From Fimbriiglobus sp. (GTDB taxonomy: Bacteria; Planctomycetota; Planctomycetia; Gemmatales; Gemmataceae), in NCBI GenBank assembly GCA_025351325.1, contig JANXWE010000115.1:1-43397 (forward strand): 43,397 bases of DNA, written 5' to 3'. The notes under the pieces were generated by a model that saw nothing but the letters and a program-made list of their open reading frames with translations, searched no databases and had not been told where the DNA came from. Both the position numbers and the translations under genes were made by a program. Shown here piece by piece: positions 1 to 43,397 of this stretch. Within the stretch, counting starts at the first letter, position 1; each line of letters begins with the position of its first letter.

Positions 1-1370
1 GCCACGCACGCCACGAGGCCGGCGAAGCGGTAGTAGTAGACCATGAATATTAGTACAGCGGCGAACGATGCGAAGACCGAGATCAGTCCCTTGCGGATGG
101 TCGATTCACCGAGAGTCGCCCCGACGGTGTTCTCACTGACCGGGTCGGGCTTGAGTTCCGCATTCAAGTTGCCCGACCGCAGGATGTTGACGAGTTGGTT
201 GACGGCTTTTTGGGTGAAGCTGCCACCGCTGATGATTCCTGAGCCGTTAAGGACAGTACTCAGCATTGGCGCAGAAACGATTTTGTCGTCCATAATGACT
301 GCAAGACTGCGAACATTGCCATCAGTCGGCTTGTTTCGCTCGGTCAGATCGCGAAACATTTTCGACCCGGTGGGCGTTTCAAAAGTGAATCCGACAGCGG
401 GTTTGGTCTCTTTGTCCTGCTCAGATCTGGCCGAAATGCGGACATCTCCGATGACGCGGACGTTGTCCGCTGTCGAAACGCGTGTCAACAAAAAGTATTC
501 GACATCCTTGTCCGAATCTTCCTTTGTTGTTGCAATCTTGGAATAGACTCTGCTGTAAAATATGTAGGTCACCATTTTACCAGGGTGATCACCACCAGCG
601 GGGCTGACGTGTAGATAAGTCTTGTTTCGTGTCTTTTTCAACTCGGGGTAGAGCCAAATAGGGTCGCCCCCCAGACTGGACTTTTTTGGAGGGCTTTTTT
701 CAGCAAACTCGTTGCTCAGCCCCAACCCGATTCTTTCTTCTTTACCCAACTCCACCCACTCGTAGCGGGCATCAACTTCATCCCCCGCCGCTTTGACCTT
801 GTACGTGGATGGTGGCGAAAGTGGTGTTTTGCCGGATTTTGCACGCTCCATCAGTGACGTGTCTCCAGCCGGAGCACTATCGATCATCCGTCTTGCTTCT
901 TCAATTCCTTCACGATCGTCACCCATGTTCGCCAGAATGCGGAATTCGAGCACGCCGGTCTGTTTGACTTGGTTGCGTACATCCTGCACAAATTCTTCGT
1001 TCGGCGCTTCTTTATTGCCCCCGGTGCTACCCGCGAACGGCAAGATGATTTCGACGCGGCTGTTGCCGATGGGCCGCACGACGACGTTCTTCAGGTCGGT
1101 CGGGTCGATCCGTTTCTTGAGCTTCTCGGCGAGTTGTTTGATGTCGTCGCCGGTGAGTTCGCGGGCGCCTTCGCCGCGCGCTATCGATTTGTCGTCCATC
1201 CGCTCGCGGTCGACTTCGTAGATGAGGATGGTTCCGCCGGCCAGGTCGATCCCCCGGCGGAAGCCGATCTGTCCGTTCGACTCCTTCCAGAAGGCGTAGC
1301 CCGCGAAAATGGCGGCGATGATCGTCGGCACGAGGCAGAGAATCAGGCGAGTCGTGAATTTCGGTCGCAT
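1..1370 (-). CDS. secD: Protein translocase subunit SecD, N-terminal part (runs off the window)
   Basis: SecD is the membrane partner of SecYEG that uses the proton gradient to help pull secreted proteins across the inner membrane. The frame is open from the ATG at 1370 to the window edge (456 codons, no stop), so the C-terminal membrane bundle and any fused SecF lie outside. The visible part has a first membrane segment at about residues 8-27, then GIDLAGGTILIYEV, which corresponds to the SecD 'GLDLxGG' signature, then a large periplasmic region with AVIMDDKIVSAPMLSTV and the turn ISGGSFTQKAVNQLVNILRSG, both typical of SecD. A second membrane segment starts near residue 430. The insert between about residues 150 and 300 is long and charged. 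It lies 58 bp downstream of yajC and is probably co-transcribed with it and tgt. Confidence 0.95.
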   Translation of the reverse strand, partial: MRPKFTTRLILCLVPTIIAAIFAGYAFWKESNGQIGFRRGIDLAGGTILIYEVDRERMDDKSIARGEGARELTGDDIKQLAEKLKKRIDPTDLKNVVVRPIGNSRVEIILPFAGSTGGNKEAPNEEFVQDVRNQVKQTGVLEFRILANMGDDREGIEEARRMIDSAPAGDTSLMERAKSGKTPLSPPSTYKVKAAGDEVDARYEWVELGKEERIGLGLSNEFAEKSPPKKSSLGGDPIWLYPELKKTRNKTYLHVSPAGGDHPGKMVTYIFYSRVYSKIATTKEDSDKDVEYFLLTRVSTADNVRVIGDVRISARSEQDKETKPAVGFTFETPTGSKMFRDLTERNKPTDGNVRSLAVIMDDKIVSAPMLSTVLNGSGIISGGSFTQKAVNQLVNILRSGNLNAELKPDPVSENTVGATLGESTIRKGLISVFASFAAVLIFMVYYYRFAGLVACV

Positions 1371-1428
1371 GGAATACTCGGAATAACGCCGGCGGCACTG
1401 CCCCAGCTCGAATGGGTGGAGACGTCGA

Positions 1429-1782
1429 CTAGCTCTTGATTTCCGGGGTTTCTTCGGACACCACGCGGGTGATGGTGCTCTTCAACACGCACAGTTTGGT
1501 CTCTTCGGTGCGGATGACCACTTCGTCGCCGCTGTCCTTGATTTTCACAATCGAACCGACGATCCCCGACGACGTGATGATCTTCGCACCGGGTTTCAGG
1601 TTGTCCATCATCTTCTTGGCTTCGCGCTTCGCGCGGCGCTGAGCCGGCAACATCACCACCAAGAAGAACAGGCCGAAGATGGCGATCATGAACAGCGGGT
1701 TGGCCCAAAACGGAGCCCCGGCCCCATCTTTGGCCGCAGCGGCGGGAGCGGGATCTTCGGCGATCAAGGCGGTGAACGTCAC
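1429..1782 (-). CDS. yajC: Preprotein translocase accessory subunit YajC
   Basis: YajC is a small single-span inner-membrane protein that binds the SecDF complex. The 117-residue product has an Ala/Pro-rich N-terminus, one membrane segment at about residues 25-47 (NPLFMIAIFGLFFLVVMLP), the basic stretch QRRAKREAKKMMDNLKPGAKI, and the YajC beta domain with IITSSGIVGSIVKI followed by VVIRTEETKLCVLKSTITRVV. Length and domain order match the family. It sits between tgt and secD, the arrangement seen in many bacteria. The upstream gap of about 160 bp contains a palindromic repeat, so it may have its own promoter or depend on read-through from tgt. Confidence 0.95.
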   Translation of the reverse strand: MTFTALIAEDPAPAAAAKDGAGAPFWANPLFMIAIFGLFFLVVMLPAQRRAKREAKKMMDNLKPGAKIITSSGIVGSIVKIKDSGDEVVIRTEETKLCVLKSTITRVVSEETPEIKS

Positions 1783-1869
1783 GGAATTTCCTGTGCTGGC
1801 ACTGGGGAGTAAGCAATCGTCAAAATCGGAACGCGCATCTTAGTTGTGTGCTTCCCGCGCGGCAAGGTA

Positions 1870-1955
1870 GTTAGCCGCGAGGCGTCCGGCTAACTCTAAC
1901 TCCACCCGCGGCCCGCACGCGCTCGGCGGACGCCTCGCGGCTAACTCCACCCGCG
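1870..1955. repeat. Composite palindromic repeat at the 3' end of tgt
   Basis: A 19-bp sequence at 1870-1888 (starts GTTAGCCGCG) is repeated as a perfect inverted copy at 1927-1945. A 15-bp direct repeat, CTAACTCCACCCGCG, is found at 1896-1910 and again at 1941-1955. The second direct copy overlaps the last codons and stop codon of tgt, so the tgt C-terminus (RGWS and stop) is encoded by repeat sequence. It could act as a terminator or REP-like element between tgt and yajC. Confidence 0.75.
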
Positions 1956-3035
1956 CGTTTGTGTTTCAGTGAACTCACGGAACCGCCCCGCCAGAATCGC
2001 CGTCCGTGCCTCGCGCATGAGGCGCAGGTAATAGGCAAGGTTGTGCAGGCTCAGTAGCGTCGGCCCGAGCATCTCTTCGGCGTTGAACAGATGGTGCAGG
2101 TACGCCCGGCTGTAGTTCCGGCAGCAGTCGCAATCGCAACCGGACATCAGCGGCGCCGGATCTCGCTTGTGCTTGGCGTTCCGCAGTTTGACCGGCCCCG
2201 TATCGGTGAACGCCAAGGCGTTGCGGCCACTGCGCGTCGGCATGACGCAATCGAACATGTCGATGCCGGCGGCCACGGCGATGAGTAAATCTTGCGGCCG
2301 ACCGACCCCCATGAGGTAGCGTGGCTTTGTCGCCGGTAGCAGGGCCGCACAAGCGGGCAGAGCGGCGTGCATCTCCTCGGGTTTTTCACCGACGCTGAAC
2401 CCACCGAGCGCATAACCGGGGAAATCCATCGGAATCAGGGCCGCTGCTGATTCGGCCCGCAGTTCCAAGTTCAATCCACCTTGGACAATGGCAAACTGGG
2501 CCTGGGTCGGATGGGTATGGTGCGCCCGGCAGCGCTCCGCCCACAACGTGGTCCGCCGCAAGGCATTCCGCAGGACGTCCGGTGGGGCATCGGCCGGGGG
2601 GCACTCGTCGAGTACCATGGCGATGTCGCTGCCGAGATTCTGTTGAATGTCCACCGCCTTTTCGGGCGTCAGTTCCAGCAATCGGCCATCCAGGTGCGAC
2701 CGAAACTCGGCCCCGTGATCGGTGATCTTGCGCTTCTCGGCGAGGCTGAAAACCTGGAAACCGCCCGAGTCGGTGAGGATCGGGTGCGGCCAATTCATGA
2801 AGTGGTGCAGCCCGCCGAGATCGCGGATGAGTTCGTCTCCGGGTCGCAACGTCAGGTGGTAGGTGTTGCCGAGAATGATCTGCGCCCCGACGCCCCGCAC
2901 CATTTCCGGCGTCAACCCTTTCACCGTCGCTTGGGTACCGACGGGCATGAAGATCGGCGTCTCGACGGTGCCGTGGGCCGTGGTGATCGCCCCGGCGCGG
3001 GCGGCGCCGTCGGTGGCGTGGAGATTGAAATTCAT
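1941..3035 (-). CDS. tgt: Queuine/preQ1 tRNA-guanine transglycosylase
   Basis: Tgt exchanges guanine for preQ1 at wobble position 34 of tRNAs with GUN anticodons, a step in queuosine synthesis. The start chosen is the ATG at 3035 (364 residues, normal for bacterial Tgt). The frame stays open further upstream to 3308 but that extension has no family similarity and runs into hicA on the other strand. Diagnostic features are LTDSGGFQVFSL with the active-site Asp at about 89, the EKAVDIQQNLGSDIAMVLDEC block, GGFSVGE, and the zinc site C300-x-C302-x2-C305 with His331. The last few residues come from a palindromic repeat. It is the first gene of the tgt-yajC-secD cluster and is divergent from hicA, with about 100 bp between starts. 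Confidence 0.95.
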   Translation of the reverse strand: MNFNLHATDGAARAGAITTAHGTVETPIFMPVGTQATVKGLTPEMVRGVGAQIILGNTYHLTLRPGDELIRDLGGLHHFMNWPHPILTDSGGFQVFSLAEKRKITDHGAEFRSHLDGRLLELTPEKAVDIQQNLGSDIAMVLDECPPADAPPDVLRNALRRTTLWAERCRAHHTHPTQAQFAIVQGGLNLELRAESAAALIPMDFPGYALGGFSVGEKPEEMHAALPACAALLPATKPRYLMGVGRPQDLLIAVAAGIDMFDCVMPTRSGRNALAFTDTGPVKLRNAKHKRDPAPLMSGCDCDCCRNYSRAYLHHLFNAEEMLGPTLLSLHNLAYYLRLMREARTAILAGRFREFTETQTRGWS

Positions 3036-3137
3036 CGATTGAGACCACGTCCTCGGAAGTGGGTGATTGTAGTCGGCATCGGCCGGCGCGTATTCGTGCG
3101 GCTTGACTTGGGAATCGAGAGATGCGACCGTAGTGGC

Positions 3138-3326
3138 ATGAAAGTACGCGAGGTCATTCGCCGCTTGAAAGACGACGGCTGGATACGGGTGAAATCCAAA
3201 AGTGGGCATCGGCAATTCAAACACCCTTCGAAGCCCGGGCGAGTTACAGTGTCGGGAAGTATGAGCGATACAATGCCACCGGGTACTTTGCGAAGCGTTT
3301 TCAAGCAAGCCGGATGGGTTCTCTGA
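3138..3326 (+). CDS. hicA: HicA-type mRNA interferase toxin
   Basis: HicA toxins are small double-stranded-RNA-binding-fold proteins that cleave mRNA and are neutralised by HicB. The 62-residue product begins MKVREVIRRLKDDGW, has the HicA core KSKSGHRQFKHP with the catalytic His at position 24, then GRVTVSGSMSDTMPPGTLRSVFKQAGW, the conserved 'K.G.L..IlkqaG' end. The start is the ATG at 3138. An in-frame extension exists upstream but it overlaps tgt and has no similarity to the family. hicB begins 13 bp downstream, which gives the standard toxin-first operon. No strong ribosome binding site is seen for hicA. A promoter should lie in the 100 bp shared with tgt, but nothing there is close to consensus. 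Confidence 0.88.
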   Translation: MKVREVIRRLKDDGWIRVKSKSGHRQFKHPSKPGRVTVSGSMSDTMPPGTLRSVFKQAGWVL

Positions 3327-3339
3327 ATCGAGGTCGAGA

Positions 3340-3555
3340 ATGAAACGCTATGCGATCGTGATCGAAGATGCCGGGACAAATCTGGCGGCTTACGTTCCGG
3401 ATCTGCCCGGTTGTGTTGCCACGGGTCGGAGTCTCGCAGAAGTAGAACGACGGATCCGTGAAGCGATTGTTTTGCATATTGAAGGCATGGTCGAGGACGG
3501 CCTGCCGATTCCGGAACCGTCGAGCCGTGTCGAATACGTCCAAATCGGCGCGTGA
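3340..3555 (+). CDS. hicB: HicB-type antitoxin, short form
   Basis: The 71-residue product matches the partial RNase H-like fold of HicB: MKRYAIVIEDAGTNLAAYVPDLPGC, followed by VATGRSLAEVERRIREAIVLHIEGMVEDGLPIPEP. This is the domain that plugs the HicA active site. It lacks the C-terminal ribbon-helix-helix or helix-turn-helix extension that longer HicB proteins use to bind their own operator, so autoregulation by DNA binding is uncertain. The start follows a GAGG sequence in the 13-bp gap after hicA, consistent with coupled translation. It converges with threonine synthase, whose stop codon lies 3 bp beyond the hicB stop. Confidence 0.88.
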   Translation: MKRYAIVIEDAGTNLAAYVPDLPGCVATGRSLAEVERRIREAIVLHIEGMVEDGLPIPEPSSRVEYVQIGA

Positions 3556-3558
3556 AAT

Positions 3559-4779
3559 TCACCCGGCAATTCGCCCCCAATCCAAATGATCCTTGTCCAG
3601 CAGGGGCAGTTCCACCGGCAACGCTTCCAGATATTTCGTAGCGGCACCGGTGTTGAACACCACGATTTCCTCGTTGTGCTGCACATCTCCGCTTGCCAGC
3701 AATTGTTCCAGTACGTCGAAGCAGACCGCTGTTTCCGGGCAGATGCTGATCCCCTCGGCGGTACTCGCCCGCACCATCCACGGGGCAATCTTCGCTTCGG
3801 AGCCGGCCAGCGCTTTGCCGCCGCTGGCGCGAATCGAATCCAGGATCATGAAGTCGCCCACGGCCACGGGCACCCGCAAGCCACTGGCGATTGTCCGGGC
3901 ATTTGGGAACAGTTCGGCGTGCCGTTCGCCGTTGTTGAAGGCCGTGACAATCGGGGCGCAACCTTCGGCTTGGCACGAATAGAACCGGGGCAGTGGCCGA
4001 CGTTCGATCCAGCCGAGTTCCATCAGTTCGTGGAACGCTTTCGCCATGCCGATGAGTCCGGTCCCGCCGCCAGTCGGGTAAAGAATCACATCGGGCAGCC
4101 GCCAGCCGAGTTGCTCTGCGACTTCCAGCCCCATCGTCTTCTTTCCTTCGATGCGGTATGGCTCTTTTAACGTGCTCAGGTCGAACCACCCCATCCGTTC
4201 AGCACCATCCTTGACGATCTTCCCGCAGTCGTTGATCAGGCCGTTCACGCGGAACGCTTTCGCCCCGTACAAGTGGGGTTCGAACTGGTTGACCACCGGC
4301 GTATCGGTCGGCATGAACACGTAGCATTCCATACCGGCGCGGGCGGCATACGCGGCTGCGGCACCGCCGGCATTTCCCGCCGTCGGCAAGGCGACCCGCT
4401 TCACGCCGAGCCACTTCGCCATGCTGATCGCGGCCGTCATCCCGCGGCTTTTGAACGCTCCAGTTGGTAGTTGACTTTCGTCCTTCACCCACAACTTCGA
4501 CAGCCCGAGTTGGCCTCCGAGACGCGGGCAATTCAGCAGGGGCGTCATTCCTTCGCCGAGGGTCACCGGTTCGACATTGAACGGCAGCGGCAGCAATTCC
4601 CGGTAGCGCCACAGGCTCGGTGGCCGTGCTGCAATCATGGTCGGGGTCACGAGTCGCCGGACGGCGTCGAGGTCGTAGCGCACCCAGATCGGCCGGCCGG
4701 CGTGCAAACCGTGGAGCTGACCGGCGGGCAAACGGGTGCCGTCGATGGCCCCTTCCAAGTGGGTGACAGTGCTATTCAT
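3559..4779 (-). CDS. thrC: Threonine synthase
   Basis: ThrC is a PLP enzyme that converts O-phosphohomoserine to threonine. With the start at 4779 the product is 406 residues, the usual length. The frame is open upstream to 4932, but that part overlaps the divergent siroheme gene and looks non-coding. The PLP lysine is in LPTGAFKSRGM (Lys110). Other family blocks are LGEGMTPLLNCPRLG, ALPTAGNAGGAAAAYAARAG, YPTGGGTGLIGMAKAF (phosphate-binding glycine loop) and FNTGAATKYLEALP near the end. The start codon is only 13-40 bp from the divergent gene, so at least one promoter must lie inside the neighbouring reading frame. Confidence 0.95.
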   Translation of the reverse strand: MNSTVTHLEGAIDGTRLPAGQLHGLHAGRPIWVRYDLDAVRRLVTPTMIAARPPSLWRYRELLPLPFNVEPVTLGEGMTPLLNCPRLGGQLGLSKLWVKDESQLPTGAFKSRGMTAAISMAKWLGVKRVALPTAGNAGGAAAAYAARAGMECYVFMPTDTPVVNQFEPHLYGAKAFRVNGLINDCGKIVKDGAERMGWFDLSTLKEPYRIEGKKTMGLEVAEQLGWRLPDVILYPTGGGTGLIGMAKAFHELMELGWIERRPLPRFYSCQAEGCAPIVTAFNNGERHAELFPNARTIASGLRVPVAVGDFMILDSIRASGGKALAGSEAKIAPWMVRASTAEGISICPETAVCFDVLEQLLASGDVQHNEEIVVFNTGAATKYLEALPVELPLLDKDHLDWGRIAG

Positions 4780-4819
4780 ATCGTGAAAGTGTATGAAGCC
4801 GCCTTCGGAGTTGAACCGC

Positions 4820-5431
4820 ATGTTCCCGGTGATGCTGAACTTGCGCGGATTGCGCGTGTTGGTCGTCGGTGCCGGCCCAGTGGGGTTGCGGAAAGCGAAG
4901 CTCGCGACGGATGCCGGGGCGGTCGTGACCATCGTCGACCCCTATTCACTGCCGGGCAGTGGAGTCATTCGCGAATCATTTGCACCGCATCATCTCGACG
5001 GATCTCAGCTCGTCTTTGCCTGCGCCACCGCAGACGTAAACGCTGCTGTTGTGGAAGTTTGCCGCGAGCGGGGCATCTGGGTCTGCGATGCCATCGTACC
5101 GGAACGTGGTACGCTTGTACTGCCTGCCGTGGTGCGACGCGGCGAGTTGCAGATTGCCGTTTCCACGGGTGGTGCGTCGCCGGCACTCGCACGCCAACTG
5201 CGGTTGCAACTCGAAACGATCTTCGACGACGCCTACGGCGACTGGGTGCGTGTGCTGGGAGATATTCGGGGGGTCGTGTTGGCGTCCGTTGCCGACATCA
5301 ATTTGCGGAAGCAAATATTCGAGGAATTCAGCCGGCCGGAGTGGTTGGAGCAGATTCGAACCGGGGGGGTCGAAGAAGCGAATCGGGCGATGGTGGCTCG
5401 TGTCAACGAGGTGCGAACTGAAAATATCTGA
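4820..5431 (+). CDS. Precorrin-2 dehydrogenase (siroheme pathway, SirC/CysG N-terminal type)
   Basis: This enzyme oxidises precorrin-2 to sirohydrochlorin with NAD, and some relatives also insert iron to give siroheme. The product (203 residues from the ATG at 4820, or 212 from the ATG at 4793) begins FPVMLNLRGLRVLVVGAG, the hallmark of this family, with the nucleotide-binding GAGPVG at residues 17-22. It continues with LVFACATADVNAAVVEVCRERGIWVCDA, VRRGELQIAVSTGGASPALARQLR and the C-terminal helical dimerisation region. The CysG methyltransferase domain is absent, and that activity is supplied by the cobA gene at 38746. Its product would feed siroheme to NirB (39549). It is divergent from thrC. 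Which start is used cannot be settled from sequence alone. Confidence 0.9.
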   Translation: MFPVMLNLRGLRVLVVGAGPVGLRKAKLATDAGAVVTIVDPYSLPGSGVIRESFAPHHLDGSQLVFACATADVNAAVVEVCRERGIWVCDAIVPERGTLVLPAVVRRGELQIAVSTGGASPALARQLRLQLETIFDDAYGDWVRVLGDIRGVVLASVADINLRKQIFEEFSRPEWLEQIRTGGVEEANRAMVARVNEVRTENI

Positions 5432-5450
5432 ACAAATTTACCGGAATCAT

Positions 5451-5530
5451 TTGACAGCCCGTCTGCTGGAGCTTATATACCACCGTACACTTGAACGCAC
5501 ATTCATATTCCCGTGAGGATTCCACCATGA
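5451..5530 (+). promoter_or_regulatory. Near-consensus sigma-70 promoter with a ribosome binding site, no clear gene downstream
   Basis: TTGACA at 5451-5456, a spacer of exactly 17 bp, then TATATA at 5474-5479. Downstream, GAGGA at 5515-5519 is followed after 7 bp by ATG at 5527. The reading frame from 5527 has only about 21 codons (MIATIKKCDLFPLANRLTPR) before it enters the antisense strand of the PfkB-family gene, where its composition becomes Arg/His-rich and shadow-like. The signal therefore looks like the 5' end of a lost gene, or the promoter of a leader peptide or antisense RNA. Confidence 0.6.
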
Positions 5531-5589
5531 TCGCCACCATCAAAAAGTGTGACTTATTCCCCTTGGCGAATAGGCTGACCCCGCGAAAT

Positions 5590-6585
5590 CTACGGAGTTT
5601 CTCGCACCGCGTTCCACCGCTGACGCACGGCTTCGGGTGTGGCGACTCCCGTCACGCCGATCTGCTGCACCGTGATCGACGCGATCAAATTTCCGAATGC
5701 GGCCGCGTCGTCGAGGGACGCCCCGGTGGCCATGGCACAGGCGATCGCCGCACTGCAACTGTCCCCAGCTCCGCACGGGTCGATGGGGCCTGGAACGGGG
5801 TACGCGGGAATCATGCGCGATTGCTGACCCGGTTCTGCCAGCACCATTCCCGCTTCGCTCCGGGTCAGAAACACGGGGCCATTCACCAAGTTGGCCAGCG
5901 CGGACGCATCCGGCGCCCAGCGCTCCGCTTCGGCCAGATTCGGTTTCACGCAGACGTTGCGAAATCGCCCGATCTGCTCGCGGCTGTCAGCGAGTACGAA
6001 CAACTTCGACAGATCGATACCATAGCCGATGAAGTTCCGGATGAACTCGGTGATCACGCCGCAGTCCGGTTCGCTCACTTGATCGAGCACCAGCAGCGCG
6101 TCGAACTTCGGGCACATCTCGGCGACGTGATCGGCGATACGCTTTTGCAAAGGTAGCGGTGTCGGCGTGCGATTTTTGATATCGAGTCGGTTCAACTCGC
6201 GGACGTCATTGCCCGTGTGCAGCATCGGCTTCGTGTACGTCGGCGTGCGGCGGTCGGGATCCCGAATCACAAAGGAACTGTCGACCGTCGGCAATTTCGC
6301 CAGGGCCTGCATCAGCTCGTAGCCTTCGCCGTCATCGCCGATGATGGAAATGGGCACGATCCGACCGACGCCGAGCGCCGCGAGGTTGTTCACGACGGTG
6401 CCGAGGGCACCGGGGTACGAACGCACGCCGACCACTTGGTACGCGGTCAGTCCCGTTTCGACGGACAGTTCGTTGCAGCCCGCGTCGATGTCGAGGTAGC
6501 GATCCAGAAACAGATCCCCGACGAGACCAATGGTCTTGCCGGGAAGTTGCGACAGAATGTGTTCGATGAGTGTGGCGGTGAGCAT
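5590..6585 (-). CDS. PfkB-family carbohydrate kinase, RfaE/HldE-like
   Basis: A 331-residue ribokinase-fold sugar kinase. The beginning (GKTIGLVGDLFLDRYLDID) resembles the kinase domain of RfaE/HldE, the heptose-7-phosphate kinase, whose typical start is 'vlVvGD..lDrY..g'. Further support comes from PGALGTVVNNLAALGVG (substrate site), the DRRTPTYTKPM segment, and the ATP/anion-hole motif GAGDS at 272-276 with the catalytic base Asp275. The exact sugar cannot be assigned. There is no nucleotidyltransferase domain and no lipopolysaccharide genes are nearby. It is a single gene 27 bp downstream of the secreted-protein gene on the same strand and may be co-transcribed with it. Confidence 0.82.
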   Translation of the reverse strand: MLTATLIEHILSQLPGKTIGLVGDLFLDRYLDIDAGCNELSVETGLTAYQVVGVRSYPGALGTVVNNLAALGVGRIVPISIIGDDGEGYELMQALAKLPTVDSSFVIRDPDRRTPTYTKPMLHTGNDVRELNRLDIKNRTPTPLPLQKRIADHVAEMCPKFDALLVLDQVSEPDCGVITEFIRNFIGYGIDLSKLFVLADSREQIGRFRNVCVKPNLAEAERWAPDASALANLVNGPVFLTRSEAGMVLAEPGQQSRMIPAYPVPGPIDPCGAGDSCSAAIACAMATGASLDDAAAFGNLIASITVQQIGVTGVATPEAVRQRWNAVRETP

Positions 6586-6612
6586 GAAGGGCCGTCGGCG
6601 CGAGTGGCGGGT

Positions 6613-8019
6613 TCATTTCTTGATACGCAAAGTCACCTCGTACTTCTGGCCGGGTTGGTTCTTCAACTCCGGAGCGGTCAGGGTGAAGCCACTGTCACCG
6701 GCGGTGTAGATGAACGGTTTGTCCGTCGATGGGTCGTTCGGCACGGGGACTTTTTTGATGTCCGCCAGCTCCTTTGGCAGTTGCGTGGTGAGGGCGGTGT
6801 GGATGCGGATCGCTTCGACCGTTCGCAGAAGTGCGATCCGACGCTCGGTGCGGGCCATGCTGTAATAGACTTTCTCCATTGCCGGCAGGATGTTCAAAAA
6901 GACTTGGGTGATGGGGTCTCCCTTCGTGTCGGCCTTCAATTTTTTGACGCGATCGCTCACCTTCTTGACGCCGACGGTGGCGTCCGGGCCGCCGAGCAGG
7001 AACCATTTGCGATAATCGTCGGCGACGTCGCGGTAACGCTCGAAGCTGTTCAGGAAGACCACTTGGACGGACGGTATCGCGGCGACTTCATCTTGGTTGC
7101 GGCCGCGTGCGAACAGCTCTTTGCGGGCCTCCTCTTGGTGCGTTTCCGCCCGGGCGATCAGTTCGAGTCGGATGCCGATGTCCGCCAACCCGGGAGCGAT
7201 CGGTTCCCCCCGGAAGCTCTTCATCGCCGCCACAGTTAATTCCAGTGCCCGTTCGGGTGCCACCGGGCCTTTTCGCAACTCCACCAGACCGGGGAAAAAG
7301 CTTTCGTTGAGCTGATCTTCGCCGTCGAGACCGGGTCGAGGATCGAGGAACGGCTTCGGCAAGGTACTGAGTGCCCAGTACAGATTCGGGGCATCGGGTT
7401 GCTCGAGAAACGTATTGATGCAGCCCAAGAATATGTTATCGATGGCGATCCTGACGAGCATGAAGATCAGAGTGGGGGCATCGCCGATGTGCCGGCCCAT
7501 TTGCAGCCCGGTTTGAATCGTTCGCAGGGCATCGTCGGTACGTTTCTCGGCGAGTTCAAGTTTAAAGCGGAGCGATAGCAATCGGGCGAAATAACGGAAC
7601 GACTGCACCTCGCCGAGTCGGTCGGCAATGGCTTCGTTGGGATTGGTCGGGGCACTCGTCCAATCGCACTGTTTGCAACGGGTGGCGTATTCCAACTCGC
7701 GGAACAGCGACTTGTACTTCTGCAGGTACTCCGCCACCTCCTTGGCCGGGAACTGGTCGATCTTCGCCTCTTCCCAGGCGAGCCACAGATTCGATTCCAG
7801 TAACAGCTTCGCCGGATCACGCTCTAGCGGTGGCTTGGCCGCGGCGGCTCTCAAATAGTGCAACATGGCGTTGCCCGGCACACGATCCCGGGCGCTCGGC
7901 AGCAACTCGTAACGCAGTGCGGGCCGGGTTTCTACCGCCGGATCGACGGTGAGTTTGACCGGTGGAAACTGGGCCTGCACGAACGCGGGCAACAGCAGCA
8001 AGATCAGGAATGCACGCAT
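6613..8019 (-). CDS. Secreted protein of unknown function
   Basis: The 468-residue product starts with a clear signal peptide (MRAFLILLLLPAFVQA, cleavage expected just before QFPP). The rest is mostly helical, with the alternating charged and hydrophobic pattern of TPR-like or other helical-repeat proteins. A CKQCDW pair at about residue 138 could form a disulfide or bind metal. The C-terminus (about 410-468) is beta-rich and contains PFIYTAGDSGFTLTAP, which resembles the short 'YxxxGxGFxLxSxG' ending of secreted planctomycete proteins. No catalytic motif is recognisable. It lies between the PfkB-family gene and the sigma-factor pair, all on the minus strand. A function in the cell envelope is only a guess from the signal peptide. 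Confidence 0.75.
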   Translation of the reverse strand: MRAFLILLLLPAFVQAQFPPVKLTVDPAVETRPALRYELLPSARDRVPGNAMLHYLRAAAAKPPLERDPAKLLLESNLWLAWEEAKIDQFPAKEVAEYLQKYKSLFRELEYATRCKQCDWTSAPTNPNEAIADRLGEVQSFRYFARLLSLRFKLELAEKRTDDALRTIQTGLQMGRHIGDAPTLIFMLVRIAIDNIFLGCINTFLEQPDAPNLYWALSTLPKPFLDPRPGLDGEDQLNESFFPGLVELRKGPVAPERALELTVAAMKSFRGEPIAPGLADIGIRLELIARAETHQEEARKELFARGRNQDEVAAIPSVQVVFLNSFERYRDVADDYRKWFLLGGPDATVGVKKVSDRVKKLKADTKGDPITQVFLNILPAMEKVYYSMARTERRIALLRTVEAIRIHTALTTQLPKELADIKKVPVPNDPSTDKPFIYTAGDSGFTLTAPELKNQPGQKYEVTLRIKK

Positions 8020-8074
8020 GGGAACCTAGAGGGGTTGAAGTTTGGATTCGAAATAAGAATTAGATTTCTGTGAA

Positions 8075-8530
8075 TCAACGTAACAGTGGCTTCTGCTGGG
8101 CGTCCAGGTACGACATCCCCGCTGTGAGGATATTGCGACGCAGCTCCAAGCTGCTGGCGATTTCACCCGGTGTCGGGCCTCGTTCGGCGGCCCGGGGCAC
8201 CATCGGCGGCGAATAGGGGCGTAAGTCTTCATCGGCACTCGGTGGAAGAATGGGTATTTCCACCGCCCGCACGGTCGGCGGTACTGGAACCTGCTTCCTT
8301 TCCGCTTCGGCGACTCGCGTCTCGGCCTCGTGGAGGCGCCAGCCAAAGATTCCCACCGTGGCGAGCAACACGGCGACCGTGCAGCCTGTTATGATCTGCC
8401 AAGTTCGCACTCGGCGATCCCGCGACACTTGGCCGGCACGAAAATAGAAGTTCGCTTGGCCGACGTCGGCGGGAGCCGGGCGCAGGGCGGCGAGGCGGTG
8501 CTCGAATGAATCGGTCAAGATACTTTGCAT
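8075..8530 (-). CDS. Single-span membrane protein, putative anti-sigma or sigma-associated regulator
   Basis: The 151-residue product has a short cytoplasmic N-terminus (MQSILTDSFEHRLAALRPA), one membrane segment at about residues 41-63 (WQIITGCTVAVLLATVGIFGW), a short coiled-coil stretch (LHEAETRVAEAERKQ) and a Pro-rich outer tail. The start at 8530 was chosen because it overlaps the sigma-factor stop by 16 bp. The longer open frame up to 8644 would lie wholly inside the sigma gene. An anti-sigma role is inferred from the overlap and topology. No zinc-binding anti-sigma motif (HxxxCxxC) is visible, so it may be a different kind of partner. Confidence 0.7.
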   Translation of the reverse strand: MQSILTDSFEHRLAALRPAPADVGQANFYFRAGQVSRDRRVRTWQIITGCTVAVLLATVGIFGWRLHEAETRVAEAERKQVPVPPTVRAVEIPILPPSADEDLRPYSPPMVPRAAERGPTPGEIASSLELRRNILTAGMSYLDAQQKPLLR

Positions 8531-9000
8531 GGTGCCCTCAACTGTTCCCGGAGCCGGGCCAACCCGGTTCCATAGCGTCGGAATACGGTACTTGCGGAGC
8601 TGCCCAGCACGTCCGCAATTTGTTCGAAGGTCAATCCGCCCCACAGGTGCATCACGATGATTTCCCGGAGATCATCGGGCAGGGTTGTCAAAGCGGTCGC
8701 GGCCAATTGGGCATCCAACCCGGCGGGGTCGTCGGCGGGGACGAACCAGGTGATCGTCGCTTCGGCGGCGCGGGTTTCGTAGGTGTTGCGTCGGCGGGCC
8801 GCTCGGGCGGCATCACGGGCTGCGTTCCGCACCACAGCGTAAAGCCAGGGTACGGGTTTGTCGGGTGGGGTTCGCAACCGTACGAGTTTCAGGAAGGCCG
8901 TCTGCACGACATCGTCGGGGGTGCCGCACCATTGCCGGGCGAACAGGGCCAGAGCCGCGCCGTGGGTGGCCACCAGTTTGCCGAACGCTTCGGGTTCCAT
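8515..9000 (-). CDS. ECF-family RNA polymerase sigma factor
   Basis: A 161-residue extracytoplasmic-function sigma factor. Region 2 is seen as DDVVQTAFLKLVRLR followed by PWLYAVVRNAARDAARAARRR, which corresponds to core-polymerase and -10 recognition. Region 4 is LPDDLREIIVMHLWGGLTFEQIADVLGSSASTVFRRYGTGLARLRE, containing the helix-turn-helix for the -35 element. The gene starts with ATG at 9000 and overlaps the membrane-protein gene by 16 bp, which indicates translational coupling. It is divergent from prkA, and the 235 bp between them contain a perfect 7-bp palindrome (9045-9062) that could be its own control site. The signal it answers is unknown. Confidence 0.92.
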   Translation of the reverse strand: MEPEAFGKLVATHGAALALFARQWCGTPDDVVQTAFLKLVRLRTPPDKPVPWLYAVVRNAARDAARAARRRNTYETRAAEATITWFVPADDPAGLDAQLAATALTTLPDDLREIIVMHLWGGLTFEQIADVLGSSASTVFRRYGTGLARLREQLRAPCKVS

Positions 9001-9044
9001 TGCAGATTCCGACGCCGCTGCGGCGCTGGCATTTCATGTCAATC

Positions 9045-9062
9045 GTCTCCGCAACCGGAGAC
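9045..9062. promoter_or_regulatory. Palindrome between the ECF sigma gene and prkA
   Basis: GTCTCCG (9045-9051), a 4-nt loop, then CGGAGAC (9056-9062), a perfect 7-bp inverted repeat. It is 45 bp upstream of the sigma-factor start codon and about 175 bp upstream of prkA. It could be an operator or a leader hairpin. No direct evidence identifies the factor. Confidence 0.4.
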
Positions 9063-9132
9063 TTTCTGGAAAGGACACCACGTTCAGCTTACAATGGATC
9101 AGCTTCGGTGAGTCCGTGGGCCGTGTATGATG

Positions 9133-9203
9133 GGTCGGTGGTCAGCCCCGAACAGCCGAGTCAAACTCTCTCGCTCATTATCCGTTTTTTCTGACCACCG
9201 ACC
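9133..9203. repeat. Inverted pair of a short GGTCGGTGGTCAG repeat upstream of prkA
   Basis: GGTCGGTGGTCAG at 9133-9145 occurs as an exact inverted copy at 9191-9203, the latter next to a run of six T. Related copies lie just after prkA (11281-11355), so prkA is bracketed by the family. The 3' copy ends 33 bp before the prkA start codon, and the pair could fold as a 13-bp stem in the leader. Confidence 0.7.
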
Positions 9204-9235
9204 AGCGCCACGATTACCAGCACCAGGAGAACCTT

Positions 9236-11281
<2,046 letters not shown>

Positions 11282-11293
11282 TGGTCGGTTGCG

Positions 11294-11355
11294 AGTGGTC
11301 GGTGGCCAGAGAAAATAGCCTTTTCTAACCACTGATCACTTTTCGCTGACCACTG
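11294..11355 (+). terminator. Imperfect hairpin after prkA, built from the flanking repeat family
   Basis: The stretch 11294-11315 (AGTGGTCGGTGG, then CCAGAGAAAA) pairs with 11321-11340 (TTTTCTAACC, then ACTGATCACT) with a few G-T wobbles, and is followed by TTTCGCTGACCACTG, another copy of the same motif. Its place 12 bp after the prkA stop fits a transcription terminator. The same short motif flanks prkA upstream. Confidence 0.5.
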
Positions 11356-11371
11356 CCAAGAGCCGGGTCGA

Positions 11372-11470
11372 GGATGGGTGGGGGCCTGACAGACCTGAAG
11401 GGGTGAACCTGGTCAGGCCGGAAGGTGCAGCCATAAGCGTTGGAGGGTGCTGCTCAGGGCACCCCCATCC
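11372..11470 (+). ncRNA. ffs: Signal recognition particle RNA (small bacterial type, 4.5S-like)
   Basis: The apical domain is diagnostic: GGTCAGGCCGGAAGGTGCAG at 11411-11430, with the GGAA tetraloop and the asymmetric Ffh-binding loop, followed by CCATAAGCG. The ends pair to close the long hairpin: GGATGGG at the 5' end with CCCATCC at the 3' end, and GGGGCCTGA with TCAGGGCACC. The length of about 99 nt matches the small bacterial form without an Alu domain. The RNA joins Ffh to target nascent membrane proteins to the Sec machinery, whose SecD and YajC are in this window. Exact ends are estimated from the stem. Confidence 0.93.
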
Positions 11471-11497
11471 TTCCCCGCCCCGGCGCTTGATGACGAT

Positions 11498-11531
11498 GAA
11501 GCCGGAAACTCGATATCGGGTTTCCGGCTTC
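11498..11531. terminator. Perfect 12-bp hairpin between the SRP RNA and the convergent toxin-like gene
   Basis: GAAGCCGGAAAC at 11498-11509 pairs exactly with GTTTCCGGCTTC at 11520-11531 around a 10-nt loop. It lies between two converging transcripts: the SRP RNA ends 27 bp before it and the minus-strand gene ends 7 bp after it. A bidirectional terminator is likely, though there is no long T run on either side. Confidence 0.6.
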
Positions 11532-11538
11532 CACTCGT

Positions 11539-11886
11539 TTACAGATCGACAATCGGCCAAGTTTGATGAGCATTCCACTCATCTGGATGGATCACCCAAT
11601 CGGGCAAGCGTTCCAAGGAGCGAATCAACACCCGCCGCACGAGAATTCTCTCGGGCTCGATTAAGAGTTCGAATAGCACCTCGACGAGCGAAGTCGACCC
11701 GCCCTCAGATCGGCACCAAAGCCCCGATTCCAACCCGGGTGGACGTGGGAACGATGTCGGCCGAGAACAAGTCTGGTAATTGGCGGATATTCTTGAGAGC
11801 TGTTCCAAGACAGCAGGCCGCAAATCGGCTGTGACCTGTGGGAGATCGTCGACCGCGCGTTGGCTGAGCGAAAGTGGCGTGCTCAC
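11539..11886 (-). CDS. Small RelE/ParE-like protein, putative toxin of the Panacea pair
   Basis: The predicted product is 115 residues with a GTG start at 11886. That start overlaps the TGA stop of the Panacea gene in the sequence GTGA, a classic coupled junction. A longer frame to 11946 exists but would overlap the upstream gene by 64 bp. The sequence layout fits a RelE/ParE fold: two N-terminal helices (LSQRAVDDLPQVTADLRPAV, then LEQLSRISANY), then a beta region (FPRPPGLESGLWCRSEGG, TSLVEVLFELLIEPERILVRRVLI). The C-terminus LPDWVIHPDEWNAH is unusual. I do not recognise a specific named family. The toxin role is inferred from gene order, size and coupling to an antitoxin-type domain. It converges on the SRP RNA gene. 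Confidence 0.6.
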   Translation of the reverse strand: MSTPLSLSQRAVDDLPQVTADLRPAVLEQLSRISANYQTCSRPTSFPRPPGLESGLWCRSEGGSTSLVEVLFELLIEPERILVRRVLIRSLERLPDWVIHPDEWNAHQTWPIVDL

Positions 11887-12419
11887 CAGTTCAAAACCTG
11901 CTTCAAATGATCGAGCGAAACTACCTTGTCGTCGGCTTGAGCCCAAGAACCGGGTTGATCCCCTGTTCGCTTTTGAAATTCGTCCCCGAAGAAGGACTTC
12001 AACTCATCGACAGGAATCGTTTGATTCCCCCGGCCACCAGAGTCGGGCTTGAAATGATCGCGCCAAGGGCGTTCGGCATGAGACTTCTCACGCAACCCGC
12101 ACGCGGAGAACTGTCGGTAGTGATCCCAGACCTGTTCGACCGCCGCGCGTTCGACCGGAGCCATTTCGACCGGCAGCATCGGATCGGGCAGCGGAGCCGA
12201 GCCTTGGCCCCACGGTTGGGCATACACATCCGGCACGACCGGGCCGTGCTTCCAAGCCACGATGCGCTCGGGAAAGAGAGCGACACCGTACCAAGCGAGA
12301 TGCCAACCTTGGCAGTAATAAAGAAGTTTATGAAGCTTCATCGCCGTCATCGGTTCCGGTTCGGGACCGATGACGGCGAGGCGGATCAAGTGTTGGGCGA
12401 CGGCCGGTGCGGTAGTCAT
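11883..12419 (-). CDS. Panacea-domain (SocA/DUF4065-type) protein, putative antitoxin
   Basis: The 178-residue product carries the Panacea signature: MTAMKLHKLLYYCQGWHLAW at about residues 24-43, then LFPERIVAWKHGPVVPDVY at 49-66, which match the conserved 'KL.KLlYy.q...l...g.pLf...i.aw.yGPV....' pattern. In known systems this domain neutralises many unrelated toxins, and SocA links its toxin SocB to a protease. The C-terminal half (about 95-178) is less conserved and may confer partner specificity. It is the first gene of a two-gene operon with the RelE/ParE-like gene. A palindrome with a TATAAG element lies 36-68 bp upstream of its start codon. Whether it is an antitoxin or a phage-type GepA protein rests on the partner gene. 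Confidence 0.8.
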   Translation of the reverse strand: MTTAPAVAQHLIRLAVIGPEPEPMTAMKLHKLLYYCQGWHLAWYGVALFPERIVAWKHGPVVPDVYAQPWGQGSAPLPDPMLPVEMAPVERAAVEQVWDHYRQFSACGLREKSHAERPWRDHFKPDSGGRGNQTIPVDELKSFFGDEFQKRTGDQPGSWAQADDKVVSLDHLKQVLNW

Positions 12420-12454
12420 TGCGGTGCTATGGAAAGAGGTTGCTTTATATTTAT

Positions 12455-12487
12455 CTTATACTGTGGAATCCGAGTTCGCAAACTCGG
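12455..12487 (-). promoter_or_regulatory. Putative promoter and palindromic operator of the Panacea operon
   Basis: On the minus strand a perfect palindrome of 7-bp arms and 4-nt loop (CCGAGTT-TGCG-AACTCGG, plus-strand positions 12470-12487) is followed after 9 bp by TATAAG (12460-12455), a good -10 hexamer. The palindrome falls where the -35 and spacer would be, as expected for an autoregulatory operator. The start codon is at 12419. A terminator function for the gene ending at 12515 is an alternative, but there is no T run. Confidence 0.5.
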
Positions 12488-12514
12488 TAGAAGAATCGAC
12501 CGAACCGTTTTCAC

Positions 12515-13828
12515 TCACCTCACCAGCGGTGCCAGATCCCAGACGCCGATGATGGCCTTATGTTCGATCCGCAATACCTGAGGCTGTTGGTTTCGATGCT
12601 GGAAGATTTGTGACTGCGAACCGTCGGTATCCATGAGGATACCTCCGAGAATCCGTTCCAGCGGCTGCATCACCTCAGTTTGGGAGCGCTCGACGATGGC
12701 GAGTTCGTGGCGGCCGGGAGCGAACGAGCCGAGCGATTCGCCCTGCACACCTTTCCACATCTTGATCGGCTTGCCCGACTTCGTCTCCCACACGATGAAT
12801 TGGAAACCAGTGGATCGGTAGAGCGAGCCGACCATCAGTTTGCTGTCGGTCGAGAAGCCGAACACTTGGCTGCTGTAGACGTCGTCCCCACCCAAGTCGG
12901 CGATCACGTCGCCGGTGCCGGCGTTGAGCAGTTGCGGGCTGATGGTATTGACGCCCATCAATTGCACCGGTTGCCCCGGTCGCTGGTTGGGATGAGGGGC
13001 CAGGAATTGGCGCGACCAAAACGCCACCACCACTTGGCCGTCGGGCGACAGCTTCGGATCGTTCCCAACATTGCCGTTCGGCGAGGGCTGTATGAATCCC
13101 CGCTCCCATTTCTCCTTTTTGCCGGCCCGGTCGAAACAGTGCACGACGTGCTCTTCCGGCGATTGGAAGTGGGCGAATACTTTGCCGGAACCGGGGTGAA
13201 CCGCCGCCCCGACCAGAGTCGCGTTCGGCAGATCGAGAGGCATCAACTCCTCCGCAACGTCGCCCGTCTTGGTACTCACCCGGAGCACTTTACCGATCTG
13301 CGGTAGCAGGCCGTTCGGCTGAAGCACCCCACCGCGCCGCGGTTCACTCACCACGGTGTACAGGCTTTTCCCATCGGCCGAGAGGACGAAATGAGTCAGG
13401 TTGTCCACCTCCAAGCTCACCACCCGGTCGGGCTTGGTTTTCTTCTTGCCATCGAGCAAGTCTTGGAGAGTCCAGTAGCAAAGTCGGGTTTCGGCGTTGA
13501 TCCGCCCGGCAAACACCAATGCGTACAATTCGGTGCCGTCCGAGGTGACGCCGAACTTGCACACCCCGCCGGCCGGGAGTGTGAACTCGGTGATCGGCTT
13601 GGCGGGGGCATCTTCGCCCAACTGATCGCGGTCGATCACCAACCCCTTCTCGTCCGTCACGATGATCAGATGCTTGGCGTCGGGCGTCCAGCAGACCTCG
13701 GTCACGTGTTTGTTCAGTTTCACGGTGCCGAGCAACTTCGCTCGCGGTTTCGGCTTCTCCTCCGTGGGAATAGGGGCAGCCATCAATGGGGCGGCTAAGA
13801 AGAGAACCATCCAAAGGGAACGAGCCAT
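12515..13828 (-). CDS. Secreted WD40/beta-propeller-like protein
   Basis: The 437-residue product has a signal peptide (MARSLWMVLFLAAPLMAAPIP) and then a series of about 45-60 residue beta units with WD40-like phrases: VCWTPDAKHLIIVTDEKG, LSADGKSLYTVVS, VHPGSGKVFAHFQS, LSPDGQVVVAFWS, GFSTDSKLMVGSLY and FAPGRHELAIVERS, each an 'SPDGxxL' type blade turn, ending IIGVWDLAPLV. Such propellers are abundant in planctomycetes and generally bind proteins. No enzyme motif is seen. It lies about 95 bp upstream of the Panacea operon on the same strand. Substrate and partner are unknown. Confidence 0.78.
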   Translation of the reverse strand: MARSLWMVLFLAAPLMAAPIPTEEKPKPRAKLLGTVKLNKHVTEVCWTPDAKHLIIVTDEKGLVIDRDQLGEDAPAKPITEFTLPAGGVCKFGVTSDGTELYALVFAGRINAETRLCYWTLQDLLDGKKKTKPDRVVSLEVDNLTHFVLSADGKSLYTVVSEPRRGGVLQPNGLLPQIGKVLRVSTKTGDVAEELMPLDLPNATLVGAAVHPGSGKVFAHFQSPEEHVVHCFDRAGKKEKWERGFIQPSPNGNVGNDPKLSPDGQVVVAFWSRQFLAPHPNQRPGQPVQLMGVNTISPQLLNAGTGDVIADLGGDDVYSSQVFGFSTDSKLMVGSLYRSTGFQFIVWETKSGKPIKMWKGVQGESLGSFAPGRHELAIVERSQTEVMQPLERILGGILMDTDGSQSQIFQHRNQQPQVLRIEHKAIIGVWDLAPLVR

Positions 13829-13957
13829 CGGAAACTTTCAATCTGGGTGCAAGTCATCGTTTGAAGATCGATCCGATTCACAAGGTACCTATTCAACAGG
13901 ACGAAAGCAAGGAATCAATTGAAAGAGTTGGAGTCGCAACACGGCGAAATGGTGGTC

Positions 13958-14731
13958 TCACTTCACCCCGACGTGCAAGGCAATGCTCCCGAGCATGAGC
14001 GGTTGGCTGTGAACATCGCGGAAACCGGATTGAGTCCATTCGGCAGACAGGGCATGGCGACGGGGGAAGTTCACGGTGGTTTTCGCCAAGTATTCGTAAC
14101 TGGCCCGATCGCCGCCCATGAACCGGACGATGTTCGGCATTACGAAGCTGCAATACACGTAATTGCCGGCGCGGAAGGGCCAGAACCCTGGGCGGGATGT
14201 CTCCACGCAGACGAACCGTCCACCGGGTTTGAGCACGCGCAAGATTTCTCGGTAAGCGGCCGGGCGATCACCGACGTTGCGGAGCACCCAGCCCATCAGC
14301 ACGACATCGACCGACGCATCGGGCAGTTCCGTCGCGGCGGCGGAGCGCACGTGCAGTTGCGGGGGTACGCCGGGATAGGCCGCACGGATTCGCTCGTCGG
14401 CCACGGCCAGCATGTTCGCGGAGATGTCTAAACCGATGACCTGCCCACCCGGTTGGGCAGCGGAATACGCCGGAATGTACAAGTCGCCAGTACCGGTGCC
14501 GAGATCGAGCACGGTGCAACCAGGGGTGATCTTGGCCGCCGCGATGGCTTGTGTCCGCCAGCGGTCGTCGGCCCCCCAGCTGATGAGCCGGTTCAGTCGG
14601 ACGTACTTCGGGGCCAAATTGTCGAACATCTGCGCGGCGAAGCGTTCGCGCTCTTTGCCACTGAGAGAGGCACCGTCGACGGGGGCAAGCGGTTGGGGCA
14701 TGGTTGGATTTGCACGGAGGAACGATGACAA
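13958..14731 (-). CDS. ubiE: UbiE/MenG-type quinone C-methyltransferase
   Basis: This enzyme uses S-adenosylmethionine to methylate demethylmenaquinone or the ubiquinone precursor. The product is 257 residues from 14731 (247 from a second ATG at 14701), matching the family. Motifs are FDNLAPKYVRLNRLISWGADDRWR (UbiE N-terminal signature), SAM motif I VLDLGTGTGDLYI at about 74-86, GLDISANMLAVA, and LMGWVLRNVGDRPAAYREILRVLKPGGRFVCVE (UbiE signature 2). Neither possible start has a good ribosome binding site. Because known planctomycetes use menaquinone, the MenG activity is the more likely (inference). A strong hairpin separates it from the DUF1080 gene upstream, so it is probably transcribed separately. 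Confidence 0.9.
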   Translation of the reverse strand: MSSFLRANPTMPQPLAPVDGASLSGKERERFAAQMFDNLAPKYVRLNRLISWGADDRWRTQAIAAAKITPGCTVLDLGTGTGDLYIPAYSAAQPGGQVIGLDISANMLAVADERIRAAYPGVPPQLHVRSAAATELPDASVDVVLMGWVLRNVGDRPAAYREILRVLKPGGRFVCVETSRPGFWPFRAGNYVYCSFVMPNIVRFMGGDRASYEYLAKTTVNFPRRHALSAEWTQSGFRDVHSQPLMLGSIALHVGVK

Positions 14732-14773
14732 TTAACCGTCGAAGTGTCAGGAACACAACAATTCGGATCGTCG

Positions 14774-14809
14774 GTGACCTCCATCCACCGGTTGGCGGAT
14801 GGAGGTCAC
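14774..14809 (-). terminator. Perfect 13-bp hairpin after the DUF1080 gene
   Basis: GTGACCTCCATCC at 14774-14786 and GGATGGAGGTCAC at 14797-14809 form a 13-bp stem with a 10-nt loop. It begins 9 bp after the stop codon of the minus-strand tandem DUF1080 gene and 43 bp before ubiE. No long T run follows, but its location suits a terminator for the DUF1080 gene. Confidence 0.6.
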
Positions 14810-14817
14810 ACCTTGGG

Positions 14818-16143
14818 CTACTTCAACACTTTGATCTTCACGTTCTGGAACATGACGCCATCGCCGTGGCCCAGGAACGCGAAGTGACCGGTCGTGCGAT
14901 CCTTGCCGGGGTGCGGGCTGTTGGCCATAATATCCTTCGCCAAGGCCAGGTCGCAATCGAGGATCTTCGTACCGTTGAGTTCGACCTGGATCGTACTCCC
15001 TTTGATCGTGCAGACTTGATAGTTCCACTCGCCAATGGGGCGCTGATAACCCCGTGCGGCCGCGAACATGCCGTAGGCGCTGCCGTGGGCCTGACGTGGG
15101 TCGATCCCTTTGTAAGCGTCGTCGAGAACTTGCAGTTCGCACATGCCGCTGTACGCCCCGTCCCCTTTGCCTGGGTAGCGGATGCCAAGACCATTGTTGC
15201 CATTCTTCGGCAGTTTGATTTCGAGGGCCACTTGGTAATCGGCGTACTCTTCTTTGGTGAAGAGCACCCCGCTCGTCCCTTTTTTGCAGGCGATGGTGCC
15301 ATCGACGACTTCGTAATTGTCGACCGCCCCCGTCCAACCGGTGAGATCCTTGCCGTTGAAGAGGTCGGTGAAGCCGGTGCCGGTCTTCTTGGCGAGAATC
15401 TCGTTCGCTTCGGCCGTTGCAATCTCGCGGATGAAGATGTTCCGCCAGCGGATTTCGAGTTTCGGCGGATGCGTTTGGAACAAGATGGCGGCGGCTTTCG
15501 GCACCGGTGCCTTGCGATCCCAGAAGTTCTGCAAGCGAGCGTGATCGACCACGAGTGTGCCGTTGAGGTGAACGGTGCAGCGTTCGCCGACCACTTGGAT
15601 TTTGAACTGGTTCCATTCGCCGGGGGCTTTATCGGCTTTCACCAACGGGTCGCGGCCGGGGGAGGTGGCCGGTTGATTGTTCCAGAGGCCGCCGCTGCCG
15701 AGGGCTTTGCCGAGTTTGCTCGGGTCGGGTTCGGTCGGATCCCACACCTGAATCTGCGGCATCGTCTTCGGGTAGATTCCGCTGTCGACCGTCGCGGCGA
15801 GCTTGTATTCGACCATCAATTCGTAGTCGCCGTAGTCCTTCTCGGTGGACAAGTAGGCGCCGGTTCCCTTGTTTACCAGTTCGCCATTCTCGATCGTCCA
15901 GTTCTTCTTGAGATCGACCGTCCAGGCGTCGAACTTCTTCTGCCGTTCGTCGGCGGTGAGCTTGGCAATTTCGAGCGGGCTGCCACCTTTGTCGTGGATC
16001 GACCAGCCGCGGAAGTTGGTGAAGTCTTTGCCGTTGAACAGGGCGGTGAACCCTTTGGGCGGAGTCGGTTCGGCCGCGTCGGCGAACGCCGGTAGCGCGA
16101 ACGCTAAAAAGCCAACCAGAGCCAAGCGGAGGCGGAACAGCAT
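14818..16143 (-). CDS. Secreted protein with two DUF1080 (3-keto-disaccharide hydrolase-like) domains
   Basis: With the ATG at 16143 the product is 441 residues and opens with a signal peptide (MLFRLRLALVGFLAFALPAFADAAE). The longer frame to 16227 would bury this signal. Two jelly-roll domains follow. Domain 1 is at about 33-245 (GFTALFNGKDFTNFRGWSI, YGDYELMVEYKL, GEWNQFKIQVVGERCTVHLN, IRWRNIFIREI). Domain 2 is at about 258-441 (GFTDLFNGKDLTGWTGAVDN, YADYQVALEIKLPKNGNNGL, GEWNYQVCTIKGSTIQVELN, VMFQNVKIKVLK). The 'LFNGKDLTGW' phrase is the DUF1080 hallmark, and this fold is found in periplasmic sugar hydrolases and glucan-binding modules. Planctomycetes have many copies. Substrate unknown. Confidence 0.88.
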   Translation of the reverse strand: MLFRLRLALVGFLAFALPAFADAAEPTPPKGFTALFNGKDFTNFRGWSIHDKGGSPLEIAKLTADERQKKFDAWTVDLKKNWTIENGELVNKGTGAYLSTEKDYGDYELMVEYKLAATVDSGIYPKTMPQIQVWDPTEPDPSKLGKALGSGGLWNNQPATSPGRDPLVKADKAPGEWNQFKIQVVGERCTVHLNGTLVVDHARLQNFWDRKAPVPKAAAILFQTHPPKLEIRWRNIFIREIATAEANEILAKKTGTGFTDLFNGKDLTGWTGAVDNYEVVDGTIACKKGTSGVLFTKEEYADYQVALEIKLPKNGNNGLGIRYPGKGDGAYSGMCELQVLDDAYKGIDPRQAHGSAYGMFAAARGYQRPIGEWNYQVCTIKGSTIQVELNGTKILDCDLALAKDIMANSPHPGKDRTTGHFAFLGHGDGVMFQNVKIKVLK

Positions 16144-16275
16144 GGGGAACCTCGGAGCGAGAGAAGGGGCGGGAATGAGATCATATGCCAACGCCCCGAT
16201 GGTTGCCAACGTGTTCTCGGTGTTCAATTCGGCAAGTCTTGAGGGTCAATGGTTACGCTCTGTAGCACATCAGTT

Positions 16276-17805
16276 TCAATCGAACAATGTTCCCTGAGCG
16301 GGATTACCTGTTCGCTTGCTCTCTTTCGCACGCTTGATTCTCGCCCGGAATTTCGTCTCCTTCTTTCTCGAACCATGTTTGGCGTACACGGCTGGAGTCG
16401 AAGCTTTGGCCTCGGCCGTCTTGCGGATTGCGTACAGGCTGTCGGTCATCTGTCGGGCACGGGTAGCGAATTCCACAATCGGACTTGGGTAACTTGCTAA
16501 CCCCAAGTCCTCGCTGTGCAGGATCTTCTCGGGGGAAACGTCTTTCAACTGCGGGAGCCAGCGTTTTACAAATCGACATTGGCTGTCCCAATCGGCGAGT
16601 TGCTTACTCGGGTTGTAAACGCGGATGGCGTTCCACCCGACCACGCCCGCTTGCATTTGCAGTTGATTCAAATGGATGCCGGGGTCGTAATCGCGGAACA
16701 CCTTGGCCAAGTGGGGGTGGATCACCCGCCAATCTAAATGCAGCACGTGGCAGGCGAAGCTGACCACCATGGCCCGCATCCGGAAATTCACGAAGCCAGT
16801 TGCCTGGAGGCAACGCATCACGGCATCGACCAGCGGATAGCCCGTATGGCCTGTGCGCCAAGCGAGGTGCAGGCGTTCATCGTTTTCGTAGGGGATATTT
16901 CGGTAAGCGGGGTGAATACTGCGGAACTCCAAGTCCGGTTCCGATTCGAGCCGTTGCGTGAAATGGTCGCGCCAGTGCAACCGGCTCAGGAACGCTTCCA
17001 AACTCGCCTTCCAACGTGCGGATCGAGGATCATCCGGATCGAGTTCCGCAATGCGGGTTCGGGTCGCGTGCCAAATTTGTTTGGTGGTGATCGTGCCCCA
17101 CGCCAGATGGACACTCAACCGCGATCCGGCCGTATCGGCGGTGTTCGGGGAACTGATTCCCCCACGGTACCAAATGCCCCGTCGACGGAGGAAATCGTCG
17201 AGCGTCCGATGGGCATCGGTTTCGTTCACGGGCTGCCAGTGCGAAGCCTGTTCCGGGAAGTCGAAGCGGGGAAAGTTCGTCGAACGGGCCAGCTGGGTGA
17301 TCGCCGGCGATTGTTCGATCAACGGGATTTCCAGTGGTGCCGTTTGAACAATCCGCGTTTGCCACAGCACTTGCAAGCGATCCCGATTGACGCCACCGCG
17401 CCGCACACTGGATTGCGGGAATTCTCGATAAATCACCCCGCGTTCCTGGCACCAATTGGCGACGGCCCGGTCGCGTTGAAACGTGATGGCGTTGCCGATT
17501 TCTTCGTGGGCAAACAGGTGGGTGAATGGAATGCGACTGTGCAGTTTTTCGAGCTTCTCGACCACGTTCCCGTGAGCGATGACCAAATCGACACCGCGCA
17601 GCCGCAATTTCTGCCGTAAAGCTTGCACGGCCTGCCATTGGGCGTGGATATGCATGGGCGAGCAATCGTCGGCCGCAATCAGCGTCGGCTCGAAGCAAAA
17701 CAGCGGAATTGCCAATGCCCCGATTCGTGCCGTTTCGGTCAGCGGCGCGTTGTCGGCCAAGCGGGCATCGCGTTTGATCCACCAGACGGCAATGGGACGG
17801 CTCAT
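16276..17805 (-). CDS. Photolyase/cryptochrome family protein, FAD-dependent
   Basis: The 509-residue product has the N-terminal alpha/beta antenna domain (IAVWWIKRDARLADNAPLTE, related to 'vWfRrDLRl.DN.aL') and the C-terminal FAD domain, which includes RLSVHLAWGTITTKQIW ('SPHLrfGeiSprqv'), LSRLHWRDHFTQRLE, ERLHLAWRTGHTGYPLVDAV ('W..G.TGyPlvDAgMr'), TGFVNFRMRAMVVSFACHVL and FRDYDPGIHLNQLQMQAGVVGWNAIRVYNPSKQ. The last blocks hold FAD and usually the electron-transfer tryptophans. These members repair UV-induced pyrimidine dimers with blue light, or act as light sensors. The C-terminal tail of about 40 residues (KKETKFRARIKRAKESKRTG) is very basic and could bind DNA. It is a single gene. Confidence 0.9.
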   Translation of the reverse strand: MSRPIAVWWIKRDARLADNAPLTETARIGALAIPLFCFEPTLIAADDCSPMHIHAQWQAVQALRQKLRLRGVDLVIAHGNVVEKLEKLHSRIPFTHLFAHEEIGNAITFQRDRAVANWCQERGVIYREFPQSSVRRGGVNRDRLQVLWQTRIVQTAPLEIPLIEQSPAITQLARSTNFPRFDFPEQASHWQPVNETDAHRTLDDFLRRRGIWYRGGISSPNTADTAGSRLSVHLAWGTITTKQIWHATRTRIAELDPDDPRSARWKASLEAFLSRLHWRDHFTQRLESEPDLEFRSIHPAYRNIPYENDERLHLAWRTGHTGYPLVDAVMRCLQATGFVNFRMRAMVVSFACHVLHLDWRVIHPHLAKVFRDYDPGIHLNQLQMQAGVVGWNAIRVYNPSKQLADWDSQCRFVKRWLPQLKDVSPEKILHSEDLGLASYPSPIVEFATRARQMTDSLYAIRKTAEAKASTPAVYAKHGSRKKETKFRARIKRAKESKRTGNPAQGTLFD

Positions 17806-18045
17806 GTCAAATTATAGTCTGGGCGAAACGTGCCGAAAATGACATTTTCAGTGCCAAAAGGAGGCCGCAACTTCGGCAGTATCGAAATTCTGTTGACTTC
17901 CCTGATTCGCAGGAGGAATATACCTAACTTTCGGGAACCGAGTGGGTTCTCGCTCGAAAGATGTTCCGGGATTGACAAAACGAGTAGTCGAAATAGATGG
18001 AAATAATTCTGCCGAATTCCAGTCCGGCGGGCGGAGGGCGCGCGG

Positions 18046-18489
18046 ATGGCGTTGCGGAAGCGCGGCAAGTGGCGGTACGGCGACAACCAGGCCGACATCC
18101 GCGCCGAGATCGTCCGGTACAGCAAGGAGAACGGCTACTTGGCCGATCACTTCGCCGACGCAGTGTGTCTGTGCGGCGGGCGGGTGTTCGGCCTGTACCT
18201 CGATGACACTGCCGGGGTCGCCAGCAGGGTATGTGTGGCCTGCGTTCCCGAGGCCCATCCGATCGGTGACAGCGCAGAGTTCATGGACGAGGCCGAAGAG
18301 GAGGAGGCCGCCTGTCCCTGCGGCCAGGGAGCGTTCGAGATTACGGTCGGCGTGTCCCTGTACGCCGACAGCGAGGACGTGCGTTGGCTGTATCTCGGCT
18401 GCCGGTGCCCAGCGTGCGGACTGACCGCCGTGTACGGCGACTGGAAAAACGAGTTCAACGGGTACCAACAGTTGTTGGCGCGCGTGTAG
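18046..18489 (+). CDS. Cysteine-rich protein of unknown function, probably zinc-binding
   Basis: The 147-residue product has a basic start (MALRKRGKWRYGDNQADIR) and four cysteine clusters: CLCGG, CVAC, CPCG and CRCPACG. They pair naturally into two zinc ribbons, joined by an acidic loop (FMDEAEEEEAA). The rest reads SLYADSEDVRWLYLGCRCPACGL and ends VYGDWKNEFNGYQQLLARV. No catalytic residues are visible and no named family is recognised. The ATG at 18046 is followed by two more small genes on the same strand (gaps of about 113 and 81 bp). It resembles small cytoplasmic immunity-like proteins in size and style, but no matching toxin gene is adjacent, so that remains a guess. Confidence 0.65.
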   Translation: MALRKRGKWRYGDNQADIRAEIVRYSKENGYLADHFADAVCLCGGRVFGLYLDDTAGVASRVCVACVPEAHPIGDSAEFMDEAEEEEAACPCGQGAFEITVGVSLYADSEDVRWLYLGCRCPACGLTAVYGDWKNEFNGYQQLLARV

Positions 18490-18602
18490 CCCAGACGCCG
18501 AGCCAGCCGCCGCAGCCGACGGCGGGGCATGATTCGTTTCCGTGACCCCAGCTCACCGGTGCCCCACCGCTGCTGAGCTTGGTCATTCGCGGCAGAGGAC
18601 GC

Positions 18603-19055
18603 ATGGAACCGGCTGTCCGCGAATTGCTGGATGCGGCGGACGACCCGGTTCACGCCGAGGGCGACCCGACGCTCGACTGGCCCGCGATCCACGCCCGGGT
18701 CGCCGCACTCCGGCCGGAGTTGGAGCGCATCGCGGGCCGGGCGTTCGTGCAGGACAACAACGTGCAGGATGCCAGCTTCTTCACCGAACTGTCCATCCAG
18801 CGGCCGGGACCGCAGCCCAACTGGATCGACACGGTGTTCGCGGTGCGGTTCTCCGGGTTCGGGTTGCTGTTCACCACCTGGAGCCACTGCGAGGCCGAGC
18901 GGTTGCCGCCAGACGTAGCCGTGGAGTTGGCGGCGGCGGTGTCGCGGGCCGGGTTCCGGTACGCCCCGGCGGCGGCCCTCGACACGCCGTACACGGGCCG
19001 GCATTCAGAATTCGCCGGCTCGTCGTGGTGGATCAGGTTCTTCGACTACGTGTAG
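18603..19055 (+). CDS. Small cytoplasmic protein of unknown function
   Basis: The predicted product has 150 residues from the ATG at 18603 (a GTG-type start further upstream gives 158). It has no signal peptide or membrane segment. It starts with a helical part (MEPAVRELLDAADDPVHAEG, AIHARVAALRPELERIAGRA) and continues with an alpha/beta part rich in aromatic residues (FFTELSIQRP, IDTVFAVRFSGFGLLFTTWSHCE) and ends SSWWIRFFDYV. This architecture, a compact acidic alpha/beta domain ending in an aromatic strand, is common among polymorphic-toxin immunity proteins, but I cannot assign a family. It is the middle of three small genes between the photolyase and the 77-nt palindrome. Confidence 0.6.
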   Translation: MEPAVRELLDAADDPVHAEGDPTLDWPAIHARVAALRPELERIAGRAFVQDNNVQDASFFTELSIQRPGPQPNWIDTVFAVRFSGFGLLFTTWSHCEAERLPPDVAVELAAAVSRAGFRYAPAAALDTPYTGRHSEFAGSSWWIRFFDYV

Positions 19056-19136
19056 TGCAGTCGCCGCCGCGGTGGGGAACCAACGCTGCAAGGGATCGGC
19101 AGTTGAACTGAGTCGTTCAGTGGCGGAGGGCAACCG

Positions 19137-19472
19137 ATGGATGCGTCTACATCGTTCCTGGTGGAGCACACGATCTTGACCGTCGTCGTGTTCTTTGTCG
19201 GCCGCGCTCTCCGCCGGGGCATCAGCGCCGGGTCTGAGGCACGCCGCACGCACGGCCGGTATGTGTTCTGGTGGACCGTCGGAGCATTCGCGGTCGGTGG
19301 GCCGCTCGCCCTGTTAACTGGCGCGGAACTGCCTTTCGGTGCTGCTGGAATGGCTTATTTTTGTATGCTCGGAGGGTGGTTGGTTGGCATGGTTCATGGA
19401 GCCGTGGTTCTCGTTCTACGCCGCGAAAAACCTTCGGAGTCGCCACCGGCGGCACGAAGTTCAGACGCTTAG
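19137..19472 (+). CDS. Small membrane protein of unknown function
   Basis: The 111-residue product has three likely membrane segments: about residues 7-24 (FLVEHTILTVVVFFVGRAL), 43-60 (YVFWWTVGAFAVGGPLALL) and 68-92 (AAGMAYFCMLGGWLVGMVHG and following), with a basic loop (RRGISAGSEARRTHGR) between the first two and a short polar tail (RREKPSESPPAARSSDA). No motif identifies a function. It is the last of the three small genes and ends 24 bp before a long palindrome that likely terminates the transcript. Confidence 0.6.
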   Translation: MDASTSFLVEHTILTVVVFFVGRALRRGISAGSEARRTHGRYVFWWTVGAFAVGGPLALLTGAELPFGAAGMAYFCMLGGWLVGMVHGAVVLVLRREKPSESPPAARSSDA

Positions 19473-19495
19473 CTCTTGTGCAGATTGATCGACAT

Positions 19496-19572
19496 GGCGA
19501 GCCGGCCCGGCGTGAGCTGCCGGATTCTGGACTGCTCAATAGAATCCGGCAGCTCATGCTGACCGGCTCGCC
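19496..19572. repeat. 77-nt near-perfect palindrome
   Basis: Arms at 19496-19528 and 19541-19572 (33 and 32 nt) surround a 12-nt loop. Both arms start with GGCGAGCCGG when read 5' to 3' into the stem and end TGAGCTGCCGGATTCT, with a mismatched bulge of about 6-7 nt. It could act as a terminator for the three-gene cluster, or be a REP/MITE-type element. The GAGCCG...GGCGTGAGC core resembles the repeats at 34894-35002. Confidence 0.75.
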
Positions 19573-19667
19573 TGCTTCCCACACGTTACCGAACCGTTAC
19601 AACGCTGGCCGGCGAAAGGGTTAGAATCTCGATTGTCGAAGCCCCGCCCTCACTCCAGGCGCAAATC

Positions 19668-21461
19668 ATGTTCCGGACTCTCCCTGCATTACTCTTCGCC
19701 GTCAGCATTCTCGCCACCAATGCCGACGCTGAAGACGTCATCAAAACGGCCCCGAGCAAAATCTCGACGGTGACCGTGTACCAAAACACGGCGCTCGTCA
19801 CCCGGGAAGTGACCCTGCCGGAAGCGGCCGGGCAGATGGAAGTGGTGGTATCGCCGTTGCCGAGCGCGACGATGCAGAGTTCGCTGTACGCCGAAGGGTC
19901 GGAGGCCGTCCGCGTGCTGAGCGCCCGCTACCGGACGCGAGCCATCGCCGAAGACAACCGGGAGGAAGTCCGCAAGCTCGAAACCGAGATCAAGGCGTTG
20001 CAGCGGACGCTGGTCGAACTCGAAGCCGATATGAAAGGCGTGGCGCTGAACTTGGGTTTCAATGCCAAACTCGAAGCGTTCACCGCGGCGACGTTGACGA
20101 CCCTCACGGAGAAGGGCCAACTCGACAGCGACAAGACGATTCTGCTGGCGAACCACATCCGCGACAGTCGAGCCAAGCTCATCAAAGAAGAAGTGAAGTT
20201 GAAACAGACCATTGAAACCGATCAGCAGCGGATCGCATTCCTCACGCGGCAGTTGCAAGAGAAGTCCGGCGGCGTGAGCCGCACCGAACGCGATGCCGTG
20301 ATCGTGGTCGATAAGAAGGCGGGCGTTGCGACGATCAAGCTGAACTACTTGGTGAGCAGCGCCACCTGGAGGCCGCAGTACAAGCTTCGTGCCGCCACGA
20401 AAGCGAACGACCCCGTGACCATCGAATATTTGGCCAGTGTCACCCAGCAGACCGGCGAAGATTGGCCCGCGATCAACTTGGTTCTTTCGACGGCCCAGCC
20501 GCTGTTGAACGCGGCCCCGCCCGATTTGAAGTCCCTCGAAGTGTCGGTCGGGTTGCCCGGCCAACCCGGTGGGGCGATGCATGCGGCTGGAGGCAAGGGT
20601 GAAATGCCCTCGGGTAAAGTGCTGGAAGAACTCGACAAGAAATCCAATTCTCTACGGCAGGAATCGAAGGCGAATTACGACAGCAAAAACCCTCATTTCG
20701 CGGCTCAACAACAAAACGACGCCGCCGCCATCGAGCAGTTCCGCGATCTGCTCGTGACCAAAGATGACATGGCCAAATCTGGCGGTCTCCAAGACAATCT
20801 TCTCGGCGATGGCCCGAGTGTGACGTACCGCCTGAAGACCAAGCTCACGCTGCCGAGCCGGAGCGACGATCAGACCCTCGAAATCGCCAAGCTCGATTTG
20901 GCCCCGAAGTTCTATTACAAGGCCGTGCCGCTGCTCACGACCCACGTGTACCGCCTCGCCGACCTGACGAACTCCACCGACATGATTTTGCTCCCCGGTG
21001 AGTCGTCGATGTACCTCGACAGCGATTTCGTCGGGACCACGAAGATGCCGTTCGTCGCCGTGGGCAAGCCGTTCACCGTCGGCTTCGGCGTCGATCCGCA
21101 ATTGCAAGTGAGCCGCAAACTGGTGGACAAAACGCGCGCGACTCAGGGCGGGAACCAGTTGCTGACGTTTACGTACAAGATCCTGCTCAGCAGCTACAAG
21201 ACGGTACCCGTCGACGTGCAAGTTTGGGATCGTATGCCGCACGCCGAGGCGATGCAGACCATCGGCACGACATTCATCATGGGGGCGACGGAACTGAGCA
21301 AAGACCCGCTCTATGTGCGCGACGAGAAGCCGAAGAATTTGCTCCGCTGGGACGTGAAAGTGGATCCGAAACAGAACGGTGAGAAGGCGTTGGCCATCGA
21401 CTACGATTACAAAATGGAACTGGATAAGAATGTCACCATCGGTTCGTTCTTGTCGAAGTGA
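19668..21461 (+). CDS. Secreted DUF4139/DUF4140 (mucoidy-inhibitor-like) protein
   Basis: The 597-residue product has a signal peptide (MFRTLPALLFAVSILATNADA), an N-terminal DUF4140-type beta domain (ISTVTVYQNTALVTREVTLP, the family's typical opening), a coiled coil at about 95-205 (EEVRKLETEIKALQRTLVEL and onward), then the DUF4139 domain (LNYLVSSATWRPQYKLRAA, matching the conserved 'Y.v..A.W.P.Y.lr', and DWPAINLVLSTAQP). The segment near 285-365 is Gln/Asn/Lys-rich and probably disordered. Function is unknown; the family is usually envelope-located. A second DUF4139 protein is encoded at 35051. A putative two-component pair follows 72 bp downstream. Confidence 0.85.
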   Translation: MFRTLPALLFAVSILATNADAEDVIKTAPSKISTVTVYQNTALVTREVTLPEAAGQMEVVVSPLPSATMQSSLYAEGSEAVRVLSARYRTRAIAEDNREEVRKLETEIKALQRTLVELEADMKGVALNLGFNAKLEAFTAATLTTLTEKGQLDSDKTILLANHIRDSRAKLIKEEVKLKQTIETDQQRIAFLTRQLQEKSGGVSRTERDAVIVVDKKAGVATIKLNYLVSSATWRPQYKLRAATKANDPVTIEYLASVTQQTGEDWPAINLVLSTAQPLLNAAPPDLKSLEVSVGLPGQPGGAMHAAGGKGEMPSGKVLEELDKKSNSLRQESKANYDSKNPHFAAQQQNDAAAIEQFRDLLVTKDDMAKSGGLQDNLLGDGPSVTYRLKTKLTLPSRSDDQTLEIAKLDLAPKFYYKAVPLLTTHVYRLADLTNSTDMILLPGESSMYLDSDFVGTTKMPFVAVGKPFTVGFGVDPQLQVSRKLVDKTRATQGGNQLLTFTYKILLSSYKTVPVDVQVWDRMPHAEAMQTIGTTFIMGATELSKDPLYVRDEKPKNLLRWDVKVDPKQNGEKALAIDYDYKMELDKNVTIGSFLSK

Positions 21462-21533
21462 ACAAACTTTCGGTGCCCCGGCCTCGTCGTGATTCCAGTT
21501 GACGCACGGATCGCACTCGCCGAGGCTGCCCTG

Positions 21534-22259
21534 ATGTTCAAAGCCCGCATCGTCGTCGTCGAAGACGAACCCGCCATCCGCCGGGGTGTCACGGAAGCAC
21601 TCCGACTGACGGGGTACGACGTCTCCGAAGCGGCCGACGGGCTGACGGGTTTGAAAGAGGCGTCGGCGGGCGGGGTCGATCTCGTCTTGCTCGATTTGAT
21701 GCTACCGAAGAAGGACGGGTTCGAAGTGCTGGCCGAATTGCGGCGGATTTGCCCCTCGCGGCCGGTGATCGTCCTCACGGCGCGCGGTGGCGAGGACGAC
21801 CGCGTGCGCGGGTTGAAAATGGGGGCCGATGATTACGTCGTCAAGCCGTTCTCGGCGCGGGAACTGTTGGCCCGGGTCGAAGCGGTATTGCGGCGCACGT
21901 TGAAAGCCGCGGAGGAAGTCCAACAAGTTCGGTGCGGGCGCGCCCGCATCGATCTCCAGCGCCGGGAAATCCGCTGGAGTGTCGACGAGCGGGCCGAGCT
22001 TTCCGAAACGGAAGCGGCGCTGCTCAAGTATCTGGTGTCGAATCGGGATCGGGCCGTCTCCCGCGATGAAATGCTCGGCCGGGTTTGGGGCATCGGGACG
22101 GCGGGGTTGGAAACCCGCGCCGTCGATATGCACATCGCCCGCCTGCGGGCTAAGTTGAAAGATCCGGCCGGCGACGACAACGCCGAGGCCATCATCACCG
22201 TTCGGGCGCACGGATACATGGCCGGCCCCGGCTTGACCTTTGAAACGAGTACGCCATGA
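21534..22259 (+). CDS. OmpR-family response regulator
   Basis: The 241-residue product has a receiver domain (residues 1-120) and an OmpR-type winged helix (about 140-235). The receiver shows VVVEDEPAIRRG (acidic pocket), the phospho-acceptor Asp54 in DLVLLDLMLPKKDG, the Thr in VLTARGG, and the Lys in VKPFSARELLARV. The winged helix has LSETEAALLKYLVSNRDRAVSRDEMLGRVWG and IARLRAKLKDPA. The start at 21534 gives a normal N-terminus; an upstream start at 21489 would add 15 residues of no known role. The stop overlaps the kinase gene (ATGA at 22256-22259), so the two are translationally coupled. Confidence 0.94.
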   Translation: MFKARIVVVEDEPAIRRGVTEALRLTGYDVSEAADGLTGLKEASAGGVDLVLLDLMLPKKDGFEVLAELRRICPSRPVIVLTARGGEDDRVRGLKMGADDYVVKPFSARELLARVEAVLRRTLKAAEEVQQVRCGRARIDLQRREIRWSVDERAELSETEAALLKYLVSNRDRAVSRDEMLGRVWGIGTAGLETRAVDMHIARLRAKLKDPAGDDNAEAIITVRAHGYMAGPGLTFETSTP

Positions 22260-24661
22260 CGCGCCGCATCGTGAACTCCCCGGCCGGAATGGTTTGCGGT
22301 CTCGTGGTTTTGGCGATGCTCGTCGTCGGCGGTTTGGCTTGGGTCTCGGTCGCTTCGCTGCGCGTCGAAGATTCCCAGCGTCTCTCGACAGCGCAAGCCC
22401 ACGCGGCTAATCAGGAACGGCTCGCCCTCTGGCGACTCGATGGTCACATGCTGTCGCCTTTGGTTCTGGAAAACAACCGGCCGTATTCGCACTATTCCGC
22501 CCTGGCCCCGTCGGCCATCGTCATCGATGAATCAGGTTCACCGACCGTCGATCCCGGCCGGGTGCCCTCGCCACTGTTGGGAACCGAACTTCCGGATTGG
22601 GTGAAACTGCACGTGCAGCTCGATCGGAATCGGGGGTGGCAATCGCCGCAGGTGATCCCCGCTCGACTGGCCGAACAGCTCCGGGCCGGGCCACTGGAAT
22701 TCAACCTGTCGAACGTCACCCCACTCCGGGCCACGCAGCTCGACGAGCTCCGCGCGGCCTTCCCGGCGCAGCGGATTTTGAACCGGCTGGCCGAGCAAGA
22801 CCGGATTCAGCCACTCGAGGAAGACTATTTGGTACCCGTGCCCTTGGCCGACGAACCGGCTACGGAAAAGACGGTGCCGCAAGCGGACGAGACGGTCGGC
22901 CTCATGCGCGACAGTGGCGAATCGTGGCTCGTCACCGAAGCGGCCAAGGACAATCTGGAACGGTTCCAAACGAATCTCGGTGGCACTCCACGCCGTGGCG
23001 CTTTCGCAGAATCGATGCCTGGGGCGATGGCCGATTCCAAGAAGCGGCACGAGCAGGAGCAGTTGCCGGGGTTGCCCGCTCCTCAAGCGGTTGCGCCTCA
23101 GGCTCCCGAGTTCAACTCGACGGTGAACCCGGCTTCGCAAAAGCCACGAGAGTTATCCCCATCGGAACTCGCGCGGGACGGCGCGGCCCGCCAGCTGGCC
23201 TTCAACAAAAGTATGAACAGTCGCGGGAATTACGAATTGGGCAATACCCGTTTTCAGGGGAATAGCGACCCGATACCACCTTCACTACCGTTGAATTCTC
23301 CGGGCGATGCGCCCGCCCAGAACTCGAGCCCGGCGCAGCCATCGCCGACCAACCGGATCGACAATTTGGCGAACTCGATTCAGAACCGGGCCAACTTGCA
23401 AACCGGTAACCGGTTGGAACAAAAATCCGCAAACCCAGATAAAAGTGTCGCACTCCAGGACTCGCGCGATGTTCGCCAAGGCGAGCCGAAACGAGCATCG
23501 GAGAATTTTTTCGCCCGTTCCAAATCATCCACCTCGAACGAACCCGGCGCCGGTTTCGCCGAGATCAAACCCGGCCCGATTGTAGCCCCCGTGGCGGTTC
23601 ACATCGGCCCGATGCGGCCGCGCTGGATCGCCGACGACCGTGGTGTCCAGCACTTGTTCCTGCTGCGTTCCGTCAAGCTTGGCACGCAAATTGTTTACCA
23701 AGGGGTGGTGGTCGATTGGCCGAAGTTGCAGGCGGAACTCCGGGCGGAACTGGCGGATCTGTTTCCCGCTGCCGAGCTGCAACCGGTGGATGAGACCGCA
23801 CACGAACGGACGATGACCGCCCTGCCCGTCCGGCTCGATCCCGGGCCTGACGGGGCGCCCGTGATCGACGGTTGGTCGCCGTTGCGTTCGGGCTTGGTGA
23901 TCGCCTGGGCGGCGGCGATTCTCGCCATCGTGGCCGTGGCATTTGGCGGGCGGGCCATTCTGTCGATGGCGGATCGGCGGATGCGCTTCGCCTCGGCCGT
24001 GACGCACGAACTGCGAACACCCTTGACCGCGATGCAACTCCACCTCGATCTGCTCAACAGCGGACTCGTCCTCGACGACGCGAAGAAGTCCGAGTTCCTA
24101 GCCACGATCACATCGGAAGCGCAGCGGTTGAATCAGCTTGTCGAAAACGTCCTCGATTTCGCCCGCTTGGAAAAGCGTTCCGCCCGGGCGCTCGCCCGCT
24201 GGATCCCGGTGGAAACCATGCTGGAGACGATCCGCCAAACTTGGGCCGAGCGGCTGGCATCTGAAGGATTCGAACTGGTCGTCGGTTCGATGGCCTCCTT
24301 GAAGAGCGAGGTGATGGTCGACGGTCGGGTGTTGGAGCAGGTGCTCGGAAACATGATCGACAACGCCCGCAAATACGCGAAGTCGGCGACCGACCGTCGC
24401 ATCTGGTTGCTGGTCAAACCCGGCGTGTCCGGCCGCATGGCATTTGAAGTGGAAGATCGCGGGCCGGGTGTGCCCGCAGACGAACACCGTTCGATCTTTC
24501 AATCGTTCCGGCGGGGCAGTTCCAGTCTCGACACCGGCGGCGCCGGCTTAGGATTATCTCTCGCCAAGCAGTGGGCCGAGCTCTTCGGGGGAACCCTGAG
24601 TTACCGCCCCGCCGACGGCGGCACCGGAGCCTGCTTCCGACTGGAATTGGCCGGCAGGTGA
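22256..24661 (+). CDS. Membrane sensor histidine kinase with a long low-complexity sensor region
   Basis: The 801-residue kinase is the partner of the upstream regulator (ATGA overlap). It has two membrane segments, at about 12-33 and 545-565, enclosing an extracytoplasmic region of about 510 residues. The last 300 residues of this region are rich in Pro, Gln, Asn and Ser and likely disordered, and there is no HAMP linker. The cytoplasmic part has the H box SAVTHELRTPLTAMQLHLDL (His584), the N box GNMIDNARKYAKSA, the G1 box VEDRGPGVPADEH, and the G2 box GGAGLGLSLAKQWAELFGG. All catalytic boxes look intact, so it should phosphorylate its regulator. The ligand is unknown. The 3' end faces the minus-strand Ig-like gene with only 1 bp between. 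Confidence 0.93.
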   Translation: MTRRIVNSPAGMVCGLVVLAMLVVGGLAWVSVASLRVEDSQRLSTAQAHAANQERLALWRLDGHMLSPLVLENNRPYSHYSALAPSAIVIDESGSPTVDPGRVPSPLLGTELPDWVKLHVQLDRNRGWQSPQVIPARLAEQLRAGPLEFNLSNVTPLRATQLDELRAAFPAQRILNRLAEQDRIQPLEEDYLVPVPLADEPATEKTVPQADETVGLMRDSGESWLVTEAAKDNLERFQTNLGGTPRRGAFAESMPGAMADSKKRHEQEQLPGLPAPQAVAPQAPEFNSTVNPASQKPRELSPSELARDGAARQLAFNKSMNSRGNYELGNTRFQGNSDPIPPSLPLNSPGDAPAQNSSPAQPSPTNRIDNLANSIQNRANLQTGNRLEQKSANPDKSVALQDSRDVRQGEPKRASENFFARSKSSTSNEPGAGFAEIKPGPIVAPVAVHIGPMRPRWIADDRGVQHLFLLRSVKLGTQIVYQGVVVDWPKLQAELRAELADLFPAAELQPVDETAHERTMTALPVRLDPGPDGAPVIDGWSPLRSGLVIAWAAAILAIVAVAFGGRAILSMADRRMRFASAVTHELRTPLTAMQLHLDLLNSGLVLDDAKKSEFLATITSEAQRLNQLVENVLDFARLEKRSARALARWIPVETMLETIRQTWAERLASEGFELVVGSMASLKSEVMVDGRVLEQVLGNMIDNARKYAKSATDRRIWLLVKPGVSGRMAFEVEDRGPGVPADEHRSIFQSFRRGSSSLDTGGAGLGLSLAKQWAELFGGTLSYRPADGGTGACFRLELAGR

Positions 24662-24662
24662 T

Positions 24663-25307
24663 TCAGCGATCCACTGCGATTCTCGTCAACGTGTGCGAGA
24701 CGGAACCGGGCGGGAACCCCGCCTCAGGGGGTTTTTCGAGATCCATTTCAAATGCCAAGCTTGTATAGACGTTATACTTCAAACCAGTCTGCATGTACAC
24801 CTTGGTCGGCCCCCATTTGGGTTCGACCTTGTCATTCTTCAATAACCCGGAATAGCGGATCAATCCACCATCGACGGGAATGAAGAAGATATCTTGCTTG
24901 TGGCTCTTCTTCAATTTCCATCCGCGCTGGATATCCCAAGTGCCCGATGCGTCTAAGCACGTGCCGTTGCCGTTTCGAGAAGGACTGGTCTCGTCGAAAG
25001 CCAGCGTTCCGCCACAAGCCTTCTTATCCGGATTGTCCTTCAGCTTGATCTCCAGTTTGGAAAATGCCGAACCGATCCGTTCCCAGTCTGAACTGGTCGT
25101 CTGTATGAATTTTTGCTCGGCCCAGATGGTGTACGTTGCATTCGGCAACGAGTTGGAAATGAAGCTCCAAGTTCCGTTGTCATCCGCCGCGACTTTACAT
25201 TCAGACAAAATCGTTGTGTAACCGGTCGATTGTTCCACGACGTACACCGTTGGTTTTCCAGTAGTCTTCCAAGTGTCTCGGGCTGCCCAATCGACCTCGG
25301 TCGTCAC
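24663..25307 (-). CDS. Ig-like domain protein of unknown function, probably 5'-truncated
   Basis: The 214-residue reading frame starts at a GTG (25307) with no ribosome binding site. The frame is open upstream to 25463, with plausible protein sequence for at least a dozen codons (FYRTITLTASPFVN just before the GTG) but no ATG, so the original N-terminus seems to be missing. The visible part begins like a bacterial Ig-like repeat (KPTVYVVEQSTGYTTILSECK, then DDNGTWSFISNSLPNATYTIWAEQK), followed by a beta-rich domain of unknown type (GGTLAFDETSPSRNGNGTC). There is no signal peptide. It may be a remnant of a larger surface protein. It converges with the histidine kinase gene. Confidence 0.55.
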   Translation of the reverse strand: MTTEVDWAARDTWKTTGKPTVYVVEQSTGYTTILSECKVAADDNGTWSFISNSLPNATYTIWAEQKFIQTTSSDWERIGSAFSKLEIKLKDNPDKKACGGTLAFDETSPSRNGNGTCLDASGTWDIQRGWKLKKSHKQDIFFIPVDGGLIRYSGLLKNDKVEPKWGPTKVYMQTGLKYNVYTSLAFEMDLEKPPEAGFPPGSVSHTLTRIAVDR

Positions 25308-25465
25308 GTTGACAAACGGCGATGCGGTCAGCGTGATCGTTCGGTAAAACCGATCCCGGCGAGCCGGCCAGCGTCGGATTGTGAAGCCTGCGATGGATTT
25401 GCGCCGGCCGGGCGGTACACTGTCGGCAAGTCTTTTCCTCGCCCCCGTTTTATGTTGAGGGAATC

Positions 25466-26779
25466 ATGCCGATCAAGGTCACTTGCAGCAACTGCGGCGG
25501 CGTCCTGCACGCTCCGGACGATTCCGGTGGAAAACGGGGCCGTTGCCCCACTTGCGGGAACGTGCTCCCCATCCCGGCGGAGTCTCCGAAACTTCCCCCG
25601 GCCGCCGCTGAGGTCGCCCCGAAAACGGGCGGCCGCTCGCCTTCGTTCGGCGATTTCAACCTGGGGCCTCAAGTTTCTCCACCGCCAGCGCCCAACCCGA
25701 CTCGGGCAGGTGCTTCGCTTCCGTTCGCCGACGATTCCCCGTCGAACCGTTCGTCGGTTCCCTCGCTGGCCGAGCCGAGCGTGGCTCCGCGGCGGGGCAA
25801 ACCAGTGCCGCCAACGTTGCCGCCGGAAGAGGCGCGCCGGCCGAACGACCCGTTCGCCCGCAAGGTCACGGGGAAACCCGAACTCGACAGCAACGAAGGC
25901 ACCGTTCGCCGTTGGAAGCGGGTTGGCCGGGGACTCTGGTGGTGTCGGGCTTCGATTCCGTTCTTCCTGTTGCCGATTGTGACGTTGAACGGCGTGAAGC
26001 TTTACGAACAGTTCGTCGGCCCACTTCCGGCGAAAGACCCTGGCTACTCCGGACAAGCTTGGCTAAACTCGAAACTGGAACTCGATATCGTCGGGGTGAT
26101 GGCTCCATTTGCGTTGGGGGTGATCCTGCTAATGATTGGGCGATTCGGCGTCGCCAGCGTGCCCCAGAAGGCCCAGGCACGCGGGTTGACACTCTTTTCC
26201 GCGTTGGCGACCCTCCTGGCTATTTGCGGTGGCATCGCGGTTATTTTTCCCATCCTCGCGTTGCTCTTCCTCGGCGAAAAGGATCTTCCGATCGTGACAC
26301 GGGCGAGAGGAGCTCCCGAATGGCAGTTGATGTTCGCGACCGACAACGAAGGAATAATGCAACGACTCGGATTGTTGATTGGTGCCACGGCGTTCGTGGT
26401 GGCGGAAGTCTGGTTCACCTCCGCGCTGGGTCGGATCGGCACGGCACTCAACAGCAGTCGGTTGGCCGGGCGGGCCACGCGGTTCCTCTTGGTGCTCGGT
26501 TTGATCTTCGGCGGATTGGTGGCCGTGGGCGCCTTGACTCCCGCGTATAATTTCAGCTCGATGCCGCGCGAAGTCAGCACCGACGCCAATAATTATCTGC
26601 ACGAACTCTGGAACCGCCACGGTGAACCGCTTCTCGACACCCTGGGTGCGCAACGGTCCGCAGTTCGGGCCGGTGCGTTCCTGTCGGGCGGCTTGCTGGT
26701 CGCGATGATGTATTGGCGGATGATCGGTGCGGGCCGCAGGGCCGTTCGAGACTGGCTCGACCAGAACGATCGGATTTAA
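25466..26779 (+). CDS. Zinc-ribbon membrane protein of unknown function
   Basis: The 437-residue product has an N-terminal zinc ribbon (CSNCGG at about 7-12 and CPTCGN at 27-32), a Pro/Ser-rich linker of about 100 residues, and five or six membrane segments in the second half (for example IPFFLLPIVTLNGVKLYEQF, VMAPFALGVILLMIGRFGV, LFSALATLLAICGGIAVIFP, IGATAFVVAEVWFTSALG, FLLVLGLIFGGLVAVGAL). GAGGG-type Shine-Dalgarno sequence at 25457-25461 supports the ATG at 25466. It is followed after 35 bp by a gene with the same architecture, then by the squalene monooxygenase. Function not recognised; the layout is common in planctomycetes. Confidence 0.72.
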   Translation: MPIKVTCSNCGGVLHAPDDSGGKRGRCPTCGNVLPIPAESPKLPPAAAEVAPKTGGRSPSFGDFNLGPQVSPPPAPNPTRAGASLPFADDSPSNRSSVPSLAEPSVAPRRGKPVPPTLPPEEARRPNDPFARKVTGKPELDSNEGTVRRWKRVGRGLWWCRASIPFFLLPIVTLNGVKLYEQFVGPLPAKDPGYSGQAWLNSKLELDIVGVMAPFALGVILLMIGRFGVASVPQKAQARGLTLFSALATLLAICGGIAVIFPILALLFLGEKDLPIVTRARGAPEWQLMFATDNEGIMQRLGLLIGATAFVVAEVWFTSALGRIGTALNSSRLAGRATRFLLVLGLIFGGLVAVGALTPAYNFSSMPREVSTDANNYLHELWNRHGEPLLDTLGAQRSAVRAGAFLSGGLLVAMMYWRMIGAGRRAVRDWLDQNDRI

Positions 26780-26814
26780 GCGGACTCGCCGGGCGTGCTC
26801 AGGAGGGCACCGGC

Positions 26815-27774
26815 ATGGCTTTGCTCTTTTGTTGTCCGGTCTGCGGATCGAACCTCCGGGTTCCCCGGTCGGCGGCCGTCACCACGGTCGCCTGTCCGGG
26901 GTGCCGTGAACCGATCCACGTCCCCCGGCACACGCATCCGGCGGAAGCGCTCCACGACACCCCCGCCGTTCCGGCGATCGAAGCGGCTCGCGCCCGGGCG
27001 GGGTTGGCCCGTCTCACCCTCAGCCTGTGGCTGTTCTTGGCTTGTTCCGGACTCGCACTCGTCGTGCTCAGCTTGCGCGCCGCACTCGGCCCGCAACCGC
27101 CGGAATTCGTCCCCGTTTGGGTTCCGGTCACGTTGAGTATCCTCACGGTCGTCTGCTGGAGTCTGGGGTTGTTGGCCTGTTGGTTCCGAGTCCGCGGCTA
27201 CTTGCAAGTGCGGGGAGCCGCCACGAGTGTCGGTGTCGAAATGTGGGTGAAACTGCCCGCGGTGGGGGCGGTCTTCACCGGCATCGGCGAAACGTCGGCG
27301 ATCCCCTGGCTCGTCGGCAAAACCGTGTTCGAGTTGCCCCCGGAAATCGCCGCTCTCGCGGTGATCGGTTTGCTCTGCGGGCTGATCGGGTTGGTTCTCG
27401 AATTCGCATTCGTCACCGCGATTCACCGGTTGCTCTGGGAAACCGCCGGTTGGCAGGCCGCCAACAAGACCGGCCACTACGCCGTCACATTCCTCTTCTC
27501 GTCAGTCGCGGCGATGGTCAGCGTCATCATCGGTGGCATCGTCGTGATGATTCTCGTCGGTAAGCCCCCTGCTCCGCCGGTAGGAATCGAAGTCGGCACG
27601 AATCCACTCCCGAACCCGATCAAAGTTCGCATCGTCACCGCGTTCGTTTTAAGCGTGCTGACCGCAATCACCGCCCTCGTCGCTTATCGTTACGGCCGGC
27701 TCCTCCGCTCCACCCGCCGGGCACTGGCGGCCCCGCAACCTTATGCAGGCCCGATCCCGAAGGTGTTGGGGTGA
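26815..27774 (+). CDS. Zinc-ribbon membrane protein of unknown function
   Basis: The product is 319 residues from the ATG at 26815, which has AGGAGGG (26801-26807) just upstream; the longer frame from 26713 overlaps the preceding gene. The N-terminus is a zinc ribbon (CCPVCGSNL at about 6-14 and CPGCREPI at 28-35), then five or six membrane segments (such as LWLFLACSGLALVVLSLRAA, WVPVTLSILTVVCWSLGLLA, IAALAVIGLLCGLIGLVLEF, FLFSSVAAMVSVIIGGIVVM). The architecture mirrors the preceding gene. The gap to the monooxygenase gene is 75 bp, so it may belong to the same transcript, but nothing shows a direct role in sterol synthesis. Confidence 0.72.
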   Translation: MALLFCCPVCGSNLRVPRSAAVTTVACPGCREPIHVPRHTHPAEALHDTPAVPAIEAARARAGLARLTLSLWLFLACSGLALVVLSLRAALGPQPPEFVPVWVPVTLSILTVVCWSLGLLACWFRVRGYLQVRGAATSVGVEMWVKLPAVGAVFTGIGETSAIPWLVGKTVFELPPEIAALAVIGLLCGLIGLVLEFAFVTAIHRLLWETAGWQAANKTGHYAVTFLFSSVAAMVSVIIGGIVVMILVGKPPAPPVGIEVGTNPLPNPIKVRIVTAFVLSVLTAITALVAYRYGRLLRSTRRALAAPQPYAGPIPKVLG

Positions 27775-27849
27775 TTGGTGGCGTCGGATCCATTCCATAG
27801 AATGATTTAACTGCACTTCCGCGTGTCGATAAATCCTCAGAGTCGAAAT

Positions 27850-29097
27850 ATGGGTTTGGATCGAACGGATGTTGCCGTGATCGGAGCCGGGCCGGTGGGC
27901 TGCGTGGCCGCCATTGCACTCGCCCGACGCGGGGCACGGGTGACGCTGCTGGAAGCCAATCCCGTCGGCAAGCGACTGGCCGGGGAATGGCTCCATCCCG
28001 CCGCCGTCGATCTGCTCCGTGATCTCGATGTTCCACTTCCACCCACCGCCCGCCGCGAATCCGCCCAGGGATTCATCGTCTTCCCGGAAGATGGTTCCGA
28101 ACCCATCGAACTGCCCTACCCCGATGGTCGCTCCGGTGTCACATGCGAACACCACGTCCTCGTCGGTTGGCTCCGGTACGTGGCGGGAACCCTGCCGGGG
28201 TTGGAAGTCCGCGCGGGCGTTCAAGTCACGCACATCGACGAGCAAACGCTGCACTACGGGCAGAATCAGTTGACGGCCCCCCTGATCGTCGGTGCCGACG
28301 GGCGCGGTTCCGTGGCCCGCCGCAGCCTCGGGTTGGCCGATAGACGGGAAGCCGTGTCGATGATGGCCAGCGTCCGCCTGACAGACGTTCACTTGCCCTA
28401 CGAAGGGTTCGGGCACGTCTGCCTCGGTGCCCCAGGGCCGGTGGTGATCACCCGGATTGCCCCGGACGCTGTCCGCGTCTGCTTGGATGTCCCTTCAACG
28501 GGGGATGCCGATTTCCGCAAGCCACAGACGTTGATCCACCGCTATGAATCGGCCCTGCCGGCGAGCTTGCGGCCCGCCTTCCGCGCGGCGATCAGTACGA
28601 ACAAAATCGAGTGGGCCGCCAACCAACGCCGCTCCCGCCGCCACTTCGGCCGGCCGGGTTTGACCTTGGTCGGGGACGCCGCCGGGCATTGCCACCCGCT
28701 GACGGCCACGGGTATGACCACCGGCTTCCTGGACGCCGAACAGTTGGCGAAGAGCCACAGTTTCAAACAGTACCGCAAGCATCGGCAAGCCCGCAGCTTG
28801 GGGCCGGAACTGTTGGTCGAAGGGTTGTACCGCTTGTTCACCCGCACTGACCCGGCCAGCCGGGCACTGCGGCAATCGGTGTACTCAACGTGGCGTCGGA
28901 ATGCTGCTGAATGCACCCGCACCATGCGGTTGCTCTCTGGGGACGACGTCGGGTTGCTCTCCTTCGGTCGATCGTTCCTCATGGCTGTCGGCGGGGCGAC
29001 CTCACTCCGGGGTAGTGCGGGCTTGGCATCGTGGTTCGGCTGGCTCGGCAAGTCGGTATTCCCCCGGGTCGCCCGTCACGGAGTGTCGTTCCTGTGA
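27850..29097 (+). CDS. FAD-dependent squalene monooxygenase-like enzyme
   Basis: The 415-residue product has the FAD-binding start DVAVIGAGPVGCVAAIALARRG (GAGPVG at 12-17), the FAD motif APLIVGADGRGSVARRSL, and the second FAD block LTLVGDAAGHCHPLTATGMTTG, all of the group that includes squalene epoxidases. This enzyme puts an epoxide on squalene using O2 and NAD(P)H, and is peripheral to the membrane. The assignment to squalene, rather than another substrate, rests mainly on the next gene, a cyclase whose start overlaps this stop (GTGA). Start at ATG 27850; an in-frame GTG at 27823 is an alternative. Homologs in Gemmata sit beside an oxidosqualene cyclase in the same way (established for that genus). 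Confidence 0.82.
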   Translation: MGLDRTDVAVIGAGPVGCVAAIALARRGARVTLLEANPVGKRLAGEWLHPAAVDLLRDLDVPLPPTARRESAQGFIVFPEDGSEPIELPYPDGRSGVTCEHHVLVGWLRYVAGTLPGLEVRAGVQVTHIDEQTLHYGQNQLTAPLIVGADGRGSVARRSLGLADRREAVSMMASVRLTDVHLPYEGFGHVCLGAPGPVVITRIAPDAVRVCLDVPSTGDADFRKPQTLIHRYESALPASLRPAFRAAISTNKIEWAANQRRSRRHFGRPGLTLVGDAAGHCHPLTATGMTTGFLDAEQLAKSHSFKQYRKHRQARSLGPELLVEGLYRLFTRTDPASRALRQSVYSTWRRNAAECTRTMRLLSGDDVGLLSFGRSFLMAVGGATSLRGSAGLASWFGWLGKSVFPRVARHGVSFL

Positions 29098-31019
29098 AGG
29101 CCTTGCTCGCGTTGCAACAGCCATCGGGTTGCTGGGAAGGCGAGATGGTCTGGTGTACGGTCATCCTTTCGCAGACCGTCATTGTCCGCCATGTGGTCGG
29201 TTCACCGTTCGACGCCTCAGATCGAACCGAAGCCCTTCGTTATTTTGAATCGACACGCACCGCCGACGGAGTTTGGGGCCTGCACCCGGAAGCCTCAGGA
29301 TCAGTCTTCGTCACCTCGCTGGCCTACATCGCCCACCGTTTACTAGGCGTCGAAGCAGATGCCGAAGTTCTCGTGCAAGCCCGCCAATGGCTTCAGCGCC
29401 AACCCGGTGGGGTCGCCACCATACCTTCCTGGGGCAAATTTTGGTTGGCGATCCTGGGGCTGTACCACTGGCGTGGGGTCAACCCGATCCCCCCGGAAGC
29501 GTTCCTCCTGCCGCGATGGTTGCCGTTCCACCCGCGCCGGTGGTATTGCCATACCCGAGCCATCTATTTGGCCATGGCATACTTGTACGGCCAACGGTAC
29601 CGAGTCGATCTCGGCTCACTTCGTGAAGAGTTAAAACGGGAACTCTTCGGCGATTCGGCGATCAATTTCACCCGGCACCGCCACGACATTTCGCCGACCG
29701 ATTTGTTCGTCCGACCGCCGTGGATCGTCCGCCGGACGTACGATCTGCTGGCACTGTATGAACGCTTCGCAGTCCAGCCTCTACGCCGTCGGGCATTGAC
29801 CAAATGCCTGAATGAAATCGTGTACGAACAGCAGGCTTCCCATTTTGAGGGGTTATCCCCGGTGAACGGACTGTTGAGCATTTTGGCACTCTTCTCGGCC
29901 GATCACGCCGAGTGGCCAGCGAGTCTCGCCGGCATCGAAGCCTGGCGTTGGCACGACGCCACCGGGTTGCGTTACGTCGGTGCCCGCTCCCAGACCTGGG
30001 ACAGTTGTTTCGCACTGCAAGCCCTGCTCGGTCAAGCGAATCCGAATGCGGATGCCGTCGCAAACGGGTATCAATTTTTGAACGGTGCGCAGATTGTCGA
30101 TGAACTTCTCGAGGGAGCACGCCACGACCGGAGTACCGTACGGGGTGGTTGGTGTTTCACCGAAGGGCGGCAGTGCTGGCCCGTGAGCGATTGCACCGCC
30201 GAGGCACTGGAAGTCGTACTTGCGATTCACCGGATTGGATTAACTCTGACCGAACGGATTTCCGACGAACGACTGATGTGGGCCGTCGAATTCATCTTGT
30301 CGCGGCAGAACCCGGACGGTGGCTTCAGCAGCTACGAAGTGCGGCGTGGGCACCGCTGGTTGCAGCGGCTCAACCCGTCGGAGATGTTCGCCCGCTGCAT
30401 GGTTGAAGAATCGTACGTCGAATGCACCGGGTCGTGCGTCTCGGCCCTCTGCCACTTTCGAGAGGTGTATCCGGACACGATGCGTAACGAGATCAATCAT
30501 GCGGTTGAACAGGGCGTTCGTTACATTCGCCAGTCTCAGAAATCCAATGGAGCATGGCCGGCCGCGTGGGGAATTCACCACACCTATTCGGCATTCTTTG
30601 CCGTCCGCGGTTTGAGGGCGGCGGGTGTCAACGTGAACGATCCCTGTCTGGCTGGTGCTGCGAAATGGATCACGAATCATCAACGCCCAGACGGTGCTTG
30701 GGGCGAACATTTTCAATCGGCACTGACGGGTGAATCCGTGCCCCACCCCGAAGGACAACCGACGATGACCGCCTGGGCCGTACTGACTCTGGTCGAAATC
30801 CTCGGCCCCGATTCCCACCCCGTCAGGCGCGGGGTGGAGTGGTTGACGCGGAACCAAGTTTCAGAAGGCGTCTGGCCCGATGGTGCCGTAAACGGGGTCT
30901 TCTTCGGCACGTCGATGCTGCACTACCAACTCTACCCGCAGTATTTCCCCGCGTGGGCGGTGGCGAAGCTGAATACTGTGTGGAAGAATCCGGCAACTGA
31001 GGCTGGCCGACTCGCTTGA
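29094..31019 (+). CDS. Oxidosqualene cyclase (sterol-forming triterpene cyclase)
   Basis: The 641-residue product (GTG start at 29094) belongs to the squalene/oxidosqualene cyclase family. It has several QW repeats (for example QQPSGCWEGE, QNPDGGFSSYE, QKSNGAWPAAWGIHHTY, QRPDGAWGEHF, NQVSEGVWPDGAVNGVFF). The active-site sequence is WPVSDCTAEALEV, with catalytic Asp366. The VSDCTAE form is that of oxidosqualene cyclases, while squalene-hopene cyclases have DXDD. It should therefore make lanosterol- or parkeol-type products from oxidosqualene. The start codon overlaps the monooxygenase stop (GTGA), which gives strong translational coupling. A GTG at 29031 would add 21 residues but overlap more of the upstream gene. 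The downstream trpS gene lies 95 bp away. Confidence 0.92.
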   Translation: MKALLALQQPSGCWEGEMVWCTVILSQTVIVRHVVGSPFDASDRTEALRYFESTRTADGVWGLHPEASGSVFVTSLAYIAHRLLGVEADAEVLVQARQWLQRQPGGVATIPSWGKFWLAILGLYHWRGVNPIPPEAFLLPRWLPFHPRRWYCHTRAIYLAMAYLYGQRYRVDLGSLREELKRELFGDSAINFTRHRHDISPTDLFVRPPWIVRRTYDLLALYERFAVQPLRRRALTKCLNEIVYEQQASHFEGLSPVNGLLSILALFSADHAEWPASLAGIEAWRWHDATGLRYVGARSQTWDSCFALQALLGQANPNADAVANGYQFLNGAQIVDELLEGARHDRSTVRGGWCFTEGRQCWPVSDCTAEALEVVLAIHRIGLTLTERISDERLMWAVEFILSRQNPDGGFSSYEVRRGHRWLQRLNPSEMFARCMVEESYVECTGSCVSALCHFREVYPDTMRNEINHAVEQGVRYIRQSQKSNGAWPAAWGIHHTYSAFFAVRGLRAAGVNVNDPCLAGAAKWITNHQRPDGAWGEHFQSALTGESVPHPEGQPTMTAWAVLTLVEILGPDSHPVRRGVEWLTRNQVSEGVWPDGAVNGVFFGTSMLHYQLYPQYFPAWAVAKLNTVWKNPATEAGRLA

Positions 31020-31114
31020 AAACGCTGGTAATTCGATCCGCATCCAGTATATTACCGTCCACTGTTCGAACCTAAGTTCGCGCCCCATCGCGGATCTGTT
31101 TGTGGAGCGCAATC

Positions 31115-32194
31115 GTGCCCGATGAAACGCGCCGACGCATTCTCAGTGGCGTGCAACCGTCCGGCAAGTTGCACCTGGGTAACTACTTCGGGGCGATCCA
31201 ACAGCACATCGCGTTGCAAGATCAATGCGAAGCGTTCTACTTCATCGCCGATTACCACGCTCTGACGACCCTGCCCGACGCGACCGCCAAAGAAGCGGAT
31301 GACGCCAAGCGCGAAAAGCGCCCCGCCCGACCGGCCGGCCAAATCCTCAGCGAGAACGTCCGCGACGTCGCCCTCGATTACTTGGCACTCGGCCTCGACC
31401 CGGCGAAAGCGACGTTTTACCGCCAGTCGGACGTGCCCGAGGTGACGGAACTGGCCTGGTTCCTGGCCACCGTCACCGGCATGGGGTTGCTGGAACGGGC
31501 CCATTCGTTCAAAGACAAAACCGCGAAGGGGATCTCGGCGACCGTCGGATTGTTCACGTACCCGTTGCTCATGGCGGCCGACATTTTGATCGTCCGTTCG
31601 CACCTCGTTCCGGTGGGAAAGGATCAAGTTCAGCACCTGGAAATGACGCGCGACATCGCCGGTTATTTCAACGCGGCGTACGGCGAAGTCTTCCCGATGC
31701 CGGCGGAGCGACTCGCGGAAACGCCGGCCGTGCCGGGCACCGATGGGCAGAAAATGAGCAAGTCGTACGGGAACACCATCGAGATTTTCGCCGAGGGCAA
31801 AGCGCTCGAAAAATCGGTGATGGCCGTGGTGACCGACTCGACCGCCGTCGATGCCCCCAAAGAGCCGGACAGTTGCAACGTCTTCGCGCTGACCAAACTT
31901 TTTGCGACCGCCGAGGAGCTGGAGCATTTGGCGAACTTGTACCGGCAGCCGATGCTCGACGCGGACAACCGGAACGGCCGGCCGTTCGGTTACGGCGACG
32001 CCAAGAAGCTGTTGCTGGCGAAGATTGACCGACACTTTGCGCCGGCGCGAGACCGGCGCAAGCAACTGGCGAACGATCCAGGACGCGTCGAGGAAGTCCT
32101 GAGCGCCGGAGCGAAGCGAGCACGCGCGGTGGCTCAAGTCACGCTGCGGCTGGTTCGCCAAGCAGTCGGGATTCAGGCCCGCCCAACAATTTAA
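31115..32194 (+). CDS. trpS: Tryptophan-tRNA ligase
   Basis: TrpS charges tRNA-Trp. The product is 359 residues with a GTG start at 31115, supported by GGAG at 31103-31106. The class I signatures are SGVQPSGKLHLGNYFGA (the HIGH-like HLGN at about 20-23) and KMSKS at 213-217 in PGTDGQKMSKSYGNT. Other typical blocks are FYFIADYHALTTL, DYLALGLDPAKATFYRQSDV, YPLLMAADILIVRSHLVPVG and KDQVQHLEMTRDIAGYFN. A basic insertion (KEADDAKREKRPARPAGQ) follows the ALTTL block. It starts 95 bp after the cyclase and 55-94 bp before the kinase gene. Transcription may begin in the A/T-richer stretch near 31047. Confidence 0.95.
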   Translation: MPDETRRRILSGVQPSGKLHLGNYFGAIQQHIALQDQCEAFYFIADYHALTTLPDATAKEADDAKREKRPARPAGQILSENVRDVALDYLALGLDPAKATFYRQSDVPEVTELAWFLATVTGMGLLERAHSFKDKTAKGISATVGLFTYPLLMAADILIVRSHLVPVGKDQVQHLEMTRDIAGYFNAAYGEVFPMPAERLAETPAVPGTDGQKMSKSYGNTIEIFAEGKALEKSVMAVVTDSTAVDAPKEPDSCNVFALTKLFATAEELEHLANLYRQPMLDADNRNGRPFGYGDAKKLLLAKIDRHFAPARDRRKQLANDPGRVEEVLSAGAKRARAVAQVTLRLVRQAVGIQARPTI

Positions 32195-32288
32195 ACGACT
32201 TCGAAGAACCCGTCGAAAAGTCTGCCAGCGGCGCGAATGTGAACTAGATTTGGCGAGCGTCATCGTCCAATCTGGTCGGGGTCTCGTT

Positions 32289-34880
32289 GTGGCCAATGTT
32301 TGTCCGCAGTGCCAGCAACCCGTTGTGGCGTCCATCGCCAGTGCCACCTGCGCTCGTTGTCCGCGCTGCTTGCATACGTTCACCATCTCCATCGCGGAGT
32401 TTGCCTCCCGAGACAGCGAAGCCCGTGGCCCGGCCCGCTCTGGAGTTCAGACCAAGCCCCAAGCCCGTGCGATCTTCCACGACCTCACCCTCCCGGCCGC
32501 GCTCGCCGCCTTGCGTCAATCGTCGAACGCTTCGGAAACACTGTCGCACTCCTCGTTGACACCACCGCCGTTGTCCGAGAGCGTCTCCGGTCTGGGTACG
32601 GACGAAGAGTCGGTGTTCCGGGTCGGTGTTCCCGAACTGCCACCGATTCCCGGGTTCCGAATCGAAGGGGTCATCGGCCACGGCGGCATGGGGTCGGTCT
32701 ACCTCGCCCGGCAGCTTTCGCTGGATCGACAAGTCGCGTTGAAAGTGATGAGTCGCACCTGGATCAGCGATCCCGTCTTCGTGGCGCGGTTCATTCGGGA
32801 AGCCTATGCAGCAGCACTGCTTAGCCATCCGAACGTCGTGCAAATTTACGACATCGGCGAAGTCGACGACACCCGTTATTTCAGCATGGAGTACGTCGCC
32901 GGCCAGTCGCTGTTGGAAGTGGTGAAGGAGCGCGGTCGGCTCGAACCGGACATCGCCGTCGGCTACATTTTGCAAGCGGCACGCGGGTTGAAACATGCCC
33001 ACGACCGCGGCATCATCCACCGTGATATTAAGCCAGACAATTTGCTGCTCGACGAGCACGGCACGGTCAAAGTCGCCGACTTGGGGTTGGTGAAGACGCC
33101 CGATTTGACCCGCTTCCAAGATCGGCTTTACGAAGGCCCGCCGGAAGGCGACAGCGGGTTGCACACACTCCCGCAAGATATGACCGGCGTGCGGATGGCG
33201 CTCGGGACCCCGGCGTACATGGCCCCAGAACAATGCCGCGATGCCTCGGCCGTTGATCACCGGGCCGACATTTACTCCCTCGGTTGCACGCTCTATGCCC
33301 TCGTCACCGGGCAACAGCCATTCGCGGCGAAAAGCGCAGTCGGGCTGATGAAGAAGCACGCCTACGAGCCGCTGGTGCCGCCGGACGAACTCGTACCGAG
33401 GTTGCCCAAGGAACTGTCCGCCGTCATTCAAAAGATGATGGCCAAGCTCCCTGCGGATCGCTTCGGCAGTATGAACGAAGTCGTGCGGACGCTCGAAAAT
33501 TGGCTCGGGGTGAAATCGGCGGGGCGGTTCATCCCGCGCGAAGATCAGATCGCCGAAGTCGAAACGTTCGCCGCTCAGTTCCGTAACACTCCCGCCGCGA
33601 TCACCCGGCAACGGATCGTCAGTGGATTCGTCTCGGGCTGCGCCCTCGCTGCGGTGCTGCTCGCGTTCTTCGGTCACACCACCTGGGCATTCGGCTGCGG
33701 TGGGTTGGTGGTGCAGTCGGCGCTCGCGTACTTCGTCCTCAACGGATGGACGCGTAAAACGCACTTGTCCCGGCGGGTGCGTCTCTTCGTACGTGGGCTG
33801 TCGGGTGGTGACTGGGTCGTGGCACTGGGGGCTTTCGGCCTCTTCGCCGCGTTCCTCTGGATGTCGCAGTTGCTCGGCGTTTGGGCCGGTTTTGGCTCCA
33901 TCGGACTCGCCGCCGCCGTGGCGCTCTGGTATGGCTTGGATCGCAAGCTGGACGCCGAACGATTTTCGACGCTGCAAGAGAGTGCACAGTTGGTACGTCG
34001 CCTCCAGATCAACGGCGTGATCGGCGAAGAAATCCGGATATTCTTCGCGAAATACTCCGGTCGGTACTGGGAAGAATACTTCGAAGTGGTGTTCGGCTAC
34101 GAAGCGAAATTGGCGACCCGCTCCCAGCTCCTCCGCGGTGGTTCTGCGGGCGTCCGCGAGAAATTCGCCGCTTGGCGGGAGCCGCTCGTGCAGCTGCTCA
34201 ATCACTTCGAAACCGTCCGCAAAAAAACACGCGAACGCGAACTCTTGGCCCTCACCGAGTGCGAACGGTTGGTGGCCAGTGGAGTTCCCAAACGCATCGC
34301 CCGGGATCGTGCCGAACAACTGGCCGAAGCATTGGTCGACCACGCCAGTGCCATTCGTTCGGCGGAGACGATGCATTCGCCGGCGTTATCGCTCCACGCT
34401 CCGAACCTGCGTGCGTTGTTGGCCCAGAAGAGCTTAGGGATGGCCACGCCGGACGAATCGATGACGCGTGATACGCTCGGTACTGCCGTCGATTGGCTGG
34501 TCGGGCCGAGCGTGCGAATTGTGTTGTCGGCACTCTTACTAGCGGCCTGTTTCGGTTGGGTGTTGCAAAACGACTTGATCCGGTTCAGCGCTCGAGAAGC
34601 TGCGCTGGTGGAAACGACGCCTTTGCGGGTCGAAATCTTCCCGGAATCGTGGACATCCTGGTGCGATACGGCCAACGTCGGCTGGGGCGGCCTGCTACTG
34701 CTCACGTCGCTCTTCTACCGGGGGCAGCGTTCAGCCGCGCTTGCCATCCTGGGGGCCGGCATTGCGGTGTGTGGCCATAAACTCGGCATCCGCACCGTGG
34801 AGCCGATCCGCGATTACCACGTTGCCATGATGCTCGGGACCGTGCTGGCCTTGGTCGGCTTCCGGTTGGGCCGACGGTAA
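32289..34880 (+). CDS. Membrane Ser/Thr protein kinase with N-terminal zinc ribbon
   Basis: The product is 863 residues from the GTG at 32289 (GGGG about 8 bp upstream); a TTG at 32250 is an alternative start. Order: zinc ribbon (CPQC and CPRC at about residues 5-27), a Ser/Pro-rich linker, and a Hanks-type kinase domain at about 118-407. The kinase has [14 protein letters not shown], the lysine in [19 protein letters not shown] (catalytic loop), DLGLVK (DLG instead of DFG), and MAPEQCRD. After it come two hydrophobic hairpins at about 443-490 and 505-550, a helical cytoplasmic region of about 190 residues, and further membrane segments at about 743-860. The C-terminal region is not recognised. 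Such kinases are numerous in planctomycetes. Confidence 0.9.
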
Positions 34881-34893
34881 ATCGGATCCTGGG

Positions 34894-35002
34894 GAGCCGA
34901 CTGGCGTGAGCCGTCGGTGCGGCACTTGCAAAACGACGGATTGTTTACGGGAACGTTCGGTGCGGTCGAAGTACAGCACCGAGGGCTTACGCCCCCGGCT
35001 CG
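34894..35002. repeat. Inverted pair of 27-bp REP-like repeats between convergent genes
   Basis: Copy 1 at 34894-34920 (starts GAGCCGACTGGCGTGAGCCG) and copy 2 at 34976-35002 on the opposite strand (starts CGAGCCGGGGGCGTAAGCCC) share the pattern GAGCCG...GGCGT(A/G)AGCC..TCGGTGC. Each can fold as its own small hairpin. They sit between the 3' ends of the kinase (34880) and the DUF4139 gene (35051), so they may work as a bidirectional terminator. Confidence 0.7.
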
Positions 35003-35050
35003 CCTAGTTGATCAATCATCGTGGCCGGCTCGCCCACTCTTTCGCTTGGT

Positions 35051-36625
35051 TCAATTCATGACCAACACGCTGTAACGGTACTTCAATTTGCGTTCCTCGC
35101 CTGCTTTCAAAGGGATCGTCCAGAGCAGCTCATTGCGTTTATTCACGGAATAAATGCCATCTTCGAGCAGGGACGATTTCGGCTCCCCTTCAGCTTGCAT
35201 CAACTCGCCCGAGAACCGTCGACGGACCACCAATTGGATGACTTCCTTGCGGTGATTATTGACGGTGACTTCGCCTTCGACGGTCGTCTTGCGGTACTGC
35301 CGGCCGCCGACCCAGACCAGATCGCGGTTCGCATCTTTCGTATCTTCGTTCTCGAGGGTTCGGGCACGGATGCTCAGCGCTTTATCGACGCGGAGCACCA
35401 TTTCTTCGCCGGCGTTCACCCAATAGCTCGTGCGTTGGCCGTTGAATTTACCGTCGGCGATGACCATCGCGGGGCCGGTCGTCATCGGGAATCTCAACGG
35501 ATTTGCGAAGCGTAGAGAATCCCACGGAGAATCGTCTTCATTCGGCCCGCTCCGGTCGATCATGCGGCCGTAAACATCGCGCGTATCGGGGACGAGCCAC
35601 TCGACGATCCGTTCGTACTTCGCGCTTCCTTTGGCCACCGTCAGCGACAGGGCATCGCCTTCGGCGAGCGTCCGTTTGCCGATGGATTCGTAGTGGAGGT
35701 CGACCCCTTCCCCGGTCGGAATCGCCCCGAGGCTCGGGAACAATCGGGGTGAGCGACGATTACCCAAGTCCGCATTTTGCGTCACGACGCTGTTGAACAT
35801 GGCGTCGGAATGCTGTCCGCCACTTTGATTCAATTCGCCGAAGAAGGATGCCATCGTGGTGCGTGCCGACATCAGCGACCGGACGTGGCCGAACTGCACG
35901 CTGGGGAAACCGGAGATCAAACGGACCTCCGCATCGGCCAAGTCGGCGAGTTCGTTCTTGATCACCGCGTGCTGTTCGAGCGTCAGCGTCTTGGGGTCGC
36001 TGATATCGATCTTGTAACTCGGTGCCCAAGCGAGTCCGCGCGTCAGGTAGCGGATGACGACTTTCGTGTCGGGCTTGTCCGATTCGCCGACCGTCAGCAC
36101 CAACTGCGACCGTTTGCGTTTCACCTTGCCGTCGCCGGTTTCCGATTCGACGCTGGCGATCTCCGACGATTCGACAAAGCTCCGTCCCTTGGCGGTTTCG
36201 ACGACCAAGAACCGGGAGGGTGGCAACGCCAGATCGTCGCCTTTGAGCGGTTTGAATTTCGCCACCGTACCGACCACCGGCGGTAGTTTCTCGCCGCGGA
36301 AGTGGATCGTCACTTTCTTGCCGGCGAGGTCGTCTTGCAAGTTGCCGGGGTGGACGTCGGCGACCGGCACATCGACTTCGCGGGTCCGGACGAGCGTTTC
36401 CACCGGCGCGGCGCTGTCGATCCAATAGGTACCGTGAATCGCATCGGGAATATCGTCGAGCACGTACACTCCGGCTTTGCCGAGTGTTGCTTCGCGCCGG
36501 ACGACCGCCAGACCATTCTTGAACAGATCGACCGAAACGATTTTGCTCGTCGTCGGGGTTTCGGCGGCGGCCAGCGGTGGCGTGGCTAAGATCACAACCA
36601 TCAGGTACATCCTCAAACGACGCAT
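35051..36625 (-). CDS. Secreted DUF4139-family protein, second copy
   Basis: The product is 524 residues with the start at 36625, which places a signal peptide at the N-terminus (MRRLRMYLMVVILATPPLAA, AE). The longer frame to 36727 adds 34 residues upstream of that signal. It opens SKIVSVDLFKNGLAVVRREATL (typical of the family's first beta domain) and contains the DUF4139 mark RYLTRGLAWAPSYKIDISDP. There is no coiled coil between the two parts, unlike the protein at 19668; instead a beta barrel segment of about 80 residues (VTIHFRGEKLPPVVGTVAK and VVETAKGRSFVESSEIASVE) follows. The C-terminus ends with a conserved-looking LKAGEERKLKYRYSVLV. Function unknown; probably in the cell envelope. Confidence 0.82.
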   Translation of the reverse strand: MRRLRMYLMVVILATPPLAAAETPTTSKIVSVDLFKNGLAVVRREATLGKAGVYVLDDIPDAIHGTYWIDSAAPVETLVRTREVDVPVADVHPGNLQDDLAGKKVTIHFRGEKLPPVVGTVAKFKPLKGDDLALPPSRFLVVETAKGRSFVESSEIASVESETGDGKVKRKRSQLVLTVGESDKPDTKVVIRYLTRGLAWAPSYKIDISDPKTLTLEQHAVIKNELADLADAEVRLISGFPSVQFGHVRSLMSARTTMASFFGELNQSGGQHSDAMFNSVVTQNADLGNRRSPRLFPSLGAIPTGEGVDLHYESIGKRTLAEGDALSLTVAKGSAKYERIVEWLVPDTRDVYGRMIDRSGPNEDDSPWDSLRFANPLRFPMTTGPAMVIADGKFNGQRTSYWVNAGEEMVLRVDKALSIRARTLENEDTKDANRDLVWVGGRQYRKTTVEGEVTVNNHRKEVIQLVVRRRFSGELMQAEGEPKSSLLEDGIYSVNKRNELLWTIPLKAGEERKLKYRYSVLVMN

Positions 36626-36723
36626 GGCGAGTCTCGCGGCGGGAACGGTCACACTCGGAACTGCCGTGTATTTTACCGCGATGAATTCAGGACCACGAAT
36701 GGATGTGACAACCGCGTGACAAA

Positions 36724-38433
36724 TCAAAATGTGCCAGCGGGGGCAGGTGAACTCGGCGGGGCGATCGTGGCGAGCACGGCATTGACGACTTGATCTTGCT
36801 TGAAGGGTTTGAACAGAACGTAGCGGAGGCCGTCCATGCGGGCTTTCACGAGCGAATGGGCCGCGTCGTACCCGTAGCCGGTGGTCATGGCGATCCGGAT
36901 GCCGGGCCGCATCTCGCGGATTCGGCAGTACGTATCGTAGCCACTCAGGTCGAGCGGTCGCACTTCGGTGAACACCGCGTCGTATATTGAGTCGGCCAGC
37001 ATTGCCAACGCTTCGGTCGCGGTGGCCGCGGATTCGGCTTCGGCCCCGAGCCGCTCGAACAAGAGGTGGGCCGATTTGCGCATCCGTTCGTCTTGTTCAA
37101 TGAGCAGAATCCGTTTGCCGTGGAGCAGCTGCGGTTGGCCGACCGGCTCGTTGGCGAGTGCTTGCTGGCCCACTTTCCGGACGCAATCTTTCACCAAGCG
37201 GGCGTTGGCGACGATGCGTCGCAAGTGCTGAGTCGCCTCGGGGTCGAGGTTGCCATACTTTTTCAACAGCACGGCGGCGCTCGCGAGGACATCGTCAACT
37301 GGCAGGGCAATCTCGCGGCTGACTTGGTCGATCGACTGCGAGACGGCGCACGATTGCTGGGCGCTCAACAGATCGAGCGTGTGCAGTGCCGACGCAATTT
37401 CTCGACTGAACAGTTCCGTGAACTGGAGATCGTCTGGGCCGAAACCATTGAGCCTGGGGCTTTCGACGTTCAACGTCCCGACGACTTCATCGCTGTAAAT
37501 CAGCGGCACGGTCATGCTGCTGAGGGCGTCGGTGGCCCCTTGCAGATAGTGCGGGTCGCTCGTGGCATCCGGACACAAATAGCTGCGACCCGTGTGGGCG
37601 ACGTAGCCGGTGACGCCGTTCTTTTCCGGGCGTGCAAACAGGATGCGACCGGCCGCTTCGGGGGTCATGCCGTCTTCGAGCAACGGCTTCAATTCGCCCG
37701 TGCGGCGGTCGAGCAACCGCACTTCGATGGTGTCGTATTTCAGTAAGTCGCGGATGTAGCGGCGGAGGTTGTGTTTGAGAAGGGCTACCCGTTCGGGTTC
37801 GCTCATTTCGGACAACTGGGACACGTCGAGGTCGGCCATTTCGCGGCCGGCTTGGTGGAGCGCGTCGAGTTTCCGCTGCTGATCGACTTCCGCCGAGACG
37901 TCCCGGCACATCGCCAAAATTTGCGGGCCACCGGCGCTCAACCCGCGAATCGGCTGGAGCCGAACTTCGACATATTCGACAATTGTGGCATCGGGGCGGT
38001 GCAGGCGAAGGGAGACGGGGTGATTCTGGCGGACGATTTCAAGTGGGTCGGCCGAGTCGGCGGCAATCACTTTCGCATTGAGGGCAGAAAAGAGCGAGCG
38101 GCCGAGTGGGGAGGTGCCGCACCATTCGGTCAGGACACTGTTGCACCAACTGATTTGACCGAGCGGATCGAGCACCGCCAATCCGCGATCCGCAAACGAG
38201 AGCAACAACGCATCCCGGCGGGCTTCATCGAGAAGCTTGATCAGAATCGCCGGCTCCGCGATCACCGCATCGAATCGATCCGGCTTCAGAATTTCGTGTG
38301 CTTCACCGAGCGTCGAAACTTCCTGTCGTTCCAGTGCCGGATCGAATAGCGGTACACTCCCCAATGCGAGCACCTTGGTGGTGGTCGTCTGATCGGTGAT
38401 CGTCCGTCCGATGTTCGTATTATTCTTGGGCAC
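36724..38433 (-). CDS. PAS-GAF-receiver signalling protein without a kinase domain
   Basis: The 569-residue product contains, in order, a short receiver-like N-terminus (about 20-60), a PAS domain (about 75-185, GLAVLDPLGQISWCNSVLTE), a GAF domain (about 200-360, with GVTGYVAHTGRSYLCPDATS and MTVPLIYSDEVVGTLNVESP), a helical DHp-like stretch (about 365-435, QVSREIALPVDDVLASAAVLL) that lacks the phospho-accepting His, and a C-terminal receiver (about 440-560). There is no HATPase domain. In the receiver the expected Asp is Glu (YDAVFTEVRPLDLSG), while the switch Thr (MTTGY) and Lys (FKPF) remain. It can therefore sense but probably not transfer phosphate. The gene ends 98 bp upstream of the DUF4139 start on the same strand. 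Confidence 0.82.
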   Translation of the reverse strand: MPKNNTNIGRTITDQTTTTKVLALGSVPLFDPALERQEVSTLGEAHEILKPDRFDAVIAEPAILIKLLDEARRDALLLSFADRGLAVLDPLGQISWCNSVLTEWCGTSPLGRSLFSALNAKVIAADSADPLEIVRQNHPVSLRLHRPDATIVEYVEVRLQPIRGLSAGGPQILAMCRDVSAEVDQQRKLDALHQAGREMADLDVSQLSEMSEPERVALLKHNLRRYIRDLLKYDTIEVRLLDRRTGELKPLLEDGMTPEAAGRILFARPEKNGVTGYVAHTGRSYLCPDATSDPHYLQGATDALSSMTVPLIYSDEVVGTLNVESPRLNGFGPDDLQFTELFSREIASALHTLDLLSAQQSCAVSQSIDQVSREIALPVDDVLASAAVLLKKYGNLDPEATQHLRRIVANARLVKDCVRKVGQQALANEPVGQPQLLHGKRILLIEQDERMRKSAHLLFERLGAEAESAATATEALAMLADSIYDAVFTEVRPLDLSGYDTYCRIREMRPGIRIAMTTGYGYDAAHSLVKARMDGLRYVLFKPFKQDQVVNAVLATIAPPSSPAPAGTF

Positions 38434-38745
38434 ACCACTAATATACCGTGTATCGGGTTGTCACTCAAGCACGAAGCCGCAGCGAATTGCAACAATTCGC
38501 CCGACCAAGCAGCATCCGCTCATTCAACTGGCAGTACGTGCTTGAAACCTTAGCAACGTGTTTTTCTGAAGAGTTTGGGTTTCAAAAATCGAATCTCAAA
38601 ACCGCTGTTTTCTAGGCCTTCCCACCCAATTTTACCCCTCCGAACCCAGCTGGCATGGAAAGTGTTCTGCACGACCGGTGTCCTGGTCACACGCTGATCT
38701 CTCCTTCGGTATTTGGCGTGCGTTCGGATTGTTGGATCTCTTGAC
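38434..38745. other. Intergenic region between divergent genes (312 bp)
   Basis: No gene is supported here. It holds a perfect palindrome at 38482-38500 (8-bp arms GCGAATTG and CAATTCGC, 3-nt loop), about 50 bp upstream of the signalling gene start, an A/T-rich patch at 38560-38620, and a weak sigma-54-like element at 38656-38671. It must contain the promoters for both the minus-strand signalling gene and the nitrate assimilation operon. Confidence 0.6.
38656..38671 (+). promoter_or_regulatory. Weak sigma-54-like promoter candidate for the nitrate assimilation operon
   Basis: TGGAAAGTGTTCTGCA has GG and GC spaced by 10 bp, as in the -24/-12 consensus (TGGCAC...TTGCT), and ends 74 bp upstream of cobA. 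The inner bases only partly match. Sigma-54 control of nitrogen genes is well known elsewhere, but this single site is weak evidence. Confidence 0.22.
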
Positions 38746-39552
38746 ATGTTTGATTCGATTCCATCGGTGTATCCGGTTCAAGGACACGTCTATTTAGTCG
38801 GTGCTGGGCCAGGCTCACCGGATTTGATCACGCTTCGCGGTTTACGCTGCTTGCAGTCCGCCGACGTAGTCCTGCACGATGCGTTGATCGCACCCGAATT
38901 GCTGCGGGAAGCCCGCCCCGATGCTGTGGTGCTCTATGTGGGAAAGCGTGGCTACTGCATCGGTTCGACGACGCAAGAAACAATCCACGATGCGCTAGTT
39001 CGTTTGGCCCGTGCAGGGCATCGTGTCTGCCGGTTGAAGTGCGGTGACCCGTGTCTGTTCGGTCGTGGCGGTGAAGAAGCCGAAGCCCTTGTCGAGGCGG
39101 GTATCCCCTTTGAAATCATTCCTGGTGTGACCTCGGCATTGGGTGCGACGGCCGCGGCGAACATTCCACTGACACACCGCGCCGTCGGGCAGGCTGTGAC
39201 CTTCGCGACCGGGCATTACGATCCTGATTCGCCGGAATGCACACTCGATTTCGCGGCGCTCGCCAAGATGCCCGTCGTCGTGTTCTACATGGCCGTCCGC
39301 AATCTCGCGGCCATCGCTGCGAAGCTTGCCGGCAACGGATTGTCGCCCACGACTCCCGTGGCGATTTTGGAAAACGGCACGCTCGAACAGCAGCGGACAA
39401 TCGTCGGCGAACTGGCCACCATCGGCGAACAAGCACGCTTGGAAAACGTCCAAGCCCCGGCACTCTTCGTCGTCGGCGAAGTCGTCCGCTACCGCGAGAA
39501 ACTGCTCGCGCTCTCCACCCAAGCTCTCTCCTCTTCCCCCGGTGAGCTGTGA
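38746..39552 (+). CDS. cobA: Uroporphyrinogen-III C-methyltransferase (SUMT)
   Basis: The enzyme methylates uroporphyrinogen III twice with S-adenosylmethionine to give precorrin-2, the branch point for siroheme. The product is 268 residues from ATG 38746 (a longer frame from 38713 is unlikely). Signatures are GHVYLVGAGPGSPDLITLRG and LQSADVVLHDALI near the start, RLKCGDPCLFGRGGEEAEAL, PGVTSALGATAAANIPLTHR, and FYMAVRNLAAIAAKL. It lacks the dehydrogenase part found in CysG. Its stop overlaps the nirB start (GTGA), so siroheme supply is coupled to nitrite reductase production, and the next step is done by the dehydrogenase at 4820. Confidence 0.94.
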   Translation: MFDSIPSVYPVQGHVYLVGAGPGSPDLITLRGLRCLQSADVVLHDALIAPELLREARPDAVVLYVGKRGYCIGSTTQETIHDALVRLARAGHRVCRLKCGDPCLFGRGGEEAEALVEAGIPFEIIPGVTSALGATAAANIPLTHRAVGQAVTFATGHYDPDSPECTLDFAALAKMPVVVFYMAVRNLAAIAAKLAGNGLSPTTPVAILENGTLEQQRTIVGELATIGEQARLENVQAPALFVVGEVVRYREKLLALSTQALSSSPGEL

Positions 39553-42017
39553 TTCAGCCGAACACGATCCGCGAGACTCCGATCACCCGTCAGCGACTCG
39601 TCGTCATCGGCAACGGCATGGCCGGGGCACGCTTCATCGAAGACCTGATCGGCCTCGATCCGTCGCACGCCTTTGACATCAGCATCTTCGGCGACGAGCC
39701 TTATGGCAACTACAACCGCATCCTGCTATCCAACGTGCTCAACGGCAGCCAAGACGCGAAGGAAATCTTCCTCAACCCGTTGGCGTGGTACGCGGACAAT
39801 CAGATCACGTTTCACGCGGGTAAAAAGGTCACCCGCATCGACCGCGAGGCGAAAATCGTCTACGCCGACGGTGTTGAAGAGGCGTACGACACGCTGGTGT
39901 TCGCCACCGGTTCGCGGCCGTTCGTGCCACCGATCGCCGGGACTTCGCTGCACGGTGTCTTCGTCTTCCGCACCCTCGACGACTGCCGCAACATCGCCGA
40001 GTACGCCAAGGACTGCAAGACGGCCGTGGTCATCGGTGGCGGGCTGTTGGGCCTCGAAGCCGCCAAGGGTTTGATGACGCACAACGTGAAAGTGACCGTG
40101 GTGGAAATGGGCCCCTGGCTCATGGGCGTGCAGCTCGATGCCGACGGCGGCAAAGTACTCCAACAGACCATCGAAAAGCTCGGCATCACCGCGTTGACGG
40201 GGGCCAGCACCAAGGAATTCGCGGGCGACGAGACGAACCGGGTGAAGGGCGTCAAGTTCGCCGACGGTTCAATTGTCGAGTGCGACATGGTGGTGGTTTC
40301 GGCCGGCATCCGGCCGAACAAAGAACTCGCCGCCGAAAGTGGTTTGGCCTGCGACCGGGCCATTCTGGTGGACGACACCCTGCAAACGAACGATCCGAGC
40401 ATCTACGGCGTCGGCGAGTGTGTCCAGCACCGAGGTATGGTCTATGGACTCGTGGCTCCGATCTGGGAGCAGACGAAAACTCTCGCATTGCGACTCACCG
40501 GTTTGAACACGGCCGCGACGTACACCGGCTCCAAGCTGGCCACCAAGCTGAAAGTCATGGGCGTGGAACTCGCCAGCATGGGCCGCATTTCGGACGTCAA
40601 ACCGACCGATGAAGTGGTGACGTTCGCCGAACCGGCCCGCCAAGTTTATTGGAAGGCCATCGTCCGCGAGGGCAAAGTCGTCGCCAGTTGCATGCTCGGT
40701 GACCTCGGCCCCGCCGACGAATTGGTCGATTACTTCATGACCGAAAAGCCGGCGCCATCCCGTCGGCTCGAACTCTTTTTCAGCGCGAATACGCAGACCC
40801 ACGGCACTGAGATTTCGCTCGCCGACCTCCCCGACGCCAAACAGATTTGCGACTGCAACGGCGTCTGCAAGGGTACCATCGTCAAGGCGATCTTGGCCGG
40901 GAAAACCAGCGTGCCGATGGTCGGCAAGGCGACGCGGGCCGGTACCGGTTGCGGGTCGTGCAAGAAGATGATCGCCGGGTTGATCGAAGCCGTGGCCGGA
41001 GCGGTGAAGGCCGACCCGAGCGAGTCGTGGTACGTCCCCGCCGTCCCGCTCGACAAACCGACGCTCGTGGCCGAGTGCAAGAAACGCGGGTTAAAAAGCG
41101 TCTCGGCGGTGCTCGCGGAACTGGCCACCCACGAAGACGAGAAGAGCAAGAACGGCCTCGCGTCAATGCTGAAAAGCATCTGGGGCACCGAGTATATCGA
41201 CGAACGGGACGCCCGTTATGTGAACGACCGCGTCCACGCCAACATTCAAAAAGATGGCACCTTCAGCGTGATCCCACGTGTCTACGGTGGCGTGACCACG
41301 GCCGACGACCTCATCCGCATTGGTGAAGTGGCGAAGAAGTATTCCGTGCCGATGGTGAAGTTCACCGGCGGTCAACGCATCGATCTCCTCGGCATCAAGA
41401 AGGAAGACCTGCCCGGCGTCTGGGCCGATCTCGGGATGCCCTCCGGATACGCCTACACCAAGGCACTTCGCACCGTGAAGACCTGCGTCGGTACCGAATT
41501 CTGCCGCTACGGCACGAACGACAGTACCGGCCTGGGGATCGCCTTGGAGAAACGATTCCAAGGGTTTGAGTTCCCGGCCAAGGTCAAAATGGGTGTCAGT
41601 GGTTGCCCGCGCAACTGCTCAGAAAGCACCGTCAAGGACGTCGGCATCGTGGCGACCGAAGGCGGCGAGTGGGAAATCCTTGTCGGTGGTGCGGCTGGAG
41701 CACACGTCCGTCGCACCGACATTCTCTGCCGGGTGAAGACTCGTGACGAAGCCATGCAAGTCATCGGCCGCTTCCTGATTTACTACCGCGACAACGCCAA
41801 GTGGATCGAACGGACTTACGATTTCGTGCCACGAATCGGCATCGAAAACCTCCGCAAGATCATCGTCGCAGACTCCCTCGGCATCGGCGCCGAGCTCGAC
41901 GCTGAGGTCGAGAAGACGATGGCGGCGTACGTCGATCCCTGGCTCGAACGCGACCAACCGGTGTATGCCGGACAGTTCTCCGAACCACGCAAGATTTCGT
42001 TGCCCGTATTGCTTTGA
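39549..42017 (+). CDS. nirB: Assimilatory nitrite reductase (NADH), large subunit
   Basis: NirB reduces nitrite to ammonium with electrons from NADH. The 822-residue product (GTG start overlapping the cobA stop) is a normal length. Domain order: FAD/NAD reductase (RLVVIGNGMAGARFIEDLIG; FATGSRPFVPPI; AVVIGGGLLGLEAAKGL; GVGECVQHRG), a BFD-like [2Fe-2S] domain around 430-480 (CDCNGVCKGT and GTGCGSCKKM), then nitrite/sulfite reductase halves. The siroheme-4Fe-4S ligands are C646, C652, C686 and C690 (TCVGTEFC and SGCPRNC). All expected cofactor sites are intact. The gene is followed by nirD and the nitrate reductase. Confidence 0.97.
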   Translation: MIQPNTIRETPITRQRLVVIGNGMAGARFIEDLIGLDPSHAFDISIFGDEPYGNYNRILLSNVLNGSQDAKEIFLNPLAWYADNQITFHAGKKVTRIDREAKIVYADGVEEAYDTLVFATGSRPFVPPIAGTSLHGVFVFRTLDDCRNIAEYAKDCKTAVVIGGGLLGLEAAKGLMTHNVKVTVVEMGPWLMGVQLDADGGKVLQQTIEKLGITALTGASTKEFAGDETNRVKGVKFADGSIVECDMVVVSAGIRPNKELAAESGLACDRAILVDDTLQTNDPSIYGVGECVQHRGMVYGLVAPIWEQTKTLALRLTGLNTAATYTGSKLATKLKVMGVELASMGRISDVKPTDEVVTFAEPARQVYWKAIVREGKVVASCMLGDLGPADELVDYFMTEKPAPSRRLELFFSANTQTHGTEISLADLPDAKQICDCNGVCKGTIVKAILAGKTSVPMVGKATRAGTGCGSCKKMIAGLIEAVAGAVKADPSESWYVPAVPLDKPTLVAECKKRGLKSVSAVLAELATHEDEKSKNGLASMLKSIWGTEYIDERDARYVNDRVHANIQKDGTFSVIPRVYGGVTTADDLIRIGEVAKKYSVPMVKFTGGQRIDLLGIKKEDLPGVWADLGMPSGYAYTKALRTVKTCVGTEFCRYGTNDSTGLGIALEKRFQGFEFPAKVKMGVSGCPRNCSESTVKDVGIVATEGGEWEILVGGAAGAHVRRTDILCRVKTRDEAMQVIGRFLIYYRDNAKWIERTYDFVPRIGIENLRKIIVADSLGIGAELDAEVEKTMAAYVDPWLERDQPVYAGQFSEPRKISLPVLL

Positions 42018-42050
42018 AATCAAGACTTCTCCGGGGAACAGGAATTTCTC

Positions 42051-42365
42051 ATGCTCACGCTGAATCGTATCGCTCTGTGCCAACTCGCTGACTTGCCGGT
42101 CGGTCTTGGCCGTGCTTTCGAAGTGGACGGTAAGCCGATCGCCGTCTTCCGCACCCGTGCCGGCAAGGTCTTCGCGGTCGATGGTATCTGCCCGCACAAA
42201 GGCGGTATGCTCGCCGACGGGATGCTGTCCGAAGAGAGTGTCGTCTGCCCGTACCACGCCTTCAAGTACGACGCCATCACGGGCGAGTGCGATCAACAGG
42301 GCACGTGTGCCATAGAAACGTTCCCCGTGGACGTGACCGACGCCGGCATCTTCGTGACGATCTGA
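42051..42365 (+). CDS. nirD: Nitrite reductase small subunit, Rieske-type
   Basis: The 104-residue product is a Rieske [2Fe-2S] protein with ligands C47 and H49 in GICPHKGGM and C66 and H69 in VVCPYHAF. Many NirD proteins have lost these residues; here they are complete, so an iron-sulfur cluster is expected. The start at 42051 lies 33 bp after nirB, with GGGGA about 15 bp upstream. It acts as the small subunit of NADH nitrite reductase. The nitrate reductase gene begins 3 bp after its stop. Confidence 0.93.
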   Translation: MLTLNRIALCQLADLPVGLGRAFEVDGKPIAVFRTRAGKVFAVDGICPHKGGMLADGMLSEESVVCPYHAFKYDAITGECDQQGTCAIETFPVDVTDAGIFVTI

Positions 42366-42368
42366 GCC

Positions 42369-43397
42369 ATGACGACTACCACTTTACCACTGGCCCGCCG
42401 ACGCGAAGAACTCGCGATCCGCACGCATTGCCCTTACTGTGCGTTCCAGTGTGGTATCCGCATGGCCGACACTGCGGGTGAGAATGTCCCACAAATTCAG
42501 GGTGATCCGCACTTCCCCGTCAACAACGGCCAGCTCTGCATCAAGGGTTGGACGAGCTTCTCGCTGCTAACCCACCCGCAACGCTTGCTGACTCCACTGG
42601 TACGCGATTCCCGTACCGACGACTTCCGCGAAGCCAGTTGGGACGAAGCCCTCGACCGGATCGCCGATGCGATGCTCCGCACGAAATCGGAACATGGAGC
42701 CGACGCCAATGGCGTGTTCGGCTCCGGGGCACTGACGAACGAGAAAGCCTACCTGCTGGGCAAGTTTGCCCGGCTCGCACTCGGCACCGCGAACATCGAT
42801 TACAACGGTCGTTGGTGCATGTCGAGTGCTGCGGGCGGTGGCAATCGAGCTTTCGGAATCGACCGTGGTATGCCTTTCCCGGTGGCCGATATTGCCCAAT
42901 CGGAATTGGTTGTTCTCATCGGTTCGAACTGTGCTGACACGTTGCCACCGATCATGCAGTGGTTCGAGAAGCAGAAGGCCAACGGTGGTCGACTCGTGGT
43001 CATCGATCCGCGTCGCACCGAGACAGCCCGCAAAGCCGATTTGCACCTGCCGATTACACCGGGTTCCGATCTCGCGCTCGCCAACGGGTTGCTCTACTTG
43101 GCCATCGAAGAAGGGTTCTTAAACCGCGAGTTCATCGCCGCTCGCACCAATGGATTTGAAGCGGTGCGGGCCACCGTGCTGGGCTACCACCCGGCTGCGG
43201 TGGAGCGCATCACCGGTGTCGGCGAGCCGCAGATGCGTCAACTCCTGCGCTGGATCGGCACGGCCAAGTCGTGCATGTTGCTGTCCGGGCGTGGGCCGGA
43301 GCAACACAGCAAAGGCGTCGATACCGTCCACGCGTGGATCAACCTGGCGCTGGCCCTTGGGTTGCCCGGAAAACAATTCAGCGGCTGGGCCACACTC
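42369..43397 (+). CDS. Assimilatory nitrate reductase, molybdopterin catalytic subunit (N-terminal part)
   Basis: The reading frame runs from the ATG at 42369 to the window edge (343 codons visible). It is a molybdopterin oxidoreductase of the NasA/NasC/NarB type. The [4Fe-4S] ligands are C21, C24 and C28 (THCPYCAFQCGI) and C57 (NNGQLCIKGW). It continues GVFGSGALTNEKAYLLGKFARLALGT, DYNGRWCMSSAAGGGNRAFG (with Cys in the molybdenum-binding position) and LVVLIGSNCADTLPPIMQWF, ending inside the cofactor domain (LLSGRGPEQHSKGVDTV). It reduces nitrate to nitrite, which NirB/NirD then reduce. Close gene spacing puts it in the cobA-nirB-nirD operon. The C-terminal half is outside the window. Confidence 0.93.
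   Translation, partial: MTTTTLPLARRREELAIRTHCPYCAFQCGIRMADTAGENVPQIQGDPHFPVNNGQLCIKGWTSFSLLTHPQRLLTPLVRDSRTDDFREASWDEALDRIADAMLRTKSEHGADANGVFGSGALTNEKAYLLGKFARLALGTANIDYNGRWCMSSAAGGGNRAFGIDRGMPFPVADIAQSELVVLIGSNCADTLPPIMQWFEKQKANGGRLVVIDPRRTETARKADLHLPITPGSDLALANGLLYLAIEEGFLNREFIAARTNGFEAVRATVLGYHPAAVERITGVGEPQMRQLLRWIGTAKSCMLLSGRGPEQHSKGVDTVHAWINLALALGLPGKQFSGWATL

Follow-up and report, generated by a model that had tools for sequence, protein, structure and literature searches.

A putative REP-like element with a TTAG tag at the 3′ end of tgt in a Fimbriiglobus genome

Concerning short palindromic repeats that end bacterial genes, the closest described systems are the repetitive extragenic palindromes (REPs) tagged GTAG, whose termini, according to the accessible portion of PMC3733652, often provide the stop codon TAG to flanking ORFs; the same portion names Planctomycetes among the phyla with such repeats. 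In the text available from PMC3116915, two inverted REP units with a short spacer constitute a REPIN, which is taken as the replicative unit. Atypical hairpins associated with class 3 TnpA are placed around Y1 genes, principally in Planctomycetes, Acidobacteria and Proteobacteria, in the accessible sections of PMC6006769, while PMC12306157, citing earlier work in the portion seen here, states that in Escherichia coli ribosomes are stalled by REPs lying no more than 15 nt from a stop codon. A literature search on repetitive extragenic palindromic repeats in Gemmata found none in the text accessible to it, and the papers on palindromic repeats in Gemmataceae that it returned were off topic as judged by title and the opening of the abstract.

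In the current study, the end of tgt in Fimbriiglobus sp. (assembly GCA_025351325.1, contig JANXWE010000115.1) was analysed within a window of 43,397 nucleotides, this being the whole stretch of DNA considered. We regard it as highly probable that the palindrome found there represents one copy of a non-autonomous element of the REP/REPIN type, which inserted within the last codons of the gene.

The end of tgt and a dispersed palindromic family

The gap between tgt and yajC (Table 1) measures 158 bp and contains the element, which also overlaps the last bases of tgt, such that the TAG at 1943–1941 within the full unit is the tgt stop codon. Read on the minus strand from 1955 to 1941, the sequence CGC GGG TGG AGT TAG (R, G, W, S, stop) lies in the frame of tgt. 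A sequence-only reading of this DNA had described a 19-bp perfect inverted repeat and a 15-bp direct repeat at this position; the former is real, albeit 20 bp long, with arms that are 100% complementary and separated by 38 nt, while the latter (CTAACTCCACCCGCG, in two exact copies) stands as described. The inverted repeat is beyond chance, since 100 dinucleotide shuffles of the window, with a gap of up to 150 allowed, gave no perfect inverted repeat longer than 14 bp (mean of the longest, 11.6). The 17-mer GGCTAACTCCACCCGCG, with up to two mismatches, matched the two sites in the window and one two-mismatch site elsewhere, which rules out the direct repeat as part of a dispersed unit.

Table 1. 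Coordinates of genes and repeats at the tgt–yajC–secD locus (positions in the window)
Feature	Position	Strand	Details
tgt, queuine tRNA-ribosyltransferase, 364 aa	1941–3035	−	PF01702, E 9e-157, residues 10–361
yajC, next gene 3′ of tgt, same direction	1429–1782	−	PF02699, E 1.5e-18
secD-like gene, 3′ of yajC, leaves the window	3–1370	−	PF22599 (SecDF_P1_head), E 3.5e-14
Full REP-like unit, TTAGCCGCGAGGCGTCCGCCGAGCGCG	1918–1944	−	0 mismatches to the degenerate family pattern
Second REP-like unit, inverted, truncated	1871–1888	+	first 18 of 27 bases
Arm 1 of the 20-bp perfect inverted repeat	1869–1888		
Arm 2 of the 20-bp perfect inverted repeat	1927–1946		
Direct repeat, copy 2	1941–1955	−	last four sense codons and stop of tgt (RGWS, stop)
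Direct repeat, copy 1	1896–1910	−	repeats the end of tgt with its stop, 45 bp 3′ of the original

Within the window the 13-mer core is unremarkable (three matches with up to two mismatches vs 1.6 expected), and the family to which it belongs is visible at genome scale only. The source assembly comprises 5.09 Mb in 382 contigs and is 96% complete. When compared with its own genome, the tgt-end region produced 12 matches including itself, and the seven others that were read all carry the 27-mer TTAGCCGCGAGACGTCCGTCGAGCGCG. For the core TTAGCCGCGAGRCGTCCGYCGAGCGCG, 25 genome matches of the 27-mer with up to three mismatches were obtained, against none for a reversed-pattern control, a count which is probably a lower bound since several copies lie within about 70 bases of the ends of contigs C137, C155, C205, C247, C303 and C315, where the repeat probably broke the assembly. 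The 11-base head was found in exact form 39 times in the genome and six times in the control. The family thus displays a characteristic of REPs, namely a palindromic unit of 20–40 bp in many dispersed copies, and the proposal that a REP-like element lies at the end of tgt, with a small part of it kept as coding sequence, is borne out, and the repeat is not unique in the genome.

The unit consists of TTAG followed by CCGCG-A-GACG-TC-CGTC-GAG-CGCG(G), which correspond to a tag, a basal stem, an interruption and an inner stem. In the predicted DNA fold of the consensus, the basal stem pairs directly after TTAG, weakly (z −0.87); the unit in the window, which has T in place of the following G, is predicted to form no family hairpin when folded alone (z 0.98). 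Relative to the other 24 matches, the copy in the window has changed A to G and T to C on opposite sides of the inner stem such that pairing is kept, and this compensatory change may be taken as weak evidence for pairing, being one case. Where canonical REPs carry a GTAG or GTGG tag, this family has TTAG at the foot of the predicted hairpin, and one of the 25 matches reads GTAG (L036, three mismatches).

Pairs of inverted units with tags outward and a short spacer, the arrangement of a REPIN, occur on contigs C92, C130, C221, C362, C142, C157 and C370. The pair at tgt is REPIN-like, but one of its units is truncated: the distal unit is without its last third, and its place is taken, as read on the minus strand, by a repetition of the 15 bases that end tgt, followed by AGTTAGC. 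At two further loci (L023 on C315 and L082 on C104) a second head, TTAGCCGCGAG, was observed 24–25 bases upstream and pointing the same way, which looks like the landing of one copy next to another.

Among 58 relatives, 55 have no match to the family and three have one match each (with two or three mismatches); it is absent from all three same-genus genomes searched. An exact scan with the degenerate 27-mer returned no match in a broader collection of genome contigs, from which very near records may be omitted. The family has so far been seen in this species only.

Contribution of the unit to tgt and to other genes

A tgt match was present in 57 of the 58 relatives, and the best 29 of these 57 were compared at the C-terminus, with columns counted ungapped from a conserved HN; L056, which ends before its stop, and L060, which diverges before the relevant column, are included in the 29, while 80 further tgt loci from the broader contig collection, at most 63% identical, were left out of all counts. 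In 19 of these 29 relatives a W occupies the same column as that of RGWS, a feature which is not universal given that two of the three same-genus species carry F or L there (followed by 12 or 6 residues). Exactly four residues follow this column in 21 of the 29, while the tgt product of the window has one, S. The closest relative (G002, 88% identical) ends in GWASVE followed by TGA and has GCT TCG at the homologous place, without TTAG.

From the W column and the comparison of tail lengths we conclude that CGC GGG TGG AG looks to be tgt's own sequence, with R-G-W native, and that the share of the element is probably the last T of AGT together with the stop TAG, at a cost of about three residues. 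The second copy of the direct repeat does, as had been noted from the letters, encode RGWS and the stop; the attribution of all four residues to the element fails, because W is shared by most of the relatives compared, although by one of the three same-genus species only. The refuting outcome in which orthologs without the element end in the same residues is half realised, the W column being shared and the tail and stop being different.

The ends of genes at other copies of the family were also considered. The 47 copies examined comprised the 39 exact heads and eight of the 25 27-mer matches with an inexact head; two (L093 and L097) were dropped as chance head matches inside long frames, leaving 45. 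A frame was called coding-like if it had at least 80 codons and coding-like codon use at a cut-off of 0.12, and borderline calls are soft because the codon scores were trained on 33 ORFs of the window, chosen greedily by length, several of which score near or below zero and are probably not genes. By this test 13 of the 45 copies stop a coding-like frame with their TAG at +1, two of them doubtful (L002 and the second copy of L029), and in 10 more a coding-like stop starts 3–9 nt upstream of TTAG, so that 23 of the 45, classed on the one strand scored, have such a stop in one or other position. At L035 a frame ends inside the unit at +19, and at L029 one reads through the unit to a stop at +53. 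As a control, the window contains 31 TTAG on both strands, four of which lie in the element region (one being the tgt stop); none of the other 27, a small sample, passes as a coding-like stop, the nearest miss being the frame at 42566–43118 with a score of 0.11 against the cut-off of 0.12.

The genes ended by the TAG of the element include mtdB-, carB-, cobW-, esterase-, NHL-, MoxR- and KBL-like genes. Pfam domains support mtdB, cobW, esterase, NHL and KBL (the last as an aminotransferase), while carB, MoxR and the finer gene names are putative assignments from the sequence. Nine element-ended genes were compared with the three same-genus genomes, which provided a match in 24 of 27 comparisons, the ends being read by eye. 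The protein of the present genome is shorter at the C-terminus in 13 of the 24 (by 1–8 residues), ends at the same place in eight (NHL in all three genomes, carB and KBL in two each, MoxR in one) and ends later in three (cobW, MoxR and DUF4261, each against G003).

These ends bear upon an alternative whereby the element inserts beside a TTAG that already exists, the stop being in place beforehand and nothing being added to the protein. IS200/IS605 elements insert next to a fixed tetranucleotide, and the NHL-repeat gene, whose end point is shared with all three sisters, one of them reading TTTTAG there, would suit such a history, as would the shared ends of carB and KBL. At tgt, in contrast, one residue stands where 21 of 29 relatives have a four-residue tail, and G002 offers no TTAG to insert beside; the 13 earlier ends and the failure of any other TTAG in the window to pass as a gene stop, small as that sample is, likewise argue against it. 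We therefore judge this alternative improbable as a general account, and on the ortholog comparisons favour insertion at gene ends with tolerated small losses, while insertion beside an existing stop may hold for some genes.

Proposed origin and possible function

On the preferred reading of insertion within the last codons of tgt, the unit is a TTAG tag joined directly to an imperfect hairpin, and it occurs alone or doubled, the two units then being inverted with their tags facing outward. As the tag begins T-TAG, an in-frame insertion would end the upstream gene at once, and a landing at a gene end would therefore cost few residues and survive selection. Insertion at tgt would have exchanged the usual four-residue tail after the W column for one residue and TAG. 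At the junction, a subsequent local duplication or a switch of template would then have placed a second copy of the final 15 bp of tgt in the middle of the pair, with truncation of the distal unit; we infer this step from the direct repeat, which contains native tgt codons and for which duplication of the border between gene and element is the best reading.

By analogy with known REPs, the TTAG family would be moved by a Y1 (RAYT-like) transposase. The genome contains three Y1_Tnp genes (L071 on C329, L072 on C113 and L073 on C139), for which the NCBIfam names are IS200-like or REP-associated, one match alone reaching its cut-off. Within about 1.5 kb of these three genes no TTAG palindrome (up to eight mismatches) was found; given an assembly that is 96% complete in 382 contigs, absence of a RAYT is not proven thereby. 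Beside 20 Y1 genes of the three sister genomes, a TTAG palindrome was likewise lacking except for one five-mismatch match in L223, and the palindrome GAGCCGGGAGCGTGAGCGACCGGAG of the sister genome G003 (up to five mismatches) was not found there either.

A 42-bp perfect inverted repeat adjoins the Y1 gene of L071, and each of the three Y1 genes lies near distinct palindromes of its own, e.g. GTAGCCAGGGGTGGAGC..., GTAGCCCAGGGCAACGCCCTGGG and AGGCGAGCCGACTGGCG..., which indicates that further REP-like families probably coexist in this genome.

The palindrome might instead be a transcription terminator hairpin of tgt that overlaps the stop by chance, and its position directly 3′ of the gene and the strong predicted RNA fold of the minus strand from 1965 to 1860 (−58.4 kcal/mol, z −3.47, with one of 200 shuffles as good) accord with such a role. 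This we consider highly improbable, since the G+C-rich hairpin followed by a U run that typifies intrinsic terminators was found at none of the positions from 1400 to 2200, yajC and secD follow in the same direction, and the unit belongs to a dispersed family; the terminator role that the sequence-only reading had entertained is consequently not upheld. If the hairpin has any effect, it would most likely, by analogy with what is reported for E. coli REPs, be in slowing ribosomes at the stop at which it starts or in protecting the mRNA 3′ end within a tgt–yajC–secD transcript. A search of 1500–2300 for known Rfam RNAs gave a single match below threshold, mir-2057, which scored 22.3 bits where the gathering score is 100 (E 0.089) and was taken as chance.

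It is also highly improbable that the 15-bp direct repeat is a target-site duplication left by a MITE-like insertion, for although its two exact copies, spaced by 45 bp, lie on either side of the full unit's hairpin, the repeat includes the TTAG of the element itself, one copy lies inside the inverted pair, and inspection by eye of two other pairs (L008 and L016) showed no comparable flanking repeat. Y1 enzymes are not known to make target-site duplications, which counts further against it.

Palindromes in sister species and comparison with known systems

In the same-genus genome G003 the tgt frame ends GGC GAG CCG GGA GCG TGA within a 25-bp inverted repeat, GAGCCGGGAGCGTGAGCGACCGGAG, so that a different palindrome supplies EPGA and TGA to the gene. 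This sequence has 372 matches in G003 and at most 49 in each of the other 36 genomes searched. In a sample of 40 G003 stretches, drawn from the first-listed exact matches, the internal TGA serves as a coding-like stop in eight of 77 copies, a figure which is soft because five of the eight codon scores are 0.25 or less, the scores having been trained on ORFs of the window; the tail at these eight stops is EPGA (EAGA in one). The palindrome GAGCCGGGAGCGTGAGCGACCGGAG of G003 (seen at L044) often stands in inverted pairs and seems to lend several frames a common EPGA tail with TGA.

Judged by these gene ends, two different palindrome families appear to have ended tgt in two species of one genus. 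A more tentative proposition, which we put forward while holding it to be rather unlikely, is that REPIN families land repeatedly at the end of tgt, different ones having independently taken over the stop codon in different species of a single genus. If true, such lineages would steadily gain new protein C-termini through takeover of stops by REPs, and the takeover might be retained for the hairpin that it puts at the stop, by which tgt would be tuned relative to the downstream yajC–secD.

In the third sister, G001, the hairpin after tgt is weakly repetitive (11 matches with up to three mismatches, one of them exact, against none in the control), and a search for it in G003 gave eight matches against five in the control. 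Inverted repeats that overlap or directly follow the stop were also observed at the cobW-like gene of G001 (L124, ACACAGTGACCGGGTGAG...CTCACCCGGTCACTGTGT) and at carB of G003 (L112, AAGTAGTAGGCACACTCCG...). Many tgt loci outside the genus share GAT(A/G) directly after the stop and a T-rich stretch a few bases on (e.g. L048, L052, L054, L057, L058, L059, L061, L063 and L066–L070), which might represent a signal conserved ahead of yajC, one that this genus does not show.

Based on these comparisons, orthologs reveal what a REP adds to a gene end, which at tgt would be one base and a stop rather than the codons that look repeated. Besides a TTAG-tagged family, the present analysis adds an estimate of gene-ending copies (13 of 45, two of them dubious), and together with the sister species it offers a natural experiment in which two different REP families seem to have done the same to one gene. 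Gene callers and comparisons of C-termini should expect such tails.

Set beside the described systems, as far as the accessible text of each source permits, the TTAG family resembles the GTAG REPs of PMC3733652 in being a short, dispersed, tagged palindrome that occurs as singles and inverted dimers and lies, in many copies, near gene 3′ ends, and differs in its tag, its short interrupted stem and the lack of a match in 55 of 58 relatives. With the REPINs of PMC3116915 it shares inverted pairs of units with a short spacer, whereas no RAYT was found beside the family and the pair at tgt is damaged. The class 3 TnpA palindromes of PMC6006769 have CnGA at the foot in contrast to TTAG, and no linked gene was found for the family described here. 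The translation-linked REPs of E. coli (PMC12306157) are alike in their position directly at or after the stop codon, while in the TTAG family, known here from its sequence, the stop lies inside the element. The provision of stops by REPs is already published for those tagged GTAG, and the TTAG-tagged family is a new addition to elements of this kind.

Follow-up and report, generated by a model that had tools for sequence, protein, structure and literature searches.

A probable PanAT-type toxin-antitoxin module with a predicted RelE/ParE-fold toxin in a planctomycete bacterium

Introduction

The closest described relatives of the gene pair reported here are the PanAT systems, in which a Panacea-domain antitoxin and its toxin are encoded by a coupled two-gene operon, more commonly with the antitoxin first (943 vs 325) (Kurata et al. 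2022, PMC8832971; Ernits et al. 2023, PMC10440598). Prior mutational work on Panacea has addressed a membrane PanT, Doc, toxSAS, and MqsR, the antitoxin of the last having a separate zinc-binding neutralising domain. Doc is neutralised by C-terminal helices of the C. doosanense PanA, whereas for a membrane PanT the neutralising part is the Panacea core itself (PMC10440598).

Here, we analyzed a 43,397-nucleotide stretch of planctomycete DNA (hereafter, the window) that contains two overlapping minus-strand genes, a panA-like gene followed by a panT-like gene. The pair resembles PanAT in its Panacea antitoxin, its coupled two-gene operon, and its antitoxin-first order, but differs in that its toxin matches no curated family and none of the HTH, PAD1, or zinc-binding domains of some PanAs was found in its Panacea protein. 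With RelBE, ParDE, YefM-YoeB, and HigBA, it shares the predicted fold of the toxin (Z 6-11 over ~80 residues), whereas its antitoxin is a Panacea protein, rather than RelB, ParD, YefM/Phd, or HigA, and its toxin has an additional conserved C-terminal W-x3-P-x-E-W (W97-W104), a part of the model predicted with low confidence. Finally, the type VI system SocAB likewise uses a Panacea-domain antitoxin, but the protein in the window scores far under the NCBIfam SocA cut-off, and its partner is predicted to have a RelE/ParE fold.

Results

The Panacea protein. The original prediction described a Panacea gene that precedes a 115-residue gene and is joined to it by a GTGA overlap; both genes, their order, and the overlap, in which the GTG start of the panT-like gene meets the panA stop, were all recovered (Table 1). 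The Panacea domain occupies residues 29-119 of the panA-like product (PF13274, E 3.6e-17, 63.7 bits vs the Pfam cut-off of 25.7), the AlphaFold2 model of which has a pLDDT of 89. No HTH match was found with Pfam, and, given that no second domain was matched, the protein is best described as a standalone Panacea, the C-terminal tail of which is 59 residues long. That the pair is a toxin-antitoxin module in which this protein acts as SocA does (type VI), handing the toxin over to a protease rather than blocking it, seems highly improbable: SocA is itself a Panacea protein, and the NCBIfam SocA antitoxin model (NF047745) does align to residues 6-98, but the 42.5 bits obtained fall far under the cut-off of 190, and direct binding has been demonstrated for several PanAT pairs, with those tested by pull-down having formed direct complexes (PMC8832971). 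As a separate observation, the best structural match to the Panacea model was chain D of 7yk3, the DarTG complex of M. tuberculosis (Z 7.8, 127 residues, rmsd 4.9), followed only at Z 3.2 by the next; a fold link between Panacea and part of DarG is thus possible at the level of the predicted model.

Table 1. Features of the window, and Panacea neighbours at the three other Panacea loci of the same genome (positions there refer to the locus named).
Feature	Position	Strand	Description
Bacterial small SRP RNA gene	11377..11472	plus	RF00169, 37.5 bits (gathering score 40), E 9.8e-7, full model length
Hairpin with 12-bp stem	11498..11531		Directly past the panT stop; fold of 11490-11545, -26.4 kcal/mol, z -6.3
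panT-like gene	11539..11886	minus	115 aa, GTG start; predicted RelE/ParE fold, predicted toxin
panA-like gene	11883..12419	minus	178 aa, ATG start; standalone Panacea (SocA/DUF4065), predicted antitoxin
TATAAG, candidate -10 element	12455..12460	minus	Inside an A+T-rich patch
Perfect 7-4-7 palindrome, CCGAGTT-4-AACTCGG	12470..12487		In the 95-bp gap between the upstream-gene stop (12515) and panA
L001, Panacea neighbour	978..1391		137-aa protein
L002, Panacea neighbour			Protein with strongly hydrophobic segments
L004, Panacea copy at contig edge			Beside a 79-aa frame

The partner protein. The RelE/ParE superfamily is known to diverge beyond the reach of sequence profiles, and a profile match is not required of its remote members. 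The partner had no profile match in Pfam, NCBIfam, PHROGs, or PADLOC, and five relatives of it were likewise without a Pfam match. Its layout had been read as RelE/ParE-like from the letters alone, and the predicted structure bears this out: an AlphaFold2 model built from a six-sequence alignment (pLDDT 81.7, pTM 0.75, with confidence lowest at residues 97-105) has the element order E5-7 H9-17 H23-39 E52-59 E67-76 E81-91, that is, the beta-alpha-alpha-beta-beta-beta fold of the superfamily. Foldseek placed four RelE chains on top (probability 1.00, E 0.002-0.015), with no match at E < 0.001, and VIA-align 2 ranked M. tuberculosis RelE2 first (3g5o_C, Z 11.1, rmsd 1.7, 80 residues) and mycobacterial RelE1 second (Z 10.4), followed by ParE, YoeB, and RelE entries at Z ~9, with YafQ and HigB entries also listed. 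Among its 50 rows, TrmO (Z 6.6) was the only one not recognisably of the RelE/ParE superfamily, among which we counted Cami1, presumed to carry a RelE domain.

The C-terminal motif that had been described as unfamiliar, LPDWVIHPDEWNAH, is present, and alignment of the six full-length members of the family showed E69, R84, W97, P101, E103, and W104 to be invariant. The partner profile did not match the YafQ-like toxin of a sister genome described below; against the 101-aa proteins encoded beside other Panacea genes, it gave a collinear, nearly full-length alignment with a probability of only 10%. Phage and plasmid records held no convincing relative, the viral contigs searched yielded none, and no match in the viral structure library passed E 0.001. 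A search of the profile against PDB sequences returned a single marginal match, the plant protein At2g34520 (E 0.0067), which we judged to be due to chance. As judged by sequence, the predicted toxin belongs to a new family that is absent from the profile libraries searched, thereby adding to the RelE/ParE-fold toxins one known so far only from the Gemmataceae.

Conservation of the pair. A search of 95 genomes of the family Gemmataceae recovered six partner copies beyond the window, in four genomes (G088, G026, and two copies each in G006 and G094), of which five are full-length (23-53% identical) and one, in G006, is truncated (L028). At all seven loci, in five genomes, the partner gene comes immediately after a Panacea gene, which it overlaps by the four bases NTGA (GTGA, TTGA, or ATGA); the genes flanking the pair vary among the loci examined. 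Given that the arrangement and overlap recur in the six further copies, the pair is not a chance arrangement. Of the outcomes that would have refuted the original prediction, two were examined, a partner devoid of a toxin fold and a pair that is not kept as neighbours elsewhere, and neither was observed. Codon differences were greatest at position 3 in comparisons with L008 and L009, and positions 1 and 3 were equal in the comparison with L010. Among 392 sampled genomes of the phylum, there was one weak additional partner match, with no Panacea gene seen beside it.

These copies also bear on whether the 115-residue protein, despite its predicted fold, might be a non-toxic remnant or regulator in a pair that has decayed or been repurposed. 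The truncation of L028, together with the eight PanTs that were not toxic when tested in E. coli (PMC8832971), would fit such an account; however, six copies, including that of the window, are complete and share E69, R84, W97, E103, and W104 without exception, and the coupled overlap is retained in every partner copy, which leaves this account unlikely.

The region upstream of panA. The original prediction also placed a palindromic, autoregulated promoter upstream of the pair. The 7-4-7 palindrome and the TATAAG exist, but autoregulation through them is unsupported, given that relatives lack this palindrome, that the window is rich in comparable ones, and that a search of the Panacea protein turned up no DNA-binding domain. 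Specifically, the sequence occurs once in the genome, none of six relatives of the pair has it (some have palindromes of other sequence), and the window contains 34 perfect palindromes with 7-bp arms and loops of 3-10, one or more of which falls within 4.7% (~1 in 20) of its 95-bp stretches. A scan detected no sigma-70-like promoter, and the RNA fold at the palindrome is a hairpin with a z of only -1.1. The palindrome is thus a possible operator or weak hairpin with no support for a function; a hairpin that follows the upstream gene is an equally good reading of it, though it has no T-run behind it.

The genomic setting. The pair is flanked by prkA on one side and, on the other, by an uncharacterised gene and then a UbiE-like methyltransferase. 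The SRP RNA gene marks the edge of the slot occupied by the pair; copies elsewhere scored 39.8 in G046 (under the gathering score) and 46.1 in G047, where it follows prkA (passing). Between this gene and the convergent pair, the hairpin directly past panT, which is a single copy and missing from three genus relatives, is probably a terminator, to judge from its predicted folding. The same-genus genome G046, with a PrkA 97% identical, shares the sequence of the window up to 11485-11488 and then continues into a different two-gene module (L083 3687-4300), the toxin of which is YafQ-like (PF15738, E 2.1e-7). That module lies between copies of a 43-bp direct repeat of the SRP RNA 3' end (window 11443-11485), an arrangement suggestive of a duplicated attachment site. 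In the window, the repeat occurs only once; hence, it does not demonstrate insertion at the window locus. What comes after the SRP RNA gene in G045 and G047 is, to judge from the sequence, an ABC-transporter ATPase gene.

Discussion

Taken together, the Panacea domain, the predicted RelE/ParE fold, the pairing of all seven copies with an NTGA overlap, the published Panacea pairings, and the lengths of the Panacea tails make it likely that the pair is a type II toxin-antitoxin module that, with its RelE/ParE-fold toxin, belongs to the published PanAT kind. Counted against this are the lack of any profile match to toxin families, the Foldseek E-values above 0.001, the truncated L028, the post hoc nature of the tail correlation, and the lack of toxicity of eight PanTs tested in E. 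coli (PMC8832971). Contrary to the original proposal, the kind of pairing is not new, given that ParE-domain and MqsR-like toxins were already listed beside Panacea (PMC8832971).

As a type II module, the pair would operate as follows. The Panacea protein would be made first, from the same transcript as the 115-aa toxin, and would bind the toxin and keep it inactive, with the inhibiting element most likely being the 59-residue C-terminal tail packed on the toxin and the Panacea core serving as a scaffold or sensor. We infer that the 115-aa protein is toxic and is neutralised by the Panacea protein; it may act at the ribosome as an mRNA endonuclease, in the manner of RelE, HigB, and YoeB, or on DNA gyrase, in the manner of ParE. 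We lean, weakly, toward nuclease action; the predicted fold itself does not separate mRNA from gyrase as the target. The pair offers a simple test case for how a standalone Panacea neutralises a RelE-fold toxin.

The genome that contains the window has four Panacea loci, and at the other three, the neighbours are unlike the window partner (Table 1). Across the family, Panacea partners include MazF/PemK-like proteins (E 2e-7), membrane proteins, unassigned proteins, and 101-aa proteins that are weakly ParE-like (E 0.096, below the cut-off), a variety that represents partner swapping, as in PMC8832971. Tail length, defined as the residues past the conserved PW/AW of the Panacea protein, is 59-65 aa in all seven PanAs paired with the window-type partner, 73-80 aa where the partner is RelE-like (101 aa), MazF-like, or, in one case, a small soluble protein of 100 aa, and 29-48 aa where it is a membrane protein or has 137-279 aa. 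C-terminal tail length in this set tracks partner class, which suggests that the tail is the neutralising arm, in agreement with the findings for the C. doosanense PanA (PMC10440598). Given that the tail classes were drawn post hoc on related sequences and that divergent loci were excluded (e.g., L050, L053, L055, L062, L066, and L073), the correlation is a lead, rather than a test. One might speculate further, though we regard it as doubtful, that the tail is an exchangeable neutralising arm matched in length and sequence to the toxin class and that the region past the SRP RNA gene is a swap slot for two-gene modules. Separately, a partner of 137-147 aa, which ends in W(F/W)D-x-x-HEI-x-P and is without a Pfam match, recurs beside short-tailed Panacea proteins at L001 (978-1391), L054, L059, and L067.
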